DNA from: Nanohaloarchaea archaeon SW_7_43_1
Lineage (GTDB): Archaea > Nanohalarchaeota > Nanosalinia > Nanosalinales > Nanosalinaceae
Length of the DNA: 64,000 bases
NCBI GenBank assembly: GCA_003009795.1
Contig: PXPE01000001.1
Location: forward strand, 446,739 to 510,738
Reading direction: 5' to 3'
The notes below the pieces were generated by a model. The model was given only the letters and a program-made list of their open reading frames with translations, was not told the origin of the DNA and did not search any database. Below, one piece after another: positions 1 to 64,000 of the stretch. How positions within the stretch are numbered: the stretch's first letter is position 1; every line of letters starts with the position of its first letter. A program made the translations under genes and the position numbers.

Positions 1-510
1 TGAAATATCTTCAGGCTGCTCAACATCGGTTTTTCCTTCATCGTCAGCGTAGCGGCCGGCGCGCTGCTCCCAGTCATCACAAGTCATTTTCACACGCAAT
101 GTAGCTATAGGTTCATCAGATGCCTTACTTCGTGGAGCACTCAAGGATGCTGCATCAAGACGGCCCTCTCCGATCAGCGGCTCTCCTGAGTAGGCATGCT
201 CCAGCTTCCGAGCATCCGCAACCAGATCAGCTTTCTCGTTCTCAGATCTGAACTTTGTAGCCGCAGTACCGTCTTCATCGGTCTCGTAACCGTTCTCTTC
301 AGCAGCCTGCCTTTGCGCAGTACCATTATCGAGATGATCTATTCCGAACTCCACGCTGAGATCAGATGCATGCTTGCTGGTTCCCGTTCCACGACCACCG
401 GAGATAGCTAATATATAGTCGCTCGGCTCCTGGTCGCTTTCAAGAAGATCCTCGTACTTGCTCTTCAATAAGTCGTGTCTTTCCGGTAGCGGCCGTGAGT
501 CATAACTCAT
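1..510 (-). CDS. cmk: Cytidylate kinase, partial (runs off window start)
   Basis: The minus strand is open from an ATG at 508-510 to base 1 with no stop, so only the N-terminal 170 residues are visible. Residues 38-45 (GGRGTGTS) form a P-loop of the archaeal CMP-kinase type, followed by a motif in which the enzyme usually reads FGxxHxxxG (here FGIDHLDNG). The family phosphorylates CMP/dCMP with ATP in the cytoplasm. It lies about 100 bp downstream of the pyrophosphatase gene on the same strand and may share its transcript. The C-terminal half is outside the window, so full-length integrity cannot be judged. Another P-loop nucleotide kinase is possible. Confidence 0.8.
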   Translation of the reverse strand, partial: MSYDSRPLPERHDLLKSKYEDLLESDQEPSDYILAISGGRGTGTSKHASDLSVEFGIDHLDNGTAQRQAAEENGYETDEDGTAATKFRSENEKADLVADARKLEHAYSGEPLIGEGRLDAASLSAPRSKASDEPIATLRVKMTCDDWEQRAGRYADDEGKTDVEQPEDIS

Positions 511-606
511 GGGATTTTATTAATAATACTAAAAGCTAAAAGCGTATCATTCCGTGCTCAGAAGCGGATGTTCATCAGGCAAGCCAGTGGAGGAATTACC
601 TATTTA

Positions 607-1137
607 CTAAAAGTTCTGCTCGTAAAGTTCCTGACTTCTCTCAATTGCTTCATGTGCTTCTTCTTTTCCTCCCCAGCCTTCGATCTCTACTTCTTTCTTA
701 GGCTCGAGGTTCTTGTAGGTGGCGAAGAACTCCGCGATCTCTTCCTTTCTATGTCTGTTTACATCGTTAAGATCTTCTACATTGTTCCACCTAGGATCTT
801 CGGTAGGTACTGCGATAATATTGTCGTCCTGTTCTCCATCGTCATCCATGTAGAGAATACCTACTGGTCTTACCTCAATGACACATCCCGGGAAAGTGGA
901 GTGTGTTGTGAGAACTAGGATATCCATTGGATCGCCGTCTTCATAGTAGGCTCGTGGTATAAAGCCGTAGTCTCCTGGATAGTTGATAGAAGCGTAGAGA
1001 ACACGGTCAAGCACCACGCTCTCTTTGTCCTTATCGTATTCGTATTTGTTCTGGGTTCCTGTCGGGTTTTCGATTACAGCGTAAATTTCCTCCGGAGCGT
1101 TAGGCCCGGTATCGTAGTCATGCCATTTATTTACCAT
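607..1137 (-). CDS. ppa: Inorganic pyrophosphatase, family I
   Basis: This 176-residue protein hydrolyses pyrophosphate to two phosphates and pulls biosynthetic reactions forward in the cytoplasm. Its length matches the single-domain prokaryotic family. Diagnostic motifs are YPGDYGF, DGDPMD (the family signature with metal-binding Asp residues) and DDGEQDDNIIAVP. The protein is strongly acidic, as expected in a salt-in halophile. The start ATG at 1135-1137 gives the usual short N-terminus before the conserved Glu. It lies between a small zinc-ribbon gene upstream and cmk downstream, all on the minus strand. Confidence 0.97.
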   Translation of the reverse strand: MVNKWHDYDTGPNAPEEIYAVIENPTGTQNKYEYDKDKESVVLDRVLYASINYPGDYGFIPRAYYEDGDPMDILVLTTHSTFPGCVIEVRPVGILYMDDDGEQDDNIIAVPTEDPRWNNVEDLNDVNRHRKEEIAEFFATYKNLEPKKEVEIEGWGGKEEAHEAIERSQELYEQNF

Positions 1138-1191
1138 AATTAATCAACTTTACTGGATTCTAGGAGATTTAAAACTGCTTCGAACCTGAAA

Positions 1192-1344
1192 TTATTTTTG
1201 GTTAAGGTTATTTGCAGCAAGTCTTACCATAGAAATATCTCTAACCTCGCCACAGTCGCTGCAAACGACTTTTACCCAGTCTACTTCTGGTTTTTCTACT
1301 GAGTCGACATTCAGATTCCGATCACAGTTCTCACATTCAACCAT
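1192..1344 (-). CDS. Small zinc-ribbon protein (50 aa)
   Basis: A 50-residue frame opens with ATG at 1342-1344 and ends with TAA at 1192-1194. It has two CxxC knuckles, CENC near residue 4 and CSDC near residue 28, about 20 residues apart, which is the layout of a zinc ribbon. It sits 54 bp upstream of ppa on the same strand. A TTATATAA box at 1378-1385 lies about 37 bp before the ATG. Similar mini zinc ribbons occur elsewhere in this window. The function is unknown; the cysteine pattern and the absence of internal stops are the only support. Confidence 0.6.
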   Translation of the reverse strand: MVECENCDRNLNVDSVEKPEVDWVKVVCSDCGEVRDISMVRLAANNLNQK

Positions 1345-1377
1345 GTTATTTCTCCCTATGTAAAGTTGGAAAACGAA

Positions 1378-1385
1378 TTATATAA
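1378..1385. promoter_or_regulatory. TATA box between divergent zinc-ribbon gene and tRNA-Val
   Basis: TTATATAA is a palindromic archaeal TATA element. It lies 40-47 bp before tRNA-Val on the plus strand and about 37 bp before the zinc-ribbon ATG on the minus strand, so it could serve either or both. Confidence 0.5.
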
Positions 1386-1424
1386 GCCTAACTAAAGAAT
1401 CCATTTTACTTGATAGAACCTTTG

Positions 1425-1609
1425 GGGTTCGTGGTCTAGTTGGTTATGACACCGCCTTGACACCCGAGAATTCTCGAAGACTGAAGCCAGAGGAGTTTTT
1501 GAACCCTCCGAAACCTAGGTTTCAGCATAGATTCGAGGATAAGAAAAAATATTTGGATTTTCAATGGACAAATTGGCGGAGATCCCCGGTTCGAATCCGG
1601 GCGAACCCA
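1425..1609 (+). tRNA. tRNA-Val(GAC) with 111-nt intron
   Basis: The acceptor stem GGGTTCG (1425-1431) pairs with CGAACCC (1602-1608), with discriminator A1609. The D stem is GTC/GAC, and the T arm is CCGG-type around loop TTCGAAT (1590-1596). The anticodon stem CCGCC (1452-1456) pairs with GGCGG (1575-1579), and the loop TTGACA + T gives anticodon GAC. An intron of about 111 nt (1463-1573) lies at position 37/38 and fits a slightly relaxed bulge-helix-bulge. The intron contains two perfect palindromes, CGAGAATTCTCG at 1465-1476 and GAAACCTAGGTTTC at 1510-1523, so it is probably strongly folded. Confidence 0.93.
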
Positions 1610-1644
1610 CTATTATTTTTATTCATCAGAGCTAAATCATCAAC

Positions 1645-1977
1645 GTGCTATCAAATAAACTTAGTATTGTAAAAAAGCTAATAATCGGATTAGTAATTTT
1701 ATTCGCTATGGTTGGAGCAGGACTGTTTTATGCAGTTCACACGGCACAAATGTGTACTCAAAGCGCAACAACGCAATACAGGATAGCAGAAAATACCAAG
1801 ACAGGTGAAATTGTTCACAAGAGTTTTTCGGCTAATGGAGATCCTGACTGTAGAAGTGATGACTGGAATGAGTTTCCCAATCATTACAGAACCAATTTAA
1901 GCCAGAGTGAAATACAGGAATACTGTTCAGAGAATCCTGAAAAACGGCGCTGTGAACTAAGGCGAAAATTTGATTAA
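1645..1977 (+). CDS. Small membrane-anchored hypothetical protein
   Basis: A 110-residue frame starts with GTG at 1645, between tRNA-Val and tRNA-Met. Residues about 10-31 form one hydrophobic membrane segment after a Lys-rich start, so the remainder should face outside. That part holds four cysteines (near residues 36, 68, 93 and 98) that could form disulfides. I do not recognise a family. The start is uncertain because no ATG or clear Shine-Dalgarno sequence is present. Membrane topology and a full-length open frame between two RNA genes support it moderately. Confidence 0.55.
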   Translation: MLSNKLSIVKKLIIGLVILFAMVGAGLFYAVHTAQMCTQSATTQYRIAENTKTGEIVHKSFSANGDPDCRSDDWNEFPNHYRTNLSQSEIQEYCSENPEKRRCELRRKFD

Positions 1978-2081
1978 CATCTTGGCCTTCAGAGTTCAGG
2001 CAGCTTTCATAAGTTTAACCAGCCCAATAATTGAGTACGTCGAGGGCAGTTGAGCCAGACGCGATTGCTGCTTATGATAAT

Positions 2082-2099
2082 GGAACTTTCGAAAGTTCC
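2082..2099. repeat. 18-bp perfect palindrome abutting tRNA-Met
   Basis: GGAACTTTCGAAAGTTCC reads the same on both strands and ends one base before the first base of the mature tRNA at 2101. As RNA it would form a hairpin with a TCGA loop in the tRNA leader. Confidence 0.7.
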
Positions 2100-2100
2100 T

Positions 2101-2265
2101 GGGAAAGTAGCTCAGCGGTTAGAGCGCTGCGCTCATACTAAGTTATGAGCGATGAGGTCGGAGACGACCGATGATTAAAACATCTATCATTGGTTCAGAG
2201 TTTCAAACACTGAAGCCGCCTTATGAGTTACGCAGAGGTCCCGGGTTCAATTCCCGGCTTTCCCA
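2101..2265 (+). tRNA. tRNA-Met(CAT), probably elongator, with 92-nt intron
   Basis: The acceptor GGGAAAG (2101-2107) pairs with CTTTCCC (2258-2264), discriminator A2265. The D arm is GCTC/GAGC and the T loop is TTCAATT. The anticodon stem CTGCG (2127-2131) pairs with CGCAG (2231-2235), with loop CTCATA + A. The intron 2138-2229 fits a canonical bulge-helix-bulge: CTCA (2132-2135) pairs with TGAG (2224-2227) and TAAG (2139-2142) pairs with CTTA (2220-2223). CAT could mean elongator Met or Ile2. The presence of tRNA-Ile(TAT) in this window makes Met more likely, and the initiator is unlikely from the G1-C72 pair. The intron holds a GGTCG-GAGA-CGACC tetraloop hairpin. Confidence 0.92.
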
Positions 2266-2315
2266 TCAGCGGTTTTCGGTTCTTCATTTAAAATTTCGAC
2301 TACAAATGTTCTAGT

Positions 2316-2843
2316 ATGAAGGAGCTGGCTTACTGCCAAAAATGCGGGACAGAACTGGAGTCGAGGAAGCATGAGGACCGGGAGAGATACTACTGTCCTG
2401 AATGCTCAGATATCCTTTACCGTAATTCTATACCTGTGGCAGGCGTTTTTGTTGTGCGAGGAGATGAAGTTCTACTCATAAAACGGGGTAATGAACCACA
2501 TAAAAACGAATGGAGCTACCCTGCCGGTTATCTTGAGTTCGATGAGAAGCCGGAGGAAGGCGCTGTCAGGGAGCTTAAAGAGGAAACAAGTTTAACTGCA
2601 GATCAGAAAGAGCTGGAACTTGTCACTACAATCCATCTTGAGCATCCTGACAAGTACGTTGTTGGGAACGCATACACGGTCAGCTTTGACCAGACTGAAG
2701 GGGAAATTGAAGCGGGTAGTGACGCGAAGGATGCAGAGTTCTTGACGGTTGAGGAAATGAGATCGAAAGTCTCTCAGATAGAGTCGCCGAAGATTATAGA
2801 GGCGGCAGAGGAAGCTATTCGAACTGTCAATCGTCAGGGTTAA
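2316..2843 (+). CDS. NUDIX hydrolase with N-terminal zinc ribbon
   Basis: This is a 175-residue protein. The N-terminal 35 residues hold a zinc ribbon (CQKC ... CPEC), as in NudC-like and ADP-ribose pyrophosphatase-like enzymes. The catalytic NUDIX box runs G-x5-E-x7-REL-x-EE near residues 70-92 (GYLEFDE ... RELKEE). The family hydrolyses nucleoside diphosphates linked to another group; the exact substrate cannot be read from the sequence. It lies 50 bp after tRNA-Met and 27 bp before sufC on the same strand. ATG at 2316 places the zinc ribbon immediately at the N-terminus. Confidence 0.9.
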   Translation: MKELAYCQKCGTELESRKHEDRERYYCPECSDILYRNSIPVAGVFVVRGDEVLLIKRGNEPHKNEWSYPAGYLEFDEKPEEGAVRELKEETSLTADQKELELVTTIHLEHPDKYVVGNAYTVSFDQTEGEIEAGSDAKDAEFLTVEEMRSKVSQIESPKIIEAAEEAIRTVNRQG

Positions 2844-2870
2844 TGAATCTTTAGGCTTCAATAATTATAT

Positions 2871-3617
2871 ATGAGTTTTGAAGTAAAAGATCTTGAAGTA
2901 TCAGTTGAAGATGAGAAAATTGTAAAAGGTATTTCTCTTGAGGTTGATCCTGGAGAAATCCATGCTGTCATGGGTCCAAATGGTTCCGGTAAATCAACTC
3001 TCTGCAAGTCCTTGATGGGTAACCCGGAATACACCATTGACTCCGGAAGCATTCTGATTGATGGAGAGGATGTTACTGATGAAGAAACAGACGAAAGAGC
3101 AAGAGAGGGTCTTTTCCTTGGATTCCAGTACCCCGCTGAAATTTCAGGTATCAGCGTCGCCGAGTTTCTGAAGGAAGCGATCAACGCTCAAAGAGAGGAA
3201 GAAGATAAAGAACCGATTTCCCAGAGTGATTTCCGTGATCTTCTGAAGGAGAAGCTTGAACTCCTTGATATGGATGAAGAATACGCACGGCGTTACCTGA
3301 ACGAAGGATTCTCGGGTGGAGAGAAGAAGAGGAATGAGATCCTTCAGATGGCGGTTTTACAGCCAAAGTATGCTATGTTAGACGAAATAGATTCCGGTCT
3401 GGATATTGATGCACTGGAAATTGTGGCAGATGGTATCAATAAGCTGGCAGAAGAGGACCGTGGAATGCTGATGATCACCCATTACCAGAGAATACTTGAT
3501 TATGTGGAACCGGACAGAGTACATGTTATGATTGATGGAGAAATAGTTAAGTCCGGGGGCCCAGAACTGGCCCATAAACTGGAAGATGAGGGCTACGAAT
3601 GGGCTAAGAAGAAGTAG
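2871..3617 (+). CDS. sufC: Fe-S cluster assembly ATPase SufC
   Basis: A 248-residue ABC ATPase of the SUF pathway. Walker A is GPNGSGKST, the signature region is FSGGEKKRNEILQ, and Walker B plus D-loop is MLDEIDSGLD; the SGGEKKRNE wording is specific to SufC rather than transport ATPases. SufC normally works in a SufBC2D scaffold that builds Fe-S clusters in the cytoplasm. Here no sufB or sufD is adjacent: the next gene is on the opposite strand. The partners must lie elsewhere or be missing. It may share a transcript with the NUDIX gene. Confidence 0.96.
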   Translation: MSFEVKDLEVSVEDEKIVKGISLEVDPGEIHAVMGPNGSGKSTLCKSLMGNPEYTIDSGSILIDGEDVTDEETDERAREGLFLGFQYPAEISGISVAEFLKEAINAQREEEDKEPISQSDFRDLLKEKLELLDMDEEYARRYLNEGFSGGEKKRNEILQMAVLQPKYAMLDEIDSGLDIDALEIVADGINKLAEEDRGMLMITHYQRILDYVEPDRVHVMIDGEIVKSGGPELAHKLEDEGYEWAKKK

Positions 3618-3644
3618 AATGCTTTCTGTAGTCCTTGATTATAC

Positions 3645-3848
3645 CTAGCTTTCTGCTTTGTTCTTGTTTTCCCGGTTGAGGAAGTCTTTCATCATCTGTT
3701 CCAGCATACTGAGCTGTTCTTGGCTTCCCAAGTTCTGGTTTCCGCACGGACAGTTTTCAGGTTCCAGTTCGGACTGGAGTTGGCGACCGCAGTCTTTGCA
3801 TTCCCAGTTTTTCATTGTCTCAACGTTTTTTTGCTCGTTTTTATTCAT
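3645..3848 (-). CDS. Small zinc-ribbon protein (67 aa)
   Basis: A short acidic protein with a zinc ribbon, CKDC then CPCG about 15 residues later, followed by a C-terminal helix rich in Met, Glu and Asn. The start could be the first ATG (3846-3848) or an internal Met about 11 residues later. It converges with sufC and lies divergent from the next small zinc protein, with TTTATAAA at 3886-3893 between the two. The function is unknown; such proteins are often nucleic-acid or protein-binding adaptors, but nothing here shows that. Confidence 0.6.
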   Translation of the reverse strand: MNKNEQKNVETMKNWECKDCGRQLQSELEPENCPCGNQNLGSQEQLSMLEQMMKDFLNRENKNKAES

Positions 3849-3885
3849 AAGAGTTCTACCGGAATACCGGTAAACTGCTCGCTTC

Positions 3886-3893
3886 TTTATAAA
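3886..3893. promoter_or_regulatory. TATA box between divergent zinc-ribbon genes
   Basis: TTTATAAA, a palindromic TATA element, is centred about 42-44 bp from both flanking start codons (3848 minus, 3934 plus). Confidence 0.5.
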
Positions 3894-3933
3894 GCCAGTA
3901 ACGATAATTGAGGGTTACGAGGTCTGAAGGGGT

Positions 3934-4137
3934 ATGATAAAATTTGTGTGTGAAAGCTGTGGGGAGAGTATTGAGGAAAATGTTTTACCAGGAAAACATA
4001 CCGTGATTGGCACGGTCAGAAAACTTGATAGCAGAGGGGAATGCTGTCAGGATCCTCAGTACTATGATTCCAGAGGCTTCAGGGAAAACATGGTAAAGCC
4101 AAATCTGAGAGATATGGTTACCTCCCTGTCAGCCTGA
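3934..4137 (+). CDS. Small cysteine-rich protein (67 aa)
   Basis: This 67-residue frame starts ATG and begins MIKFVCESCGE, with a CxxC knuckle at residues 6-9 and a CC pair near residue 37, so it may bind one metal. It ends 5 bp before the convergent fibrillarin gene. A TATA element lies about 40 bp upstream. I do not recognise a family. Support comes from the Cys pattern, the fitted intergenic space and the promoter; it could still be spurious. Confidence 0.5.
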   Translation: MIKFVCESCGESIEENVLPGKHTVIGTVRKLDSRGECCQDPQYYDSRGFRENMVKPNLRDMVTSLSA

Positions 4138-4142
4138 CCAAC

Positions 4143-4793
4143 TCATTCTTTTTTCTTCAGTTTTAGAAAAAGATGATCCTTCTCATAAGGTTCTAAGGTA
4201 GTTTCTGCGAGAATCTCGAAATACTCCTCAATTTTCTCTCGGACATCATTGAATATTTTCCCGGGTTCTTCCGAGGTCGAAATAGATTTAGCTTTCACAG
4301 CCAGAAGTCCTGTTCCGTCATCTTTCATGTATTTTTCACAGTTTCTTATGAATATCTCCGCCTGATCGCTCTGTGATATATCTTGGAAAACTATGTCACA
4401 TTTCTCAACTATTTCTGAATACTTCTCAGGTTTCCGGGCGTTCCCCAATATCGGCGCAATATTTTCCCGGTCTTCCGCCACTTCCAAAAGATCCCGGATA
4501 ACTGTTTCAGAGTATTCGACCGCGTAGATGAATCCTTCTGAGACTATATCGGAGAAATGTGAAACTGTAGTACCGGAGGCTGCACCAAGATAGAGGATTT
4601 CGCTGTCTCTCTTAATTCCGAGATTAACATCTTTCATAACAGCTGCTCCCGCCTTGGAACGGTTTGGATCCCATTTCCTATATTTTTGGTTATTTTCTTT
4701 CACAAATTTTTCGCCGTAGACTGACTCTCCAGAGGCGGCTTCAGTGTAGATACTGGTGTTCTTCTTGAAGATTCTAGTTTGTATTTGTTTCAT
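4143..4793 (-). CDS. flpA: Fibrillarin-like rRNA/tRNA 2'-O-methyltransferase
   Basis: A 216-residue methyltransferase of the box C/D RNP that adds 2'-O-methyl groups to rRNA and tRNA under guide-RNA direction. The SAM fold includes LYLGAASGTTVSHFSDIV (motif I), AVEYS (motif II) and the fibrillarin-type DIVFQDISQSDQ. I chose ATG at 4791-4793 because it overlaps the nop5 stop as ATGA and gives the family N-terminus; the frame extends 13 codons further into nop5. It is translationally coupled to nop5, as in most archaea. Confidence 0.95.
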   Translation of the reverse strand: MKQIQTRIFKKNTSIYTEAASGESVYGEKFVKENNQKYRKWDPNRSKAGAAVMKDVNLGIKRDSEILYLGAASGTTVSHFSDIVSEGFIYAVEYSETVIRDLLEVAEDRENIAPILGNARKPEKYSEIVEKCDIVFQDISQSDQAEIFIRNCEKYMKDDGTGLLAVKAKSISTSEEPGKIFNDVREKIEEYFEILAETTLEPYEKDHLFLKLKKKE

Positions 4794-5548
4794 CCTGACT
4801 CCTGTTTTAGTTCTTCGTATTTTTCTCTGCATTCCTCTCTCAGCTGATCACCTTTGAATTTCTCGCCATACTGGTCGAGTCTTGCCGCCATGGCAGCTTT
4901 GTTCGCCAGAAATCGAGCCATTTTACCTCTTTCATCTTCGGGTAGAGAGTTGACGAAGTTGTGCTGGAAGATCACACCGTGTTTTGGTGGCGTTCCCTTC
5001 CCTTTCAGATAACGGAAAAGCGCCTTCTCAGCTCCTAGCATTTGAATAGTTGAACTTGGTTTTCTTGCTAGCTCTTCCAGCCCTCCTGCTAGAGATACGA
5101 TTCTTGCGGTGAGAAGAGGACCGAGCAGTGCGCCAAGATTCTCCATCTCATCTTCAACAATCTCTTCCACATATTCCTCTAGTTCGTCCCGCATTTCTAC
5201 TTTTTTCTTGAGGCTGGAGTATATTTTCTCCAGAATTTTCTCATCCGCAGGCTCAAGTGGGGAACCTGTCGAGGATTCCGCCATCTCGGAGAATGAATCG
5301 AGGTTTTTCCGGTTTATACCGTCAGATAGTATCTTTACCAGTTGTTCGTCCTTAGTGATTTCTTTCTCCAGCTCAGGGAAATGTAGTGAGTAAAGATCCC
5401 GGAATCTTTCCATCTCGGCGTTGAAGTTCTTATTACTTTCATCAAGAAACTCTACGGCTTTCATCATGAACCTGTCACGGTTCTTGTTCTCCTTTAGCTT
5501 CTCTCTGGTCTTTTCCAGAGCTTTCTTCCTTTTATCCTCATTTGACAT
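4790..5548 (-). CDS. nop5: Nop5 (Nop56/58-like) box C/D RNP scaffold, short form
   Basis: A 252-residue protein with a coiled coil (about residues 55-130) and the Nop domain (about 135-235), with GALLGPLLTARIVSLAGG, the LGAEKALFRYLKGKG stretch and KHGVIFQH, the surface that binds L7Ae and the guide RNA. Nop5 in other archaea is about 370-400 residues. Here the N-terminal domain of about 120 residues, which holds fibrillarin, is absent, replaced by a Lys/Glu-rich helix of about 50 residues. The upstream gene ends 2 bp before this ATG and does not resemble the lost domain. It is coupled to flpA by an ATGA overlap. Confidence 0.9.
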   Translation of the reverse strand: MSNEDKRKKALEKTREKLKENKNRDRFMMKAVEFLDESNKNFNAEMERFRDLYSLHFPELEKEITKDEQLVKILSDGINRKNLDSFSEMAESSTGSPLEPADEKILEKIYSSLKKKVEMRDELEEYVEEIVEDEMENLGALLGPLLTARIVSLAGGLEELARKPSSTIQMLGAEKALFRYLKGKGTPPKHGVIFQHNFVNSLPEDERGKMARFLANKAAMAARLDQYGEKFKGDQLREECREKYEELKQESG

Positions 5549-5550
5549 TG

Positions 5551-5991
5551 TCAGTCACTGAACTCCACGTCGAGCCCCAGCATTCTCATCTTCATTCTAA
5601 CCTGTTTCTCGTTTCTTCCGAGCTCTTCTGCTATCTCGTCTGGCTCTCTGTTCAGATTGTTCTGTATCATGAATCTTTTCTCCCACTGGGAAAAGCCGTT
5701 CCACTCATCTATATCATCAAGTTCTTTCTGAAGATCAGATTCTTTCTCAAGAAATTCCTTCAGCTCTTGGTTGCCCATTTTTTTCCTGTTGTTTGTCAGG
5801 TGCTCTATTTCTCTTGGATCAAAAGCAGCCGGAATCTTGCTTTTTCCTTCCTCCTCTGCCTTTTCTATAATATCTCTTTCATTTTCTCGAGTTTCGATTT
5901 CTGTCTCACGTTCTTCCGGGTCCGAGGTTTGCTCTTCCAGAAGCTCCTTCGCCTTATCTGCGAGGTAATCCTGGTATTTGTCCTGTTCCAT
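5551..5991 (-). CDS. Acidic protein with SANT/HTH-like C-terminus
   Basis: A 146-residue protein, mostly charged helices. The C-terminal 45 residues resemble a Myb/SANT or other helix-turn-helix unit: a Trp-Glu-Lys-Arg start, a helix with IAEELGRN, then QVRMKMRMLGLD. Its stop lies 2 bp before the Nop5 start, so it is almost certainly the first gene of a three-gene operon with nop5 and flpA. I do not recognise a family. Its position suggests a link to the C/D RNP, but that is inference only. Confidence 0.75.
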   Translation of the reverse strand: MEQDKYQDYLADKAKELLEEQTSDPEERETEIETRENERDIIEKAEEEGKSKIPAAFDPREIEHLTNNRKKMGNQELKEFLEKESDLQKELDDIDEWNGFSQWEKRFMIQNNLNREPDEIAEELGRNEKQVRMKMRMLGLDVEFSD

Positions 5992-6042
5992 ACAATATTA
6001 TCACTCTAAAGCTTGAAAAAACTCAACCAAATCCCATCCAAC

Positions 6043-6050
6043 TTATTTAA
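6043..6050 (+). promoter_or_regulatory. TATA box for tRNA-Gly
   Basis: TTATTTAA lies 34-41 bp before the first base of tRNA-Gly, which predicts a leader of roughly ten bases. Confidence 0.5.
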
Positions 6051-6083
6051 GAAAATAACGAGCAAACCCATCTACACAGTCAT

Positions 6084-6217
6084 GCGGTGTTGGTCCAGCG
6101 GCTAAGACTCTGGCCTTCCAAGCCTCAAGTCCTCCGATAAAGAGGATGAGGACAGAGAAGAGGTATGCTCTTCGAAGAAGACAGCCAGCGACCCGGGTTC
6201 GAGTCCCGGACACCGCA
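6084..6217 (+). tRNA. tRNA-Gly(TCC) with 62-nt intron
   Basis: The acceptor GCGGTGT (6084-6090) pairs with ACACCGC (6210-6216), discriminator A6217. The T arm is CCGGG/CCCGG around TTCGAGT (6198-6204). The anticodon stem CTGGC (6110-6114) pairs with GCCAG (6184-6188); the loop CTTCCA + A gives anticodon TCC. The intron 6121-6182 sits at 37/38, with the central helix CTTC (6115-6118) pairing with GAAG (6177-6180). The intron contains hairpins TCCTC/GAGGA and GAAGAG/CTCTTC. A decayed copy of the tRNA 3' end lies 570 bp downstream. Confidence 0.94.
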
Positions 6218-6316
6218 TGCAATAATTTCCAATAATAATTTAAATTCAAAACCTTCTTTCTAGAGAAGATGGCGGTATTTAATTTTTGCCTCTAGATATT
6301 CAGACAGACTAGTAAG

Positions 6317-6655
6317 ATGTCAGATACGGACCTAGAAAGTTTCGAAGATTATATCCTTGAAAATACAGATTATACAGATAAGGTCAAAGCTTTTTCCGGT
6401 ATGGAGTATGACGAGGCTGTCGAGGTAGTTGAAGCTCTCGAAGAAGAACCCGGGATGCAAGAGGTTCTTAGAGAACTAAAGACGGGTTCTCGTGAGATTG
6501 GGGAGATTTGGCAGGGTCCGTATTCTACTCACTATATCAACGAATTACAGTCTCGTGGACTTAATGATATAGAAGGTGTAAATGATATAGAAGTAAGAAT
6601 TACTGTCCCCGGCCGTCTTTACATGGAGTACGTTTCAGAATATGAAAATCTTTAG
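6317..6655 (+). CDS. Acidic hypothetical protein (112 aa)
   Basis: A 112-residue acidic protein with no recognised domain. The N-terminal half is predicted helical. It is the only gene between tRNA-Gly and the decayed tRNA-Gly 3' copy at 6765-6787, a position that would fit cargo of an old integrated element. ATG at 6317 follows a CTAGTAAG stretch without a clear Shine-Dalgarno sequence. No function is proposed. Confidence 0.65.
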   Translation: MSDTDLESFEDYILENTDYTDKVKAFSGMEYDEAVEVVEALEEEPGMQEVLRELKTGSREIGEIWQGPYSTHYINELQSRGLNDIEGVNDIEVRITVPGRLYMEYVSEYENL

Positions 6656-6764
6656 CCCATGAACTGTTGTTCTTCCCCAAGAGGGCAGTCGTAATTTCGA
6701 CCGGATTGACTGTAGAGAATTGCCCGGTATATCCGAGAATATCCATTGAAAAGTAAGGAGATAA

Positions 6765-6787
6765 GGGTTCAAATCTTGGACGCCGCA
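6765..6787 (+). repeat. Decayed copy of tRNA-Gly 3' end
   Basis: The 23 bases match the tRNA-Gly 3' end (6195-6217) at 18 positions, and all five differences are transitions: GGGTTC, then TC, GGAC and CCGCA are conserved. No matching 5' half or acceptor partner is evident nearby. Confidence 0.5.
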
Positions 6788-6818
6788 AATTGTTTCGGTT
6801 CGAAGTTAGTTCTTTACA

Positions 6819-7505
6819 CTATTTCTTGTTGATCAAGTCTCTAAGTGTCGAGTATAGTTGTGTGCTTTGTTCTTCTCTTACGAGGAAGACTGTTTCTGTG
6901 TAAGTTGAGAACATCTCTAATACTCCTATTCCGTTGCCGATTATCTTCTCTGTTAGATATGAGAGTATGCCATTTGCTTCCAGTACTTCTTCCGGTGAAT
7001 CAAGAACAACTATGGCAGCGTTTCTTTCTATATGTTTAATGTCTTTTTTGTCTACTTTGTTTTCGATCAGATTGAGGTTGCTTTTGTTTGTGACTATTCC
7101 GATTTCTGAGTCGGATTGGAGCAGGTAGATTCTGTCCCCACTTCTTCTATCAATTTGGTCGTATGCTTCCAGTACGAGTTCGTGGTACTTGCGTTCTCTA
7201 GGTAGTGTATAGTAGACTATGTCTCCGGCCATGGAAAGCTCTGAGCCCTCAAGAACTCTCTGTATTCTTTCCGTCCAGCTATCTTTCAAAGATAACTCGT
7301 CTTCATATCTTCTGATTGCTACAACTATGGAATCAAGATTTACTTGTTCTCTACCTGTTTTTTCCTCAACTTGTTCCTTGAAGTTCCTGGCAAGTCCCCG
7401 ATAATTGACGGCATCCATATCCATTAATTCCTTTAGAAACGGTTTCTCCTCCAGCAAGCTTCGGGTCGCCTCAGCTACAGAAACATCTTTATTGTGTGAT
7501 TTCAT
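6819..7505 (-). CDS. ACT-domain protein with N-terminal HTH-like region
   Basis: I chose ATG at 7503-7505, giving 228 residues. The longer frame to 7586 passes through AT-rich promoter sequence and translates as non-conserved residues. A TTTAAA element lies about 27 bp upstream on this strand, which suggests a leaderless message. The C-terminal 70 residues (AAIVVLDSPEEVLEANGILS, then IGNGIGVLEMFST) have the pattern of aspartokinase-type ACT domains that bind amino acids. The N-terminal 70 residues are helical and could be a winged helix. A role as an amino-acid-responsive regulator is inference. Confidence 0.75.
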   Translation of the reverse strand: MKSHNKDVSVAEATRSLLEEKPFLKELMDMDAVNYRGLARNFKEQVEEKTGREQVNLDSIVVAIRRYEDELSLKDSWTERIQRVLEGSELSMAGDIVYYTLPRERKYHELVLEAYDQIDRRSGDRIYLLQSDSEIGIVTNKSNLNLIENKVDKKDIKHIERNAAIVVLDSPEEVLEANGILSYLTEKIIGNGIGVLEMFSTYTETVFLVREEQSTQLYSTLRDLINKK

Positions 7506-7592
7506 ATAGAAAAATAGTATTTTGTTTGATTTAAAACTATAACTATAACAATTATACATTACAATACTTGGGTATGGACCGAACAACTTTAG

Positions 7593-7919
7593 GTGAACGC
7601 TTTAAATTCAGACGCTTACTTGACTGAAACTCGAAATCTTTACAGCTGTAGTTCTATTAATTCAGAGAACATCAGCCAAATTCTCAGGAGAGCCTCTATC
7701 CTTCCGAGCGATGGAGGCAGAAGCTATACTGAAGCCCGTGGAAACTATCATCCTCATTACCCTGAAGAAGGAGAGCAACTTGAAGTCTACCAAATAACAC
7801 ATAACTTCTGGGGAGAAGCTGGCTGTTTCAACCTCGAAACCCAGGATATTGACGCAGGCAGCGATACACTCAATTTCCAAGAGATCATAGAGTTCGATAT
7901 TATAGGTGATCAAGAATGA
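7593..7919 (+). CDS. Hypothetical protein translationally coupled to LysRS
   Basis: A 108-residue frame opens with GTG at 7593 and its TGA overlaps the LysRS ATG as ATGA (7916-7919), which argues for a real co-translated gene. It contains a few Cys and aromatic residues and no recognised domain. The start is uncertain because upstream sequence is also promoter for the divergent ACT-domain gene. No function is proposed. Confidence 0.55.
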   Translation: MNALNSDAYLTETRNLYSCSSINSENISQILRRASILPSDGGRSYTEARGNYHPHYPEEGEQLEVYQITHNFWGEAGCFNLETQDIDAGSDTLNFQEIIEFDIIGDQE

Positions 7920-9355
7920 CAGATGAACGAGAAGAACGACTTGAACAGCTACGAAATCTCAGAGAAAACGACGAAGCCTACTCCTACAACTTCGACCGAA
8001 GCCATACGGTGGAAGAGCTAAAGGGATTTGATTCGGGAAGTGAGGAAAAACTTCCAGAAGATAACTTTTCGACTGCAGGCAGAGTAATGGAGATCAGAAA
8101 CTTCGGAGAACTAGCGTTCCTCGATCTCAGAGGAGAAAAGGAAGAAGTTCAGGTAATTGTCAGAAATGACGAGGAACTACTGGAAGAAGTTGAGAACCTG
8201 TATGGAGGTGATATAATCGGAGTAGAAGGAACTCTGACATACACAGATAAAGGAGAGTTCTCACTGATGTCAGAGAACTTAGAAGTGCTCTCTCGTGGTG
8301 CGAGGCAAATACCAAAAGAACATTTTGGAGTAGAAGATGAAGAACTGCAGTATCGGGACAGAGCTCTACATCTGATAACAGACATCGATGCTAGAGACAT
8401 TTTCAGAACAAGAAGCCAGGTTATCTCCGAAATCAGAGACTTCCTAGAAGACAGAGAATTTATGGAGGTAGAAACTCCGACAATCCAGCCTGTCTATGGA
8501 GGAGCAGCCGCAGAACCATTCACCACTCACGTCAACGCTCTGGATCAAGAGCATTACCTAAATATTTCGCCAGAGCTATATCTCAAAAGACTGATTATCG
8601 GCGGATACGAGAGAATCTTCGAAATCACGAAGAACTTCAGAAATGAATCTATAGACACGACTCACAACCCGGAGTTCACGATGATGGAAGTATATCAGGC
8701 TTATGCTGACTATGAGGATATGATGGAGCTGATGGAGCAGCTATATGAGCAAGTCGCTGTAGAAGCTACCGGCTCTGCCGAAGTTGAGTATCAAGGGGAA
8801 ACTCTAGATTTCTCTGCTCCCTGGCCTAGAATGACGATGAGAGAAGCCATTCAAGAAAATGGCGGTTTTGATGTAACAGAGCTTAGAGATGAGGAAATTC
8901 GGGAAAGAATGGAAGAACACGGTGCCGAGCTTGACTCAGAATATGAAAGAGGGTTAGCAATAGCAGAACTATTTGAGGAAGTTGCAGAAGAAAACCTGAT
9001 CCAACCTATACACATCATTGACCATCCAGAGGAAACTACTCCTCTATGTATGCAGCACAGGAATGAAGACGGATTAATCGAGAGGTTTGAGTCATTCGCA
9101 GCAGGCATGGAGCTATGTAATGCCTACACCGAACTTCGAGATCCGATCCGGCAGAGAAACCTGTTTGAGGATGAGCAGCGAAGGCAGGAAGAAGGCGATG
9201 ATGAAGCACATCCAATTGACATGGACTTTCTCAAAGCACTTGAGCTTGGTATGCCGCCAACCGGAGGACTCGGAATCGGTATAGGAAGGATGGTGATGCT
9301 GATGACAGACCAAGAGTCTATTAGAGATGTGCTGCTATTTCCGATGATGAGGTAG
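7916..9355 (+). CDS. lysS: Lysyl-tRNA synthetase, class II
   Basis: A 479-residue class II enzyme that charges tRNA-Lys. An N-terminal OB-fold anticodon-binding domain (about 45-135, FSTAGRVMEIRNFGELAFLD) is followed by the class II catalytic core: motif 1 near FLEDREFMEVETPTIQPVYG, motif 2 FEITKNFRNES, and motif 3 GIGIGRMVMLMT at the C-terminus. Many archaea use the unrelated class I LysRS; the class II form here is the bacterial/eukaryotic type. The preceding small ORF overlaps it by four bases. Confidence 0.97.
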   Translation: MTDEREERLEQLRNLRENDEAYSYNFDRSHTVEELKGFDSGSEEKLPEDNFSTAGRVMEIRNFGELAFLDLRGEKEEVQVIVRNDEELLEEVENLYGGDIIGVEGTLTYTDKGEFSLMSENLEVLSRGARQIPKEHFGVEDEELQYRDRALHLITDIDARDIFRTRSQVISEIRDFLEDREFMEVETPTIQPVYGGAAAEPFTTHVNALDQEHYLNISPELYLKRLIIGGYERIFEITKNFRNESIDTTHNPEFTMMEVYQAYADYEDMMELMEQLYEQVAVEATGSAEVEYQGETLDFSAPWPRMTMREAIQENGGFDVTELRDEEIRERMEEHGAELDSEYERGLAIAELFEEVAEENLIQPIHIIDHPEETTPLCMQHRNEDGLIERFESFAAGMELCNAYTELRDPIRQRNLFEDEQRRQEEGDDEAHPIDMDFLKALELGMPPTGGLGIGIGRMVMLMTDQESIRDVLLFPMMR

Positions 9356-9371
9356 CGGCTGCCCGTCTTTT

Positions 9372-9629
9372 CTACTTTAATTTTTCATTTAGCAGTTGGA
9401 AGGTTTCTGTTGTATCTTCTTCTATTATAAGATGAGTATCTTCTCGACAGAATATTACTTCCGTTAGATTGATTTCTCGTTCTGCAAGTATGAAAGAATA
9501 TATGCTAAGACTCCGGGCGGTTCTTAAGGCTGTTCGGGCTTCTGAGCGTGATGACTACCTGTTTTTGATTGCTTCTCCTTTGCATTCCTGTTGGCGTGTA
9601 GACAGGTTTAATGAGGTAAACTGCGACAT
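9372..9629 (-). pseudogene. Possible small gene interrupted by one in-frame TAG
   Basis: From ATG at 9627-9629 to TAG at 9372-9374 the minus strand is one open frame of 85 codons, apart from a single TAG at 9555-9557 (codon 25). The part after the amber reads as plausible protein, including ARTALRTARSLSIYSFILAE and a very acidic C-terminus typical of this genome. No start codon is available after the TAG. It is either a decayed gene, a read-through product or chance. No family is recognised. Confidence 0.35.
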
Positions 9630-9676
9630 GTTCGATTCTTGTTCAAGCTTTTTTAGGAGGAGTTCAATTAATTATT

Positions 9677-11503
9677 ATGGATTGGAAGAAAAGGATTCAT
9701 GGTATTCTATCGAGAGAGGAGAAAGAGGAGGAATTAGAGAACAAGGTTGATCTCCAGATCAATACTTTAGAATCAAGTTTAGATAAAGGAGAGAATCCTT
9801 TGGATGAAACTGAAAAAGTTCTTTCTGAGGAGGAACATTTGGAAAGAGAATTACTCGACATTGAGCAAGAGCTACTTGACCTTCTAACCTTTGATGATTC
9901 AGAATTGGAGGTCGTATTGGAAAAATCTAAAGACTTCTTAGAGTGGAAGGCAGAGAGCCTGAAGGAAATCGAGGCCTGTCTCAAACCTTTGAAACAAATA
10001 GAAAATGGCTTGGCCAGTATCCTTAATTCCATAGAGAATCCTGGCGAAACGCCAAATATTGACCTCTACCAGGTTGGCTGGCAGGAAGTCGTGGAGAACT
10101 CAGAGCAAATCTTCGAAATTTTTGAAAAGTTGGAAGAAGAGGAGCAAGAAATCTTCGAAGAGTTCAACCAGAGGCAAGAGGATTCAGTTCGTCTCTTGGA
10201 GAAAATGGAGGAAGATAGACAGGCTATCAGCAGAATACAAAGTTTGGTTAAGCACCTTGACTCAGAACAAGGAGAGCTTGAAAGCTTAGAAACTATTCGG
10301 CAATCACCTGAACTGAAACAGAAACTAGGTGAGGAAGAAGACAGGCTTTCAACACTTACAAGCAATCTGGGAAGACTTGAAGAAATAGATGAAAAACTGG
10401 AATCAGTCGTCTGTAAAAGGAAAGAGCTTGCAGAAGAAGCTAACGAGCGGGACTTATCGGAGTTAGGGAATCTTTACCATATCATTGAGAACGAGTATGA
10501 GGGCATTATATCCGATCTTGGGAAGTTAGAGGAGATGAATCAGAAAAATTACTTCACAAGTCAAGAGGAATTAGAGCAACAGATAACCTTAGTGAGAGAA
10601 TCAGTTGAAATGGTGAACGAGTATATTAACGAGAGATACAATTTTGAGGTAGATGGCGGAGTATCAAGACGCGATCTACTCAGAGGTATGGGAGCTGCAC
10701 TTGGAGGCTGGACAGGCATAGATACTGCCATAAATGTCTTCAGACAGGCATCAGCAGGACAGTTAAAATTTATGAACCCGGAAGCCATAGGAGGATATGA
10801 TCCAGCAATAGAGAACTCGTTAAATGGAAATCCCACAGATGTCCATATATTCAATTTATACTTCCAAGAAGGCGATCAGAGATATAACGGGCAGAAAGTG
10901 GCCAAGGAGGTAGAGGAGTCTATCAACACACTTGAAGGAGTCCAGTTCAGGGTAAACTGGCATGACTTAAGACCTTGTGTAGAAACAGTTATTGAAAGAA
11001 GTGAATATTCAAGATCGGAAATTACAGATGATGAATTAAAGTCGGCAGAACAGAGAGCAGATAAATTCCGACGTTTGGTGAATGACACTACTGTGGTTGC
11101 GGAGGATGCTGATGGTGCTAAAATTAATTCTATCAAGAGAATTAATGAAATAGAGGAGTGTTTAGACAATTACTTGCCTGAAGACGTCAGAGGAGTGTTT
11201 AGCGACGGAGCTATCAAAGTCATAGCATCAGATTTCAAATTAAAAGACGCATCAGGTGTGAGTTTTGGAGCTAATTCTAAAGATCATATAATCTTCGCAG
11301 CAAGGGTTAACGACCAGACCTGGCTAACTAACTTGATAACACATGAACTTGGTCACAAATTGAGCTTACCTCATACTGCTTCTCCCGATATTATGGGTTA
11401 TTCTGTCACATCTCAGGCTCTGCAGAAGTTTTTCAAAGTTCCTTTCGGTCCAGAATCACAGGCCAATTGGGATAAAGCAAGAAAAATGCATGGAGAAGGG
11501 TAG
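9677..11503 (+). CDS. Coiled-coil / internal Tat motif / metzincin-like protease
   Basis: A 608-residue protein with three parts. Residues 1 to about 320 are nearly continuous acidic coiled coil. At 330-336 comes SRRDLLR followed by a Gly/Ala-rich hydrophobic stretch to about 352, which looks like a twin-arginine signal, but in mid-protein. Residues about 355-608 form a protease-like domain with HELGHKLSLPH (H556, E557, H560, H566) and a Met-turn DIMGY (M573), the metzincin zinc site. AGGAGG at 9655-9660 is a strong Shine-Dalgarno-like sequence 16 bp before ATG. It could be anchored by the Tat segment with the coil inside and the protease outside; internal starts (for example at a Met near residue 317) are an alternative. 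The exact family is unknown. Confidence 0.85.
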   Translation: MDWKKRIHGILSREEKEEELENKVDLQINTLESSLDKGENPLDETEKVLSEEEHLERELLDIEQELLDLLTFDDSELEVVLEKSKDFLEWKAESLKEIEACLKPLKQIENGLASILNSIENPGETPNIDLYQVGWQEVVENSEQIFEIFEKLEEEEQEIFEEFNQRQEDSVRLLEKMEEDRQAISRIQSLVKHLDSEQGELESLETIRQSPELKQKLGEEEDRLSTLTSNLGRLEEIDEKLESVVCKRKELAEEANERDLSELGNLYHIIENEYEGIISDLGKLEEMNQKNYFTSQEELEQQITLVRESVEMVNEYINERYNFEVDGGVSRRDLLRGMGAALGGWTGIDTAINVFRQASAGQLKFMNPEAIGGYDPAIENSLNGNPTDVHIFNLYFQEGDQRYNGQKVAKEVEESINTLEGVQFRVNWHDLRPCVETVIERSEYSRSEITDDELKSAEQRADKFRRLVNDTTVVAEDADGAKINSIKRINEIEECLDNYLPEDVRGVFSDGAIKVIASDFKLKDASGVSFGANSKDHIIFAARVNDQTWLTNLITHELGHKLSLPHTASPDIMGYSVTSQALQKFFKVPFGPESQANWDKARKMHGEG

Positions 11504-11515
11504 AGAAATATTAAA

Positions 11516-11674
11516 ATGTTTTCTCAGCTTGGTGACAGAATTTTATTCAGTGAGATTCGATCTATTGTGAACTGCCTGAAGTATATACTAAGGAAGCTAA
11601 AAATTTTGGAAACGGCGGTTATGGAGATGTATGAAGATGGACCTTTTAAGGAGAATATTTATAACTATGATTGA
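11516..11674 (+). CDS. Small ORF (52 aa) between metzincin gene and next orphan
   Basis: A frame of 52 codons plus TGA begins with ATG at 11516, 12 bp after the metzincin stop, and ends 15 bp before the next GTG start. Residues form amphipathic helices with an acidic C-terminus. The snug fit between two genes on the same strand favours a real small protein, but length alone allows chance. No family is recognised. Confidence 0.4.
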   Translation: MFSQLGDRILFSEIRSIVNCLKYILRKLKILETAVMEMYEDGPFKENIYNYD

Positions 11675-11689
11675 ATAACAACATATCAG

Positions 11690-12565
11690 GTGGATTTACT
11701 GTCAGTTCAAACAGAACGCTCCATAATACCTCAACTTGAAGAGGAGAAAAAACCCGACAGCAAAGAAAAATTACAATCAGAGATAAAGTCTCTGCTAGAA
11801 GGAGAAGTAGAGGAACGAACAATATCCGAACAAGAGCTAAGGTACGAATTCCAAGAGGAAACAGAAGATGGAGCCGAATACGAATTAGTAAATAATGATG
11901 AACTTGATCTTGATAGTCTCCCAGGTATGGAAGATTTAGAGAATGATTTTACCGTCGTTACAGATACACATGGCGGGGTTGATAGGATAGGCACAGGAAG
12001 TAATGGCCATGTCACATTAGAGAATAATGCAGGAACTGAAGAGAAGTATTTCCTCGCAGCAGCCTTTGATGGAGAGATATTCATGAGGAATGATGGCAGT
12101 CACTTTGGTGATGGTGAACAAAGAATCTGGCATTATAGTCTGGAAACAGAGGAAATGAGATATGCTAAAGCCGCCACGATGGAATGGAAGGATTACGAGA
12201 ACAGGGAATTAAAAAACCGATTTGAAAAGGTAGTAGACTTTCAACAGCAGCTCTGGGCTTTGAACCGAGCAAGGAATGAGGTTGAAGACTGGAGCTACAA
12301 TGAGGGAGACAAAGGGGAAAGAGATAGATTGAAGAGTAGATTTGATACGGTAATGAATCAGCTCGCTTTGAATGGAAAGTATGAAGCGAATGAAACCGTA
12401 TCGAGAGGTGGTGCTGCTAGTGGTGGAGATCTAGTAGATGACTTTGAGGAAGCCAGCAAAAGATTTCGAGCCTATGGTTTACTCAAATACGGAATTGATG
12501 CTTTGGACGAAGTAGAAGTAGCAGGAGACAGTTCAAAGGTTGAGTACTCACCAAGAGAATTCTAG
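11690..12565 (+). CDS. Acidic orphan protein (291 aa)
   Basis: The 291-residue frame begins with GTG at 11690 after GGTG-type context. It is strongly acidic; the N-terminal third is helical and Glu-rich. A central stretch, VVTDTHGGVDRIGTGSNGHV, then EEKYFLAAAFDGEIFMRNDG, has a beta-rich look, and the C-terminal half returns to helices. No signal peptide or membrane segment is seen. It follows the metzincin gene in the same orientation and may be co-expressed. I do not recognise a domain. Confidence 0.7.
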   Translation: MDLLSVQTERSIIPQLEEEKKPDSKEKLQSEIKSLLEGEVEERTISEQELRYEFQEETEDGAEYELVNNDELDLDSLPGMEDLENDFTVVTDTHGGVDRIGTGSNGHVTLENNAGTEEKYFLAAAFDGEIFMRNDGSHFGDGEQRIWHYSLETEEMRYAKAATMEWKDYENRELKNRFEKVVDFQQQLWALNRARNEVEDWSYNEGDKGERDRLKSRFDTVMNQLALNGKYEANETVSRGGAASGGDLVDDFEEASKRFRAYGLLKYGIDALDEVEVAGDSSKVEYSPREF

Positions 12566-12603
12566 CCTTCAATCATTCATTCTTATATATTGAGTGATAA
12601 TCT

Positions 12604-13038
12604 ATGGATATGACAGATAGATACGAAAATCTTGATGAACTCGATTTATTCGAGGAAAGAGATGTAGATATGGAACAGTATAGTCTGGATTCAGAATATA
12701 TTAGTGATAGAGTCGAAGACGTTGACAAAATGTTCATAGATTCAGATCGAGAACCTTTGGTATATCCGGCTGAAGATACCTTACATTCAATTCTTGTAGA
12801 GGGCGATGTTCCTGAGGATGAAGATATAGTACTTGCTCTTGTAGGAGATTTCTCTGAATATGTAGGGGAACTGGACGAGGATGATTTTGAAAGTTATCAT
12901 GGAGAGTACGTAATCCCGGAAGATGTTGATAATACTGTTCTCAAACTCGAAGTCCGAGAAACTGATTCCTTACCTGTCGATATTGATGTAGAGAACATCC
13001 GCTTTGAAATCCCTGTAGAACAGCCACCTTTCTATTAG
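12604..13038 (+). CDS. Highly acidic orphan protein (144 aa)
   Basis: A 144-residue protein with an extreme excess of Asp and Glu, and no Cys. The second half has alternating hydrophobic residues suggesting a beta fold (YVIPEDVDNTVLKLEVRE, then IRFEIPVEQPPFY). TTATATATTGAG just upstream (about 12580-12594) could be a TATA box, but is close to the ATG. No domain is recognised. It is the last plus-strand gene of the accessory stretch. Confidence 0.65.
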   Translation: MDMTDRYENLDELDLFEERDVDMEQYSLDSEYISDRVEDVDKMFIDSDREPLVYPAEDTLHSILVEGDVPEDEDIVLALVGDFSEYVGELDEDDFESYHGEYVIPEDVDNTVLKLEVRETDSLPVDIDVENIRFEIPVEQPPFY

Positions 13039-13198
13039 ATTAGGCTTCTCTGATACTATCTGTGTATTCCTTGGACAAAACTCCAAGCTGTTGACAAAAT
13101 AGCCTTCACCGTTGGTTCAAGGTATTGCACGAGTAGTTTTCCTCGTACACAAGAATAAAAAAGAAAATCTGTCTTTGCAACCTGCCTGAATAAAAACA

Positions 13199-13405
13199 CT
13201 AGCTCGAACCTACGAGTTTGTTCCCGCGTTCTATCGCTTCTTCCTTGCGGTCATAGTTTTCTAACAGTGTATCCTCATGGAAAGTGTCCCATGTCCCGTT
13301 TTTGAACTTCTTGACTTCGACTGTTTCTCCTGATTTTTGATGTTCCCACTTGCGTGGTTTTTGATCCGTTTCGTGTTTTTCGATTCTTTTCCAGATATTT
13401 ATCAC
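13199..13405 (-). CDS. Small hypothetical protein (68 aa)
   Basis: A 68-residue basic/acidic mixed protein, MINIWKRIEKHETDQ at the start, with a beta-like middle (TVEVKKFKNGTWDTF) and a C-terminal helix. It lies alone on the minus strand. The pattern resembles small single-domain beta-beta-alpha proteins but no family is recognised. Confidence 0.5.
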   Translation of the reverse strand: MINIWKRIEKHETDQKPRKWEHQKSGETVEVKKFKNGTWDTFHEDTLLENYDRKEEAIERGNKLVGSS

Positions 13406-13676
13406 CTAGAGTTTGTTTCAAAGCTTTTTAATTCGTCAAAAGTTTGTTAACCGTCTTTAATCTATTCAAGGGCTGTTAAAGGCCTTAAAGAGCTTCAAAC
13501 GGTTATTCTATTTTTGTATGGCTCGGTTTATAAAACTAAACTTTTACCGGAGAAAAGTCTTTGTTATAGTTTTGGAGTAGTCAAAAATATTTTAAATAAT
13601 TTTCGTATCTATATGATCAGCCTTGGGCTTTCAGACAGGTTTCTGATAATTTTAAACGGCATATTATGCCCCTAAT
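13406..13676. other. AT-rich intergenic region without a visible gene
   Basis: 271 bases, AT-rich, with repeated near-matches to TTTAAA/TTAAAG and no open frame worth reporting. It separates two minus-strand genes and may hold the promoter of the 13405 gene. Confidence 0.5.
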
Positions 13677-13994
13677 CTAGAAAACATTCATTCCCGGAAC
13701 ATTACCTAATTTATCCTTTGCCTCATCGCTCATTTCCTCTGGTGTCCACCTTGGTTCAAAGGTTAGTTCTACCTCAATATCTCCTGCATCAAGCTTTCTT
13801 ACCTCTTTTTTCACCAGTTCATCAAATACTCCGTGAAGAGGACAGCCAGGTGTGGTTAATGTCATTAAAATATCTATATCTTCCTGTTCATCCACTTCTA
13901 TCTCATAGATTAACCCCAAATCAACTATATTAACGTCCAGTTCTGGGTCTATGACCTGTTTCAGCTGTTCTCTGACTTCTTTCTCCTTGACCAT
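13677..13994 (-). CDS. SufT/MIP18-family (DUF59) Fe-S assembly factor
   Basis: A 105-residue single-domain protein of the MIP18/DUF59 family, linked to Fe-S cluster maturation. Motifs are VIDPELDVNIVDLGLIYE and MTLTTPGCPLHG, with the reactive Cys in TPGCP. It probably helps deliver clusters together with the SUF ATPase at 2871-3617, though the two genes are 10 kb apart. The ATG at 13992-13994 gives the family N-terminus. Closely related members act in phenylacetate degradation (PaaD), which is unlikely here given the length and setting. Confidence 0.93.
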   Translation of the reverse strand: MVKEKEVREQLKQVIDPELDVNIVDLGLIYEIEVDEQEDIDILMTLTTPGCPLHGVFDELVKKEVRKLDAGDIEVELTFEPRWTPEEMSDEAKDKLGNVPGMNVF

Positions 13995-14049
13995 AAACGA
14001 TCATTGAGGACTAAATTATTTGAATTCGATCTCTCCTTTTGGACAGTGA

Positions 14050-14057
14050 TTAAAAAG
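14050..14057 (+). promoter_or_regulatory. TATA box upstream of small ORF and UPF0104 gene
   Basis: TTAAAAAG lies 21-28 bp before the ATG at 14078, so transcription would start at about that ATG. Confidence 0.5.
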
Positions 14058-14077
14058 ACTAACCATATTTTCGGATT

Positions 14078-14194
14078 ATGGAATCTTTATCAAAAGGCGG
14101 GCCGCGTGGATTCCCATTGTCTAGAACTGCCGATTTAAAGGATATATTAGAGGCTCGATTTTTGAGATTAGAGGTTGATGTGGATGAACTCTAA
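14078..14194 (+). CDS. Small ORF (38 aa) overlapping UPF0104 start
   Basis: Thirty-eight codons from ATG at 14078 to TAA at 14192-14194. A TATA box at about 27 bp upstream would make it leaderless. It overlaps the start of the UPF0104 gene by about ten bases, so it could be a coupled leader peptide or a real small protein (MESLSKGGPRG at the start, acidic C-terminus). Confidence 0.4.
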   Translation: MESLSKGGPRGFPLSRTADLKDILEARFLRLEVDVDEL

Positions 14195-15179
14195 AATCAC
14201 CAAGGTTCTGTGGTTTGGTGTTTCAACTCTTCTACTTCTTGGTTTGGTTTATTTGGCGGATGCCTCATTATTTCTGGAGGCTATTAGTAAAGCAAATTTA
14301 TTTTATCTTCTACCAGCTTTGATTTTTGGGATTTTGCCTCTTTCTATCTATAGTTTTACATGGTATAGATTTCTGAATAAAATGGGAGAGAATATATCTT
14401 ATTTCATGTCCCTGAGAATGTTTCTCGGCGGACAGTTTTTGAACGCTATTACTCCGATCGGTCAGTTCGGCGGAGAACCATTCATGGCTTACGTAATTAA
14501 GGATAATACAGGTTTGGAGTATGAAGAGGCTTTTTCGACGGTTTTATCAGCAGACCTCGTTAATTCGGTTCCTGTAATCACATTTTTGTCGGGCGGTGTA
14601 GTATACATGCTGTTTCTGAGAGGTTTAAACAGCCTTCTAACGCAGTTCCTTTTTGCAGCTCTTCTTATGATTTTATTGGGTTCTTCCTTAGCTTATCTTC
14701 TCTGGTTCAGATCGGGAACTATAGAAAATGCCATATTAGGTATTTTGGGGTTTTTAGTTGGGATACTGGGCAGAGGTGAAAAGATTTATGAGGGGTTGGA
14801 GAACCGTTTTGAAGGAGTTGAGAAGGCATTTGAGACTATTGGGGAGGATCCGAGGCATCTTATTGTTACAGCTGTAGTTGTTCACCTGGAATTTATTTTT
14901 AGGGTGATAGCTCTGTATTTGGTGTTGTTTTCTTTAGGTGTGAAAACTGATTTTCCACCCCTGTATTTCGTATTGGCATTTGGTTCTGTAGCAAGTTTTG
15001 CTCCCACTCCGGGAGGTTCAGGTGTTGCTGAAGCTGCACATTCTGGCTTGATATCTTTCTTCTTGAATTTAAGTCTTGCAACTGCCGCTGCTGCGGCTAT
15101 TTTGCTCCGGCTTATGATTTACTGGCCTAGTATTGTCATAGGTTATCTGGGACTTCTTTCTCTCAGGGGTGGTGATTAA
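14184..15179 (+). CDS. UPF0104 / lysylphosphatidylglycerol synthase-TM family protein
   Basis: About 331 residues with eight or so membrane segments. Family signs are FLGGQFLNAITPIGQFGGEP and the C-terminal GSVASFAPTPGGSGVAEAA. Archaeal members include AglD-type proteins of glycolipid/N-glycosylation pathways and flippase-like proteins; the substrate cannot be told. I chose ATG at 14184 because GAGGT lies 8 nt upstream; ATG 14178 and TTG 14175 are alternatives. With a glycoprotein cassette elsewhere in this window, a role in surface glycosylation is plausible but unproven. Its stop overlaps the next gene. Confidence 0.88.
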   Translation: MNSKITKVLWFGVSTLLLLGLVYLADASLFLEAISKANLFYLLPALIFGILPLSIYSFTWYRFLNKMGENISYFMSLRMFLGGQFLNAITPIGQFGGEPFMAYVIKDNTGLEYEEAFSTVLSADLVNSVPVITFLSGGVVYMLFLRGLNSLLTQFLFAALLMILLGSSLAYLLWFRSGTIENAILGILGFLVGILGRGEKIYEGLENRFEGVEKAFETIGEDPRHLIVTAVVVHLEFIFRVIALYLVLFSLGVKTDFPPLYFVLAFGSVASFAPTPGGSGVAEAAHSGLISFFLNLSLATAAAAAILLRLMIYWPSIVIGYLGLLSLRGGD

Positions 15180-16081
15180 TCTATATATACCGGCTTGCAG
15201 GAGATAATCTTGAAATTGCGCGTACAGAGCTGAGAGGATTTCTTCACTCTCAAAATATCGGTGAACAGCCTATCTGGTTCGATCGATACGCTCTTACTAA
15301 GTCGGAGCCACAGCGGTTGAAGAGATTGGCTCTTGTACATGAAGCTGCAGAGATTGTAGAAGTATCGGAGGATCTGGAGATAAGTTATCGACCTCAGAAA
15401 TCATTTGCGGTGAAATCGGAATGTTCGGAAGCTAATGTAGAGGAAGAATTAGGTAAAACTCTAGCGACAGAGGGAAACATTGTTGATCTTGAGGACCCTG
15501 ATGAGGTTATCAAAGTCTATGAAATTGCCGATAATTACTGTATAGCTCGGATGATTGAGAATATAGATAGAAGCTTGTTTGAAGGACGGAAAAACCAGGA
15601 AAGACCTTTTTCCTCACCTATTTCACTTGACCCGGTACTTGCCCGAGTACTTGTCAATCTCTCAAAGGTTTCTGCAGGAGATTCCGTTCTTGACCCTTTC
15701 TGCGGAACCGGGGGTATACTGATTGAGTCAGGTCTTTGCGGTGTAGATATACATGGTCTGGATGTACAGCAGGAAATGGTTGAAGGAACTCGTGAAAATC
15801 TCGAGACCTATGGTATTATTGGCTATGATATTCGACAGGGAGAGATTTCTGAGGTAGATGAAATTTTTGATCAGGGGTTTGATGCAATTATAACAGATCT
15901 TCCATATGGTCAGGCTTCTAGGAAAGAAGGTGAACCTGTTGAAAAATTTATTGAAGTAGCTCCAGAGCTAGCTGATAAAGTTGTTTTCATGTCAGATCAA
16001 AAATCCTTGAATGGTTTAGAGCCTGAATTCAGTGTCTACGTTCATAAGAACTTGACTCGGTATATATATTTGATTGATTAG
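15179..16081 (+). CDS. tRNA (guanine-10-N2) methyltransferase, apparent ATC start
   Basis: The protein has an N-terminal THUMP-type region and a C-terminal SAM methyltransferase with VLDPFCGTGGILIESGLCG and the DLPYGQAS active-site motif, as in archaeal TrmG10/Trm11, which modify G10 of tRNA. The frame carries family-like sequence (YIYRLAGDNLEIARTEL) well upstream of the first usable start, TTG at 15317. The only place for a normal N-terminus is ATC at 15179-15181, which overlaps the previous TAA as TAATC, where TAATG would be usual. Either ATC initiates, or a G has been changed, or the protein is truncated to 254 residues. Confidence 0.88.
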   Translation: MYIYRLAGDNLEIARTELRGFLHSQNIGEQPIWFDRYALTKSEPQRLKRLALVHEAAEIVEVSEDLEISYRPQKSFAVKSECSEANVEEELGKTLATEGNIVDLEDPDEVIKVYEIADNYCIARMIENIDRSLFEGRKNQERPFSSPISLDPVLARVLVNLSKVSAGDSVLDPFCGTGGILIESGLCGVDIHGLDVQQEMVEGTRENLETYGIIGYDIRQGEISEVDEIFDQGFDAIITDLPYGQASRKEGEPVEKFIEVAPELADKVVFMSDQKSLNGLEPEFSVYVHKNLTRYIYLID

Positions 16082-16509
16082 TAAAAGTGCCTTGATTTCT
16101 TTCTGGCCTTCGCTGAGTCAGAAAGTGCGGTTTCATCAGCCTCTGTTGATTTAGGATGGCCCATTTCAAGCATCTCAAAGGCACCTTCAATTCCGTATTC
16201 ATCGACAAGTTGATCTCTAGACGTTTCTAGGCCTTCCGCTACGAGTTCAAGCTCTCTCTCGGATTGATATCTGTCTTCAACAGGATTTATCTCATCCAAG
16301 TTCTTGCCGTACTCTGTTCTGTTCAGGGTGTTGAAAATTTGGTCCTCGTAAAAGGTTCCTGCCAATCTGTCCAGGCATGTGTAATTACCGGTTTCTGTAT
16401 CTGTAATTCCGAGAAGCGTATTCTGTTCAAGATCCATTTTCTCTAATCTTCCAAATGTAGCAACATATCTTCCGTTGCTGTCTATCGGTTGGTGCCGACC
16501 AATCTTCAT
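16078..16509 (-). CDS. Hypothetical protein (143 aa)
   Basis: A 143-residue protein with no recognised domain. The N-terminal half looks beta-rich (GRYVATFGRLEKMDLEQNTL), the C-terminal half helical. It converges on the TrmG10 gene with a four-base overlap. TTATATAA at 16533-16540 lies about 27 bp before its ATG, so the message is probably leaderless. No function is proposed. Confidence 0.65.
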   Translation of the reverse strand: MKIGRHQPIDSNGRYVATFGRLEKMDLEQNTLLGITDTETGNYTCLDRLAGTFYEDQIFNTLNRTEYGKNLDEINPVEDRYQSERELELVAEGLETSRDQLVDEYGIEGAFEMLEMGHPKSTEADETALSDSAKARKKSRHFY

Positions 16510-16532
16510 AATGATTTGTTACTTCTTAGTAC

Positions 16533-16540
16533 TTATATAA
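16533..16540. promoter_or_regulatory. TATA box between hypothetical gene and RNase Z
   Basis: TTATATAA is palindromic. The spacing of 27 bp to the minus-strand ATG (16509) fits a leaderless promoter; the plus-strand rnz ATG is 52 bp away. Confidence 0.6.
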
Positions 16541-16591
16541 TTTTTGCAGTTGCGGGGTTGAAGTCAAAAAGCTACATGATTAGTATCTTCT

Positions 16592-17497
16592 ATGGATATC
16601 TGGACGGTCGGGACATCAAGTGCTGTACCTACTCGAGAGAGAGCTCTTGCATGTAACATGATAAATTACCAGGGAGAGAGAATTCTCTTCGATTGCGGTG
16701 AGGGCGCTCAGAGAAGAATAATGATGGACAAGCTTGGGCTAATGAAGATTGACAGAATTTTTATCAGCCACTGGCATGCCGATCACTTCTCTGGACTTCT
16801 TGGTTTGATCCAGACACTTGAGATGGAGGGAAGGGAAAGACCTCTCTATATCTACGGCCCTCCAAGAACTGAAGAATTTACTGACAGAATACTGGATACC
16901 GGCTACTTTAAACGTAGCTACGATATATTCGTAGAGGATTTAGTTGAAGGTGATGTGATTGCCGGGGACGGCTACGAAGTACATCCTTTCGAAGTTGAAC
17001 ACGGCGTGAACGCCTTCGGTTATGTGTTTGAAGAAAGCTCACAGATTAAGGCAAATAAGCAGAAGATGGAGAAGTTCGGACTTGAAAGCACACCAAAGAT
17101 CGGAGATCTCAAAGCCGGGGAATCCATCGAATGGGAAGGCCAGACAGTCAAACCGGAGCAGGTCGTAGAGAAAGTACCTGGCCGAAAAATTGTTTACTCG
17201 GGTGATACCTCGAAATGTGACAATCTTATCAAGAATTCAGAGAATGCCGATCTCCTAATCCAAGAAGCGACCTGTCTCCATGAAGTTATTGAGGATAGAA
17301 AAAACCATACCTCTGCGAAACAGGCGGGCGAGATTGCGAGAAAAGCAGATGCCGAAAAGCTTGTACTCACCCATTTTTCTCGGAGGTACAGAGATGAAGA
17401 AGAAAAACTAAAAGAGGAAGCAGGGAAAGAATTTAAAAATGTAGAGTTAGGACAGGAAGGGAAAAGATTTGAGGTTAAACCTCACCGTCCTGAATGA
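16592..17497 (+). CDS. rnz: Ribonuclease Z (tRNA 3' endonuclease)
   Basis: A 301-residue metallo-beta-lactamase enzyme that cuts the 3' trailer from pre-tRNA. Motifs include the N-terminal GTSSAVPT (GTSxxxPT type), FDCGEGAQRR, the zinc motif HWHADHFSG, KIVYSGDT, and LTHFSRRY near the end. Its length is that of the short RNase Z (ElaC-like) type. All four tRNA genes in the window lack an encoded CCA, which fits the need for this enzyme. The start ATG gives the usual N-terminus. Confidence 0.96.
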   Translation: MDIWTVGTSSAVPTRERALACNMINYQGERILFDCGEGAQRRIMMDKLGLMKIDRIFISHWHADHFSGLLGLIQTLEMEGRERPLYIYGPPRTEEFTDRILDTGYFKRSYDIFVEDLVEGDVIAGDGYEVHPFEVEHGVNAFGYVFEESSQIKANKQKMEKFGLESTPKIGDLKAGESIEWEGQTVKPEQVVEKVPGRKIVYSGDTSKCDNLIKNSENADLLIQEATCLHEVIEDRKNHTSAKQAGEIARKADAEKLVLTHFSRRYRDEEEKLKEEAGKEFKNVELGQEGKRFEVKPHRPE

Positions 17498-17633
17498 CTA
17501 TCTTACATCTAGGTAACTCTCAACTTCCTCAACTTTTGAGGCGGGTCAACACTTTTTGAGAGAACTTCTAGATTTCTCTGAATTTTCAGTCCAAGTCAAG
17601 TTTCAGTTCTACTAGACCTCTTAATGCAGTATT

Positions 17634-18155
17634 TTATTTCTCTTTAGTCAGTTTTCTATCCTCACTAGGCTCAATCTCTATCTCGGCTCCCTCAAAACTA
17701 TCCTTAATTTCGCCACATCTTAATCTGTCGAGAAAAACGCTGAGGGCCGCAATCTCGGAATGAGGCTGGTTTCCGACTGAGATGTTGTGGTCAACGTTTT
17801 TATAGACCCAGCGATCCACCTTTTCGGCTCCAACGATCACCAGAATATCGCCTTTACTTTCGTATTCCTGTTTCAACTCGTCTAGTTTCTCTCCTATCTT
17901 CCTTCCGTACATCGAAAGCTGTAATTTCAATCCGTCAAAATCCTTGATCTCTTTTTTCCATTCACCAGTGTATCTCAGCTCGATATCTCCACCCCACCGA
18001 TCAATAATATCTCTCTGGCTCTCCATCATGTTTTCATCTTTCTCACCGGAGAAAACTATTTCATCCGCCCCCCACTGCCTTGCTGTTAGGCCAACATGAG
18101 TCGAGATTCTATCATCTCTTCCTCTTCTATGACCGAGTCTAAGGACTTTAATCAT
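17634..18155 (-). CDS. trm56: tRNA (cytidine-56-2'-O)-methyltransferase Trm56
   Basis: A 173-residue SPOUT-family methyltransferase found only in archaea that methylates the 2'-O of C56 in the T loop. The N-terminal VLRLGHRRGRDDRISTHVGL and the knot region DILVIVGAEKV followed by VGNQPHSEIAALSVFLDRL are characteristic. All four tRNAs here have TTC in the T loop, with C56 present. It converges with rnz and is divergent from the Yip1 gene, with overlapping 5' ends in an AT-rich gap. Confidence 0.95.
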   Translation of the reverse strand: MIKVLRLGHRRGRDDRISTHVGLTARQWGADEIVFSGEKDENMMESQRDIIDRWGGDIELRYTGEWKKEIKDFDGLKLQLSMYGRKIGEKLDELKQEYESKGDILVIVGAEKVDRWVYKNVDHNISVGNQPHSEIAALSVFLDRLRCGEIKDSFEGAEIEIEPSEDRKLTKEK

Positions 18156-18209
18156 AACGAACCTTTCCTTCCCTTACCTTTAAATCTCAGAGTATGCAAG
18201 ATCAGAATA

Positions 18210-18815
18210 ATGAATTTACTTACTGAGTGGCTTAGGACGGCCAAATCAGTATTTACTTCTCCGGGAAAACATTTTCAGCAGGAACAGAGAATGAATGGTA
18301 CAGATTATCCTCTCAAGTTCGCTCTTATTTCACTCGTGATTGCTGGAGTACTGGATTTCTTGGCAGGAATTATATCAGGAATCGCAGTTCCAACTGGCTC
18401 TTTGAGTTTTATTGCATTGGTAGCAGAGGTTATCCAGACAACTTTTAAGGGAATTATAGGTGTTTTCTTTCATGCTGCTTATCTCCACGTATTTGTCTAC
18501 TTATTTGGAGGTAGAGGATATCAAAAGACACTGGCTGCAGCGGGGTACGCATATGCGGTACTTCCGGTGATATCGGCTATTTACTACCTAACTTTGATAG
18601 GGACAATTACAGGAATAAATATCCTTTGGTCTGTTGCAGCATTGCTGGCTATAGCTGTGTTTTTATGGGCGCTCGTGATAGAGTACCGTGCTGTTCAGAA
18701 CTTTCATGGGTTAAGCTCTCTCAAGGCAGCAATGTCCATAATTTTGCCGATGGCGCTGCTTTTGCTTTTACTCATAGGAACTATTGCAGCTTCATATGCC
18801 ACTTTAGCGCCCTAA
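18210..18815 (+). CDS. Yip1-domain membrane protein
   Basis: About 201 residues with five membrane helices. It starts MNLLTEWLRTAKSVFTSPG, then FFxQExR-like sequence (HFQQEQR) typical of archaeal/bacterial Yip1-domain proteins, before the first membrane helix. I chose ATG at 18210 because upstream frame sequence overlaps trm56 on the other strand. Members of the family are integral membrane proteins with poorly defined roles. No neighbour gives a further clue. Confidence 0.8.
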   Translation: MNLLTEWLRTAKSVFTSPGKHFQQEQRMNGTDYPLKFALISLVIAGVLDFLAGIISGIAVPTGSLSFIALVAEVIQTTFKGIIGVFFHAAYLHVFVYLFGGRGYQKTLAAAGYAYAVLPVISAIYYLTLIGTITGINILWSVAALLAIAVFLWALVIEYRAVQNFHGLSSLKAAMSIILPMALLLLLLIGTIAASYATLAP

Positions 18816-18938
18816 GCTCACCACCATCTGAGCTTTCACACCAATTTCCACTATTCTCTTTCTCCATTCTCTAAAATAGAGCTGATTCTTTACTCTTGAA
18901 GCAAAACGTAATTAATAATTCTCCACGCGGTTTCAAGT

Positions 18939-20864
18939 ATGGGCATTGAAGTAGAGCTTCCTGATGGATCAAAGCTAGAAGTAGATGAAAATGCGACAGT
19001 TGAAGACGTAGCGTACAAGATAGGGACAGGCCTCGGGGACGCAACAGTCGCCGGAAAAATTAATGGCAAACTTGCAGCCAGAGAGGAGGGAGTGAGCGAC
19101 GGAGATGAAATTGAAATTGTCACAGATCAGAGCGACGAATATATTGATGTCCTCAGGCATTCGGCAGCACATGTATTTGCCCAGGCGCTGAAAAGAATCT
19201 ACGGCGATGATGTAAAACTGACAATGGGTCCATGGACTGAAAAAGGGTTCTACTACGATATTGATGGAATAGATCTAGATCAGGAAGAGTTTCCAGAAAT
19301 CGAGGAGGAAATGCAGGAAATAATTGAAGAAGACCTGGAAATCAAAAGAAAAGAAGTTTCAAGGGAGAAAGCAGAAGAATTCTTCGAAGATAACAGATAC
19401 AAAAGAGAAATCCTTAAGGAAGAAGCAGGTGAAGGAAAAGAAGTTTCTTTCTACAAACAAGGAGAATTCAAGGATCTCTGTAGAGGACCTCATGTCTCCT
19501 CAACAGGCGAAATCGGAGGATTCAAACTCTTGGAGATCGCAGGAGCCTACTGGAGAGGTGATGAGGGAAATGAGATGCTTACCCGTATTTATGGAACGGC
19601 TTTTGACTCCGAAAAAGACCTAGAAGAATTCCTCGAAAGAAGAAAAGAAGCCGAAAAAAGAGATCATCGAAAGATCGGTAGAGAAATGGACCTGTTCTCA
19701 ATTCCAGAACACTCGCCAGGATGCGCACACTATCACCCAAATGGGATGACTGTTAGAAGAGAACTGGAGGATTTGATCCGAAAGCGGAACGAAGAGCTAG
19801 GATATGAAGAGGTCTGGACGCCGGAACTCAACAGAAAGAACCTATGGAAGGAATCAGGCCATCTCGACTTCTTTGGTGATGAAGGAGAGTTCTTCCTATG
19901 GGAGGAAAATGATGAGGAGTACGGCCTAAAACCTATGAACTGCGCCAACCACGCCTATATCTACCAGAACCAGAAAAGAAGCTACAAGGAACTCCCGATT
20001 AAACTTTCAGAGTTCGGAACTTTGTATAGAAACGAACAGAGCGGAGAACTGTCTGGCCTTCTCCGAGTAAGAGGTATGACACAGGACGACGGCCACGCTT
20101 TCATCAGGGAAGATCAGATAGAGGGGGAACTGGTCAGAACACTCAATACTACAAGGAAAATCTATGACGAGTTCGGACTCGACGTACGTCTTGTGCTTGA
20201 GACAAAGCCTGACAACGCTCAGGGCCCTGACGAACTCTGGGAGAAAGCAGAGGGCACACTCAAGGATATACTTTCAGAAAGAGACGAGGAATACGAGATA
20301 GAGGAGGGCGAAGGATCTTTCTACGGCCCCAAAATCGGCATTGAGGCTCACGATGCGATTGGCAGAGAATGGCAGGTCGGTACGGTACAGCTTGACTTTG
20401 TTCTGCCCCGAAATCTCGATCTCACCTATGTAGGTGAAGATAATGAGGAGCACACACCAGTCATGATACACCGTGCACTCCTCGGTTCTATAGAGCGCTT
20501 CATGGGTGTCACGATAGAACACTTTGCCGGAGACTTCCCAACATGGCTTGCTCCAAAGCAGATAAGGATTCTACCGGTCTCGGATGACAGCCTAGATTAT
20601 GCCCGACAAGTTCAGGAGAAGCTTTCTGATTTCCGAGTTGAAGTGGAGGATCGAAGTTGGACAGTTGGAAAGAAAATTCAGGCAGCTCACGATGATAGAG
20701 TTCCTTATATGATAATTGTTGGAGGCGATGAGGAAGAAGCAGGAGAAATCTCGGTTAGAGACCGGGAGGAAAATGAGGATCGAGGCTTCACAGTAGACGA
20801 GTTCAGGGATCATCTTGAAAAGGAAGTTGAGGAGAAAAGATTGGAGCCTGACTTCCTAAGGTAA
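18939..20864 (+). CDS. thrS: Threonyl-tRNA synthetase, bacterial/eukaryotic type
   Basis: A 641-residue class II synthetase. It has an N-terminal TGS domain (1-60), the editing domain with HSAAH (near 74-78) and CRGPH, the catalytic core with zinc ligands in KPMNCANH, DDGHAF and VMIHRALLGS, and a C-terminal anticodon domain ending in GGDEEEAG and VRDRE. This editing domain is the bacterial/eukaryotic one; most archaeal ThrRS instead carry a DTD-like editing domain. Lateral origin is therefore likely, though base composition is like its neighbours, so it is not recent. Confidence 0.97.
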   Translation: MGIEVELPDGSKLEVDENATVEDVAYKIGTGLGDATVAGKINGKLAAREEGVSDGDEIEIVTDQSDEYIDVLRHSAAHVFAQALKRIYGDDVKLTMGPWTEKGFYYDIDGIDLDQEEFPEIEEEMQEIIEEDLEIKRKEVSREKAEEFFEDNRYKREILKEEAGEGKEVSFYKQGEFKDLCRGPHVSSTGEIGGFKLLEIAGAYWRGDEGNEMLTRIYGTAFDSEKDLEEFLERRKEAEKRDHRKIGREMDLFSIPEHSPGCAHYHPNGMTVRRELEDLIRKRNEELGYEEVWTPELNRKNLWKESGHLDFFGDEGEFFLWEENDEEYGLKPMNCANHAYIYQNQKRSYKELPIKLSEFGTLYRNEQSGELSGLLRVRGMTQDDGHAFIREDQIEGELVRTLNTTRKIYDEFGLDVRLVLETKPDNAQGPDELWEKAEGTLKDILSERDEEYEIEEGEGSFYGPKIGIEAHDAIGREWQVGTVQLDFVLPRNLDLTYVGEDNEEHTPVMIHRALLGSIERFMGVTIEHFAGDFPTWLAPKQIRILPVSDDSLDYARQVQEKLSDFRVEVEDRSWTVGKKIQAAHDDRVPYMIIVGGDEEEAGEISVRDREENEDRGFTVDEFRDHLEKEVEEKRLEPDFLR

Positions 20865-20945
20865 TTATTCTCATTTAATTTCTTTTCCTCTAATCCTTCT
20901 CCATTATCGCAACACCAATAAGAGTTATCTACTCAGACTCTTCTG

Positions 20946-21533
20946 ATGGCTTCTACAGAGGTACAGACTGATGGACATATTGAGGTTATAACCGGTTCAA
21001 TGTTTTCAGGTAAGACCGAGGAACTGATCAGAAGGATTGAAAGAGCTGAGATCGCCGGTCAGGATGTAAAAGTATTCAAACCCTCTATTGATGATCGTTA
21101 CAGTGAGGAGGAAGTAGGCTCTCATAATGGCTCGAAATGGAAAGCCTATGTTGTAGATCAGGACGAAGATATAGACTCTGTTTTCTCCAATGTAGAGGCT
21201 GATGTAATTGCTATTGACGAGGCCAACTTTTTCGATAATTCCCTTGTTGAAAGATGTCAGCAGCTGGCAGATGGCGGAAAAAGGGTAATTGTGTCGGGTA
21301 TTGACCAGACTTTCAGAGGAGAACCCTTTGAACCTGTTCCAAGTCTGATGGCATCAGCCGAGTATATTGACAAGCTGAGAGCGATCTGTACAGAATGTGG
21401 TAAACCAGCGACAAGAAACCAGAGGTTGATCAATGGCGAACCCGCTCATGCTGACGCTCCAACTGTTGATGTCGGAGGAAAGGAAAAGTATCAGGCTAGA
21501 TGCAGGCACTGCCACGAACTTAAAACCGATTAA
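20946..21533 (+). CDS. tdk: Thymidine kinase, type II
   Basis: A 195-residue kinase that phosphorylates thymidine in the salvage pathway. The P-loop is [14 protein letters not shown], the Walker B is [10 protein letters not shown], and the lasso region [14 protein letters not shown] is typical of TK1. A four-Cys zinc site is visible as CTEC and CRHC. Residue numbers and length match the family. It lies upstream of the eS19 operon but has its own spacing of about 60 bp, in which a TATA box for eS19 is seen. Confidence 0.96.
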
Positions 21534-21563
21534 ACCCGTTCAAGCTGAACCTCTAATAGTCCA

Positions 21564-21570
21564 TTTAAAA
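21564..21570 (+). promoter_or_regulatory. TATA box of the eS19 operon
   Basis: TTTAAAA lies 25-31 bp before the eS19 ATG at 21595, so the transcript should be leaderless. Confidence 0.6.
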
Positions 21571-21594
21571 GTTTTTGAACTAACTGTCCTTTGT

Positions 21595-22005
21595 ATGACA
21601 ACTGTATACGATGTAAAAGCAGAGCCTCTCATCAACGAGACTGCGAAGGAACTGGGGGAAAAGTTTGAAGCCCCTGAATGGACACAGTTTGTGAAAACCG
21701 GAGTTCATAAGGAAAGACCTCCACAGCAGGATAACTGGTATCACATCAGATCTGCGGCCGTTCTGAGAAAAATCTATATGGATGGACCGCTAGGAGTGTC
21801 AAAACTGAGAACTATCTACGGAGGAAACAAAAACAATGGACACGGACCAGAGCACCATGAGAAAGCATCAGGCAAAGTAATCCGAACAGCACTCCAGAAT
21901 CTTGAAGAAGCAGGACTAGTTGAAGAGGAAGAAGGAGAAGGAAGAAAGATCACAGAGAAAGGACAGTCATTCCTTGACCAAAAAGCTGATGAAGTTCTAG
22001 TTTAA
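21595..22005 (+). CDS. rps19e: Ribosomal protein eS19
   Basis: A 136-residue small-subunit protein. Motifs are the N-terminal TVYDVKAEPLINETAKEL, WYHIRSAAVLRKIYMDGPLG, GGNKNNGHGPEHH and the C-terminal LEEAGLVEEEEGEGRKIT. The frame opens further upstream (from 21433) inside tdk, but ATG 21595 matches the family N-terminus and has a TATA box at the leaderless distance. It heads a run of translation genes: PDCD5, eL39, aIF6, eL20, prefoldin alpha, FtsY. Confidence 0.96.
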   Translation: MTTVYDVKAEPLINETAKELGEKFEAPEWTQFVKTGVHKERPPQQDNWYHIRSAAVLRKIYMDGPLGVSKLRTIYGGNKNNGHGPEHHEKASGKVIRTALQNLEEAGLVEEEEGEGRKITEKGQSFLDQKADEVLV

Positions 22006-22021
22006 GTAAATCTCCGTGACA

Positions 22022-22348
22022 ATGGAGGACGACGAACTGGAAAAACTCCGGGAAGAAAAGAGAGAGGAGATAGAAGAAAACCAGGAATCCCAGGAAGAAC
22101 AGCAGAAGGAAATGGAAAAACAGGTCTGGGGAAAAGCAAAACAGTACATGACCTCAGACGCAAAAGACCGGCTATCCAACATCAAAGCCGCAGATAAAAG
22201 GAAAGCACTAAGCGTTGCCCAGCAGATCGCCCGGATGGGAGAAACAGGCCGCATCAATAAAATAGACAGTTCACAGATGAAAAATATACTCAGATCAATC
22301 GAAAACGAAAAGCAGGAAAGCCAATCGGATATAAAGTTCAGGAGGTGA
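22022..22348 (+). CDS. PDCD5-family DNA-binding protein
   Basis: About 108 residues. The N-terminal helix is charged and flexible, followed by the PDCD5 core: QYMTSDAKDRLSNIKAAD, then QIARMGETGRINK and the C-terminal LRSI helix. Archaeal members are DNA-binding proteins of unclear role, usually next to eS19 as here. Start is ATG at 22022; GTG at 22016 is possible and would add two residues. It lies 16 bp after eS19. Confidence 0.93.
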   Translation: MEDDELEKLREEKREEIEENQESQEEQQKEMEKQVWGKAKQYMTSDAKDRLSNIKAADKRKALSVAQQIARMGETGRINKIDSSQMKNILRSIENEKQESQSDIKFRR

Positions 22349-22358
22349 ACAAATTATC

Positions 22359-22532
22359 ATGTCATCTAACAAGTCGAAAGGAAAGAAGAAAAGACTGGCA
22401 AAAGCAGCCAAGACAGCTAAATCAGCTCCAAGATGGGTATCGCTCAAGGCATTCGGACTAGGAAAAGCAAGAAAGAAATCCATCAAGCCAAGAAAGTCCC
22501 GGCACTGGAGAAGAAACGACACAGACGAGTAA
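22359..22532 (+). CDS. rpl39e: Ribosomal protein eL39
   Basis: A 57-residue very basic protein: MSSNKSKGKKKRLAKAAK, then PRWVSLKA and a C-terminal SRHWRRN that is diagnostic of eL39. GGAGGTGA at 22341-22348 is a Shine-Dalgarno-like sequence ending 10 bp before ATG. It stands in the archaeal eS19/PDCD5/eL39 order. In the standard order eL31 follows, but only 54 bp separate this gene from aIF6 here, so eL31 is absent from the locus. Confidence 0.96.
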   Translation: MSSNKSKGKKKRLAKAAKTAKSAPRWVSLKAFGLGKARKKSIKPRKSRHWRRNDTDE

Positions 22533-22586
22533 AAACTTCTTTAGTCACATATTCTATCCCAAATTTTATTCTGAGGAGAAAAGAAA

Positions 22587-23237
22587 ATGGAAATAGAAAA
22601 ATACAACTACCAAGGCGATACCAACGTAGGATTCTACGCAACAGTCAACAACAGTTATGCAGTAATCCCGAGACAGTTTGAGGAGAAAGAGTACTTCCCA
22701 GAGAAAACAGTACAGACAAGGATCGCAGGAACAAACCTTGTAGGGCTATTCACCGCAGGAAACTCCAACTGCCTGCTTCTACCCGAATCAGTAAAAGAAA
22801 GGGAAGTGGAGAAGATCGAGGAATCCGGAATCAACTATCATATTCTGGACTCCATAGAAAATGCGCTCGGAAACATAATTCTAGTGAATGACAGAGGAGC
22901 AGTTATAAGTCCAGAACTTGAAGATCGGAAAAAGGAAATAGCAGAAGCACTCGGGGTTGAAGTAGAAATCGGGGAAATCGGTTCAATCGAGAACCCCGGA
23001 GTATGCGGCGTAGTAAACTCAAAGGGAGCAGTAATCCATCGAGATGCCTCAACGGAGGAGGCTGAACATGTTAAAGAAGTGCTGCAGCTGGAAGACATCA
23101 ACATCGGAACAATCAATATGGGGTCTCCATATATTGGCTCAGGATCAGTTGCTTCCGATGACTTCATTCTCGTAGGTCACGATACAACGGGCCCCGAAAT
23201 CGGAAGACTGGACAGGGTGACGGTAGAAAGAGATTAA
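22587..23237 (+). CDS. eif6: Translation initiation factor aIF6
   Basis: A 216-residue protein that binds the large ribosomal subunit and prevents its premature joining. The five-fold repeat family is recognised from the N-terminal NVGFYATVNNSYAVIPR, LVGLFTAGNSNCLLLP, NPGVCGVVNSKGAVIH and NMGSPYIGSGSVAS stretches. Length matches the archaeal family. SBDS, elsewhere in the window, acts with eIF6 in subunit maturation in eukaryotes. Confidence 0.97.
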   Translation: MEIEKYNYQGDTNVGFYATVNNSYAVIPRQFEEKEYFPEKTVQTRIAGTNLVGLFTAGNSNCLLLPESVKEREVEKIEESGINYHILDSIENALGNIILVNDRGAVISPELEDRKKEIAEALGVEVEIGEIGSIENPGVCGVVNSKGAVIHRDASTEEAEHVKEVLQLEDINIGTINMGSPYIGSGSVASDDFILVGHDTTGPEIGRLDRVTVERD

Positions 23238-23307
23238 ACTGAATTTAGTCTTATTCTCCCGACTCTTGGGGAACTTCACCAAAGCGGGCATAGCCGCAAC
23301 GAATGGG

Positions 23308-23315
23308 TTTAAAAA
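23308..23315 (+). promoter_or_regulatory. TATA box before eL20/LX
   Basis: TTTAAAAA lies 23-30 bp before the LX ATG at 23338, indicating an internal leaderless promoter in the operon. Confidence 0.55.
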
Positions 23316-23337
23316 GTTGAGAGCGACTCTATTCAGT

Positions 23338-23514
23338 ATGACAACTTATAGATTCTCAGGTGAAATAGATCTCGGGAGAGATAGTCCGGTCTTTGAAAGA
23401 GAAGTAAATGCTGAAAGCGAGAAACAGGCGGAAGATAAGCTTTATTCCCAGTTGGGAAGCGAGCACTCGCTGAATAGAGAAAAAATTACTGTAGAAGAAA
23501 TGGAGGAGGTCTAA
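23338..23514 (+). CDS. rplX: Ribosomal protein eL20 (LX/L18a)
   Basis: A 58-residue protein, MTTYRFSGEIDLGRD at the start, then VNAESEKQAEDKLYSQLGS and KREKI-type C-terminus, the short archaeal LX form. The open frame begins earlier at 23266, but ATG 23338 matches the family and has its own TATA box. It lies between aIF6 and prefoldin alpha, the standard order. Confidence 0.93.
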   Translation: MTTYRFSGEIDLGRDSPVFEREVNAESEKQAEDKLYSQLGSEHSLNREKITVEEMEEV

Positions 23515-23519
23515 TTTCT

Positions 23520-23942
23520 ATGCCAGAACAACAGCAGGCTCAGCAGCAGATGCAGCAGTACCAGCAGATCCAGCAGCAGATGGAAGAGGTTGAAGATTTC
23601 ATTGAGCAGGTACAGGGAAACATCGAGGAAATGGATGAAACTATGAAAGCAATCAACCAGCTGGAAGACCAGGAAACCGGAAGCGAAATTCTGGTTCCTA
23701 TCGGTTCAGGCGTGTTTGTAACCGGGAAACTTAAAGAAAATGACAAGGTAGTCACCAACATCGGGGGAGAAGCCTTTGAGAAGAAAGATTTGGACTCTGC
23801 TGAAACATTGATTCATGACAAGAAAGACGAATTCGAAGATACAAAAGAAGAACTTCACTCCACGATGCAAGAACTCCAGCAGCAGATGCAGCAGATCCAA
23901 CAGCAGATCCAACAGCAGAGACAGGGAGCAGCTGAAGAATAA
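23520..23942 (+). CDS. pfdA: Prefoldin alpha subunit
   Basis: A 140-residue subunit of the hexameric chaperone that delivers unfolded proteins. Coiled coils rich in Gln/Glu flank a central beta hairpin pair with ILVPIGSGVFVTGKL and VVTNIGGEAFEKKDL, which is specific to the alpha type. The beta subunit is encoded at 53774-54103. The Gln-rich tips give many CAG repeats, but these are ordinary coiled-coil codons, not a nucleotide repeat element. Confidence 0.95.
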   Translation: MPEQQQAQQQMQQYQQIQQQMEEVEDFIEQVQGNIEEMDETMKAINQLEDQETGSEILVPIGSGVFVTGKLKENDKVVTNIGGEAFEKKDLDSAETLIHDKKDEFEDTKEELHSTMQELQQQMQQIQQQIQQQRQGAAEE

Positions 23943-23947
23943 GGAAG

Positions 23948-24841
23948 ATGCTTGGAAAGTTCAAGGACTCGGTTAAAGAATTCTCTGAAAATGTCAAATC
24001 AACAGTCGCAGAGAAAGAACTTGATGAAGAAACCCTTGATCCACTTCTGGATGAACTTAGACTAAAGCTTCTGCAGAATAATGTTTCTCTCGAGGCTTCG
24101 GAGGCAATTGAGGAAGAACTGAGAAGCCAGCTTCTAGGAGAAAAGGTTAAGAGAGGTTCAACCGAGGAAAAGGTAAATAATGCGGTTAAAGAAACATTGC
24201 TTGAACTTCTAGATGACGGCTTTGATTTTGAAGCAGAACTGAATGATATAGAAGAACAACCACCTGTAGTTTTCATGGTGGGATTCAACGGCTCGGGAAA
24301 GACAACTACCGCTGCTAAGCTAGCTCAAAAACTGGGCAGGAATAGTAGAGAAGTTGTTCTCGGAGCAGGCGATACATTTCGAGCGGCTTCAATTGAACAG
24401 CTGGAGGAACATGGTGATGAACTCGGAGTGGAAGTTGTCTCACATGAGTACGAATCAGATCCGGCAGCAGTAGCATATGACGCAGTCGAGCACGCAGAGA
24501 AGGAAGATAAAACTGCTCTGATAGATACGGCGGGTCGATCCCATTCAGATGAGAACCTTATGGGTGAGCTTGAGAAGATGATCCGGATAAACGATCCTGA
24601 TGTAACTTTTCTCGTTGTTGATGCGCTTTCAGGAAACGATGTTTTAGAGCAGTCGGAGGCATACGAAGGTATGTTCGATGCCGTAATTGTCACCAAAATG
24701 GATATTGACGAGAACGGCGGCGCAATAATATCAATTTCAGAGAGAAGCGGTAAACCAGTTGCCTATATTGGAACGGGACAGGGTTATGAAGATATTGAAG
24801 ACTTTGATAAAGAAAAGTTTGTGGAAGAGATTATTGAGTAG
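23948..24841 (+). CDS. ftsY: Signal recognition particle receptor FtsY
   Basis: A 297-residue SRP GTPase. After a short helical N domain (1-90) the G domain holds GFNGSGKTTTAAKLA, GDTFRAASIEQLE, LIDTAGRSHSDENLM, VTKMDIDENGG and the C-terminal GTGQGYEDIEDF. There is no long acidic A domain, as in other compact archaea. It receives SRP54 (27011-28303) at the membrane. It starts 5 bp after pfdA and is probably co-transcribed. Confidence 0.96.
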   Translation: MLGKFKDSVKEFSENVKSTVAEKELDEETLDPLLDELRLKLLQNNVSLEASEAIEEELRSQLLGEKVKRGSTEEKVNNAVKETLLELLDDGFDFEAELNDIEEQPPVVFMVGFNGSGKTTTAAKLAQKLGRNSREVVLGAGDTFRAASIEQLEEHGDELGVEVVSHEYESDPAAVAYDAVEHAEKEDKTALIDTAGRSHSDENLMGELEKMIRINDPDVTFLVVDALSGNDVLEQSEAYEGMFDAVIVTKMDIDENGGAIISISERSGKPVAYIGTGQGYEDIEDFDKEKFVEEIIE

Positions 24842-24877
24842 AAACCAGTTTTCTTTGGCAAGTTCAAGAAGAATTAG

Positions 24878-25219
24878 TTAACTGTATGCCTTCTGTTCGT
24901 CTAGCCGTTTCTGCATTGATTCTTCCAGTTGCTGTAGCTTGGCTTTTAGAGGTTCGAGATCCTCTTCGAAATCGTCCATTTTTATCTGTTCTTTCCTGCT
25001 GTCTTGCTGAATTCTTTCCTTTCTCATCTTGGACATCAAATGATTGATCTCAGCTACAAACTGTTCATATTCTTTCATCTGTGCTTCAATGTATGATATT
25101 TCCTCGGTGAATTCTTCCCGAAGCTCCTCAGTTACCTCGTCCTTAAGCTCTTCTTTCATCTGTTTCTTTTCTACTCCGAAAGTCTGCCTCACCGTTCTGT
25201 AGAATTTCTCCATTCCCAT
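24878..25219 (-). CDS. Coiled-coil hypothetical protein
   Basis: About 113 residues, almost all charged helix, likely a coiled coil: MGMEKFYRTVRQTFG at the start then long Lys/Glu-rich heptads. The start may be ATG 25219, ATG 25213 or TTG 25222. No family is recognised. It lies between ftsY (convergent) and the DUF429-like gene on the same strand. Confidence 0.65.
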   Translation of the reverse strand: MGMEKFYRTVRQTFGVEKKQMKEELKDEVTEELREEFTEEISYIEAQMKEYEQFVAEINHLMSKMRKERIQQDSRKEQIKMDDFEEDLEPLKAKLQQLEESMQKRLDEQKAYS

Positions 25220-25276
25220 CAAAATCAGCCTGTAATTACTAGTTAATCGTAAAACTCTTTTAAGTCTTGTGTTGTT

Positions 25277-25786
25277 CTAGATGTTCTCCGGTACTACCAC
25301 TCCTGAATGGGTGTACTGGTTCTGTGAGTAGAAACGGGCTGTTATAGCGCCTACAACAGCATCAAACTCACGGGAAGAACCAATATTTGAAGTATCAACT
25401 CCGAGCGACTCAACTGAGTCATCACTGTTTAAACTGAGTTCCCTGGAGCTGATAAATGGGTCGAAACGGATGATTTCCGGAGGATTATCCATATGATGTT
25501 TTATAGATCTCTCTATCGCTCTTGTTGTCTCCACCTTCTTCTTTTCATTATTAGAGGGAGTGAAACTATAGCCTTCCTCTTTCAGTTCTTCCTCATCCTG
25601 TGTTAGATTATCTCCATTTAATTCGGTACCACAGTTAATCGCTAGAATTTCCGGATTTCTATCCACTATCATATCTATCAATTCTTCTGTATTGTTTATC
25701 GAAAATGTTTCTGTACTACTGTCTCCTATGAATGCCAGTGATGACTTGTTCCCCTTTCTTGATGCCAGCATCAGTCCTGCAATCAT
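25277..25786 (-). CDS. DUF429-like predicted nuclease (RNase H fold)
   Basis: A 169-residue protein. The order of short strands, MIAGLMLASRKG, SSLAFIGD, EILAINCG, then TRAIERS and the C-terminal FDAVVGAITARFY, resembles the DUF429 family of predicted RNase-H-fold nucleases. In that family early Asp/Glu and a late Asp (here FDAVVGA) bind metal. Start ATG overlaps the upstream hydrolase stop as ATGA, so the two are coupled. The assignment rests on weak pattern similarity. Confidence 0.55.
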   Translation of the reverse strand: MIAGLMLASRKGNKSSLAFIGDSSTETFSINNTEELIDMIVDRNPEILAINCGTELNGDNLTQDEEELKEEGYSFTPSNNEKKKVETTRAIERSIKHHMDNPPEIIRFDPFISSRELSLNSDDSVESLGVDTSNIGSSREFDAVVGAITARFYSQNQYTHSGVVVPENI

Positions 25787-26586
25787 TTTTTCCTAACTTC
25801 TACAGCGTTCTTTTCATTTTCACCGAACTCTATTAGCGACCGGTTTTCCTCCGCTGATTTCGTTATCTCTTCTTTCCTGATTTTCTCCTCAACTATATCG
25901 AGGAAGTCATTCAATGCCTTGTTGTAGTCTTGTGGTTTCTCGTAGAAGCTGAAAGTACCTGCACGATTTATCATGCTCAATCGAGCATTCAGTTTCCTTG
26001 CCTCCTTTATTTCTGAAAACCTATCCTCCTCAGCGTTTATTATGAGGGAGAGGTTATCGGTCTCCACCATATCTTTATTCATAAATGACTCTATATCACT
26101 GTAATCAGGCACGTCAAGCTCTCTGACAAACTCTTTTAGAACTCTGTAATCAGTGTATCTCGAGAAAAGACTTTTTCTTAACATTTTAGGATTTCTCTTC
26201 GCCATCGCCCAGAAACCCCTGTAAACAGCTTTTGGAGGTAAATTATTTGATCCAAAACCTGTCATGATTGTGGTCTGAACAGATTCATGTCCGCTCAGAG
26301 AGCTTATAACAGAGTTTCCGACCGGATTTGATACGAGGACGGCGTTCTGTATACTTTCCTGTTCTAGCACTGCTTCCAGACCTTTTCTTTCTCCTACAAA
26401 ATCTCTGTAGCTCTCTGTGGGCTGAAATGCAATAGTTCTGTACTTCTTGGAGAAATAACGCAGCTGGTTCTCCCATAGACCTGAGTTAAAGCCTCCTGGA
26501 GCAAATATCAGCTGTATATTTGAATCCATCTCTGCCTCTGCGTACTGGATGTTCTCTCCGTTAATTCTCCTCAGTGAGAAATCCAT
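25783..26586 (-). CDS. Alpha/beta-hydrolase-fold protein, nucleophile apparently lost
   Basis: A 267-residue protein with hydrolase-like order: IQLIFAPGGFNSGLWENQL near residues 28-46 (oxyanion region after strand 3), then AVLVSNPVGNSVISSL where the nucleophile elbow should be. In the family this elbow is G-x-S-x-G; here it reads S-N-P-V-G, with Pro at the nucleophile position. A late region SLIINAEEDRFSE fits the acid strand. It may be a non-catalytic relative or use another residue. It is coupled by ATGA to the DUF429-like gene. Confidence 0.7.
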   Translation of the reverse strand: MDFSLRRINGENIQYAEAEMDSNIQLIFAPGGFNSGLWENQLRYFSKKYRTIAFQPTESYRDFVGERKGLEAVLEQESIQNAVLVSNPVGNSVISSLSGHESVQTTIMTGFGSNNLPPKAVYRGFWAMAKRNPKMLRKSLFSRYTDYRVLKEFVRELDVPDYSDIESFMNKDMVETDNLSLIINAEEDRFSEIKEARKLNARLSMINRAGTFSFYEKPQDYNKALNDFLDIVEEKIRKEEITKSAEENRSLIEFGENEKNAVEVRKK

Positions 26587-26641
26587 GTAATCATGATTGG
26601 GGCATCAAACTCTTATATCAATTTAATGAGAACTCTGGACT

Positions 26642-26974
26642 ATGGATACAAGACTGGTAGCACTAGGGCTTGTGGGAGCGGTAGCAGGTATTGCAGCTTT
26701 CCAGGTCTACGAGACAGCGGGGATACTATCAGCTGTAACAGTACTGATTTTCTGTACTTGGGTCCTTTTCAAACTTAGAAGTCCTTTAGGAGTCTGGAAC
26801 TCGGTTTCAACGCTTTTAAATCCGTTCATCAGCTTCTTCAACATATATCTGATATCATTTACATATCTCTCGCTTCAAGGACACCGGTTTGCGTACTCGG
26901 CTTACAGATCGCTGGGATTTGCGCTTCTTGGAACAGCGCTTTCAATGCTGATTTACAAGTACTGGAACATCTAG
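26642..26974 (+). CDS. Small membrane protein (110 aa)
   Basis: A 110-residue protein with three or four hydrophobic segments (about residues 5-22, 27-45, 55-80, 90-106). No domain is recognised. Its ATG lies about 28 bp after CTTATATC, a possible TATA box (26610-26617). It is upstream of srp54 on the same strand, separated by 36 bp, so the two may share a transcript. Confidence 0.7.
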   Translation: MDTRLVALGLVGAVAGIAAFQVYETAGILSAVTVLIFCTWVLFKLRSPLGVWNSVSTLLNPFISFFNIYLISFTYLSLQGHRFAYSAYRSLGFALLGTALSMLIYKYWNI

Positions 26975-27010
26975 GTAAACCATTTATGCCTTAGCCCAGA
27001 ATGGTAGAAC

Positions 27011-28303
27011 ATGTTTGACAAAATCAAAGAATCGGTTCAGAAGTTCTCTTCAAAGAGTGTAGCGGATGAAGAAGCAGTAAATCAGCTGGTAAAAGATATA
27101 CAGAGAGACCTCATCAGGGCGGATGTGGATGTATCTCTCGTATCCGAACTGAGTGACGAGATAAGGGAGGAGGCGCTGAGAGAAGACTTACCGAAAGGAT
27201 TAAGCCGCAAAGAGCATGTTCTGGAGATAGTTTACAACAAGCTGGAAGAACTGCTCGGAGAAGAGGCAGAAGTAGAGATAGAACCGAAAACCATTCTTTT
27301 ATGCGGTCTATACGGTGCAGGTAAGACAACGACCGCAGGTAAGATAGCCGATTTCTATAGGAAAAGAGAGCTTAAACCTGGGCTTGTATGCGCTGACACG
27401 GATCGCCCTGCCGCGTACGACCAGCTAAAGCAGATAGCCGAAGATATTGGTGCGGAGTTCTATGGGGAGAAACATGCTGAAGATCCTTTAGAAGTGGTTA
27501 GAAACGGTAGAGAAGAGCTCAATGTCGATGTACTTGTAGTTGATTCGGCTGGTCGAAACTCGCTTAACGAGAATTTAAGAAAAGAGCTATCAGAGATTGA
27601 TGAGGTGCTGGAGCCTGAGGACAAGTATCTTGTGATGCCTGCGGATATAGGTCAGAGCGCTCGCGATCAGGCAGAAAGTTTCAACGAAGCGGTCGGTATA
27701 AACGGAGTTGTAGTAACAAAAATGGATTCCTCTGCTAAAGGTGGTGGTGCATTGGTTGCCTGCCAGAGATCAGGAGCCTCAGTCAATTTTATTGGAACTG
27801 GTGAGCAGATGGATGATCTTAAGGTCTATGATCCGGTCGACTTTGTCTCGGACATGTTGGGGCAGCCAGATCTTGGATCACTTCTTGAGAAGATAGAAGA
27901 AATGGATACAGATCCAGAGGATATCTTGGAGGGAGAGTTCACCCTGAAAGACTTCCAAGACCAGATGGAGTCTGTAACCGGTTCAGGTATGATGGAGGAG
28001 ATGATGCAGCAGCTACCTATCGGCGGAAACCAGATACCGGATAATATAAGCAACCTGACCGAGGGTAAGATCGGAAGCTACTCGGTTATAATGGATTCGA
28101 TGACTAATGAGGAGATGAAAGATCCTTCTATTATCAGCAAGTCTAGATCGGAGAGAATAGCGGAAGGTTCTGGAACCACGAGAGGAGAGGTTAGAGAGCT
28201 AATCAAGCATTACCGACAGACCAAGAACATGGTTGATAAGTTCGATAAGGGATCGATGAAGAGAGGAAATATGCAAGATATGTTTCAGAAGCTGGGGATG
28301 TGA
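27011..28303 (+). CDS. srp54: Signal recognition particle protein SRP54
   Basis: A 430-residue GTPase that binds signal peptides and 7S RNA. The N domain (1-90) leads into the G domain with GLYGAGKTTTAGKIADF, ADTDRPAAYDQLKQ, VVDSAGRNSLNEN, TKMDSSAKGGGAL and GTGEQMDDL, then the Met-rich M domain (about 305-430). The normal RNA-binding SxSRxxRIAxGSG motif is present as SKSRSERIAEGSG. No 7S RNA gene is visible in the window. Its 3' end overlaps the next minus-strand ORF by 19 bp. Confidence 0.97.
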   Translation: MFDKIKESVQKFSSKSVADEEAVNQLVKDIQRDLIRADVDVSLVSELSDEIREEALREDLPKGLSRKEHVLEIVYNKLEELLGEEAEVEIEPKTILLCGLYGAGKTTTAGKIADFYRKRELKPGLVCADTDRPAAYDQLKQIAEDIGAEFYGEKHAEDPLEVVRNGREELNVDVLVVDSAGRNSLNENLRKELSEIDEVLEPEDKYLVMPADIGQSARDQAESFNEAVGINGVVVTKMDSSAKGGGALVACQRSGASVNFIGTGEQMDDLKVYDPVDFVSDMLGQPDLGSLLEKIEEMDTDPEDILEGEFTLKDFQDQMESVTGSGMMEEMMQQLPIGGNQIPDNISNLTEGKIGSYSVIMDSMTNEEMKDPSIISKSRSERIAEGSGTTRGEVRELIKHYRQTKNMVDKFDKGSMKRGNMQDMFQKLGM

Positions 28304-28593
28304 ATATCAATATTGCTCTTGTTCGCATTGAGGTCTTCAAACTCTTCTTGGCTGTAGAACTTTTGGTTACCCAGTTTTTTCTCCATCAATTCCTCTTTTT
28401 CAAGAAACTCTTTCTCAACTTCTTCATCTACTTTTGAAAGCTTATTGTGGGCGATATCGGAGGAAATCCTTATGTTTTCAAGGACTGCAATCCATTTGCT
28501 TGGTATCGAGAATTCTGCCTTGGATACTACACGGGTTAGCCCAAGTAAGGCTAATAGAGACTTTCTATACGCTTTTTCTGCAGTCTTTTTCAT
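28285..28593 (-). CDS. Hypothetical helical protein (102 aa)
   Basis: A 102-residue Lys/Glu-rich helical protein. MKKTAEKAYRKSLLALLGL could be a mildly amphipathic N-terminus. It overlaps the 3' end of srp54 by 19 bp in convergent orientation. No family is recognised. Composition is like other proteins here, so it is probably real, but evidence is limited. Confidence 0.5.
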   Translation of the reverse strand: MKKTAEKAYRKSLLALLGLTRVVSKAEFSIPSKWIAVLENIRISSDIAHNKLSKVDEEVEKEFLEKEELMEKKLGNQKFYSQEEFEDLNANKSNIDIHIPSF

Positions 28594-28713
28594 CCTTTAT
28601 TGTGTATAATGTCACTCCTCATACTAATCCGTAGCCCCCGTATCTGTAAGTGTTAAGCGGCGCCATATAAAGATTGTCGGAATGTTTTAATCCTCAACTT
28701 ACAATGGTGGTGT

Positions 28714-29277
28714 ATGATAGCAGTAATCTCTGATTCACATGTTCCAAACCGGGCACCTGAAATACCGAAAAAGATAATCGAGAAAATTGAGGAAGCTGAA
28801 CTAGTGATTCACTGTGGAGATCTTGCGACTGAAAAAGTATATCAGGAACTGGAACAGTTCAATGAAAATCTAATCTTGGTCAAGGGTAACTGTGATTTCT
28901 TCGACCTTCCTAGCTCCGAGACCTTTGATAGAAAAGGCATAATATTTGGAGTATATCACGGTACAGGTATTACGCCTAGAGGGGACCATGAAACACTTCT
29001 CGACATAGCCAGAAACAAGCTAGAAGCAGACATACTCCTTCACGGTCATACCCACCAGGAGGAAATCCTCCGAGAAGATGATGCCCTGCTACTGAATCCA
29101 GGTTCATGCACCGGAGTAGGCGGAGGCTCGGCACGCCCCTCCAAACCGACCATGATAGAGATTGGGATAGAGGATGAGCTCGAGATAAAACTTCTAAAAC
29201 TGGAAGAGGAAGAGATGAAGGTCGAGAGAAAGGAAAGCTATCCGTTGCAGGAGTTTAAAAATCCGAAGAGAGAGTGA
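28714..29277 (+). CDS. YfcE/MJ0936-type metallophosphoesterase
   Basis: A 187-residue calcineurin-fold phosphodiesterase. Metal-binding motifs are in the usual order: SDSHVPNR, HCGDLA, KGNCDF, GHTHQEE and LNPGSC. The family hydrolyses phosphodiesters such as cAMP-like or artificial substrates; the physiological target is unknown. Length fits the MJ0936 subgroup. It has an Asp/Glu-rich C-terminal extension of about 30 residues. Confidence 0.93.
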   Translation: MIAVISDSHVPNRAPEIPKKIIEKIEEAELVIHCGDLATEKVYQELEQFNENLILVKGNCDFFDLPSSETFDRKGIIFGVYHGTGITPRGDHETLLDIARNKLEADILLHGHTHQEEILREDDALLLNPGSCTGVGGGSARPSKPTMIEIGIEDELEIKLLKLEEEEMKVERKESYPLQEFKNPKRE

Positions 29278-29410
29278 TTGTTTGTAAAATTCATTAAGCT
29301 GAATTCCAGGATGATGTATCCCTTTTGTCTCTGTGGAAAATAGAAAGCAGGGCTTTTCAGGTCACAGCTATTTGACAGCTTCAAGAAATCCCTTCTAAAA
29401 TAGCTTTCAC

Positions 29411-29419
29411 TATATAAAA
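29411..29419 (+). promoter_or_regulatory. TATA box of pus10
   Basis: TATATAAAA lies 23-31 bp before ATG at 29442, predicting a leaderless pus10 transcript. Confidence 0.65.
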
Positions 29420-29441
29420 ATAGGACTGAAGTCTTTGCTGT

Positions 29442-30674
29442 ATGTACACGGTTCAGGAAAAACGGGACTTACTTCTCGAAGAAGATCTATGTGATCACTG
29501 TCTGGGAAGACAGTTCGCTAAACTTGGGCATGGACTGGAAAACTATGAGAGAGGTGCAATAATTCGGGAAAAAGATGAGGTCAACGAGAACTCTTTCTCA
29601 AGAGATAATATTCCGGAAGGAGCTGAACTTGGAGGCTCGTGTCATGTCTGCCAAGAAGTTTTTGAGAAGATGGATCACTGGGTTGAACTGGTTGAAGACT
29701 CATTTGAGAGATATGAACTGGACACTTTTCTAATCGGTATAAGACCTCCAAGCGATGTTCTGAAAGCAGAGGAGGAACTATGGGAGGAGTACGGCCTTGA
29801 ATGGGTTGAACCTATCAAGACCGAGCTATCCCGGTTGATAGGGAAAAGGCTTGAGGAAGAACTGAGGATAGAGGTTGATTTCAAACGGCCCGATATTAAT
29901 GCGATAATCGAAATGGAGGAATCAAAAGACCGTGTGGAAATGCAGGTCAACTCTCTACTGATCTACGGTCAGTACAACAAATACTCCCGAGAAATTCCGC
30001 AGACAGAATGGCACTGCCGCAATTGCAGGGGTGACGGATGTGATGAATGTGACTGGACCGGCAAACAGTATCCTACTTCTGTGCAGGAGGAAATACAGGA
30101 TCCCTTCATGAGAGAGACAAAAGGTATAGAGGCAAAGTTTCATGGAGGAGGCCGAGAAGATGTGAATGCTCGATGTCTTGGGAAGCGGGAGTTTGTACTT
30201 GAAATAATTGAGCCTCTTAACCGTCACCTTGATCTAGATGAGCTCCAAGAAGGGGTTAATGATTCCACGGATAAGATTGAGGTTTTTGAACTTCAGTTCA
30301 CTCATAAAGACAAAGCAGCTGATATCAAGCAGAAACATGCCGACAAGGAGTATAAAGCATTTATTGAAACTGAGGAAGAGATATCAGAGGAGGACATACA
30401 AAATATATCAGAAGTTGTTGGAGAGATAAAACAGGATACTCCGGAAAGAGTCGAGCACAGAAGAGCGGATAAGACCCGTGAAAGAGAGGTGTATGAGGCC
30501 AGTTGGGAGAGAACCGGTAACAAAGAGTTCGAGTTAACAGTCAAGGCAGAAGCTGGAACATATATCAAGGAACTTATTCACGGAGATGAGGGCAGAACGC
30601 AGCCTAATATCTCAGATTTGATAGGAACTCCGGCCGAATGTGTGCAGCTGGATGTCACATGGATAGAAAAATAA
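29442..30674 (+). CDS. pus10: tRNA pseudouridine synthase Pus10
   Basis: A 410-residue enzyme that makes pseudouridine at 54 and/or 55 of tRNA in archaea. The N-terminal part has two Cys pairs, CDHCLGRQF and CHVCQEVF, a THUMP-like region, and a further Cys cluster CRNCRGDGCDEC. The catalytic region carries KGIEAKFHGGGREDVNARCLG with the Asp in GREDVN. The C-terminus has KAEAGTYIKELIHGDEGRTQPN. It is followed by the eL21 operon. Confidence 0.96.
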   Translation: MYTVQEKRDLLLEEDLCDHCLGRQFAKLGHGLENYERGAIIREKDEVNENSFSRDNIPEGAELGGSCHVCQEVFEKMDHWVELVEDSFERYELDTFLIGIRPPSDVLKAEEELWEEYGLEWVEPIKTELSRLIGKRLEEELRIEVDFKRPDINAIIEMEESKDRVEMQVNSLLIYGQYNKYSREIPQTEWHCRNCRGDGCDECDWTGKQYPTSVQEEIQDPFMRETKGIEAKFHGGGREDVNARCLGKREFVLEIIEPLNRHLDLDELQEGVNDSTDKIEVFELQFTHKDKAADIKQKHADKEYKAFIETEEEISEEDIQNISEVVGEIKQDTPERVEHRRADKTREREVYEASWERTGNKEFELTVKAEAGTYIKELIHGDEGRTQPNISDLIGTPAECVQLDVTWIEK

Positions 30675-30690
30675 CCGTTCACTGAACTAC

Positions 30691-30698
30691 TTTAAAAA
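30691..30698 (+). promoter_or_regulatory. TATA box of the eL21/rpoF operon
   Basis: TTTAAAAA at about 97 bp before the eL21 GTG predicts a leader of about 70 nt that would contain a 16-codon ORF (30737-30787) and an AGGTGA Shine-Dalgarno sequence. Confidence 0.5.
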
Positions 30699-30794
30699 GA
30701 TTTAGCGTAGCATACCTTTTCATAGGTGAACACTTAATGAACAAAAATCAAGGATTTTCAGTACAAGCAGAAAATAACCGCAGGTGACTTTCAA

Positions 30795-31085
30795 GTGGCA
30801 CAGAAATCCAGTGGATCACAGCAGGGAGCGAGGAAAAAGCTCTCCAAAGACGGAAGAAAGAAACCAACGGTGAATGATCACTTTAAGGAGTTTGAAGAGG
30901 AAGAGAAAGCACTTCTCAAGATCAATCCATCAGTTCAGGAAGGAAGAGTTCATACCCGTTACCATGGGAGAACAGTTGAAGTAACAGGGGAGAAAGGAGA
31001 TTCCTATGAGGTAAAGTTCGAGGATCAGGGAAAAGAAAAAACTCTGTATATCAAACCAATCCATCTGGAGAAAATTGAGGGATAA
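30795..31085 (+). CDS. rpl21e: Ribosomal protein eL21
   Basis: A 96-residue large-subunit protein starting with GTG at 30795, with AGGTGA 8 nt upstream. The N-terminal SSGSQQGARKKLSKDGRKK is the family's basic tail, followed by INPSVQEGRVHTRYHGRTVEVTGEKGDSYEV. The operon order eL21, rpoF, DUF655, ksgA is the standard archaeal one. Confidence 0.95.
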   Translation: MAQKSSGSQQGARKKLSKDGRKKPTVNDHFKEFEEEEKALLKINPSVQEGRVHTRYHGRTVEVTGEKGDSYEVKFEDQGKEKTLYIKPIHLEKIEG

Positions 31086-31087
31086 GC

Positions 31088-31420
31088 ATGGAAGTAAAAG
31101 ATGAAGAATACATCTACCCGGCAGAGGCGCTGGAAGCACTTGAAAACAAAGATGAAGAAGAACTTGTCCATGAACAGAAAATCGCACTGGAAAATCTTAC
31201 ACGTCACACAAAAGTGAAAGACCTTGAAACACTTCAAGAGCTTAACGAAGAGCTTTCTGAAATTGAATCACTTAAGCAGAAACATGTCTACAAACTGCTG
31301 GAAGTCGTTCCACAGCACGAATCAACAGTTAGAGCCGTATTCTCAAAGGAGAGAGTAAAACTGGAAGACTCCGAAATAGAGGATATTCTGGATATCTGTC
31401 ATTCAGTTGAGACAGAATAA
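31088..31420 (+). CDS. rpoF: RNA polymerase subunit Rpo4/RpoF
   Basis: A 110-residue subunit that pairs with Rpo7 in the polymerase stalk. It is recognised from context (eL21 and DUF655 neighbours), length and the helical sequence with PAEALEALE at the start and ESTVRAVFSKERVKLEDSEIEDILDI at the end. Its ATG is 2 bp after the eL21 stop. Confidence 0.9.
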   Translation: MEVKDEEYIYPAEALEALENKDEEELVHEQKIALENLTRHTKVKDLETLQELNEELSEIESLKQKHVYKLLEVVPQHESTVRAVFSKERVKLEDSEIEDILDICHSVETE

Positions 31421-31477
31421 CGGCGGTAAGCTTTTAACTTACAACTTCTCTTTTGTTTCATACCTAGAAGAGAAAAA

Positions 31478-32014
31478 ATGAGCGGAAAAGATGAACACAT
31501 AAAGGTCCTGGACTTCCTTGAACACGGAAGATCGGGCGAAAAAGACGAGCCCATAGCGCAGGGATTAGGAACAGAGAATTTCAACCTTCTAGAAGTTGTG
31601 ATGCGTGAGGATGAAAGACCGAAAGGAGGAGAAGAAATCTACATTGGTGAAGGAGAAAGAGAAAAGGTAAAGTACATCAAGACCAAGCTAGAATATGATG
31701 ACCTGACCGGAAGCGCAAGAAGCGAGATGAAGTACGTGCTCAACGCCCTGGTAAACGAGCAGGAAGACGAATTCGTTGAGTTCTTCAACGAGGCAACACC
31801 TGTGACACCTAGAAGACACGCATTTGAACTTCTACCAGGAATCGGAAGCAAACATATGCAGAGGCTTCTGGACGAAAGAGAGAAAGGCGACTTCGAGAGC
31901 TTTGAGGATATCAAGGATAGGGTCTCCAGCCTTCCGGAACCAAAAAAAGTGGTCAAAGATAGAATTATAGAGGAGCTGAAGGGCGACGTCAAGACAAACC
32001 TCTTCATCTCCTGA
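31478..32014 (+). CDS. DUF655 RNA-binding protein
   Basis: A 178-residue member of the archaeal DUF655 (COG1491) family, always between rpoF and ksgA. The N-terminal OB-like part (HIKVLDFLEHGRSG) is followed by a helix-hairpin-helix region with FELLPGIGSKHMQRLLDER. The HhH motif binds nucleic acid. The precise role is not known; the position suggests rRNA processing or transcription. Confidence 0.93.
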   Translation: MSGKDEHIKVLDFLEHGRSGEKDEPIAQGLGTENFNLLEVVMREDERPKGGEEIYIGEGEREKVKYIKTKLEYDDLTGSARSEMKYVLNALVNEQEDEFVEFFNEATPVTPRRHAFELLPGIGSKHMQRLLDEREKGDFESFEDIKDRVSSLPEPKKVVKDRIIEELKGDVKTNLFIS

Positions 32015-32039
32015 AAAATAATTTTTCTCAGCTGAAATA

Positions 32040-32834
32040 ATGGATACAGAAAAAACACTCAGAGAGCTTGGAATAAAGCCGGTTAAAGGCCAGAACTTTC
32101 TGATCTCCGAAATAATAGTTGAGGCACTTGTCGAAGCCGGAGAGGTAGAGGATAAGCAAGTACTGGAAATAGGCGCCGGGACAGGCGCAATAACATCGAA
32201 GCTCTCCAAGAAGGCAGAGAAAGTCTATGCGGTCGAGAACAACTCGGTGCTCGCAAACCATCTAAAAGAGGAGTTCGTTAGTCTGAATCTGGAGGTCGTT
32301 GAAGAAGATATTCTTGAATACGACTTCGAGAATATTGACCGCTGTGTCGCAAACATCCCATTCCATCTCTCTTCAGAAATTATCGAGGAACTAGGCCAGA
32401 AACAGGTGCAGAGCGCACTTATAATACAGGAAGATCTGGCGGATAGAATAGTTGCGGAGCCAGGGGAACCAGATTACGGAAGATTCACAGTTCTCGTCAA
32501 CTACTACTTTATCCCGGTTAAACTGAGAAAAGTTCCGGCATCGAGCTTCAAACCTGCGCCCGATGTAAATGCTGCGATAATCAAACTGTATCCAAACAGG
32601 GACAGGCATGGAGTGGAGAACGAGGATTTCTTCTTCAAGATTGTCAGAGCTTTATTCACACACAAAGGGAAGAAGACAAGGAATGCGTTTGTCGACGCCC
32701 GGCATATTCTGGATATCACCAAAGATGAGGCGAAGAATCTCAGAGATGAACTACCTAACTCTGAGAAAAGAGTGAACAATCTGAAGATCATAGAGCTGAA
32801 GGAGATCGCCGATTTTCTTCAGGATAGAATCTAA
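32040..32834 (+). CDS. ksgA: rRNA adenine dimethyltransferase KsgA/Dim1
   Basis: A 264-residue SAM enzyme that dimethylates two adenines near the 3' end of 16S rRNA. Motifs are GQNFLISEIIVEALVEA, EIGAGTGAITSKLSKKA and NIPFHLSSEII. The last corresponds to the usual NLPY, with Phe replacing Tyr, which still fits the (D/N)(I/P)P(Y/F) class. It is 25 bp after DUF655. Confidence 0.95.
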   Translation: MDTEKTLRELGIKPVKGQNFLISEIIVEALVEAGEVEDKQVLEIGAGTGAITSKLSKKAEKVYAVENNSVLANHLKEEFVSLNLEVVEEDILEYDFENIDRCVANIPFHLSSEIIEELGQKQVQSALIIQEDLADRIVAEPGEPDYGRFTVLVNYYFIPVKLRKVPASSFKPAPDVNAAIIKLYPNRDRHGVENEDFFFKIVRALFTHKGKKTRNAFVDARHILDITKDEAKNLRDELPNSEKRVNNLKIIELKEIADFLQDRI

Positions 32835-32851
32835 GGATTGATCAACCATTT

Positions 32852-32860
32852 CATATTTAT
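32852..32860 (+). promoter_or_regulatory. TATA box of pyrG
   Basis: CATATTTAT lies 23-31 bp before ATG at 32883, the leaderless spacing seen at other genes here. Confidence 0.45.
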
Positions 32861-32882
32861 TTCCAGTTGATCGAAATATGTT

Positions 32883-34454
32883 ATGACGAAGTGGATTTTC
32901 GTTACAGGGGGAGTTCTTTCAGGTCTAGGAAAAGGACTGGTAAGCGCAAGTATTTCAAAACTTCTACAGCTCCGGGAACAGGAAGTTGTTCCGATTAAGT
33001 GTGACGGCTACCTGAATGTTGATCCCGGGACGATGAATCCTCACGAACACGGCGAAGTATTCGTCTTGGAGGATGGTACTGAGGTCGACATGGATTTCGG
33101 CCACTATGAGAGATTTCTCGGCATTGAAACAAAAGGAGATTGGAATCTGACCTCGGGAAAAATGCTCCAGAATGTAATAGAGAGGGAGAGGAAAGGTGAG
33201 TACCTCGGGAAGACCGTTCAGATGGTTCCTCATGTAACCGATGAGATAAAGAACAGCTGGAAGGAGTCTGCTAAAGAGGAGAATACGGATACCGTTATAA
33301 TTGAAATTGGTGGTACGGTCGGTGATATGGAGAACCAGTTCTACCTTGAGGCGGCTAGACAGATGCGTTCCGAACTTCCAGAGGAAGATACCTACCTAAT
33401 TCATACTACACTGGTTCCCTATCTGGAGACAACCGGAGAGCAGAAAACTAAACCAACACAGCACTCTGTGAGAGACTTGAGGGAGGTAGGACTTGAGCCA
33501 GATATGATAGTTGGTAGAAGCAAAGATTTGCTGGAAGAATCTGTTCAGGAGAAGATAGCACTTTTCTGCGATGTTGATCAGCGGGAAGTGGTGTCCGATC
33601 CTAACGTAGACACAGTGTATAGGCTGCCGATACTTTTCGACGAGCAGAACGCCGATAAGATGATATCGGAGAAGCTGGAGTTACCGGAGAGAACTTCCGG
33701 CCTCGGTGAATGGAAGACGCGGGTTGAAAATCTTGCATCAGAATCCATTGCCTCCGTAGCCATATTCGGAAAATACACAGCGATGAATGACTCCTACGCA
33801 TCAATCGAAGAAGCATTAAAACATGCCTCTGCCGAGCTCGGAGGCTCAGTGAAGATAGATTACAAGGATGCGGAGAATCTGCAACTGAAAAACATAGATG
33901 ATTATGACGGTATAATCATTCCTGGCGGATTTGGTTCTAGAGGAGTTGAAGGGAAGATGGAGGTAATACGTTACTGCCGGGAGAATGAGATACCGATTCT
34001 TGGTTTGTGTTACGGTATGCAGTTAATGGTGATCGAGTATCTCAGGAATTTCAAGGGAATGGATGCGGTCTCGGAAGAGTTCGAGAACGGTGAGGAACGC
34101 AAGGTTATTGCGGAGCTTCCAGGCCAGAAAGATATAGAGGAGATGGGAGGAACCATGAGGCTTGGAGCCTACGAAGCCGAAGTAGAAGGGAAGATTAAGG
34201 AAATATATGGATCTGAAAGAGCTGTAGAACGCCACAGACATAGATACGAGGTGAATCCAGAGTACCATGACAAGCTTCAGAATGGCAATATAAGAATTTC
34301 AGGATTCTCCACCGAGAACAAAGATCTCGCCGAGTATCTAGAAAAAAGGGATCACCCGTTCTTTATCGGAACGCAGGCACACCCCGAGTTCACTTCAAGC
34401 TTTGAGGAACCAAATCCTCTCTACCTCGAGTTCGTAAAACAGATCAGTAAATGA
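32883..34454 (+). CDS. pyrG: CTP synthase
   Basis: A 523-residue enzyme that converts UTP to CTP using glutamine. The synthase half opens with [22 protein letters not shown] and [13 protein letters not shown]; the glutaminase half has [12 protein letters not shown], the Cys nucleophile in [12 protein letters not shown], and the H-x-E end (AHPEF). Length matches the family. Its stop overlaps the next ATG as ATGA. Confidence 0.98.
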
Positions 34455-34972
34455 CAGTTTACAAACCAGATGAGGATTCATTTCTTTTGAAAAACTATGT
34501 ATCAGAACTGGATCTTGAGGGAAAGAAAGCTCTTGATATGGGAACGGGTTCAGGCGTCATAGCTCTGGAGATGGCAAGTAAAGGAGCTGAAGCCACAGCT
34601 ATTGACATTAACCCTGAGGCTGTAGAGAAGGTTTCTAGGAAATCAAAGGAGGAAGGTCTGGAAATTCAAGTTATTGAGTCAGATCTATTTGAGAACTTGG
34701 GTGAAAGATTTGATCTGATAGTATTTAACCCTCCTTATCTTCCAGGAGAAGAAACTGATGATGATAGAATTTGGTGCGGAGGAAAAAAGGGAACTGAGCT
34801 AACTGAAAGATTTCTGGATAAAGTTGATGACTACCTCAAAGAGGACGGATACGCATTAGTTGTTCTCTCAAGCAGAGCTAATTATGAAAAAGTCATTGAC
34901 GGTTACAAACTTAATATAGTGGAATCTAAAGAGTTATGGTTTGAAACTCTCTACGTTGCGCTCTACAAGTAG
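34451..34972 (+). CDS. HemK/Mtq2-like methyltransferase
   Basis: A 173-residue short HemK-type SAM methyltransferase. Motif I is LDMGTGSGVIALEMA and the catalytic motif is VFNPPYLPGE (NPPY), followed by WCGGKKGTELTERFLD, typical of the archaeal/eukaryotic Mtq2 group that methylates a Gln in the GGQ loop of aRF1. It lacks the N-terminal helical domain of bacterial PrmC. The ATGA overlap with pyrG implies co-translation. Confidence 0.92.
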   Translation: MTVYKPDEDSFLLKNYVSELDLEGKKALDMGTGSGVIALEMASKGAEATAIDINPEAVEKVSRKSKEEGLEIQVIESDLFENLGERFDLIVFNPPYLPGEETDDDRIWCGGKKGTELTERFLDKVDDYLKEDGYALVVLSSRANYEKVIDGYKLNIVESKELWFETLYVALYK

Positions 34973-35006
34973 ATTTTTTAACTACACAAATCCAATTCAA
35001 TAATAT

Positions 35007-37676
35007 ATGTCTGCCAAAAACAGTATTTTCAGTTCTCTGATGCTTACAGCTTTGATTGCCTCTTTGATAGGAACAGCTTCAGCCTATACCATAACTCCCT
35101 TAGATGAGCCATATTCTACGGAGTATGTGGGCGATCTTACAGATTCCTCTAGAATGATTAACCTTACCGATAGTGGAGAGCCAGCGAATCCAGATGACAT
35201 ATCCGGCTTCAATTTTACCCACAAATACGATGCTTCAGGAGGAAATAAGGTCAGTATGCAACACCTTTCGGAAGGATACTGGTACGCGGATATCACTCCA
35301 GATAGTTTGAAAGGAAACACGATAAACTACACACTTCAGGAAACATCAGGTACAGGAGACGAGTTCTACAATACTGAAACCCTCAAGTTTGGAAACTACA
35401 GCGTTGAACTTCTATCCAATACTGGCACCAATCTACCTCCTGGAGGAACTGTCAATGTACGGGTTGATGTGACTGATGAATGGAACAATGAACCAGAGAA
35501 AGGCGCCACCGTAAATGCCTACTTTACAAACGGTACGAAGATACATGAAATACAGGAGCTTGGAAATCAAGATGGTTCGGAATACTACAACTCCAAAGTC
35601 AATGTACCCGATGTCTACGATACCAGTTATCTGTTGCATGTCAATGTAACAAACAAAGATGATTCCATCAAAAATTCTGATGCATCTTTTACTCATCCGG
35701 TTGAAACTAGTCCGGTGATGTCGGGAGAGATAGAAGAGCTAGAATCTTCGGGAACCTGTAACAATTCTTCATTCTTCACTGAATGTGAAAGGGAGGCGGA
35801 GATCTCCACAGCATACAACGTGACTGGAGACACACCTAAATCTGTCAATCTTTCATTGAACGTATGGAACAGGTCAAATAGTTCGTGGCAAAATTTTACA
35901 GTCAAGGAAATGGGGCAAAACAATAATCTCTATCGATCAGATTTAACTCTTCCTGACCTCAATACCACTGCATTCAGTGAGGAAGTCCAGTTAGTGTACA
36001 ATGCAACAGGCCCTGAAAAGAATGCTGTAACTGAAAGAAATATTACGGTCAGAACATATGATATCAGCTTCGGAGCATCTTCGACAGCACAACAAGGAGG
36101 AGAATACAATCTGGAGATAGCTTTCGGAAAATACTTCTCCTCAAAACCTCTTGATCCATCAAGAATTGACGCAAATATAACGGTGAAAAACTCGACGGAA
36201 AATCTTTCGGAATTCAATCTGGAAGATATGGATTATCGAGACGGAGTTTTCCAGAGGGATGTTGACATAGGATCAGACTGGGAGGAAGGTACTTATATTC
36301 TGGAAGTAGAGGCAGAAGATATCTACGAAAGTATGAAAACTGACTCAGACAATTTCTTTGTAGAAGATGTTAATCGAACATTCAATATTTCGGGCGAGAT
36401 CGATGATACAGTTATTACAGGAAAGAATTACAGTTACAATTTTACCGTTGAGAACCTTCAGAACTCGGAGTTAGAGCTTGATGCGGAATACTCTGATGAA
36501 CTTGAGGGCTTCACCTGGGTAAACGGATCAGACAATCTATCCGTACCTGCTGATTCTGAAATCAATGTAACAGCATTATTTAACATGACAGAAGTTGTGG
36601 AGAGATCAGGAGAGATAACACTTACGGATAATTCTTACAATGATTCAGTGGGGGTAGATCTCAATATTCCGGAATGTGACTATCGGAATGGAAGTATCTG
36701 TGTGGAAACCTTGGGAGATCTTAACGCAAGCACAAATGAAACCGGAGAAATTGAGAAAGATTACAAAGTTCATTACCTTGCACCTAAGAATGATTCCACA
36801 CAGCTTAACCAGACATCTAGCGGCAACATATCTTCAATGATATCTTTCAATCCTACAACTGTAGAAATGAATTCTAGCAACAATCAGCAGTTTGTTGACC
36901 TAAATTATACTGTTTCAGGATCAGGTTACTTTGTTGGAACAGTTCAGGTTGAGGATGCTGGAATCCCGGTTGAACTTGATTCAGATGCAGAATCCCAAGA
37001 GGTTCAGTTCTCTGTTACTTCTACACTGGACCTCGGCACTATAACTAGTGATGAATCAGTGACGGAGCAAATAGAAATTGAGAACACGGGATCTGCATTG
37101 ATTAATTCTACAAGCTTTGAATCAGATCAGATGACTGTAAATGCTGATTCGGTACAGATCGATCCAGGGGAAAGCAGAGATGTTGAACTCTCAATATCGG
37201 AGGTATCTTCCACAGGTTCAGTAAGGGTTACAGCTGAATCATCTGATGATCAAGCTGTTGAAGTAGTAGAAATTACGGGGGATGCCGTGACTGATTATTC
37301 GGAGCAGGCATCTACGCTAAGAAATAGAATTAACAGGTTACAGTCACAGGTCTCGGATGGTGAGAATCAGAATATACTGAATACTGCATCGGTGAATGTG
37401 TCAGAGATCGAAACCTTATACCAGGAAGGTAGTTATGAGGAAGCTGGGAGAGTTTATGAGGCAACTGAGGCAGAGGTAAACCAAGTTGAGTCTAGAGTTA
37501 ATTCAGGTAATCAGGGACCTGCACTTGGGGAATCTTCGAGACCGTCCTCGGACGAAAGTTCTATGCTTCCGATTATAGCTGTAGTCATCTTCGTGCTCTT
37601 GATTATAGGATTTATAGCATACACCAGTATTGTGCCTGAAGAAGGCGATCCGCTTTACAAGGTGTTAGGCAGATGA
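35007..37676 (+). CDS. Secreted, heavily N-glycosylated surface protein with C-terminal TM
   Basis: An 889-residue protein with a Sec-type signal (1 to about 26, ending in TASAYT), a long beta-rich ectodomain, a helical segment near 775-840, and a C-terminal membrane helix (about 853-876) with a short cytoplasmic tail. I count about 38 N-x-S/T sequons, among the densest possible. It may be an S-layer or cell-surface receptor protein; no conserved domain is recognised. It is followed by two membrane/secreted genes with an ATGA overlap and is thus the first of a surface cassette. Confidence 0.88.
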   Translation: MSAKNSIFSSLMLTALIASLIGTASAYTITPLDEPYSTEYVGDLTDSSRMINLTDSGEPANPDDISGFNFTHKYDASGGNKVSMQHLSEGYWYADITPDSLKGNTINYTLQETSGTGDEFYNTETLKFGNYSVELLSNTGTNLPPGGTVNVRVDVTDEWNNEPEKGATVNAYFTNGTKIHEIQELGNQDGSEYYNSKVNVPDVYDTSYLLHVNVTNKDDSIKNSDASFTHPVETSPVMSGEIEELESSGTCNNSSFFTECEREAEISTAYNVTGDTPKSVNLSLNVWNRSNSSWQNFTVKEMGQNNNLYRSDLTLPDLNTTAFSEEVQLVYNATGPEKNAVTERNITVRTYDISFGASSTAQQGGEYNLEIAFGKYFSSKPLDPSRIDANITVKNSTENLSEFNLEDMDYRDGVFQRDVDIGSDWEEGTYILEVEAEDIYESMKTDSDNFFVEDVNRTFNISGEIDDTVITGKNYSYNFTVENLQNSELELDAEYSDELEGFTWVNGSDNLSVPADSEINVTALFNMTEVVERSGEITLTDNSYNDSVGVDLNIPECDYRNGSICVETLGDLNASTNETGEIEKDYKVHYLAPKNDSTQLNQTSSGNISSMISFNPTTVEMNSSNNQQFVDLNYTVSGSGYFVGTVQVEDAGIPVELDSDAESQEVQFSVTSTLDLGTITSDESVTEQIEIENTGSALINSTSFESDQMTVNADSVQIDPGESRDVELSISEVSSTGSVRVTAESSDDQAVEVVEITGDAVTDYSEQASTLRNRINRLQSQVSDGENQNILNTASVNVSEIETLYQEGSYEEAGRVYEATEAEVNQVESRVNSGNQGPALGESSRPSSDESSMLPIIAVVIFVLLIIGFIAYTSIVPEEGDPLYKVLGR

Positions 37677-38155
37677 ATATACCGGTTATATCACAGCTAC
37701 CCCAGGACGTGGCAACTGTGGTCCTGATACTGTTACTTGTAGTTGTATTTGTGTTAGCATTCAAGGTAATGAGTATGGTTTTCGAGACAGTAATGGTTTC
37801 TGCACTCTCTGCAGGTTTCTACGCAGCTCTATCTCAGGTATTGAATTACGGTTTCTCATTTAACCAGATGCTTACATATGCATTCCTGGGAGGATTGTTG
37901 TACTTGACGTACAGTTTTCTGGCCTCAGCTTACTCAATAGCAAGAACATTGCTTAAAATACCATACCACCTACTCCAACTGGTAATCAAACCATTCACGT
38001 GGCTTTATAGAAAAATTAGGAAGAAGGTAAAGCTGAAAGAATACCAGAGAAAAATAGAGAGAAAGAAAGGCTCAAACTCCTCAAGTCACACAGATTCTAA
38101 TTCGACGAAGGAAGTCGTCCTTGACAAGGTAAAGAAGGATTCAGAAGACGAGTAG
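37673..38155 (+). CDS. Membrane protein of surface cassette (160 aa)
   Basis: A 160-residue protein with three or four membrane helices in residues about 12-100, then a basic, polar cytoplasmic tail (RKIRKKVKLKEYQRKIERKKG). It overlaps the glycoprotein stop by ATGA, so the two are co-translated and may form a complex. No family is recognised. Confidence 0.78.
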   Translation: MNIPVISQLPQDVATVVLILLLVVVFVLAFKVMSMVFETVMVSALSAGFYAALSQVLNYGFSFNQMLTYAFLGGLLYLTYSFLASAYSIARTLLKIPYHLLQLVIKPFTWLYRKIRKKVKLKEYQRKIERKKGSNSSSHTDSNSTKEVVLDKVKKDSEDE

Positions 38156-38187
38156 GTTTTATATCCGCAGGTACTCAACTTGTTAAT

Positions 38188-38868
38188 ATGTTAGACGGCA
38201 AAATTCTTGCAGCGGTTTTGACAACGCTGACAGCGATAGCGATTACAACAGGTCAGGGAGCAAACACTCAAAACATGGATCTGCAGGCACCTGAGTTAGA
38301 TGAGTTTAGTCCTGAAGGATTGATGGAGAATCCGCTGCAGAAGGTTCGTAACATTGTTACAGATACACCTGAACCTGAAAACAGCGTTAAAGCTAACCTA
38401 AAAGTACAGGATCTTGAAGAAGAAACAGTGAATATAGAAGGCGGTGCAAGGGTTAGATCCAATTCGACAGACAGGGTTCAGCTCGGAGATAAAACAATCG
38501 AATCAGATACAGAAATAGAATTCTATGGTTTTGAGGGAACTGTCAAACCTGTGAATGAGACTACTATATCTGGTACAGTCCAGGGTGTTTTAACATCAGA
38601 TGTAAATATTTCCGGTCAGGCGCCCGTAAGCCAGAGCTTCAACACCACCAAACTAGAGGTAAAAGGAGTTGAAGAATCAACTATCAATCTTGGTCAGGTA
38701 TTAGGATCAATAGAATCAGAGAATGCATCTACGAGCTTCAATTCAGCGAGGCCTCTAAACATCAACTCATTCTCCGGCGATATCATAGTTTATCCAAGAA
38801 ATTCAACTTTTGTGTTGGATGGAGAAGTTGCAAGACTGGAAGCAGGTTCCTTTACGTTCGGTGGCTAG
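38188..38868 (+). CDS. Secreted protein of surface cassette (226 aa)
   Basis: A 226-residue protein with a hydrophobic N-terminal signal or anchor (about 5-22) and a beta-rich outer part with several N-x-S/T sequons. It lies 32 bp after the previous gene on the same strand. No domain is recognised; the context suggests a role at the cell surface with its two neighbours. The next gene starts 31 bp after its stop. Confidence 0.75.
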   Translation: MLDGKILAAVLTTLTAIAITTGQGANTQNMDLQAPELDEFSPEGLMENPLQKVRNIVTDTPEPENSVKANLKVQDLEEETVNIEGGARVRSNSTDRVQLGDKTIESDTEIEFYGFEGTVKPVNETTISGTVQGVLTSDVNISGQAPVSQSFNTTKLEVKGVEESTINLGQVLGSIESENASTSFNSARPLNINSFSGDIIVYPRNSTFVLDGEVARLEAGSFTFGG

Positions 38869-38899
38869 AAAAGAGTTTTCAAACAATTGTTTTTCCCTT

Positions 38900-39463
38900 A
38901 TGGAACGAAAAATAATCCTTGTAGAACCTGAGATACCTGAGAATACAGGCTTTATAGCTAGGTTATCCGCTAACTTCGGATATGATATCCGAATTGTGAA
39001 TCCTGATTTCAACCTGGCTGAGGCCAGAAAAACTGCATCTAGCGCTCAAGACAAGCTTCGGGAAGCCAGAATTTTTGATTCTGTGAAGGAAGCGGTTAAA
39101 GACCTCGATTATATGGTCGGTACTAAACCCGGTAGAGGTGTCTCAGCTAAAGAGTTCCAGCCCTCTGATGAAACATCTCTTATGATTGGAAGAGAGAGCT
39201 CAGGCCTAACTGATGAAGAACTTGAGCTATGTGAAACAGTTTTACATATCGATACCGGCAAATATTCCTCGATAAATCAGAGTCATGCATCAGCGATACT
39301 AATGCATTGTTTTCATAGCCCGGATCAGAAAGAATCTGTAAGAGAGGGCCAGAAAAGAGCACTTAAAGACAGGCTTCCGGGCAAAGTTTTCTCAGCTGTC
39401 TTAGCTTCGAATCCTTCGCCGGATCAGGTTGATTCAATGCTCGGAGAGCTGAATAAGAATTGA
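38900..39463 (+). CDS. SpoU-family RNA 2'-O-methyltransferase, TrmJ-like
   Basis: A 187-residue SPOUT methyltransferase. The N-terminal MERKIILVEPEIPENTGFIARL is the SpoU start seen in TrmJ, and LMIGRESSGLTDEELELC and INQSHASAILMH complete the knot motifs. TrmJ methylates residue 32 of tRNAs in archaea; the exact target here is inferred only. I chose ATG 38900; upstream frame sequence overlaps the previous gene. Confidence 0.9.
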   Translation: MERKIILVEPEIPENTGFIARLSANFGYDIRIVNPDFNLAEARKTASSAQDKLREARIFDSVKEAVKDLDYMVGTKPGRGVSAKEFQPSDETSLMIGRESSGLTDEELELCETVLHIDTGKYSSINQSHASAILMHCFHSPDQKESVREGQKRALKDRLPGKVFSAVLASNPSPDQVDSMLGELNKN

Positions 39464-39702
39464 TCAAGTTACTCTGTAAAATTGAATGTAAAGTGAAGGA
39501 GTTTTCAGGTTAGAGAATGAACTAGGTATGTCAAAGAGAATCCTGATACAGACTGATCCGAACAGCGGAATATCATAACTGATTCCAACTTAAATCAGTC
39601 AGACAGAAAAAAGCAGATTATCTTATTCTATAAAGTGATTAATAGGCCTTTTGAAACTGTTTTAGCATCTTTTTGGTTCTGAAAAAGTGTGGTTGACAGC
39701 AA
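39464..39702. other. Intergenic region with inverted repeat, no gene seen
   Basis: About 240 bases. A hairpin ACTGATT (39578-39584) / AATCAGT (39593-39599) with an 8-nt loop is the only clear structure. No open frame is convincing. Confidence 0.45.
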
Positions 39703-39710
39703 TTATAAAG
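39703..39710 (+). promoter_or_regulatory. TATA box of DUF1512 gene
   Basis: TTATAAAG lies 21-28 bp before ATG 39731, the leaderless spacing. Confidence 0.6.
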
Positions 39711-39730
39711 GTTTAGATTAACGGTCTTCT

Positions 39731-41017
39731 ATGGTCTTTGACGCACTTTTTGCGATAGGTGGTGATGGAATTTTACAGCAAATCTTTATGATTGTACAGA
39801 TACTTTCATTCCTGATACTTCCGGCTCTGCTAGTATTCTTCCCTAGGATAATGATCTGGCAGGCCGACAGGAAGCTGGAGTCAGCCCTAGTTGACCTAGA
39901 GGCATACAGAAACGATACCGAGATCTTGTTCCTGGACAAATTTGCTTCAAACATAGAAAATGACACCAGACAAAAGTTTGACTCCTTGAGAGACTTCAAG
40001 TTCTCAGCGCCAACCGGTATTGACCCGGCCGGGATGGTCGGAAAACTGGAAAACGTTCTAGACTCATCAGAGAACAAATTCAATCGGTTCGTTGAAGGAA
40101 ACGCGGAAACAGAGGATGAAGAAGAACTTGCGGATCTTAACATGGCTTTCAAAGGAGTCATGGGCACGCACCAAATCTTCAAGGTAATGAGACATTTTAG
40201 ACAGCTGATCAAAAAGACAAAAATGATCTACCTTGTCCAGATGGTTACAATGATGATACCTATCTACAAGGAGCTTGCGGAGGCGCAGAAAGAGGCCACA
40301 AGAGCATTTCTCGATCAGGCTCCGATTGGAGACACTATCGGCCCTCTTGTGGCAGCAAAACTGATTGAAAGCGATAAAGGAGAGATTGAAGAAATTGCAG
40401 AAAACATAGTTTACAGTGAGGAGGAAATCGACGGATCAAAAGTTCATGTACTGAAGAGTAGCGGTCCAGGCGCCCGATTAGGTAAATACGGTGACGCACT
40501 GGAAACCGTTGCTGATGAAAATGATCTCGACGCAATTATCAGCGTTGATGCGGGAGCGAAATTTGAAGGAGAGGAAACAGGATCGCTTTCCGAGGGAGTT
40601 GGAGTTATGATGGGCGGTCCTGGAGTAGAGAAATCCAAGATCGAGGATGTAGCGGTTGAACACGATGTTCCGCTCGAAGGAATAATAATTAAACAGTCGC
40701 CCCCCGAAGCCTCCAAACCTATGAAGAAAGAGATCTATGAGGCGTATAAACCAGCGGTTTCGAAGGTCAAGGAAATTGCCTCTGAGTTCGATGGCGAAGT
40801 AGCCATTGTAGGAGTCGGTAACACCTGTGGTGCCGGAGATACTAGAGATCAGGTTGCCGGAGTCCACAACAGGCTGAGAAAGTACTGGGAAGAGTACGAA
40901 GAAAAGGAAGAAGAGGAAGTCTCCTACATGGGAGTGATGGGAGCAATGCCTTCCGGCGGAGAACAGGCTGAATTGCTTCAGGCAAGAGACAACCTGATCT
41001 GGAATATGATCAGGTAA
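39731..41017 (+). CDS. DUF1512 archaeal membrane-associated protein
   Basis: A 428-residue member of the archaeal DUF1512 family. It has one N-terminal membrane helix (about 18-40), a helical region, then a globular domain with conserved stretches GVMGTHQIFKVMRHFRQL, SSGPGARLGKYGDALE, SVDAGAKFEGEETG, and the C-terminal NTCGAGDTRDQV. The family is widespread in archaea but its function is not known. It stands just upstream of herA. Confidence 0.92.
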   Translation: MVFDALFAIGGDGILQQIFMIVQILSFLILPALLVFFPRIMIWQADRKLESALVDLEAYRNDTEILFLDKFASNIENDTRQKFDSLRDFKFSAPTGIDPAGMVGKLENVLDSSENKFNRFVEGNAETEDEEELADLNMAFKGVMGTHQIFKVMRHFRQLIKKTKMIYLVQMVTMMIPIYKELAEAQKEATRAFLDQAPIGDTIGPLVAAKLIESDKGEIEEIAENIVYSEEEIDGSKVHVLKSSGPGARLGKYGDALETVADENDLDAIISVDAGAKFEGEETGSLSEGVGVMMGGPGVEKSKIEDVAVEHDVPLEGIIIKQSPPEASKPMKKEIYEAYKPAVSKVKEIASEFDGEVAIVGVGNTCGAGDTRDQVAGVHNRLRKYWEEYEEKEEEEVSYMGVMGAMPSGGEQAELLQARDNLIWNMIR

Positions 41018-41079
41018 AAACTCCTACTTCATCCCTATATTCCGCAGGAGTTAAATCAATTTTTCCAGAAACTGTAGAT

Positions 41080-42540
41080 ATGGAAGCAACCATCATCCAG
41101 AAAAACGAGACTCCGACCTCTAGACAGTTCTACTTCGTATACAGTGGTGAATTGGGAAAAGGCAGTTTTGTCGAATACGAGAACAATGGAAAGGTAATTG
41201 GCAGGGTCTCAGAGGTTTTCCGATTAAATGAATACTTTGAAAATGCGGAGAACGTATCGGAATCTGCCGGGGATCTGAAAGAGAAATTCCCTGTTGATGA
41301 ATGGGAGGTAAGGATTGCCCGTGCCGAAATCATGGGAAAGTTCAAAGACAGTATGATTAAAAGGGTTTCAGCCTCGCCTTCTCCGGGAATGGAAATTGAT
41401 GATGCTGATCCTGAGAGAGTAAAGAAGTTTCTGGGACTGGATGAAAATGGCCTTAATCTGGGAACTGTACAGCAACAGAGTATAGATGCATTGGTCAATA
41501 TGACCGATACGCTTCAGAAACACTTTGCAATACTCGCCCAGTCTGGAGCCGGAAAGTCTTACACCGCCTCCGTTATCCTGGAGGAAATTCTTGATAGAGA
41601 GTATGCGCCGGCAATACTGGCAGTAGATCCACACGGTGACTACACATGCTTCGCGGAGGATGAAAACTACATGCAGGATGTGAAGGTCTTTAATGAGAAA
41701 GATATTCAGATCGCAGCCAACTCACTCTCAGCAGGACAGATAGCATCATTCTTCACAGGTAACTTTTCCGGAGCACAGAGACAGGAACTAGCCAAAGTCT
41801 TTTCGGCTCTCAGCAGAGGAGAAAATAATGATTTCAGTCTAGAAGATGTTATTGCCCGGGTAGAATCTGAGGAAATGAATGAGAAGACAAAGTATGCACT
41901 TCTCAGAAAATTGAAACAGTTGAAGGCTATGAACATATTCGGAAAATCGAACAGGCCTTCATCAAAAGACCTTGAACTTGGCAAACTGAACATACTGGAT
42001 TTGAGCAGTATGATTGATAACCAGAAGAAACAGATTATCACCGCTTTCTTCGGCAAGTACTTCTTCCGCAAGAGGCGAACCGGATCAATTCCTCCGTTCT
42101 TATATCTTCTGGAAGAGGCCCACAACTTTGCTCCGGAGAAAACGCCGTCTGCGTCCAAAAATGTATTGGAGAAGATGGCAAGAGAGGGAAGAAAGTTTAA
42201 CGCATCAATAGGACTGATCTCCCAGCGACCGGTAAAACTCTCCACAACGGCTCTGTCCCAGTGTAATACCAAAGTAATTCTCAGGGTCACCAATCCAAAC
42301 GATCTTGACCACATCAAGACTTCCTCCGAAGGTATAACTTCTTCTGTTGCATCCCAAATACCTGGACTGAAAACAGGAGAGGCAATTGTCATGGGAGAAG
42401 CAGTGAACTACCCTACGTTCGTAGATATGAGGGAGAGAAGATCAAAAGAATCAGACTCTGGAGAAGGACTAGAAGATACACTGAAAGAATGGAAAGAAGA
42501 GTTGGAACAGATAGATGAAGACGTAGAAGCATTCATGTAA
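41080..42540 (+). CDS. herA: DNA translocase/helicase HerA
   Basis: A 486-residue hexameric DNA helicase acting in double-strand break end resection with Mre11, Rad50 and NurA. It has an N-terminal HAS beta-barrel, Walker A AQSGAGKSYTAS, Walker B LYLLEEAHNFAP and the arginine region EGRKFNASIGLISQRP. Rad50 and Mre11 are adjacent on the opposite strand and convergent. No NurA gene is seen nearby. Confidence 0.96.
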   Translation: MEATIIQKNETPTSRQFYFVYSGELGKGSFVEYENNGKVIGRVSEVFRLNEYFENAENVSESAGDLKEKFPVDEWEVRIARAEIMGKFKDSMIKRVSASPSPGMEIDDADPERVKKFLGLDENGLNLGTVQQQSIDALVNMTDTLQKHFAILAQSGAGKSYTASVILEEILDREYAPAILAVDPHGDYTCFAEDENYMQDVKVFNEKDIQIAANSLSAGQIASFFTGNFSGAQRQELAKVFSALSRGENNDFSLEDVIARVESEEMNEKTKYALLRKLKQLKAMNIFGKSNRPSSKDLELGKLNILDLSSMIDNQKKQIITAFFGKYFFRKRRTGSIPPFLYLLEEAHNFAPEKTPSASKNVLEKMAREGRKFNASIGLISQRPVKLSTTALSQCNTKVILRVTNPNDLDHIKTSSEGITSSVASQIPGLKTGEAIVMGEAVNYPTFVDMRERRSKESDSGEGLEDTLKEWKEELEQIDEDVEAFM

Positions 42541-42570
42541 AGTTTGAAGGGCTTATCCGAACAGAATTTA

Positions 42571-44835
42571 TTAATTCACTTCTTCCACTTCTGTCAGTCC
42601 TGTTTCAGTGTTTTTCTTCTCCAGCCTATACAGTTTGCCGGTTGCAGCTGATTCCAGCGCAATGTCGTGAGTTACTATAAACATCTGTTTCAGAAGATTG
42701 TCCGAGTTCTGTCTTAGTGTCTCCGCCAGCTTCTCCACAGCTGCCGAATCCATGTTGTGCGTGGGTTCGTCCAGCATCAGTAACTGTATCTTCGGAGATA
42801 TTGTAAAACTCAATGCCAACCTCATCACGAGCGCTGCAGAATGCCTTTCTCCGCCTGAGACCTCTGCTTCTGCGGATATCCAGTTATTATCAGAGTCCAG
42901 GATCTCGACGAGATAGTCTTCCTCCACGTTCAGCCTTATAGAGTAGTAATCGTTATACGGATATACCTGTGTCCAGATATCGTCCATCAAATCATTTAAC
43001 CGGGCGACGAACTTCTGCCTTAGCTCTATCTGTGTCTCCTTTAAAGCGGTCTTGTAGCTGTAGACATAGTCAAGTACCTGATCAAGCTTCTCCACTTCCT
43101 TCTCCAGCTCATGTTTTTTCTCAACCTGTGACTGCATCTGCTCTAGGCGTTTCTCTTTTTCCTCAACTATTTCTTTATCCGATTTAAGCTCTTGTTTCTC
43201 CGCAGATCTTTTTTCTTTGAGCTCTGAGATTTCGTCTCGCAGGGTCTCAAGCTTTTCCTCGTCGAAATCGATATCTTCAAGCTCCTCAGCTGTTTCTTCA
43301 AGTTTCTCTTCAATGTGTTCTTTCTTTTCCTCAAGTTCCCTGATTTCCTCTACGGATTCCAGTTGATCTATTTTCTTCTCCAGTTCTTCCAGTTTTTCCT
43401 CGGAAAATTCTTCTCCAAGTTTCTCAACCTCTTCGACAATATCCTGCAGTTTCTCCTTTTTCTCCTCGAGTTCCTCTCGTTCCTCTTTAAGTTTATCTTC
43501 AGAGGACTTGTATTCCAGAAGCTCGTCCCTTTTCTCTACAACTTTCTCTTTTCTTTCATCTTTATCTTCGAGTTTCTGCCTCAACTCTTTCTCCTTCTGC
43601 TTCAGTTCTTGTATCTTCTGCTTTCTCTCCGATACAACTTTTTCTCTATGTTCTTTGTCCATTTCCTGTCCGCATGTAGGGCAGTCTCCATCGGTTTCCT
43701 TTAGTGTCTTCAGACTTTCCTCTAAGTTGGTTCTTTCGGCGTAGTAGCTGTTTCCTTTCTTTTTTATCTTATCTGTTTTCTCTTCCAGTTCCTCGAGTTC
43801 TTCCTCCAGTTCTTCGAATTTTTCAAACTCCTCAGCTTCTTCTTCTAGCTGTTCTATCTCTTCACCGATTTCTTCAGTATGTTTTTCTAGGTACTTCTTT
43901 TTTTCTCTGAGTTTCCCGAGTTTTTCGTTTTTATCCTCCAGCTTTTCTTTCTGTTTCCTGTTCTTTTCCAGTTCTCTCTCCGGGTCCTCAATTCCTTCAA
44001 TTTTTTCCTCAGCTTCATTGATTCTCTCCTGTATTGATTGTTTCTTCGTCTCCAGCTTGGTCTTTTTTTCCTCTAGTTGCTCAACTTCCTCTTTTTTATC
44101 CTCAAGTTCTTTCAGTTCTTTATTTCTGTTCTCCAGTTTCTTTTCTCTCTCTTCAAGCGATTCCTGAAGCTTCTCGATTCTCTCTTTTTTACTTTCTATT
44201 TCCTTTTCAAGTTCTTCCAGTTCTTCCTCATCTATCTCATCTTCAAGTTCTCCTAAGGCTTCCTGGCGATTCTCCAATTCTTTCTTCATGTTGTTCTCCA
44301 CTTTGACAGTGTTCTTTCTGGCATCTTCAAACCGGTCGATATCTAACAGTTCATCGATTCTTTTCTTCCGGGTTCCGGGTCTCATGTTCAGGAAGAGATC
44401 GAGGTTGTTCTGCTCTGAGTAGATCGCGCGGGAGAAAGCCTTGAAGTTTAAGCCAAGCAGTTTCTCAACCTGCTCTGTTACTTCCCGGGTAGAAGGTGCT
44501 TCGATCAGTTCTCCTTCTTTTCTTAGTTCGCTGTGTGTTGTTCCTTTGTCTCTCTCGATTTCTCTTCTGACAGAGTAACTTTCTTTCCCTATCCTAAATT
44601 CGATCTCCACTATAGCCTTATCTGCCTGTGAAGGGTTCCTCCTGATCAGATCATCCAGAGTTATATCCCGGGAATTATGTGAGGGAGTAGTTCCGTAGAA
44701 AGCAAAGACGACAGCTTCCATGACGCTGGATTTTCCCGATCCCATCGTTCCAATTAAAGCGTTAACGCCTTCATCAAACTCTAGCTTTGTTTCATGGTGA
44801 GATTTCCAGTTCTTCAGTTTTACTCTTTCAATCAT
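42571..44835 (-). CDS. rad50: DNA double-strand break repair ATPase Rad50
   Basis: A 754-residue SMC-like ATPase. Walker A is GTMGSGKSSVMEAV near the N-terminus, the signature is EVSGGERHSAALV and Walker B is LLMLDEPTHNMD. Long coiled coils flank the zinc hook GDCPTCGQEM (CxxC) near the middle. It forms a complex with Mre11, whose stop overlaps the rad50 ATG by ATGA (44832-44835). It is somewhat shorter than typical (about 850-900 residues), mainly through shorter coils. Confidence 0.97.
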   Translation of the reverse strand: MIERVKLKNWKSHHETKLEFDEGVNALIGTMGSGKSSVMEAVVFAFYGTTPSHNSRDITLDDLIRRNPSQADKAIVEIEFRIGKESYSVRREIERDKGTTHSELRKEGELIEAPSTREVTEQVEKLLGLNFKAFSRAIYSEQNNLDLFLNMRPGTRKKRIDELLDIDRFEDARKNTVKVENNMKKELENRQEALGELEDEIDEEELEELEKEIESKKERIEKLQESLEEREKKLENRNKELKELEDKKEEVEQLEEKKTKLETKKQSIQERINEAEEKIEGIEDPERELEKNRKQKEKLEDKNEKLGKLREKKKYLEKHTEEIGEEIEQLEEEAEEFEKFEELEEELEELEEKTDKIKKKGNSYYAERTNLEESLKTLKETDGDCPTCGQEMDKEHREKVVSERKQKIQELKQKEKELRQKLEDKDERKEKVVEKRDELLEYKSSEDKLKEEREELEEKKEKLQDIVEEVEKLGEEFSEEKLEELEKKIDQLESVEEIRELEEKKEHIEEKLEETAEELEDIDFDEEKLETLRDEISELKEKRSAEKQELKSDKEIVEEKEKRLEQMQSQVEKKHELEKEVEKLDQVLDYVYSYKTALKETQIELRQKFVARLNDLMDDIWTQVYPYNDYYSIRLNVEEDYLVEILDSDNNWISAEAEVSGGERHSAALVMRLALSFTISPKIQLLMLDEPTHNMDSAAVEKLAETLRQNSDNLLKQMFIVTHDIALESAATGKLYRLEKKNTETGLTEVEEVN

Positions 44836-46001
44836 TCATTTTTCACCTGTTTCTTCAGGAAGCCACTTGCCTCATCCGGGTTTCCTTGTTCCAGCATCTC
44901 CAGAAGCTCGGATTCGTCCACTTCAAGATCGGAGTTAACCTTTTCGGAAAGTATTTTTTTCCCCTCGTTCCATGGATCATCCACTTCATTCAGTGCGCTG
45001 CTTTCACCATTATCCATTACGGAGTTGAGCGATGAGTTCACGTTCAGGAACATTTCATCACGGAACATCTTTTTGAGTTCTCGAGGATTTATCCTTCCCG
45101 AGGTCTCTCCCTTTATCTTGAGATTGGTCAATGGCTTCTTCTCGGCGTCAATATCTTCCAGTTTCTCAATAGCTCTTTCCTTGACTTCTGTCCATTCCTC
45201 ACCCTTAACCTCTACTTCAATGTAATGTACGTTCCGGGTGTTCTCAAGCTCACAGAACTCCAGTTCCTCCTTCTCTGTGTCTAGTCTTACAAATCCCTTT
45301 GGCTTCTCTGCCTCAATCTTGTTCATCTGCGTTGTCACAGTCGAGCCAGGTAGAATTAGAGGCTTTTCGCCCGGGAATCTTTCCAGGTTGTACCAGTGAA
45401 TATGACCGTTAATTATCAGGTCGAATCCCTCCGGGAAGTTCTCAAGGGAAAGATAATCGTGGTTATCGTCTGTATAGACGAATCCCTCGATCGACTGATG
45501 AACTACTAGAATATTGAACGCATTCTCTATTGGCTTTGGAGAGAACTTTTCCAGTGCTTTTGGAGCATATCTCTCTGGTACTCCGCTTAAACCGAACACA
45601 GCTACTTTCTCACCGTTTTTCTCAAAAACTGTTCTCTCGTTATCAAGATGATGAAGGTGGCCGGTGTTCGACATCAGTTCAATGGGATTGGTATACTTCC
45701 GTGGTCTTCTTTCATGAGTTCCATGGATTGCAACTGTCGGCACTCCGGATCCGTGAATTCCAATTGCTTTGTCGGCCTCTACTGTTCTTTCTCCTTCCAT
45801 GGCTGTTTCCAGGACATCCGAGGCTTTATCCAGTACTTCCTGTTTCGGTATTTTCTTATCGAAAATATCTCCCGGCAGCACAATTAGGTCGGCGTCTAGA
45901 GAACGTTCAAATGCTTCCTTAGCGTTTTCAAAGCTGTCCTTTCCTCTTTCCTCATTCCATTTGTAGCCGAAGTGAGTATCGCTTATTATAGAAATCTTCA
46001 T
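44832..46001 (-). CDS. mre11: DNA repair nuclease Mre11
   Basis: A 389-residue Mn-dependent nuclease. Phosphoesterase motifs in order are SDTHFGYKW, LPGDIFD, HGTHERRP, VVHQS and NGHIHW. Motif III usually reads GNH(D/E), where Asn is a metal ligand; here Thr occupies that place. The C-terminal region binds Rad50. It is coupled to rad50 and lies head-to-tail on the minus strand. Confidence 0.95.
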   Translation of the reverse strand: MKISIISDTHFGYKWNEERGKDSFENAKEAFERSLDADLIVLPGDIFDKKIPKQEVLDKASDVLETAMEGERTVEADKAIGIHGSGVPTVAIHGTHERRPRKYTNPIELMSNTGHLHHLDNERTVFEKNGEKVAVFGLSGVPERYAPKALEKFSPKPIENAFNILVVHQSIEGFVYTDDNHDYLSLENFPEGFDLIINGHIHWYNLERFPGEKPLILPGSTVTTQMNKIEAEKPKGFVRLDTEKEELEFCELENTRNVHYIEVEVKGEEWTEVKERAIEKLEDIDAEKKPLTNLKIKGETSGRINPRELKKMFRDEMFLNVNSSLNSVMDNGESSALNEVDDPWNEGKKILSEKVNSDLEVDESELLEMLEQGNPDEASGFLKKQVKNE

Positions 46002-46043
46002 CTATACAGTTAGGAGAGGAAGAATCTTTTATCTGTGTTGCTC

Positions 46044-46661
46044 TCACTCGAGTTCTTTGCCGTCGCTCATTCTCTGCGCGGCTTCTATACCTTTATCAGG
46101 GATAATGTATGCATCCTCGAATTCTACGAGAATTGATTCTATTTCTGTGAAGTTTTCCGCTCTTTCGACCTCACTGTCAAAAATAAATCCGGGTATGTGG
46201 TTAAGTTTATATCTTTCTACCAGCTTTTGCCCCTTCTCTGATCGGTAGTCAACTTCACGGTAATCGGCTTTCATTATGGAGTTGGTTTCCTCCCTGAATC
46301 TGGAGTAACTACAGTTATCACAGGTCACAACTGTTATCTGAACGGTTGGCTCGGTTATATCATCGTAGTAGGAGCCTAGGTTTTCACCTATATTAGGGAC
46401 GGTATCTCCGACATCAAACTCCGCACTTTGAACGTAGTTGACTCCCGAGATGAAGAAAGCAGCTAGCAGGAATCCTAGGAAAGCCCCTATTACTTGTTCT
46501 CTATCCGGCTTCAGATCATTAATATTTTTGTTCCTTTTCTCTTTGGCATAGGTGTCGTGCTCTATTTCCTCGTGTTTCTCAAGGATATCCTCTGATCCAA
46601 AGTTCTTACCGCACTCCCCGCACCTATGTTCTTCAGGCATGTCTAATGGTTTGTCGTCCAC
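46044..46661 (-). CDS. C2H2 zinc finger / TM / thioredoxin-like fusion protein
   Basis: A 205-residue protein of three parts. Residues 14-35 form a textbook C2H2 finger (C14, C17, H30, H35). Residues about 57-77 form a membrane helix. The outer part has a thioredoxin-like strand followed by TCDNC (C114, C117) and a later HIPGFIFD that fits the cis-Pro site. The zinc finger would be cytoplasmic and the redox domain outside, or the reverse. I know of no named family with this order. It sits 42 bp upstream of mre11 on the same strand. Confidence 0.8.
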   Translation of the reverse strand: MDDKPLDMPEEHRCGECGKNFGSEDILEKHEEIEHDTYAKEKRNKNINDLKPDREQVIGAFLGFLLAAFFISGVNYVQSAEFDVGDTVPNIGENLGSYYDDITEPTVQITVVTCDNCSYSRFREETNSIMKADYREVDYRSEKGQKLVERYKLNHIPGFIFDSEVERAENFTEIESILVEFEDAYIIPDKGIEAAQRMSDGKELE

Positions 46662-46769
46662 ATTAAAACCGGTTTCCCGACCTCTGTCTTAATTGTCGCT
46701 CTTCTCTGTATTCGAATTTTCGTTTCGCCTCCCATTACACACATTAATCTTTCCAACTGAGTCTTGAAC

Positions 46770-48242
46770 ATGTCGCAGGAACTCGGGATAACCACGGACA
46801 AGCAGAAGAATCCAAGTGAATGGTATACAGAAGTAGTTAAGAAGGCTGAACTAGCAGATTATGCACCTGTCAAAGGCTGTATGGTTATCAAGCCGTGGGG
46901 AATGAAACTCTGGGAATCAATAAAAGATGATTTCGATAACAAGGTTCAGGAGACCGGAGTTGACAATGCTTACTTCCCGCTTTTCATTCCAGAATCATAC
47001 CTCGAAAAAGAATCAGATATTGTTGAAGGTTTCGACCCTGAAGTTGCCTGGGTTACCGAAGGAGGCAACAAAGAACTAGAAGAACGGCTGGCTGTAAGAC
47101 CTACCTCAGAGTCAATTATTGCTCCTTTCATGAGTGACTGGATTCGTTCCCATAGAGATCTACCTATGAGACTTAATCAATGGGCGAACATTGTCCGCTG
47201 GGAGGCGACCGATACAAGGCCTTTCCTGAGAACACGGGAGTTTCTTTGGCAGGAAGGCCACACGGCACACCAGACTGAGAAAGAGGCAGATGAAGAAACA
47301 ATGTTGAGACTGGAACAGTACCGGGAAGTGATAGAGGATCACCTTGCAATTCCATCAATCCTGGGCTACAAGCCGGAACACGATAAGTTCCCAGGCGCAA
47401 AGTATACTACTACAATTGAAACCCTGATGCCTGACGGCAAAAGTATTCAGTCAGGCACGTCGCATCAGTTGGGCCAGCACTTCGCAGAAGCATTTGAAAT
47501 CACATTCGAGGATGAGAGCTCTGACGAGTCTGTATGTTGGACAACCAGCTGGGGCCTTAGTACCAGAACAATCGGAGCTTTAATCATGGCACACGGAGAC
47601 AATGACGGTCTCCGGTTGCCTCCAACCATTGCTCCTGTCCAGATTGTAATTGTTCCCATCCACCAAGGAGACAACCAGACAGAAGTAGTTGAATACGCTG
47701 AAGAGATAAGAGAGGAACTGAAAGACAACTTCAGAGTAGAGCTTGACAACCGGGATCATAGAACTCCTGGCTACAAGTTCAACGAATGGGAGCTGAAGGG
47801 AGTGCCTTTAAGGCTTGAAATCGGTCCGAATGAAATGGAAGAAGAGGAAGTTACAGCAGTCAGAAGAGATAATGGAGAACAGGAAACCATTGGACTTGAA
47901 AGGGCTGGAGAAGAGGTCGGAGAGCTACTTGATGAAGTCCAGGAATCAATGTACAGCGAACTGGATGAATACCTGCATGAAAACATTAGGGAAGCTGAAT
48001 CCAAGAACGAGATCCTTGGCACGATAGGGAAAAATCGTGGATATGTAAAGATTCGCTGGTGCGGAAATGAGGAATGTGAGGAAGAAGTGAAAGATGAGGT
48101 ATCAGCGGAAATCGTGGTTCTGCCGTTCAGAGAGGGCTCCAAACCGGGAAGCATTCAGGAGGAAGACGAAGAAACTGATGGAAAATGTGCGGTCTGCGGT
48201 GAAGAAGCGAAGCGGTGGGCATACTTCGCGAAAAACTACTGA
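46770..48242 (+). CDS. proS: Prolyl-tRNA synthetase, archaeal/eukaryotic type
   Basis: A 490-residue class II synthetase. The N-terminal half shows KGCMVIKPWGMKLWE, TSESIIAPFMSDWIRSHRDL, RLNQWANIVRWE and FLRTREFLWQEGHTAH. The C-terminal extension carries zinc Cys residues (CGNEEC, CAVCGEE) and ends ...YFAKNY, the archaeal/eukaryotic signature. ATG 46770 is preferred over TTG 46764. It belongs to the type lacking the bacterial editing insertion. Confidence 0.97.
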   Translation: MSQELGITTDKQKNPSEWYTEVVKKAELADYAPVKGCMVIKPWGMKLWESIKDDFDNKVQETGVDNAYFPLFIPESYLEKESDIVEGFDPEVAWVTEGGNKELEERLAVRPTSESIIAPFMSDWIRSHRDLPMRLNQWANIVRWEATDTRPFLRTREFLWQEGHTAHQTEKEADEETMLRLEQYREVIEDHLAIPSILGYKPEHDKFPGAKYTTTIETLMPDGKSIQSGTSHQLGQHFAEAFEITFEDESSDESVCWTTSWGLSTRTIGALIMAHGDNDGLRLPPTIAPVQIVIVPIHQGDNQTEVVEYAEEIREELKDNFRVELDNRDHRTPGYKFNEWELKGVPLRLEIGPNEMEEEEVTAVRRDNGEQETIGLERAGEEVGELLDEVQESMYSELDEYLHENIREAESKNEILGTIGKNRGYVKIRWCGNEECEEEVKDEVSAEIVVLPFREGSKPGSIQEEDEETDGKCAVCGEEAKRWAYFAKNY

Positions 48243-48295
48243 CAGTAGTTTTTCTAAAATATTCTCCATGAAAGATTGTTGAGACATATTCGGCT

Positions 48296-49408
48296 TTATG
48301 TCTTGACTTTTCTTAGATCGAGTTTGTCTTTGTCCATTCTGGAGATACCGTCTTTCTTTCTCTTGATTCTTCTGAACTTGGAGTGTTCATCGCTTTCCAG
48401 TAATGTGATCGCTTCTCCTTCCTTACCCTGTCTACCTGCTCTTCCGACTCGATGAGTGTACGTATCCGGTTTATCAGGAACGTTGTAGTTGAAGACATGG
48501 GTAACATCTTCCACATCCAGTCCTCTGGCTGCGACATCCGTTGCGACGACTACATCAAACTTTCCTTCCTTGAAGTCTTTGATCGTCTTTTCTCTCTGAT
48601 TCTGGCTCATGTCACCGTTTAAAGTTCTCGCTCCTATACCGTTCTTCTTCAACTTGTCCGTCAACCAACGAGTCGTCGCTTTGGTTCGACAGAAAACGAT
48701 CGATAGATCAGTTTTCCTTTCCTTTAGAAGTGTGTAGAGTGCTGATATCTTCCTGTTCTCATCCACGTCAATATATTTCTCATCCAGGTTTCTGGTGTGA
48801 TGTGAGGCCTTGATTCTGATTGTCTCTGGTTCGATCGAATATCGGTCACACATCTTTTTGAGCTCCCGGGGAATGGTTGCGCCGAACAGAAGGTTTTGAC
48901 GCTCTTTAGGACAGAATCCGATAATCTGCTCTAACTCGTCTTGGAAGCCCATGTCAAGCATTCTATCCGCTTCATCCAGTACGAAGTAACCCAGATTATC
49001 AAGATTAACTTTTCCTTTTTTCAGTAGGTCGAGGGTTCTTCCTGGTGTTCCAACCACTATACTTGCTGTCTTTGCTCCCTCGATCTGTGGTTCGTAGTCG
49101 ACTCCTCCGTAGATTGTCACAACATTGACGTCTGAAGCCATCTCTATCTCTGCCGTAATCTGTTTTGCAAGTTCCCTAGTGGGAGAAAGAACTATTGCCT
49201 TTACACCATTTCCTCCCTGAATATTTTCGATTATTGGTAGTGAAAATGATAGTGTTTTGCCTGATCCTGTTTCCGATTCTACAAGCACGTCTTTTCCATC
49301 AAATATTTGTGGTATTGATTTTTTCTGTACTTGTGTTGGATTTTCGATACCGTTCTCCTTCAGGTTCTCTACAATATTTCTTTTAATTCCAAGTTCTTTG
49401 AATTTCAT
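48296..49408 (-). CDS. DEAD-box RNA helicase
   Basis: A 370-residue helicase core without extra domains. Q motif region IENPTQVQKKSIPQ, Walker A ESETGSGKTLSFSLP, VLDEADRMLDMGF, GATIPRE (where SAT is usual), DVAARGLDVEDVTHV and HRVGRAGRQG are all present. It probably unwinds RNA in ribosome assembly or decay; the specific role is not evident. It converges with proS and diverges from psmB. Confidence 0.95.
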   Translation of the reverse strand: MKFKELGIKRNIVENLKENGIENPTQVQKKSIPQIFDGKDVLVESETGSGKTLSFSLPIIENIQGGNGVKAIVLSPTRELAKQITAEIEMASDVNVVTIYGGVDYEPQIEGAKTASIVVGTPGRTLDLLKKGKVNLDNLGYFVLDEADRMLDMGFQDELEQIIGFCPKERQNLLFGATIPRELKKMCDRYSIEPETIRIKASHHTRNLDEKYIDVDENRKISALYTLLKERKTDLSIVFCRTKATTRWLTDKLKKNGIGARTLNGDMSQNQREKTIKDFKEGKFDVVVATDVAARGLDVEDVTHVFNYNVPDKPDTYTHRVGRAGRQGKEGEAITLLESDEHSKFRRIKRKKDGISRMDKDKLDLRKVKT

Positions 49409-49557
49409 GCTGCTAATTTTAACCTTTCACAGATTAGTTCGCCGGGTAAATTTTAGAAGCTGGTGGTTGATTTTTTCCCAAGCGGAATACCTATTTAAAA
49501 CTGAAAGATATATAATGATTAGAGGATTCATTTTCCGGTTTCTGGATGTGATGATCA

Positions 49558-50208
49558 ATGCAAAGCACTAAACTAGACAATGAAGATAACAAAGCAGAAG
49601 AGTTCAAAACAGGAACAACAACTATAGGACTAACCACAGAAGATGGAGTAATACTTGCTGCAGATAGAAGAGCGTCCTTAGGCCATCTTACATCTTCAAA
49701 ATACGCAAAGAAAGTCTACAAACTAGATGATAAGATCGGTCTAACCATCGCAGGAAGCGTTGGTGACGCACAGAAGATCGTCAGGGTAATGAGATCACAA
49801 CTAAAACTCCACAGATTGGAGACGAAAGAACTTACCGTGAAAGGAGCAGGAACACTTCTAGCGAACATCCTCCATGGCAACAAGATGATGCCTTTCATGA
49901 ACCAGTTTGTCCTAGGTGGAATTGAGGATGGAAAAGGAATTATTTACGATCTTGATCCGGCAGGTGGACTGATGAAAAATGAGAGATTTACAGCTACGGG
50001 ATCAGGAAGCACAATGGCATACGGAGTACTGGAAGACAGCTACGAGGAAGGACTTGACCATGAGGAAGGAAAGAAGATCGCTGTAAGATCAGTTCAAGCA
50101 GCAATGGAGAGAGACACAGCATCCGGAAACGGCATTATGGTCGCAGAGATCACTGAGGACGGATTTGAAGTCCTCGAGGAGAAAGAGGTTAAGTCAAGAC
50201 TTGAATAG
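49558..50208 (+). CDS. psmB: Proteasome beta subunit
   Basis: A 216-residue N-terminal nucleophile protease. A 19-residue propeptide ends at Gly19, exposing Thr20 (GTTTIGL). Catalytic-site residues appear as GVILAADRRASLG with Asp and Arg, and KKVYKLDD with Lys33-equivalent. The alpha subunit is at 58103-58810. CTATTTAAAACTG upstream (49491-49503) may be the TATA box, giving a short leader. Confidence 0.97.
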   Translation: MQSTKLDNEDNKAEEFKTGTTTIGLTTEDGVILAADRRASLGHLTSSKYAKKVYKLDDKIGLTIAGSVGDAQKIVRVMRSQLKLHRLETKELTVKGAGTLLANILHGNKMMPFMNQFVLGGIEDGKGIIYDLDPAGGLMKNERFTATGSGSTMAYGVLEDSYEEGLDHEEGKKIAVRSVQAAMERDTASGNGIMVAEITEDGFEVLEEKEVKSRLE

Positions 50209-50273
50209 AAGTTTTTTATCCAACCTATCTGTTTCACTAATATCTATACTAGAATCAAAAGGATTGAATCATT

Positions 50274-52157
50274 ATGCCAGCAGAAGAACTAGAAGAAGTC
50301 AAAGACTATATACCATCAGGAGTATCTGTGGATGATCTAAGGTTTGAAGGATCCGATATTGTTATCTACACTGACTCCGAAGAATTCTTTCTTGACAACT
50401 CAGATACTGTAAAAGAAATGGTTTCAGAACTCAAGAAAAGAGTTGAGGTCAGGCCCTCAAGCAAACTTTTCCTTGCACCGGAAAAAGCGGAGAAGAAAAT
50501 AAAGGAAGTTGTAGAAGATAAATCAGGCCTTGAAGATCTGATATTTCAGCCTTCTCTTGGTAAAGTTGTAATTAGAGCAGAAAAACCGGGCAATGTTATC
50601 GGTTCCAATGGAAGCGGTCTTCAGGAGATCAAAGAGGAATCCCTGTGGGATCCACAGGTAGAAAGAGTGCCTGCTATCAGCTCAAAAGTGGTTGACAGAG
50701 CCCGAGAACTAACAGTTGAGGATCCAGAGTTCCGCAAGGATTTTCTTCATGAGGTAGGAAAGAAGATTCGACTTGAGAAATCGGTTGGAGATGAATGGAT
50801 TAGAGTCTCCGGTTTGGGGGGATGTCGGCAGGTCGGAAGGTCATGCTTCCTTCTCCAGTCCGAGGAGTCCAACATTCTGATGGATGCAGGAATAAACCCG
50901 AGTGTTGAGTCAGGATCACAGGGAAACTTTCCATATCTTGATGCCCCGGAGCTTGACCTAAAGGCACTTGATGCAGTAGTTCTATCACATGCACACGCCG
51001 ATCACGCCACGATGATCCCTTACCTGTATAAGATGGGTTATGATGGTCCTCTTTACTGTACAAAGCCTACTCGAGACCTGATGATTATGAACACTCTAGA
51101 CTATATAGGGATTGCTCATTCTGAGGGAGCGAGCGCGCCTTACGATTCATCCCATATTAAACAGGCTGTAAAGAGAACGATTACACCGGATTATGGCGAG
51201 GTAACAGATATCACACCGGATATGAGATTAACCCTCAAAAATGCGGGGCATATCCTCGGTTCTTCACTTGTACATATCCATATTGGAGAAGGGCTTCATA
51301 ACATTCTCTACACCGGCGACTATAACTATGATCAGTCCGAAATGCTGAGGCCTGCAGATACTAACTTCCAGAGAGTTGAGACAATGATCACCGAATCCAC
51401 TTATGGTGGAAGAGAAGATGAACAGCAACCACGAGATGAAGCACAGAAAAAGTTCCTCTCTAAGATGAAGCAAACCCTGAACAAGGGTGGGAAAGTGATC
51501 GTTCCAGTGTTTGCAGTAGGTCGATCCCAAGAGATAATAGGAATGCTCGCAGATGAGCTTGACCGGGATTACTTCGACTACCCTGTCTACCTAGATGGAA
51601 TGATCAACGATGCTAACGCACTTCACACTACTTACCCTGAATACCTATCCGAAAAAGTGCAGGATAAGATACTGGAAGAAGACGACTCACCGTTCCTGAA
51701 AGAAAATCTTAATCCTGTTGGAAGCCACAACGAGAGAAAAGAGGCAATGGATTCTGGCCCTGCCGTGATTTTGACAACCTCCGGTATGGTTACAGGAGGA
51801 CCGATCATGAGCTATCTCCAGAACCTGGCGATGAACGAGAAAAACACCCTGATATTCGTTGGTTATCAGGCAGAAGGTACACTGGGCAGAAAAATACAGA
51901 ACGGTGTCGACAGCATCGAGGTAAACGGCAAAAAGATTGACGTGAACATGGACACAGCCACAGTTTCAGGCTTTTCCGCTCACTCTGACAGACAGCAGAT
52001 CATCAACTTCTGCAGAAATCTACGTTCCTCACCAAACAAAGTACTGACAAACCACGGTGAAGAGAAGAAATGTTTCCAACTGGCCTCTGGTATACACAAG
52101 GCACTACACATAGATACTTCAGCTCCTCAGAACCTGGATATAACCCGGTTGAATTAA
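50274..52157 (+). CDS. fttA: FttA/aCPSF1 KH-beta-CASP ribonuclease
   Basis: A 627-residue metallo-beta-lactamase RNase that terminates transcription in archaea. Two N-terminal KH-like domains (about 1-150, with GNVIGSNGSGLQEI) precede the MBL domain, VLSHAHADHATMIP, the GDYNYDQSEM region, and the beta-CASP domain with KVIVPVFAVGRSQE and SGFSAHSDRQQI. The final VLTNHGEEKKC completes the active site. It follows psmB by 65 bp. Confidence 0.96.
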   Translation: MPAEELEEVKDYIPSGVSVDDLRFEGSDIVIYTDSEEFFLDNSDTVKEMVSELKKRVEVRPSSKLFLAPEKAEKKIKEVVEDKSGLEDLIFQPSLGKVVIRAEKPGNVIGSNGSGLQEIKEESLWDPQVERVPAISSKVVDRARELTVEDPEFRKDFLHEVGKKIRLEKSVGDEWIRVSGLGGCRQVGRSCFLLQSEESNILMDAGINPSVESGSQGNFPYLDAPELDLKALDAVVLSHAHADHATMIPYLYKMGYDGPLYCTKPTRDLMIMNTLDYIGIAHSEGASAPYDSSHIKQAVKRTITPDYGEVTDITPDMRLTLKNAGHILGSSLVHIHIGEGLHNILYTGDYNYDQSEMLRPADTNFQRVETMITESTYGGREDEQQPRDEAQKKFLSKMKQTLNKGGKVIVPVFAVGRSQEIIGMLADELDRDYFDYPVYLDGMINDANALHTTYPEYLSEKVQDKILEEDDSPFLKENLNPVGSHNERKEAMDSGPAVILTTSGMVTGGPIMSYLQNLAMNEKNTLIFVGYQAEGTLGRKIQNGVDSIEVNGKKIDVNMDTATVSGFSAHSDRQQIINFCRNLRSSPNKVLTNHGEEKKCFQLASGIHKALHIDTSAPQNLDITRLN

Positions 52158-52270
52158 CTTCAATTGTTCGATCGGGTGTGCCTAGAGAATTTTTATGACA
52201 CTCTCTATTAGTTATCTGGCTGTTACTGGATAGATCAGTTTTTTAGTCGGGGAATACAAATTGTTATTCC

Positions 52271-52528
52271 ATGGTATACGAGAAGAAATGTTCGGAGTGT
52301 GGGAAAATAATGGATTTCGGGGGAGCTGATCCTGAGGAAGATGATTTTACGCCTGATGGTTTACCTGATGATGCTACGCGTTTTAATGGTGATCTTTACT
52401 GTCGAGAATGTGTTAACAAGTTTGTGGAGTTTGGAACCGGCAGTTTGATGGAGAGAATGGAAAGCCTTGAGCAGAATTTGGATGATATTAGAAAAGAACT
52501 GGGTATGGAGAAAAACTTGAATACCTGA
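52271..52528 (+). CDS. Small zinc-binding protein (85 aa)
   Basis: An 85-residue protein with paired knuckles CSEC (near residue 8) and CREC (near residue 47), a zinc-binding site split by an acidic loop, then a helix with a heptad look (MERMESLEQNLDDIRKEL). It may dimerise. No family is recognised. It ends 2 bp before the convergent PIN-domain gene. Confidence 0.65.
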   Translation: MVYEKKCSECGKIMDFGGADPEEDDFTPDGLPDDATRFNGDLYCRECVNKFVEFGTGSLMERMESLEQNLDDIRKELGMEKNLNT

Positions 52529-52530
52529 TT

Positions 52531-53070
52531 TTAAAGAAGCATTCCAGGCGTCGTATAGTTTATAGGAAAACTGAGAAAGTCATCGTCATAGGTAGCAATT
52601 ACAGCATTCTCTTCATATCCAAAACCTGCGATTCTCTTATCTCGGTGATCGGCGTGGCCGACCTCCTTGAATCCTTCTGGAATATCCAAATTATGTAGAT
52701 CAACATAAGTTGAGTTGCCGTCAACTACGTCAAGTCTTCTGCGGATTTCTTTCTCCTCCAGGCTTCTTCCAAACTTTCCGGTTCTGAGGTCTTCAAATCT
52801 TTCAGGAATAGCTATTTTGTTAGGAAAGTTCTCAAGTAATTCTTCAATATCCTGAGGTCCTTCAAAATAGCTGTCTCCAAACATCCGGTTTTCTGTTTTT
52901 CTGCCCCGATTTTCTAAGTAATCAATTATAGCTGATTCATCCAGAAAAATCACCTGCGGTGTTCCCTCATAAGAAACTCTAAGTTCAGGGTTGTAGCCCT
53001 CTACTTCAGTCAGATTTTCAGCTAAAGAGTCTATTGAATGACTATGAGTATCGAAAAGATCGCTGGACAT
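52531..53070 (-). CDS. PIN-domain-like ribonuclease
   Basis: A 179-residue protein. VIFLDESAIIDYLENRG gives the first acidic site and DKRIAGFGYEENAVIATYDDDF the late acidic sites, in VapC/PIN order. The N-terminal 40 residues are an extension. No antitoxin-like gene is adjacent; it lies 29 bp downstream of sepF on the same strand and may be the last gene of the exosome operon. A housekeeping RNase rather than a toxin is possible. Confidence 0.6.
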   Translation of the reverse strand: MSSDLFDTHSHSIDSLAENLTEVEGYNPELRVSYEGTPQVIFLDESAIIDYLENRGRKTENRMFGDSYFEGPQDIEELLENFPNKIAIPERFEDLRTGKFGRSLEEKEIRRRLDVVDGNSTYVDLHNLDIPEGFKEVGHADHRDKRIAGFGYEENAVIATYDDDFLSFPINYTTPGMLL

Positions 53071-53099
53071 ATTGGATCAAAGATAAATTTGAATTTGTC

Positions 53100-53462
53100 T
53101 CATTGTTCTACTTTTTCACTGCTTCTTGCGATCTGTGCGTATTCAGGGCATGTAACGATCCATTCCTCGTCTACTCCGGCCATGTCGCCGTCAATTGACT
53201 TGACAGTTTTTTTTAGTCTCTTGACTGCTCTTTTTAGATCTGCCATGTCCTTGTTCTTTAGTGGTTGGATGTTCACCCACACGATGTGATTATTGCGCAG
53301 GTGTTCTTGAACATTCTCTACATCATTAAATTCCTGAAGGGTTTCTGCTCTGATGACCACTTTCTGGTCTGTTTCTGTCATTTCTGCGTCGAGTTCGACA
53401 AAGTCGTCGTCAATTATATTGTCTGTTTGGTCATTGCCTGAGTTAAGAAATCCTAGCGCCAT
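53100..53462 (-). CDS. sepF: Cell division protein SepF (archaeal type)
   Basis: A 120-residue protein with the SepF fold: KVVIRAETLQEFNDVENVQEHL, then IVWVNIQPLKNKDMADLKRAV and IDGDMAGVDEEWIVTCP. In archaea SepF anchors FtsZ to the membrane. The N-terminus is acidic rather than clearly amphipathic. It lies downstream of the exosome/prefoldin run, which is an unusual neighbourhood for a division gene. Confidence 0.88.
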   Translation of the reverse strand: MALGFLNSGNDQTDNIIDDDFVELDAEMTETDQKVVIRAETLQEFNDVENVQEHLRNNHIVWVNIQPLKNKDMADLKRAVKRLKKTVKSIDGDMAGVDEEWIVTCPEYAQIARSSEKVEQ

Positions 53463-53516
53463 ATTTTGATTACCTCTTAGTTAAAAATTGACGGCTGATA
53501 TTTTTATAGTTTGGCT

Positions 53517-53777
53517 TCAGTCGTTAAGATTTTCTACCTGTGATACAAGGTTCCATATCTCTGTTCTCGTGTGCTGTTTAATGTTAGGATCGTTGCTGAT
53601 TTGATCTAGCAGTGATCCTGCGGTGTTGACTCTAACCGATAGATCTTTGTCTTTTTCTTCAAGTTTGTCCGCAGCTTCTTTCAGCATCTCGGAGACATTG
53701 GAGGGAAGTGGTCCCTGATCTGCCATGTCTCTCATTTTATCCGCGAGGGCGGAAGCGTTTTTCAGCATGTTTTTCAC
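53517..53777 (-). CDS. UPF0147 family protein
   Basis: An 86-residue helical protein of the archaeal UPF0147 family, recognised by GPLPSNVSEMLKEAADKLE, DLSVRVNTAGSLLDQISNDPNI and HTRTEIWNLVSQVE. The family has no known function and usually lies next to prefoldin beta, as here. The start overlaps the pfdB stop region by four bases (53774-53777). Confidence 0.93.
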   Translation of the reverse strand: MKNMLKNASALADKMRDMADQGPLPSNVSEMLKEAADKLEEKDKDLSVRVNTAGSLLDQISNDPNIKQHTRTEIWNLVSQVENLND

Positions 53778-54103
53778 CCTTGTTGTTGCATCATTTGCTG
53801 CTGTGCTTCTTCAAGCTTACTTTGAAGCTGTTCTTCTTTCTTTGAGAGGCTTTTCTTCCTTACTTCTAGGTCCTCTACTCTTTCTTCAAGTTCGTCTCCA
53901 AGTTTTTCCCGGTCCTTTGCGACAAGAATGTTGCCGACCTGTCGGTATACCTCTCCTTCTTCTTTTTTCTCCAGTTCTTTGAGAGCTTTCTTTGATTCTT
54001 GGAGTTCTGACTCGGTTTCTTCTTTCTGCTGTACTATTTGTTGCATCTGCTGTTGGTTTTTCTGCATTTCCATCAGCATCTGTTGTGCGTCTTCGTTTTC
54101 CAT
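53774..54103 (-). CDS. pfdB: Prefoldin beta subunit
   Basis: About 109 residues, two coiled-coil arms around a short hairpin with GEVYRQVGNILVAKDRE, the beta-type. ATG at 54103 is preferred because AGGTGAT lies 4-9 nt upstream; the frame opens five codons earlier at 54118. Forms a hexamer with the alpha subunit at 23520-23942. In archaea it regularly follows pcc1, as here. Confidence 0.95.
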   Translation of the reverse strand: MENEDAQQMLMEMQKNQQQMQQIVQQKEETESELQESKKALKELEKKEEGEVYRQVGNILVAKDREKLGDELEERVEDLEVRKKSLSKKEEQLQSKLEEAQQQMMQQQG

Positions 54104-54107
54104 AGTA

Positions 54108-54326
54108 TCACCTTTCAAGTATTTTTTTCGATAACGTGGCTAATCTAAAAACTGTATCTGTGCATCCTCTCAACTGTCCCACTGTTTCGGTCTCTGTATT
54201 AACCTTAACTGATTCTCTGTTCTGTGTCGATCTGTGTTTTATTGGTTCGTTTGTCTCAAGGCTTTGATCAAGGACCTGTTTCAAACTTTCCGGTTGTTCT
54301 GTCTCTATCTTTACTTCTGACTTCAT
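54108..54326 (-). CDS. pcc1: KEOPS complex subunit Pcc1
   Basis: A 72-residue protein of the Pcc1 family: an N-terminal ETEQPESLKQVLDQSLE, a middle strand VKVNTETETVGQLRGCTDTVFRLATL. The LRGCTDT region corresponds to the LRxxxNS of the family. KEOPS makes the t6A base at position 37 of ANN-decoding tRNAs, including tRNA-Ile(UAU) here. It overlaps rpoP by one base. Identification uses both the pattern and the conserved gene order. Confidence 0.85.
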   Translation of the reverse strand: MKSEVKIETEQPESLKQVLDQSLETNEPIKHRSTQNRESVKVNTETETVGQLRGCTDTVFRLATLSKKILER

Positions 54327-54535
54327 TACACTGCTTTGACAGTTTTGTCTTGTTCAGGTCTTTCTTTCAGCAGTACTCTGTGTGAGCATGACGGGCAGAT
54401 GATCTTATCCTCCACAGGGTTGATCTCTACTTCTTCCTCACAGCTTACACAGACATAACCCATTTTCATGTCCTTGTTGTTCTCCTCAGGTTCCTCAATT
54501 GATTCTATTTTATCTTCCTCTTTTTCGTCTGCCAT
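54326..54535 (-). CDS. rpoP: RNA polymerase subunit Rpo12/RpoP
   Basis: A 69-residue subunit with a zinc ribbon, YVCVSCEEEVEIN and IICPSCSHRVLLKERP, the KER/P end of Rpb12. The N-terminal 22 residues are a very acidic extension not needed for the fold. It sits in the conserved order eL43, rpoP, pcc1. Confidence 0.94.
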   Translation of the reverse strand: MADEKEEDKIESIEEPEENNKDMKMGYVCVSCEEEVEINPVEDKIICPSCSHRVLLKERPEQDKTVKAV

Positions 54536-54587
54536 TTATTGAAACACCTCAGTTTTTCTGGTAATCCGAAAATTTTCGATTTTCATG

Positions 54588-54872
54588 TTACTCATCACCT
54601 TCAACTATTTCCTGTGCTTCTTCCAGTTCTTCTGTTCCAACTTGAAGCGCTTTGTCGAGCATTTCCTCTGCTCCGGTATCCGCCCTGTAGGCACCACCTG
54701 CAGTTTTCTTTCCGCATTCTGTGCATTTCCAGATGCCTGCTGCTTCTCTTTCAAGTTCTCCTTTGCATTCTCCGCAGACTGAGTTTCTTTCTTCTGCTTC
54801 GTCTACGTTTCTTCTGGTCTTGCTTCCGTATCTTGCTCCAAATCTTTTAGACGAGCTGTTTTGACGTGGCAT
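54588..54872 (-). CDS. rpl37ae: Ribosomal protein eL43 (L37Ae)
   Basis: A 94-residue protein with a basic N-terminus SSKRFGARYGSKTRRNV and a zinc ribbon, CGECKGELE and IWKCTECGKKTAGGAY, the eL43 signature. The C-terminal 25 residues are acidic. It follows rrp42 in the standard exosome operon. Confidence 0.95.
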   Translation of the reverse strand: MPRQNSSSKRFGARYGSKTRRNVDEAEERNSVCGECKGELEREAAGIWKCTECGKKTAGGAYRADTGAEEMLDKALQVGTEELEEAQEIVEGDE

Positions 54873-54917
54873 TTTATTTGTTCACCTTTATGGAAAGTAA
54901 ACAGGGAGAAAAACTTT

Positions 54918-55709
54918 TTATTCTCCTGTCGCAGTTTCCAGTTGCTTTCGTAGTTTCTCGGTTTTGTTCTCTGCTTCGTCTACGATGTCCATGATCTCCT
55001 GCTGTGTGAATGGATGGGTTTCTCCCTTCTGCATTGCGACAATGTTTCCGTGTTCGTTAATTGAGACTGTTAGTCTTGATCCCTGTGCATCTTCCTCCGT
55101 TCCTGTTGTGTCCCAGACTATTTCGCCGTTTATCTTGTGAGCTGTGACTGTTACTGGTTCTTCTTGGAGCGGAATTTCTCTTTCCCGATTGTCTCTTTTG
55201 AGAGTGTCTGTCTCTTCATCATATTTTGGAAGTGTACCTGTCATAAGTGCAGTCATTGCTGCTAGCGAACATGCATCAATTAGGCTTCCATCATCGTTCA
55301 GGATGTGTGCGTCGATGAATACTGTCATTACTTTCTCTCCTGATTTGATACATAGCTCTTCAAGGTCAACTGCTTCTGCTTCCCTGATTCCTCTGTCAAC
55401 GACTCTTGCGAGTTCTACTCCATCTTCCTGTGGTGGTCCTGACTCGTATTCTTTGTGAGCCATTGGAGCAAGTTCTGCGTTCGTCACAATCGTACCGGAG
55501 TCCGGTCTGTCAGAATATGGTTCTTCCAGACTGACTGAAAGACCTATTACGACCTGTGTATTTCCGATTGTGACTTTTGCGCTTCCTGCTGCTGTCTCAC
55601 TGATGAAGTCCGGGATGATTTCTATTTCTCTGTATTCATCAAGTTCTCTTCCATCAAGTCTTTCTCCATTTTTGACCATCTTCTGAATCTTCTTTTGATT
55701 AAGTTTCAT
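54918..55709 (-). CDS. rrp42: Exosome subunit Rrp42
   Basis: A 263-residue RNase PH-fold protein that pairs with Rrp41 in the hexameric exosome ring but lacks the catalytic residues. Recognised by NGERLDGRELDEYREIEII, GSAKVTIGNTQVVIG, ELCIKSGEKVMTVFIDAHILNDDGSLID. It ends in an acidic helix. It lies 13 bp after rrp41. Confidence 0.96.
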   Translation of the reverse strand: MKLNQKKIQKMVKNGERLDGRELDEYREIEIIPDFISETAAGSAKVTIGNTQVVIGLSVSLEEPYSDRPDSGTIVTNAELAPMAHKEYESGPPQEDGVELARVVDRGIREAEAVDLEELCIKSGEKVMTVFIDAHILNDDGSLIDACSLAAMTALMTGTLPKYDEETDTLKRDNREREIPLQEEPVTVTAHKINGEIVWDTTGTEEDAQGSRLTVSINEHGNIVAMQKGETHPFTQQEIMDIVDEAENKTEKLRKQLETATGE

Positions 55710-55722
55710 TTTCTGTTCACCT

Positions 55723-56457
55723 CTATTCGTAATCCTCTCGGATTGCTTCGTATCTTTTTAGAATGGTTTTTCTCTGCTGTTCATGTAGCTGTTTGCAGCC
55801 GTCTTTCGCAAGCGAGAGACATTCGTTAAGCAGTTCCTTGCCGATATCTCCGTCCATCTGGAGAAGTGTAATCTCTTCGCCTCCATTGATCAGTGCGATC
55901 GGAATGTCTGCGTTTCCTTTCTTGTCCTCTAACCCATTGACATCGAGAACCGCTGTGTCTTCAACTACTCCTGCTGCTGTGGATGATACAAGTCCCTTCA
56001 TCGGTATTCCTGCATCAGCGAGTGCGAGTGCTGCTGCGTTAATTCCTGTTACCCTTGTTCCTCCGTCGGATTCGATTACCTCCATTGAGATATCGATCCC
56101 TGCTTTGGGAAAGTTCTCAAGCTCGATCGCTGGTTCAAGTGCTTTTTTTGCCACCAAACCGATTTCCTTAGCTCTCCGGTTTGGTCCGGGATTCATCCTG
56201 TCGTCAACTGAGAACGGAGCCATGTTGTATCGCATCTTGATCACGGCTCTATCTGATTCTTGAAGGTGCTTTGGGTGGAGCTCCTGAGGACCAAATACTG
56301 AGGCAACCACTCTTGTGTTACCTGTCTCGACAAGTGCTGATCCGTCTGCTTCGTCAAGTACTCCTAATTCCATGCTGGTAGTTCTCAGGTCGTCTTTTTC
56401 TCTTCCATCGACTCTTTTCCCGTCTTCATCGAAAAACTGTATTTCTTCTTCACTCAT
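55723..56457 (-). CDS. rrp41: Exosome catalytic subunit Rrp41
   Basis: A 244-residue phosphorolytic 3'-5' RNase. RVDGREKDDLRTTSMELGVL, GSALVETGNTRVVASVFGP and VIESDGGTRVTGINAAALALADAGIPM are diagnostic of Rrp41; the DxD-type acid pair lies in the latter part. Its ATG overlaps the rrp4 stop as ATGA. Confidence 0.97.
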   Translation of the reverse strand: MSEEEIQFFDEDGKRVDGREKDDLRTTSMELGVLDEADGSALVETGNTRVVASVFGPQELHPKHLQESDRAVIKMRYNMAPFSVDDRMNPGPNRRAKEIGLVAKKALEPAIELENFPKAGIDISMEVIESDGGTRVTGINAAALALADAGIPMKGLVSSTAAGVVEDTAVLDVNGLEDKKGNADIPIALINGGEEITLLQMDGDIGKELLNECLSLAKDGCKQLHEQQRKTILKRYEAIREDYE

Positions 56458-57146
56458 TCTGTTTCACCTTCTAGCTGTTCCTCAAGCCAATCGCTGATTT
56501 TGTCCGTTAATCCTTCTACATGTGCTTCTTCCTCAATTTTCCTGATTGTCTTTGCTGCCAGATTTTCCTTCTCTCCCTGGATCCAGACAAGTCCATTCTG
56601 CCCTACGATTATCTTGCATCCGGTTTTTTCTTTAATCTGTTTTATCATGGTTCCATTACTTCCAATTACTCTTGGAACTTTTGAGTTATAGATCTCGATT
56701 ATTCTTCCACCTCTCAGTTTTCTACATCTTTTGTCTTCCATTGAGAGATTGACATCGTATCCTGCTGTTACACTGGAGATCTCTACAACAATCGCATCGC
56801 CAACATCAAAGTAATCGGTTAGATCGTCTTCGTCCAAATCAATATACTCGTCTACCGCGACATCGATCCGCAGCATGCCATCGTAAGCCGAGTTGAGGTC
56901 TGCTCTCCAGTTGTTGTATCCTACGCTGGAGATCTCTGCGATGATGATGTCTCCTTCTTCCGGCATATATCTTCCCGACATAGGGACAACTCTCACAGAG
57001 TTCTGACCGTATTCTACAGCTCCTATGTATTTTGAAATGATTTTATCGTCTTCTTCGTAGACACCGGAGTTCGGATAAAGTTCATCACCACTGTAGATGG
57101 CATCTCCTGGTGTCACTAGTTCTTTCTCTTCTTTTACACGTGACAT
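56454..57146 (-). CDS. rrp4: Exosome RNA-binding subunit Rrp4
   Basis: A 230-residue cap subunit with an N-terminal domain (VTPGDAIYSGDELYPNSGVY), S1 domain (about 60-130, EEGDIIIAEISSVGYNNW) and KH domain (PRVIGSNGTMIKQIKEKTGC). Rrp4 binds RNA and feeds it to the Rrp41/42 ring. Acidic C-terminus. It overlaps rrp41 by four bases. Confidence 0.97.
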   Translation of the reverse strand: MSRVKEEKELVTPGDAIYSGDELYPNSGVYEEDDKIISKYIGAVEYGQNSVRVVPMSGRYMPEEGDIIIAEISSVGYNNWRADLNSAYDGMLRIDVAVDEYIDLDEDDLTDYFDVGDAIVVEISSVTAGYDVNLSMEDKRCRKLRGGRIIEIYNSKVPRVIGSNGTMIKQIKEKTGCKIIVGQNGLVWIQGEKENLAAKTIRKIEEEAHVEGLTDKISDWLEEQLEGETE

Positions 57147-57325
57147 TTTAGATTTTACACCTATCTATTCAGTTTGAATCTATTCTTCTTCACAGAAAAA
57201 TCTGCTCTTATACAACACAATAGTGTGGAAAAGCTTAAATACGAAATTGTATTCGCTGTCGTACTTTTCATTACTTGACTGGGAAAAATTCCAGTCTGAT
57301 ACTACTAGAGATAATGTCTAGATTC

Positions 57326-58012
57326 CTAGACTTCCTTCATCTCTGTCTTCCCCGAAGTCATATCCTGCAGTTCATCGATTAACTCGGAAAGAACTCCTGC
57401 TGGAAGTGTAACCCTTGCTGTAAAGTATTCGTTACCCCACTGCTCCTCCTCAATTTCTGCGGCTTGCTGAAGCTTGTCGTATGCTTTTCCGGCCTGGTCG
57501 TTTGGAATCCTGATGGCGACGGTTTTCTTATCCAGCGATACAGGGATGATTGGTCTCAATTCGTCGATTGCGTCTTCAAACTCTTCCTCAAGATCAGAGT
57601 CCCAGTTGATGTTGAAACCGGTTTCTTCCAGACCGTTTTCAACTCTATCAGGTGGGTGTGGATTACCTGTTTTCGGATTTTGGACTCTGCGCGAGATCAT
57701 GCTGATCAGTTGTTTCCATTTCTCCTCTCTCATTTCAGCTTTCTGTTCAGTGGTCAACTGCATATCTCCTTTCTCAAATATTTCTTCCGCAGCCTCCATG
57801 ATCTGTTTGGTTCCAAATTCTTTGTCTATTTCCTCTGTTGAAGCTCTTTCTCCTTCCCCTGCATCAGTGAATATTTCCTGTACGAAAAGCATTCGCTGGA
57901 TTTCATGCTCTTTGCCTTCCAGTTTAGATTCCTTCGCTAAATCTGGTTCAACAAGAATTTCGAACTGTTTGTTTCCGCGGTACTGTAACTTGATCGCATC
58001 AGAGGTTTCCAT
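57326..58012 (-). CDS. sdo1: Ribosome maturation factor SBDS
   Basis: A 228-residue SBDS protein. The family core is visible as LQYRGNKQFEILVEPDLA, GERASTEEIDKEFGT, HPPDRVENGLEETGFNI and the C-terminal RPIIPVSLDKKTVAIRIP. It works with aIF6/EF-2-like factors in 50S maturation. It lies upstream of rrp4 by 180 bp, where a hairpin at about 57277-57297 (GACTGG...CCAGTC) is seen in its 3' region. Confidence 0.96.
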   Translation of the reverse strand: METSDAIKLQYRGNKQFEILVEPDLAKESKLEGKEHEIQRMLFVQEIFTDAGEGERASTEEIDKEFGTKQIMEAAEEIFEKGDMQLTTEQKAEMREEKWKQLISMISRRVQNPKTGNPHPPDRVENGLEETGFNINWDSDLEEEFEDAIDELRPIIPVSLDKKTVAIRIPNDQAGKAYDKLQQAAEIEEEQWGNEYFTARVTLPAGVLSELIDELQDMTSGKTEMKEV

Positions 58013-58102
58013 GTTTAGTGCTTTACTTGAAAGAAGTTAAACGGTTTTCGACTGTAATGCTGGAATCAAAAAGAACAAAAATGATAATATGATTAGAGGA
58101 TT

Positions 58103-58810
58103 CTACTCGAGTCCTCTTTCCTCAAGTTCTTCGGGTTCTACTCTGTGGTACTTGTCTTCCTCTCCCACGATTGCTAGTTCAATGTTTTCGACTCCGATAT
58201 CTTCTTCTCCTTCTCTAAGGGAATCTACTGCTAGCTCTACTGCGTCTTCCTCAGAAATATCCTCTGACCATTCTTCCTCTAAGTGTTCTTGGGTCTCCGG
58301 CCCTCCCTTTCCGATTGCGACTGCGTTCCACTGGTTGAGCGTGCCGGATGGATCGGTCTGGTAAACCTTCGGGTGTCCATCTTTAATTCCCCCAGTAATC
58401 GTTGAGACTCCGTAAGGTCTCACTCCTCCATACTGTGTGAACTGCTGGCATCTATCCGCAATAAATTTTGCGAGAACCGGTGGAGGAATTTCCTCATCGT
58501 ATGTCATGAGGTATGTCTGTGCCTCGTTCCTTGTTTCATCAACCAATGTTCTTCCATCAGCTACAAGCCCTGAGTTAACTATTCCAAGATGGTCTTCCAC
58601 CTTGAATACTTTTTCCGGATTTCTGACTTTTAGCTGGTTGTTTGATCTTGTTGCTGCCAGGACTACACCGTTCTCGTATGTCAGTCCCAGTGCTGTTGCT
58701 CCTTTTTTGACCGCTTCCTTCGCATATTCTACCTGGAAAAGCCTTCCATCTGGTGAGAAAATCGTGATTCCGCGGTCATACTGTGCCTGCTTTTGGTTAG
58801 TCATCTGCAT
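58103..58810 (-). CDS. psmA: Proteasome alpha subunit
   Basis: A 235-residue alpha-type subunit. YDRGITIFSPDGRLFQVEYA is the family signature at the N-terminus that forms the gate; KKGATALGL and GVRPYGVSTITGG follow. First ATG (58808-58810) has AGGTGA about 10 nt upstream on this strand. It heads the exosome superoperon and pairs with psmB at 49558. Confidence 0.97.
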   Translation of the reverse strand: MQMTNQKQAQYDRGITIFSPDGRLFQVEYAKEAVKKGATALGLTYENGVVLAATRSNNQLKVRNPEKVFKVEDHLGIVNSGLVADGRTLVDETRNEAQTYLMTYDEEIPPPVLAKFIADRCQQFTQYGGVRPYGVSTITGGIKDGHPKVYQTDPSGTLNQWNAVAIGKGGPETQEHLEEEWSEDISEEDAVELAVDSLREGEEDIGVENIELAIVGEEDKYHRVEPEELEERGLE

Positions 58811-58965
58811 TATTTAGAATTCACCTTTAGTACCTATATTGAAATTAAGGTTTGGAAGATTTATTAACCTGTTCCGGAAAAATCCTCGTTAACAGTATTG
58901 ATGCTTACAGGAATTGGAAAGCCTTTTTTAGATTACCAGGACAGTTGATGTTACAGGGAATGAGA

Positions 58966-58979
58966 ACCGGCTAACCGGT
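58966..58979. repeat. Small inverted repeat upstream of tRNA-Ile
   Basis: ACCGG-CTAA-CCGGT forms a 5-bp stem with a 4-nt loop, ending 14 bp before the first base of the tRNA. Confidence 0.45.
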
Positions 58980-58993
58980 CGACCCTACTGACA

Positions 58994-59122
58994 GCTCCAC
59001 TAGCTCAGTGGTTAGAGCACCGTCCTTATACGGATCTTGTATCGAAATAATTGCTGAGATAAGCCGATGCACTGGCCTCCTAAGCGAGGCGGCGGTCCCG
59101 GGTTCGAGTCCCGGGTGGAGCA
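58994..59122 (+). tRNA. tRNA-Ile(TAT) with 56-nt intron
   Basis: The acceptor GCTCCAC (58994-59000) pairs with GTGGAGC (59115-59121), discriminator A59122. The D arm is GCTC/GAGC and the T arm is CCGGG/CCCGG around TTCGAGT. The anticodon stem CCGTC (59020-59024) pairs with GGCGG (59088-59092). The intron 59031-59086 fits a canonical bulge-helix-bulge: CTTA (59025-59028) pairs with TAAG (59081-59084), then GGA/TCC. Splicing gives loop CTTATAA and anticodon TAT. The acceptor and loop resemble eukaryotic tRNA-Ile(UAU). Most archaea read AUA with an agmatidine-modified CAU tRNA instead. Confidence 0.9.
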
Positions 59123-59131
59123 ATTATTCCT

Positions 59132-59482
59132 ATGGAACAAATCAAGAAACAAGAGCTGAGGAACGAAGTGGAAAAAGCTAAGGATTTCCATGGAAGAAAT
59201 TTCTCACAGCTGACCGGTAATTTTTACATCATGAGAGCAGCCATTAGATACTACTCGGTAAAACAGGGACGTTCCGTGACCTCTGCCAGGATTTCTGAAG
59301 ACTTTCCTTTAACAGCTCCGGTAGCAGGTGCATGTCTGACAGTTCTTGAGGCTCTGGAAATCGTTGAGAAACGAAATGAGTCCAGCTCCAAAAACAGATA
59401 TCTTCCAGGAGATATCAACATGGAGAAAATGAAAGAGCTTGAAAAAATTCTCAAAGATAACTATGAAATAGAGAGCTTTTGA
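59132..59482 (+). CDS. Winged-helix-like protein (116 aa)
   Basis: A 116-residue protein. The central RISEDFPLTAPVAGACLTVLEALEIVEKR region has the helix-turn-helix then wing pattern of archaeal regulators. It starts 9 bp after tRNA-Ile on the same strand, so it may be co-transcribed or have an internal promoter. It could regulate the redox island downstream, but only position suggests this. Confidence 0.7.
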   Translation: MEQIKKQELRNEVEKAKDFHGRNFSQLTGNFYIMRAAIRYYSVKQGRSVTSARISEDFPLTAPVAGACLTVLEALEIVEKRNESSSKNRYLPGDINMEKMKELEKILKDNYEIESF

Positions 59483-59535
59483 CCCCGGAATCTTCAGTGA
59501 GCAAAGACCGGACAACTCTGCATCTAGGAAACTGA

Positions 59536-59543
59536 CTTTAAAC
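59536..59543 (+). promoter_or_regulatory. TATA box of flavin disulfide reductase gene
   Basis: CTTTAAAC lies 22-29 bp before ATG 59565, the leaderless spacing. Confidence 0.55.
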
Positions 59544-59564
59544 AGAGAAATCATTTTTTCATAC

Positions 59565-60923
59565 ATGAAAGAGTTCGACCTAATTGTAATTGGTGCGGGC
59601 TCCGGTCTTGAAGTGGCTTCGGGGTACGCAAACAGAGGAAATGATGTGGCTGTAATCGAGCCTGGACCATTAGGAGGCACATGTCTCAATAGAGGCTGCA
59701 TTCCATCGAAAATGTTGATTCACAGAGCCGATGTTGCAGAGGAAATACGAGGTTCGGAAAAATTTGGTGTAGAATCTGAAATTAATGATATAGATTTTAA
59801 TTGCATAATTGAAGAGATAAACTCTGAAGTCTCCGGTGATGCCGAGAACATCAAGAAAGGACTGGAGAACTCAGACAGACACACTCTTTTTAGGGAAGAA
59901 GCCGAGTTTGTCGACGAGAAATTACTTGAAGTCGGAGATGAGGAGATTGCTTCCGAAAAAATAGTCATTGCCGCAGGTTCAAGGCCTTTCAAACCGCCGA
60001 TTGACGGTTTGGATGAAATTCACTACTGGACCTCAAAAGAAGCTTTAAACCCTGATTACCGCCCGGAAAGACTCATTATGATTGGTGGAGGCTATATCTC
60101 ACTGGAGCTGGCTCACTTCTACGATGCGATGGGAACGGATGTAACTATACTTGAGAGAGGGGACAAGTTACTGAAAAGAGAGGACAGCGATATATCAGGA
60201 AAAATTACAGAGATAGCAAAAAGAAGATACAATGTAAATCTTGGGCTTCCAGCCACCGAAGTTAGAGAAAAGGATGGTGAAAAGATTGTAGTTGCCGAGA
60301 CTGAGGACGGAGAACAAAAGGATTTCCGTACCGATGAGTTACTGGTCGCAGCCGGCCGAGTATCGAACACTGATAAACTGAACGTAGAGGAACAAGGCTT
60401 TGAAACTACGGATGGAGGTTTCCTGAAAACAGATGAACATATGGAGACAAATGTTGAAGGGGTCTACGCTCTGGGAGATATCGCTGATAACTGGATGTTC
60501 AAACATTCAGCTAATTACGAGGCAGGAACTGTTTACCGAAATATCGTAACCGATAATGACTACGAGGTCGGTCAAGTAGAAATGCCTCACGCAGTATTTA
60601 CATCTCCGCAGATAGCCAGTATCGGTAAGACGGAGCAGGAACTGAATGAAGATGGAACGGATTATGTCAAATCCAAATACGATTACTCTGACACCGGTAT
60701 GGGAATGGCGCTGAAAGCAGAGAATGGATACGTGAAACTTCTTGCATCTGAAAAGGGCAAAATACTTGGCTGCCATATCATCGGACCGGAGGCCTCAACT
60801 CTTATCCACGAAGTGATAGTCGCTAAGCAGTCCGGATCCGGCAATATCTCGGATATAAAAGATGCGATTCATGTTCATCCTGCACTGAGTGAAGTGGTGC
60901 AAAGGGCTTTCAATCAGATCTAA
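59565..60923 (+). CDS. Class I pyridine-nucleotide disulfide oxidoreductase
   Basis: A 452-residue FAD enzyme of the lipoamide dehydrogenase/mercuric reductase family. FAD site IVIGAGSGLEVASGYAN, redox disulfide GGTCLNRGCIPSKML (C-x4-C), NAD(P) site MIGGGYISLELAHFYD, YALGDIADN and the C-terminal HPALSEVVQRAF with active-site His. There is no 2-oxoacid dehydrogenase operon around it; the neighbours are a membrane thioredoxin, CcdA and Msr enzymes, so a role in supplying reducing power to a thiol carrier is the best inference. The substrate is not proved. Confidence 0.93.
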   Translation: MKEFDLIVIGAGSGLEVASGYANRGNDVAVIEPGPLGGTCLNRGCIPSKMLIHRADVAEEIRGSEKFGVESEINDIDFNCIIEEINSEVSGDAENIKKGLENSDRHTLFREEAEFVDEKLLEVGDEEIASEKIVIAAGSRPFKPPIDGLDEIHYWTSKEALNPDYRPERLIMIGGGYISLELAHFYDAMGTDVTILERGDKLLKREDSDISGKITEIAKRRYNVNLGLPATEVREKDGEKIVVAETEDGEQKDFRTDELLVAAGRVSNTDKLNVEEQGFETTDGGFLKTDEHMETNVEGVYALGDIADNWMFKHSANYEAGTVYRNIVTDNDYEVGQVEMPHAVFTSPQIASIGKTEQELNEDGTDYVKSKYDYSDTGMGMALKAENGYVKLLASEKGKILGCHIIGPEASTLIHEVIVAKQSGSGNISDIKDAIHVHPALSEVVQRAFNQI

Positions 60924-60974
60924 TCCAGGTAAGCAGTGAAGTTATAACAAATGAATGATTATTTATGACTATTG

Positions 60975-61514
60975 ATGAACCCGGATTTTAATTTTGATAC
61001 AAAACAGCATCTTGCTGTAGTTCTGGTTCTCCTGTTCTCACTGACAGGTGCCTATATTCTGTTTGATTCTCAGGAATTAAATACTCGGGAAAATATAGAT
61101 TGGAAACAGGTTGAACTGGAGGACGTTAGATCCGGCGAGACCTATACTGTTGCAGAACTTGAGAAACCTGTTCTGATAGAGACTTTTGCCGTATGGTGTA
61201 CGACATGTACAAAACAGCAAAAGGAGACTCAGGAATTCCACAGTAAGTCAGAAGTGACTTCTGTTTCTCTGAATGTTGACCCGGAAGAAGACAGGGAGAA
61301 TATACAAGAACATCTGAATCGACATGGTTTTGACTGGAGATACTCTATCTCACCGACTTCTCTGACACGTTCGCTTATTTCAGATCATGGTCGGGTAATG
61401 GTGAATCCGCCATCTGCTCCAATGGTGCTCGTATGTAAGGATGGTGAACGTAAACTGCCGACAGGTGTGAAACCGGTATCTAAACTACATGAAGAAGTAG
61501 AGAAGGGATGTTGA
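60975..61514 (+). CDS. Membrane-anchored thioredoxin (TlpA-like)
   Basis: A 179-residue protein with an N-terminal membrane helix (about 12-31) and an outward-facing thioredoxin domain with WCTTC (C75, C78) and a later NPPSAPMVLV that fits the cis-Pro site. ATG at 60975 is used; TTG 60972 would add one residue. It is followed 1 bp later by ccdA, which in bacteria reduces such proteins. Probable function: carry electrons from CcdA to MsrA/MsrB outside the cell. Confidence 0.88.
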   Translation: MNPDFNFDTKQHLAVVLVLLFSLTGAYILFDSQELNTRENIDWKQVELEDVRSGETYTVAELEKPVLIETFAVWCTTCTKQQKETQEFHSKSEVTSVSLNVDPEEDRENIQEHLNRHGFDWRYSISPTSLTRSLISDHGRVMVNPPSAPMVLVCKDGERKLPTGVKPVSKLHEEVEKGC

Positions 61515-61515
61515 G

Positions 61516-62187
61516 ATGGTAGTTGGAGAGCTCAGCAGTTCTTTCGTTCTAGGTCTTTTAACTCCGTTGACTGCTGCATGTGTATTACCGCTTTATCCGG
61601 GATATATCTCTTATCTGTCGAAGCAGTTTTCAGGCGAAGAGTCACAGAAAACCTATGCACTTTTCGGAGTAGTTGTGGTCGGAGGAGTGATGAGTTTCAT
61701 GTTGGGTTTAGGCTTAATTTTCTCGGCTCTTTTACAGCTGTCTTTAACCAGCGTTATAGAAACTGTTTCTCCATTAGCTTTTGGTTTACTGGGAATGATG
61801 AGTATAGCGCTAATAATTGATCTGGATATCGGTTCTCAGTCATCAGGCTTTGAAGGTCCTGAATTCGATAATCCTTTGGCTAGTGCATATGGATTTGGTT
61901 TTTTCTTTGGGGCGATTATAATACCATGCAATCCTGCTTTTATCTCAGTGTTTTTCGCTAGAGCGTTTCTCTTTGATACTCCTATTTCAAGTCTCATGAA
62001 TTTCACTGCTTTTGGTTTGGGAATAGGCTTTCCTTTACTGTTTTTCTCTCTTGCATCCTCTAGGTGGAGTGATAGAATTATTTCTGTGTTGAAAAGGTAT
62101 GAAACGGAGATAAACAGGGTTTCGGGTCTGGTTATGCTGGCGGTCTCAGTTTACTATCTGGTATTTGTTTTCCAGATACTGGGATAG
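61516..62187 (+). CDS. ccdA: Thiol-disulfide transporter CcdA
   Basis: A 223-residue membrane protein with six helices. The two redox Cys residues are in the family's places: LTPLTAACVLPLYPGY (C22) and IIIPCNPAF (C138). CcdA takes electrons from cytoplasmic thioredoxin and passes them to outward-facing thioredoxins. It starts 1 bp after the membrane thioredoxin stop, so the pair is an operon. It converges with msrA. Confidence 0.94.
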   Translation: MVVGELSSSFVLGLLTPLTAACVLPLYPGYISYLSKQFSGEESQKTYALFGVVVVGGVMSFMLGLGLIFSALLQLSLTSVIETVSPLAFGLLGMMSIALIIDLDIGSQSSGFEGPEFDNPLASAYGFGFFFGAIIIPCNPAFISVFFARAFLFDTPISSLMNFTAFGLGIGFPLLFFSLASSRWSDRIISVLKRYETEINRVSGLVMLAVSVYYLVFVFQILG

Positions 62188-62188
62188 A

Positions 62189-62881
62189 TCAGCTGATTGG
62201 GCTTTTCTCCCAGACTCTTTCAACAAATCCTTTCCTGCCGGAAGCTTGTTCATAGGCCTTATACTGTAACGTGTTTTTTTCAGAATAGTTCTGGTGTTTG
62301 CTCTCAGCTCTGTAAAACTCTGAAGCGTTCAAAACTTCTGTTACAATTTCTTCCTCAAACTTCCCGCTCTCGCTCAAGTTCTCTTTGGAAGCCTTTGCTA
62401 AACTATACTGCTTGTCGTTATGCGTGTATATTGCTGTTGTATACTGGTATCCTCTATCTGAGAACTGTCCTCCTTCATCAGTTGGATTGATGCTTTTCCA
62501 GTACATGTCAAGTAGTTCTTCGTAGGATATGACTGAAGGATAGTAATTCACTCTCACAGCCTCTCGGTGATCAGTATCTCCTATTAAAACCTGATCGTAT
62601 GTTGCCGTAGATTCTTTTCCTCCTGTATAACCTGAAACTGCTGATTCAATACCTTTTTCATTCTCGTAGACGGCCTCGATACACCAGAAACATCCACCGG
62701 CAAAAGTAGCTTCTACAGGTTCCTTGCTATCTAAATTTTCTCTCCATTCAGTATTTGCTTGACTGTCTTTTTGATCCTCTGTTTCAAGTACTTCTGATAT
62801 ATTTACAGAAGAGTTGACCGTTGATCCAAGTGCTATTCCAAGTATCAGAATAAGAAATAATGAAATCAGCAGCTTACTCAT
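62189..62881 (-). CDS. msrA: Exported peptide methionine sulfoxide reductase MsrA
   Basis: A 230-residue protein. Residues 1-20 are a hydrophobic signal or anchor; residues about 55-220 are the MsrA domain with GGCFWC (C64, C67), ESAVSGYTGG, DHREAVRVNYYP and GYQYTTAIY. MsrA repairs the S-form of methionine sulfoxide. The N-terminal segment puts the enzyme on the outer face of the membrane. It lies in the island with ccdA and msrB. The resolving Cys near the C-terminus of some MsrA proteins is not seen. Confidence 0.95.
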   Translation of the reverse strand: MSKLLISLFLILILGIALGSTVNSSVNISEVLETEDQKDSQANTEWRENLDSKEPVEATFAGGCFWCIEAVYENEKGIESAVSGYTGGKESTATYDQVLIGDTDHREAVRVNYYPSVISYEELLDMYWKSINPTDEGGQFSDRGYQYTTAIYTHNDKQYSLAKASKENLSESGKFEEEIVTEVLNASEFYRAESKHQNYSEKNTLQYKAYEQASGRKGFVERVWEKSPIS

Positions 62882-62938
62882 AGTATGACTCTGGTTTAAT
62901 GACCTAAAACTTTATTGGCGCCAGAAATAAGTTTTATT

Positions 62939-63274
62939 ATGGATTTGAAAGCTGATACTATTCCTTTTCATGGAGCCAAGAGCGATTCCGAGATCGTGAT
63001 CGAGATATATGTAGTGACGGGAAAACACTCTTTTTTCAGTATTCCGGAAAGCTTCTGCAAAGAATGTAATATGTCTTATCATGCAGCAAAGGAGGCAGCA
63101 GATCATGTCGATGTGGAAGTGGATATAAGGGTTAAATCTTACTGGACACGTTTCTTGAGACCTTTACTGAAGGGCGGGTTTCATCCTCCTGTAATTATTG
63201 TAGACGACAAACTGTTTTCTCAGGGATATGATGTTCCTGAGGTAGAATCACTGGTTGATGAGATTGAAAACTAG
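62939..63274 (+). CDS. Glutaredoxin-like redox protein with CKEC motif
   Basis: About 111 residues. IVIEIYVVTGKHSFF then FCKECN (C40, C43) and GGFHPPVIIVDDKLFSQGYD, which fits the strand, CxxC helix and cis-Pro order of a glutaredoxin/thioredoxin fold. No signal or membrane helix is seen, so it is probably cytoplasmic. ATG 62939 is chosen over a longer frame at 62915. Likely a thiol carrier linked to the reductase at 59565, but unproved. Confidence 0.78.
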   Translation: MDLKADTIPFHGAKSDSEIVIEIYVVTGKHSFFSIPESFCKECNMSYHAAKEAADHVDVEVDIRVKSYWTRFLRPLLKGGFHPPVIIVDDKLFSQGYDVPEVESLVDEIEN

Positions 63275-63912
63275 TTTTCAGATTCAAACATATCGCTGTA
63301 TTCTCCATAGCCTTTCTCCTCTAGTTTGTCAGCAGGGATAAACTCCAGTGCTGCACTGTTCATACAGTATCTAAGATTTGTAGGAGTATCTGGATGTTCG
63401 AAGAGATGCCCAAGATGGCTTCTGGCATGTTTACTTGCGATTTCAACTCTTACACCGAAAGGTCCAGGATCTTTCCTTTCAACGATATTTTTGGGTTCCA
63501 GAGGCTTGTAGAAGCTCGGCCAACCGGTACCACTATCGAACTTATGTTTGCTGGAGAATAGGGGTTCCCCACTAACTACATCAATATAGATGCCCGGTCT
63601 CTTCTCATCGTATAGCTCGTTTTTGAATGGTGGTTCTGTACCGTTTTGCTGAGTTACATGATATTCTCTCTTCGAGAGACTTTCTATCTCCTCATTGTAG
63701 TCGTTCTTAGCCCGGAAATCACTGTTATTAGAATTATTGCCTGGCTTTTCGTCGCTAAATCTTGTGTCTTCGAGATTGATATTTTGGGTTCCTGTCATCC
63801 ATGCTATTCCTGATCCCAGTTGTTGGTGGAATATTCCGATCGCTGTAACCGTAACTATGAAAACTAGGACTAGGACTATTTTATGATTGTGAAGAGCTTC
63901 TAAAATTTCCAT
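63271..63912 (-). CDS. msrB: Exported methionine sulfoxide reductase MsrB, no zinc Cys
   Basis: A 213-residue protein. A membrane helix (about 11-29) is followed by a spacer and the MsrB domain (about 75-200): YHVTQQNGTEPPF, GEPLFSSKHKFDSGTGWPSF, HLGHLF and RYCMNSAALEF with the catalytic C183. Both zinc CxxC pairs of typical MsrB are absent, and C183 is the only Cys in the protein, so it is a one-Cys MsrB. It repairs the R-form of methionine sulfoxide, outside the membrane. Confidence 0.94.
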   Translation of the reverse strand: MEILEALHNHKIVLVLVFIVTVTAIGIFHQQLGSGIAWMTGTQNINLEDTRFSDEKPGNNSNNSDFRAKNDYNEEIESLSKREYHVTQQNGTEPPFKNELYDEKRPGIYIDVVSGEPLFSSKHKFDSGTGWPSFYKPLEPKNIVERKDPGPFGVRVEIASKHARSHLGHLFEHPDTPTNLRYCMNSAALEFIPADKLEEKGYGEYSDMFESEN

Positions 63913-63926
63913 TTGTTAAAATTAAT

Positions 63927-64000
63927 TCATATTTGATTCTGTTTAAGTCCACCGGATATTTTCGGGTCTACTATATTGTCTGCCACAGCTTCAACAATTA
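63927..64000 (-). CDS. C-terminal end of an unknown gene (partial)
   Basis: The minus strand is open from the window edge to TGA at 63927-63929; the last 23 residues read IVEAVADNIVDPKISGGLKQ and a few more. The composition is protein-like and no stop interrupts it. Too short to assign. Confidence 0.4.
   Translation of the reverse strand, partial: IVEAVADNIVDPKISGGLKQNQI

Follow-up and report, generated by a model that had tools for sequence, protein, structure and literature searches.

Tat signals are usually described, and searched for, as N-terminal segments: they ordinarily have free N-termini (PMC7317946; PMC5449189; PMC13186574), and TATFIND scans only the first 35 residues (PMC6085387). 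Could such a signal also act from the middle of a chain, behind a large soluble domain? The question is raised by a gene in a 64,000-nucleotide stretch of DNA (hereafter the window) whose source genome (G000) is that of a nanohaloarchaeon. This genome is a single contig of 956,550 bases with a completeness of 99%. Among named genomes, the closest to it are Nanohaloarchaea archaeon SW_4_43_9 (G001), of the same genus, and Candidatus Nanosalinarum sp. J07AB56 (G004), of the same family. The gene encodes a protein of 608 residues (Table 1). In the initial annotation, it had been described as about 320 residues of coiled coil followed by SRRDLLR and a hydrophobic stretch, and then by a metzincin zinc site with a Met-turn. 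The motif, the stretch after it (which is weakly hydrophobic), the zinc site and the Met-turn were all confirmed in the translation.

Table 1. Features of the gene, with positions in the window
Feature	Position	Strand	Evidence
Whole gene: helical domain, putative internal Tat signal and metzincin domain	9677..11503	+	Full-length homologues, 77% (G001) and 27-28% (G004, residues 16-604) identical
Residues 1-329, Glu/Leu-rich helical (coiled-coil-like) domain, predicted cytosolic	9677..10663	+	Periodicity, AlphaFold2, dN/dS, homology to G004
Residues 312-313, ATG GTG, sole candidate internal start close before RR	10610..10615	+	Kept in G001
Residues 330-336, SRRDLLR, twin-arginine motif	10664..10684	+	Both Arg invariant in 12/12 homologues
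Residues 337-352, Gly-rich weakly hydrophobic h-region	10685..10732	+	19-residue hydropathy 0.83
Residues 370-608, predicted metzincin protease domain	10784..11500	+	AlphaFold2 on 12 homologues, Foldseek
Residues 556-566, HELGHKLSLPH, zinc site	11342..11374	+	Three His invariant (n=12); Glu in 10/12
Residues 571-575, DIMGY, Met-turn	11387..11401	+	Met invariant in 12 homologues

The helical domain and the probable inheritance of the layout

The N-terminal domain is heptad-patterned and contains 22% Glu, 14% Leu and 1.5% Pro, and its hydrophobic periodicity of 3.45-3.65 residues exceeded that of shuffled sequences in all six segments tested (p 0.001-0.04). AlphaFold2 modelled it as seven long helices with low confidence (block pLDDT about 40-69), so that helical bundle or coiled coil is a safer description than one long coil. 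When the window gene was compared with its G001 counterpart, dN/dS was 0.18 over residues 1-310, against 0.24 over residues 356-608. Purifying selection is thus at least as strong on the helical part as on the protease, so that the former is a translated, constrained domain. In a single comparison, the helical part alone matched its G004 counterpart with an E value of 3e-7; a weak match to this domain in G004 (E 2e-4) may reflect helical composition. Homologues with the two halves in separate genes, which the initial annotation had proposed looking for, did not turn up, the helical domain never being found as a gene of its own. No structured RNA was found in the region.

The full layout was identified in two relatives, those in G001 and G004, and the first Arg of the twin-arginine (RR) pair lies at residue 331 in the window protein, 331 in G001 and 333 in G004. 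A scan of the genome contigs with three sequences gave two loci. The G004 copy is syntenic: as in the window, it lies near genes that, judged by sequence, are of DUF59 type, flippase-like, methyltransferase and RNase Z-like. Given these shared neighbours, the two genera probably have the layout by inheritance. A phage or plasmid origin was rejected because no match was found in plasmids, phages or viral contigs. It should be noted that the genes at 6317-9355 and 11690-13038 of the window are absent from the matching place in G001, where the flanking genes lie close together; the missing genes include an aminoacyl-tRNA synthetase-like gene (7916-9355) and two proteins without a Pfam match.

The twin-arginine segment and the Tat machinery

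A profile search for relatives of the presumed Tat protease covered 28 genomes of the class, and the resulting family comparison rests on few, related genomes. Among 291 aligned residues in 12 members, only R331, R332, one Gly, H556, H560, H566 and M573 were invariant. The arginine pair, strictly Arg-Arg and never Lys in all 12, is as strictly kept as the zinc histidines, more than expected by chance, and its invariance while the surrounding residues vary fits a recognised motif. It occupies an ordinary N-terminal position in G005, G013, G008 and the second G020 copy, and follows about 90-170 residues in the second G000 copy, the first G020 copy and G012. The catalytic Glu is lost in two homologues, at G000:C1:769424-769777 (HQIGH) and in G007 (HNWGH); both keep the three His and the RR pair and are likely pseudoproteases. 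Outside the class, profile matches in other archaea were metzincin-like proteins with no such RR signal before the domain.

The segment itself shows an S/TRRxFLK-type motif (SRRDLLR) followed by a moderately hydrophobic stretch, whose 19-residue hydropathy is the maximum of the entire window protein. Hydropathy this low favours Tat over Sec. Against TAT_signal (PF10518), the segment scored 15.7 bits, which is below the cut-off. No membrane helix was evident before the signal in the 19-residue hydropathy scan, and no conserved cleavage site was observed, since ASA-GQ at residues 357-361 of the window protein corresponds to EST-GQ in G001.

The search for tat genes, proposed earlier as a check, located tatA and tatC side by side at 389,209-390,037 of this genome, a position beyond the window, and both score above their cut-offs. 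Other TAT_signal matches in the genome include two proteins that combine RR with a lipobox; in several others, RR is found at about 44-47 residues. The invariant RR pair, the homologues with the same signal at a true N-terminus and the tatA-tatC pair together support the reading of the mid-protein segment as a Tat signal, as had been suspected. Neither of the outcomes named beforehand as damaging to that idea (homologues without the RR motif or without the HExxH/Met-turn residues, or a genome without any Tat system) came true.

Across the 28 genomes, tatC was identified in 8, and RR-metzincins were found in 6 of these and in 3 of the 20 without tatC (Fisher p 0.005, uncorrected for kinship). 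The three exceptions are G012 and G013, which are incomplete assemblies, and G008, a single contig at 95%. Four near-complete single contigs (G003, G008, G009 and G015) contained Tat-like signals, some with a lipobox, and yielded neither a tatC match nor a tatA match above the cut-off; their signals may be relics, may use Sec or may belong to genomes in which tat genes were missed. The presence of such signals, and of one RR-metzincin, in near-complete genomes without tatC means that RR conservation alone is no proof of Tat use. For Ca. Nanohalococcus occultus SVXNc, TatC alone has been reported and the Tat system was called likely inactive (PMC10266531). In contrast, a tatA above the Pfam cut-off adjoins tatC at G005:C1:685901-686739, in what appears to be the genome behind that claim, the two genes are also neighbours in the window's own genome, and the substrates keep their RR.

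A probable metzincin below the cut-offs of named families

The C-terminal part has an HExxHxxGxxH-type zinc site and a Met-turn after the third His, as expected for the metzincin clan; the eighth position of the zinc site is Ser in the window protein and Gly in most relatives. AlphaFold2 prediction of residues 370-608 with 12 homologues gave a pLDDT of 74.5 and a pTM of 0.76. The best Foldseek matches were all metzincins (E about 1e-4), with leading TM-scores of only 0.3-0.6 and identities of 8-15%, and metzincins were also the best matches in profile searches against solved structures. Archaemetzincin (M54), matrixin (M10), fragilysin and ADAM/reprolysin (M12B), which share the zinc site and Met-turn, were the closest by profile or fold. 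The window protein differs from them in falling under each curated cut-off, as well as in the low identity of the fold matches. It scored 20.5-21.6 bits against matrixin PF00413 (Peptidase_M10), whose gathering score is 24, and 13.8 bits against archaemetzincin NF033823, whose cut-off is 145; NCBIfam matches were weak. Archaemetzincins carry a second zinc motif of four Cys after HExxHxxGxxH, whereas no Cys follows residue 556 in the window protein. The C-terminal part can thus be assigned as a probable metzincin below the cut-off of every named family, in agreement with the initial annotation. A different metzincin-like HExxH protein was observed at G025:C48:3017-3157, in a frame of 594 residues; it has many Cys and, at its N-terminus, a hydrophobic segment resembling that of pilins.

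Proposed export from the middle of the chain and other explanations

The domain layout, its conservation, the tat genes and the metzincin site can be read directly from the sequences; from them we infer the topology, export, proteolytic activity and role of the window protein. The reading to which we give about an even chance is that it is a single 608-residue protein which TatAC exports by way of a twin-arginine signal inside the chain. The metzincin domain would fold and take up zinc in the cytosol, TatC would bind the RR motif in mid-chain, and the chain would insert as a loop, so that the folded protease is carried across to the cell surface and the 329-residue helical domain is left behind in the cytosol. 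Fincher et al. reportedly proposed a loop insertion mode in thylakoid work in 1998 (cited in PMC13186574); in such a mode, an extension at the N-terminus would stay on the inner side. Afterwards, the protein could remain at the surface, anchored by its signal and linked to the cytosolic helical domain, or be cut after the h-region and shed. In this host-dependent archaeon, the protease is a candidate for an enzyme that is secreted or displayed on the surface, and that perhaps cleaves proteins at the contact face with the haloarchaeal host. As for the helical domain, a tether, oligomerisation, restraint of a protease that folds in the cytosol and timing of export are all guesses, among which we favour a tether combined with control before export.

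This reading draws on the RR pair invariant in 12 members, the N-terminal-signal homologues, the adjacent tatA-tatC, the conventional Tat substrates of the genome, the co-occurrence of tatC and RR-metzincins, and a helical part that is constrained and constant in length in three relatives. It also draws on four other nanohaloarchaeal signals without a start codon in the 35 residues before RR and on internal Tat signals that work in polytopic proteins. Against it count the ATG before RR in the three relatives, the sub-cut-off TAT_signal score, the variable cleavage region and the Tat-like signals of near-complete genomes without a tatC match. The first of these points bears on a rather unlikely alternative, in which the gene has two products: a full-length protein that stays inside, and an N-terminal Tat protease of about 297 residues made from a start at M312/V313. 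An ATG lies 15-19 codons upstream of RR in all three full-length relatives, the ATG-GTG pair is kept in G001, and Met directly precedes the RR motif in G012 and the second G000 copy. However, a start codon is missing from the aligned place in G004, whose ATG lies 15 codons before RR, and the G000 and G004 start codons do not align; no excess synonymous conservation was found at the internal start; and the anti-SD duplex energy at M312 (-3.9) equals the in-frame background (-3.5 +/- 2.5), with no Shine-Dalgarno signal above it. Selection for an internal start is therefore unsupported by codon conservation or Shine-Dalgarno scores, and the conserved helical part and the constant RR position in the three relatives also favour the full-length reading. 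Of the options, namely a signal anchor, a cleaved signal or an internal start (placed near residue 317 in the initial annotation), those with a full-length chain are favoured.

The weak h-region and the sub-threshold signal score would also suit a relic, in which the RR segment no longer exports and the helical part of a cytosolic protein binds a partner, and RR-bearing proteins do persist in genomes without detected tatC. We regard this as unlikely: RR is invariant amid varying neighbours, tatA-tatC is present in the window genome, and an active zinc protease free in the cytosol would need some other control. Insertion by Sec as a type II signal anchor, the arginines being mere positive charges before a membrane helix, would give the same N-in/C-out topology; it appears very improbable given a Gly-rich segment of such low hydropathy and the strict exclusion of Lys.

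Export of a single full-length chain has partial precedents. Polytopic Sec/Tat proteins, among them the Rieske protein of Streptomyces, have been described with internal Tat signals (PMC7317946; PMC5449189; PMC13186574), which function and come after transmembrane helices (PMC5449189). The actinobacterial Rieske protein Sco2149 and other Sec/Tat dual-targeted polytopic proteins likewise have a mid-chain Tat signal of low hydropathy, export a C-terminal metal-binding domain and keep the N-terminal part on the inner side (PMC5449189; PMC7317946). In those proteins, an even number of Sec-inserted helices (three in the N-out YkuE type) precedes the signal and already holds the chain in the membrane, whereas the part preceding the signal of the window protein looks soluble and helical. 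Haloarchaeal Tat substrates, of which this genome has conventional examples, carry the same motif (N-terminal SRRxFLK) and a weakly hydrophobic Gly/Ala-rich h-region; however, the nearest start codon was at most 27 residues before RR in all 18 signals taken from three haloarchaeal plasmids. What appears to be new here is a putative internal Tat signal that lies behind a predicted soluble domain and is combined with a probable metzincin belonging to none of the named families. If true, TatC can capture a mid-chain signal in a chain not yet tethered to the membrane, and a set of exported proteins escapes predictors that look only at the N-terminus.

The architecture, called unusual at the outset, does place RR far behind a helical domain and seems less isolated than was thought, as other nanohaloarchaeal signals are preceded by 38-170 residues. 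Four Tat-like signals (G003, G005, G009 and G014) had no start codon within 35 residues before RR, with 38-93 residues preceding it; one of them continues with LSAGC. That long n-regions are special to nanohaloarchaea was rejected on unambiguous cases (4 of 35 signals, a few of them poor motif placements, vs 0 of the 18 plasmid signals; p 0.29). By the most upstream ATG, the counts were 13/35 and 2/18 (p 0.06), so the excess is suggestive only. We tentatively propose, at somewhat less than even probability, that nanohaloarchaea have a natural class of Tat substrates whose internal signal comes after a large soluble domain that stays in the cytosol. A single chain would then connect a cytosolic helical domain with a zinc protease at the surface, with no Sec-inserted helix, and the helical domain might keep the protease inactive or set the moment of its export. 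Finally, three tandem paralogues with charged helical N-termini of about 45 residues, a Tat-like signal and beta-propeller-like repeats were observed at G000:C1:381671-385599, a few kb from tatA-tatC, and their relatives in G005 likewise lie near its tatA-tatC.

Follow-up and report, generated by a model that had tools for sequence, protein, structure and literature searches.

Five genes in the window, the 64,000-nucleotide stretch of DNA analysed here (G000:C1:446739-510738, in a nanohaloarchaeal genome of a single 956,550 bp contig), probably encode an extracytoplasmic relay for methionine-sulfoxide repair. The relay would consist of a small cytoplasmic protein with a CKEC motif (CKEC protein), CcdA, a membrane thioredoxin (TRX), and membrane-anchored MsrA and MsrB; its electron steps, the role of the CKEC protein and the substrates are those we infer. 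Cytoplasmic NAD(P)H would supply the cell's thioredoxin reductase and, through it, a thioredoxin-type protein in the cytoplasm, most probably the CKEC protein, which would reduce the cysteine pair of CcdA from inside. CcdA would then pass electrons across the membrane to the WCTTC motif of surface-anchored TRX, and TRX would reduce both the Cys64–Cys67 disulfide in MsrA and, in MsrB, the single Cys183 once it is oxidised. Acting together, the two enzymes would repair both methionine-sulfoxide diastereomers in exported proteins. This would be a concrete electron route for such repair outside an archaeal cell, and suggests that fermentative nanohaloarchaea living on aerobic hosts have to cope with oxidant damage at their surface.

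Gene content and layout of the cluster

All six open reading frames of the original prediction, with their strands and cysteines, were recovered from the open reading frame list, profile matches and a check of cysteines and hydrophobic segments (Table 1). By MsrB, the nearest named relatives are the nanohaloarchaeal MAGs SW_4_43_9 (87% identity) and Nanosalinarum J07AB56 (62%). TRX starts with ATG at 60975, as the predicted cysteine numbering (C75/C78) implies; a TTG is also present at 60972. The flavoprotein, TRX and CcdA genes run in one direction, with 51 bp between the flavoprotein end and the TRX ATG and with TRX and CcdA one base apart. MsrA is convergent with CcdA and divergent from the CKEC gene (57 bp between the ATGs), and the CKEC and MsrB genes overlap tail-to-tail by 4 bp. 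Because the gene directions alternate in this way, the six genes do not form one operon or a single transcript. The 116-aa protein encoded upstream, which is 94% conserved in the same-genus MAG G027, is possibly a DNA-binding regulator.

Table 1. Features of the cluster and of its upstream neighbor (window coordinates)
Feature	Position	Strand	Characteristics
116-aa protein	59132-59482	+	No family match in Pfam/NCBIfam
Flavin disulfide reductase	59565-60923	+	CxxxxC at 40/45; Pyr_redox_2 195.8 bits; Pyr_redox_dim present
TRX, TlpA/ResA type	60975-61514	+	WCTTC, C75/C78 (ATG numbering); one hydrophobic segment near N-terminus
CcdA	61516-62187	+	C22/C138; DsbD_TM 29.7 bits (cut-off 27.1); six hydrophobic segments
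MsrA, membrane	62189-62881	-	PMSR 186 bits; GCFWC, C64/C67; hydrophobic segment 4-22; five sequons
CKEC protein	62939 (ATG) or 62915 (TTG) to 63274	+	No hydrophobic segment; weak Thioredoxin_3
MsrB, membrane	63271-63912	-	SelR 141 bits; hydrophobic segment 12-30; single Cys C183

CcdA has the two transmembrane cysteines of the CcdA/DsbD type, which are invariant in five relatives, together with a DsbD_TM match above the cut-off. The AlphaFold model of TRX has a pLDDT >90 from residue 41 on, and most of its PDB matches are thioredoxins that bacteria export (StoA, ResA, TlpA, DsbF and Neisseria 3raz), with the pneumococcal membrane-anchored 4evm also among them. These fold matches and the hydrophobic N-terminus are those of an exported TlpA/ResA-type thioredoxin, export being predicted; the closeness of the model to exported bacterial reductases supports the relay. 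Two additional cysteines, in a late strand (C154) and at the last residue (C179), are present in all seven TRX homologues, making a second disulfide plausible; no cysteine was found near the membrane segment of TRX. Searches of plasmid sequences with TRX and CcdA gave no match, and thus no source there.

Msr enzymes as partners of CcdA and their location

Co-occurrence was assessed in 28 genomes of the phylum, with hypergeometric P values for association. CcdA of this type is present in five of them (G000, G016, G021, G003 and G024), and a phylum-wide search revealed no extra genome outside the class. Membrane MsrB is found in all five and in G027 (P = 6e-5), TRX in all five and, as a 36% relative, in G023, membrane MsrA in four genomes (P = 2.4e-4), and CKEC likewise in four (P = 2.4e-4), with a remnant in G027. 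As the five CcdA genomes span five genera and two families, the pattern is not explained by close relatedness, and both co-occurrence and linkage across this range support the relay. In G021, the genes run TRX-CcdA-MsrB-MsrA in one direction; in G016, TRX-CcdA is followed on the opposite strand by MsrA, a PEMT-like gene and MsrB. In G003, TRX-CcdA-CKEC-DUF3179-MsrB share one direction and MsrA lies on a different contig. The predicted co-occurrence is therefore seen, with an order partly kept in relatives, and the cluster has the genetic linkage and co-occurrence of a CcdA–surface thioredoxin–Msr pathway. The relay is weakened by the absence of CKEC from G016 and by G024, where TRX-CcdA and CKEC/MsrB form pairs at separate sites and membrane MsrA was not found.

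CcdA and TRX might instead serve general extracytoplasmic disulfide reduction, for DUF3179 or disulfide repair, with MsrA and MsrB as partial clients or mere neighbours. DUF3179, a redox family that in bacteria includes selenoproteins (PMC9312934), adjoins TRX, CcdA and CKEC in all three genomes that carry it, and G021 has a second pair of CcdA and a TlpA-like protein; both would fit such a general role. DUF3179 is, however, absent from the window genome, which rules it out as a universal relay part and leaves it as a possible further client, and among the 28 genomes no partner accompanies CcdA more constantly than the Msr genes; general reduction is thus an unlikely alternative to the Msr relay. 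A role of CcdA and TRX in cytochrome c is also unlikely, since respiratory complexes are missing from related nanohaloarchaea according to a nanohaloarchaeal genome paper (PMC10266531).

Several features point to a location of the membrane Msr enzymes outside the cell. The G000 genome encodes two MsrA and two MsrB proteins, the cluster copies with an N-terminal hydrophobic segment and the others without, and these separate sets support the relay. In the phylum, the GCFWC pair supplies the only cysteines of the four membrane MsrA proteins, and the six membrane MsrB proteins have one cysteine each, whereas soluble MsrB proteins keep zinc-type CxxC pairs; window MsrB, with Cys183 alone, thus lacks the two zinc-binding pairs of the zinc type. 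Membrane MsrA proteins contain 21 N-x-S/T sequons against 6.7 expected from shuffling, and membrane MsrB proteins 23 against 9.4; the soluble paralogues have 1 against 6.7 (MsrA) and 2 against 5.6 (MsrB). Three MsrA sequons occupy matching positions in all four membrane MsrA proteins. The MsrB sequons are weaker evidence of export, as the NGTEPP sequon is also found in a bacterial MsrB (L015). Sequon enrichment of membrane MsrA in a genome with an STT3/AglB match supports the relay.

Summed flanking charges fit the positive-inside rule (K/R, 32 inside and 6 outside; D/E, 21 inside and 39 outside), which also supports the relay. This support is weakened by the crude, hydrophobicity-based topology method and by the weak N-terminal charge of some single proteins, including window MsrB and TRX. 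A natural control is provided by G018, whose MsrA is sister to the membrane MsrA clade in the tree: it has neither anchor nor sequon, and the genome lacks both CcdA and TRX, a combination in line with the relay. Cytoplasmic Msr domains would have contradicted the original prediction, but the hydrophobicity-based topology puts both domains outside. Overall, with Pfam matches to MsrA and MsrB, an extracellular location is a well-supported prediction from the N-terminal segments, charge bias, MsrA sequons, loss of zinc cysteines in MsrB and separate soluble genes.

Entry of electrons: CKEC protein and flavoprotein

The CKEC protein alone matches Thioredoxin_3 weakly (E 0.0033), and a profile search against PDB sequences gave no match. 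Its structural model (pLDDT 74.6) has thioredoxin matches at E ~0.01 and TM ~0.4-0.5, which makes a thioredoxin-like fold probable, though not assured. The CKEC domain of G003 and G021 forms the end of a larger protein for which four membrane segments are predicted, although in G021 only three of them pass the threshold used. Four segments and a basic first internal loop would place the fused CKEC domain on the cytoplasmic side. The G003 fusion gene overlaps the end of CcdA, and this fusion of CKEC to a transmembrane domain beside CcdA supports the relay. A VKOR identity of the transmembrane domain was rejected by eye, the two copies having no conserved transmembrane cysteines. Being probably thioredoxin-like, predicted to face the cytoplasm, fused to a transmembrane domain in relatives and, in one genome, part of a TRX-CcdA-CKEC-DUF3179-MsrB run, CKEC is the best candidate for the cytoplasmic donor to CcdA. 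It is thus a newly named candidate donor domain, whose importance the original prediction underrated.

That prediction had let the chain begin with the reductase or a thioredoxin, and its full form would make the flavin disulfide reductase the dedicated electron source. The best NCBIfam models for the flavoprotein are lipoamide and mycothione reductases, and it falls below every equivalog cut-off shown (586 bits against 634 for dihydrolipoyl dehydrogenase, 419 against 501 for mycothione reductase); it belongs with the lipoamide/mycothione/glutathione reductases. Its position in the window directly upstream of TRX, and ~1.3 kb from MsrB in G016, would suit a place in the chain. But orthologues (>480 bits) are present in 18 of the 28 genomes, 13 of which lack CcdA (P = 0.087 for association), members of the family act on small disulfides and not on thioredoxin, and elsewhere in the genome (G000:C1:679574-680563) there is an ORF with CxxC that resembles thioredoxin reductase. 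A dedicated flavin reductase is hence the most improbable of the readings considered, and this widespread protein, with no significant tie to the cluster, was dropped as a core relay part; the part of the predicted chain that is supported is the supply of electrons from CcdA and a membrane thioredoxin to anchored, outward-facing MsrA and MsrB. Reduction of a small disulfide, e.g., bis-gamma-glutamylcystine, would be at least as likely a role for the flavoprotein.

Evolutionary history and comparison with known systems

In G027, a single ~2.2 kb deletion has fused the beginning of TRX with the tail of CKEC. TRX, CcdA, MsrA and most of CKEC are lost, and the flavoprotein and an intact MsrB remain, with dN/dS of ~0.17 for MsrB and 0.15 for the flavoprotein in an assembly that is 77% complete. 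Retention of MsrB in G027 is the strongest point against MsrB depending strictly on the relay. It would be expected if the anchored Msr enzymes drew electrons outside the cell from other thiols, of the host or small, with CcdA and TRX not a required donor. Against this stand the co-occurrence of CcdA with MsrB and MsrA, the incompleteness of the MAG, and a possibly recent deletion, which, if so, would leave dN/dS to record mainly the selection that preceded it; supply by other thiols is therefore very unlikely.

In small trees, the membrane MsrA and MsrB proteins separate from soluble nanohaloarchaeal paralogues and group with bacterial proteins that include MsrAB fusions (SH-aLRT 92 for MsrA and 99 for MsrB), a placement that serves as a lead given a bacterial sample from a pattern-limited search. 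From these trees, a bacterial origin is likely, and the separate enzymes may have arisen by splitting of a fused MsrAB. Although from a different family, G003 nests among the other carriers of membrane Msr in the small trees; this nesting and the patchy distribution suggest transfer between nanohaloarchaea. A broader scenario can be put forward tentatively: a dedicated cytoplasm-facing CKEC domain, soluble in the window and tethered to the membrane in relatives, may feed CcdA, and an exported bacterial MsrAB may have been split and spread horizontally, now shielding the surface of ectosymbionts from oxidants near their aerobic hosts.

In the MsrA and MsrB trees alike, the closest bacterial relatives are fused MsrAB proteins of Spirochaetales (L016, with a signal-like N-terminal segment) and Paenibacillus (L018), whereas the window enzymes are split. 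Beside these bacterial genes, no relative of window CcdA or TRX was found. In Neisseria PilB, thioredoxin, MsrA and MsrB are fused in one exported polypeptide and their functions work together; the window has three separate ORFs instead.

Archaeal MsrA/B proteins with transmembrane segments or Sec/TAT signals have already been noted (Maupin-Furlow, 2018; PMC6211008), so that the novelty predicted for an archaeon does not lie in membrane-bound or exported enzymes. According to the same review, a link between archaeal disulfide relays and Msr enzymes had yet to be made; here, TRX and CcdA are tied to Msr by neighbourhood and co-occurrence. An excerpt of the nanohaloarchaeal genome paper puts MsrA under thioredoxin redox homeostasis, with surface location unmentioned there (PMC10266531). 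A literature search for a nanohaloarchaeal CcdA–Msr link found none; as far as found, the linkage of such a relay to Msr in archaea has not previously been made.

The closest counterparts are the streptococcal CcdA-Etrx-MsrAB pathways, demonstrated with mutants and in enzyme assays (PMC3914529 for S. pneumoniae; PMC7034828 for S. gordonii), and this experimental proof for the same gene set supports the relay. Both CcdA-Etrx-SpMsrAB2 and the nanohaloarchaeal cluster have CcdA, a surface TlpA-type thioredoxin, anchored MsrA and MsrB, linked genes and a separate intracellular Msr. The fused MsrAB and lipoprotein thioredoxin of SpMsrAB2 are particular to that instance and do not characterise the pathway type: in the nanohaloarchaeal cluster, each of the two Msr enzymes is a protein of its own and carries its own anchor, and TRX has a transmembrane anchor and no lipobox cysteine. 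The nanohaloarchaeal system, known from sequences, also adds the CKEC protein and an archaeal host. By analogy, the cluster is thus predicted to work like the streptococcal pathway, as an archaeal variant with split Msr enzymes, a transmembrane-anchored thioredoxin and a candidate donor.

Loss of relay genes in a same-genus genome

In G027, a same-genus metagenome-assembled genome, TRX, CcdA, MsrA and most of CKEC have been lost by a deletion of ~2.2 kb, the junction and gene remnants of which are still legible in the sequence.

Positions of features at the relay loci and in the window
Feature	Position	Remark
Deletion	L126 (G027:C41) about 8890-9000	
Exported subtilase (S8)	G000:C1:510741-512030 (L003 10742-12031)	strand of MsrB; just past window end
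DUF3179	L122 4273-5382	
DUF3179	L121 8409-9521	
DUF3179	L124 5037-5651	
TRX	window 60975-61514	
Second CcdA, TlpA-like protein	L120 4072-5891 (G021)	
PEMT-like methyltransferase, DUF547 protein	L119 7918-9819 (G016)	
tRNA gene	window 1425-1609	
tRNA gene	window 2101-2265	
tRNA gene	window 6084-6217	
tRNA gene	window 58994-59122	

Possible substrate and client of the relay

A gene for an exported subtilase lies directly upstream of MsrB, an arrangement shared with G027, and the repair system may have this protease as a substrate. Its GTSMA motif includes an oxidation-prone Met adjoining the active Ser. DUF3179 is present in only 3 of the 28 genomes, adjoined in all three by TRX, CcdA or CKEC, and is possibly an additional client of the relay.

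TRX cysteines, tRNA genes and additional genes

C154 and C-terminal C179 of TRX (ATG numbering) are both invariant across TRX homologues and may form a second disulfide. Four tRNA genes in the window all seem to contain long introns, because their matches span 129-185 bp.

In G016, MsrA and MsrB flank the methyltransferase gene, and the DUF547 protein gene overlaps the start of MsrB. In G021, the additional pair lies directly upstream of TRX-CcdA-MsrB-MsrA; the TlpA-like protein carries a Thioredoxin_10 domain, and the second CcdA is more bacteria-like.
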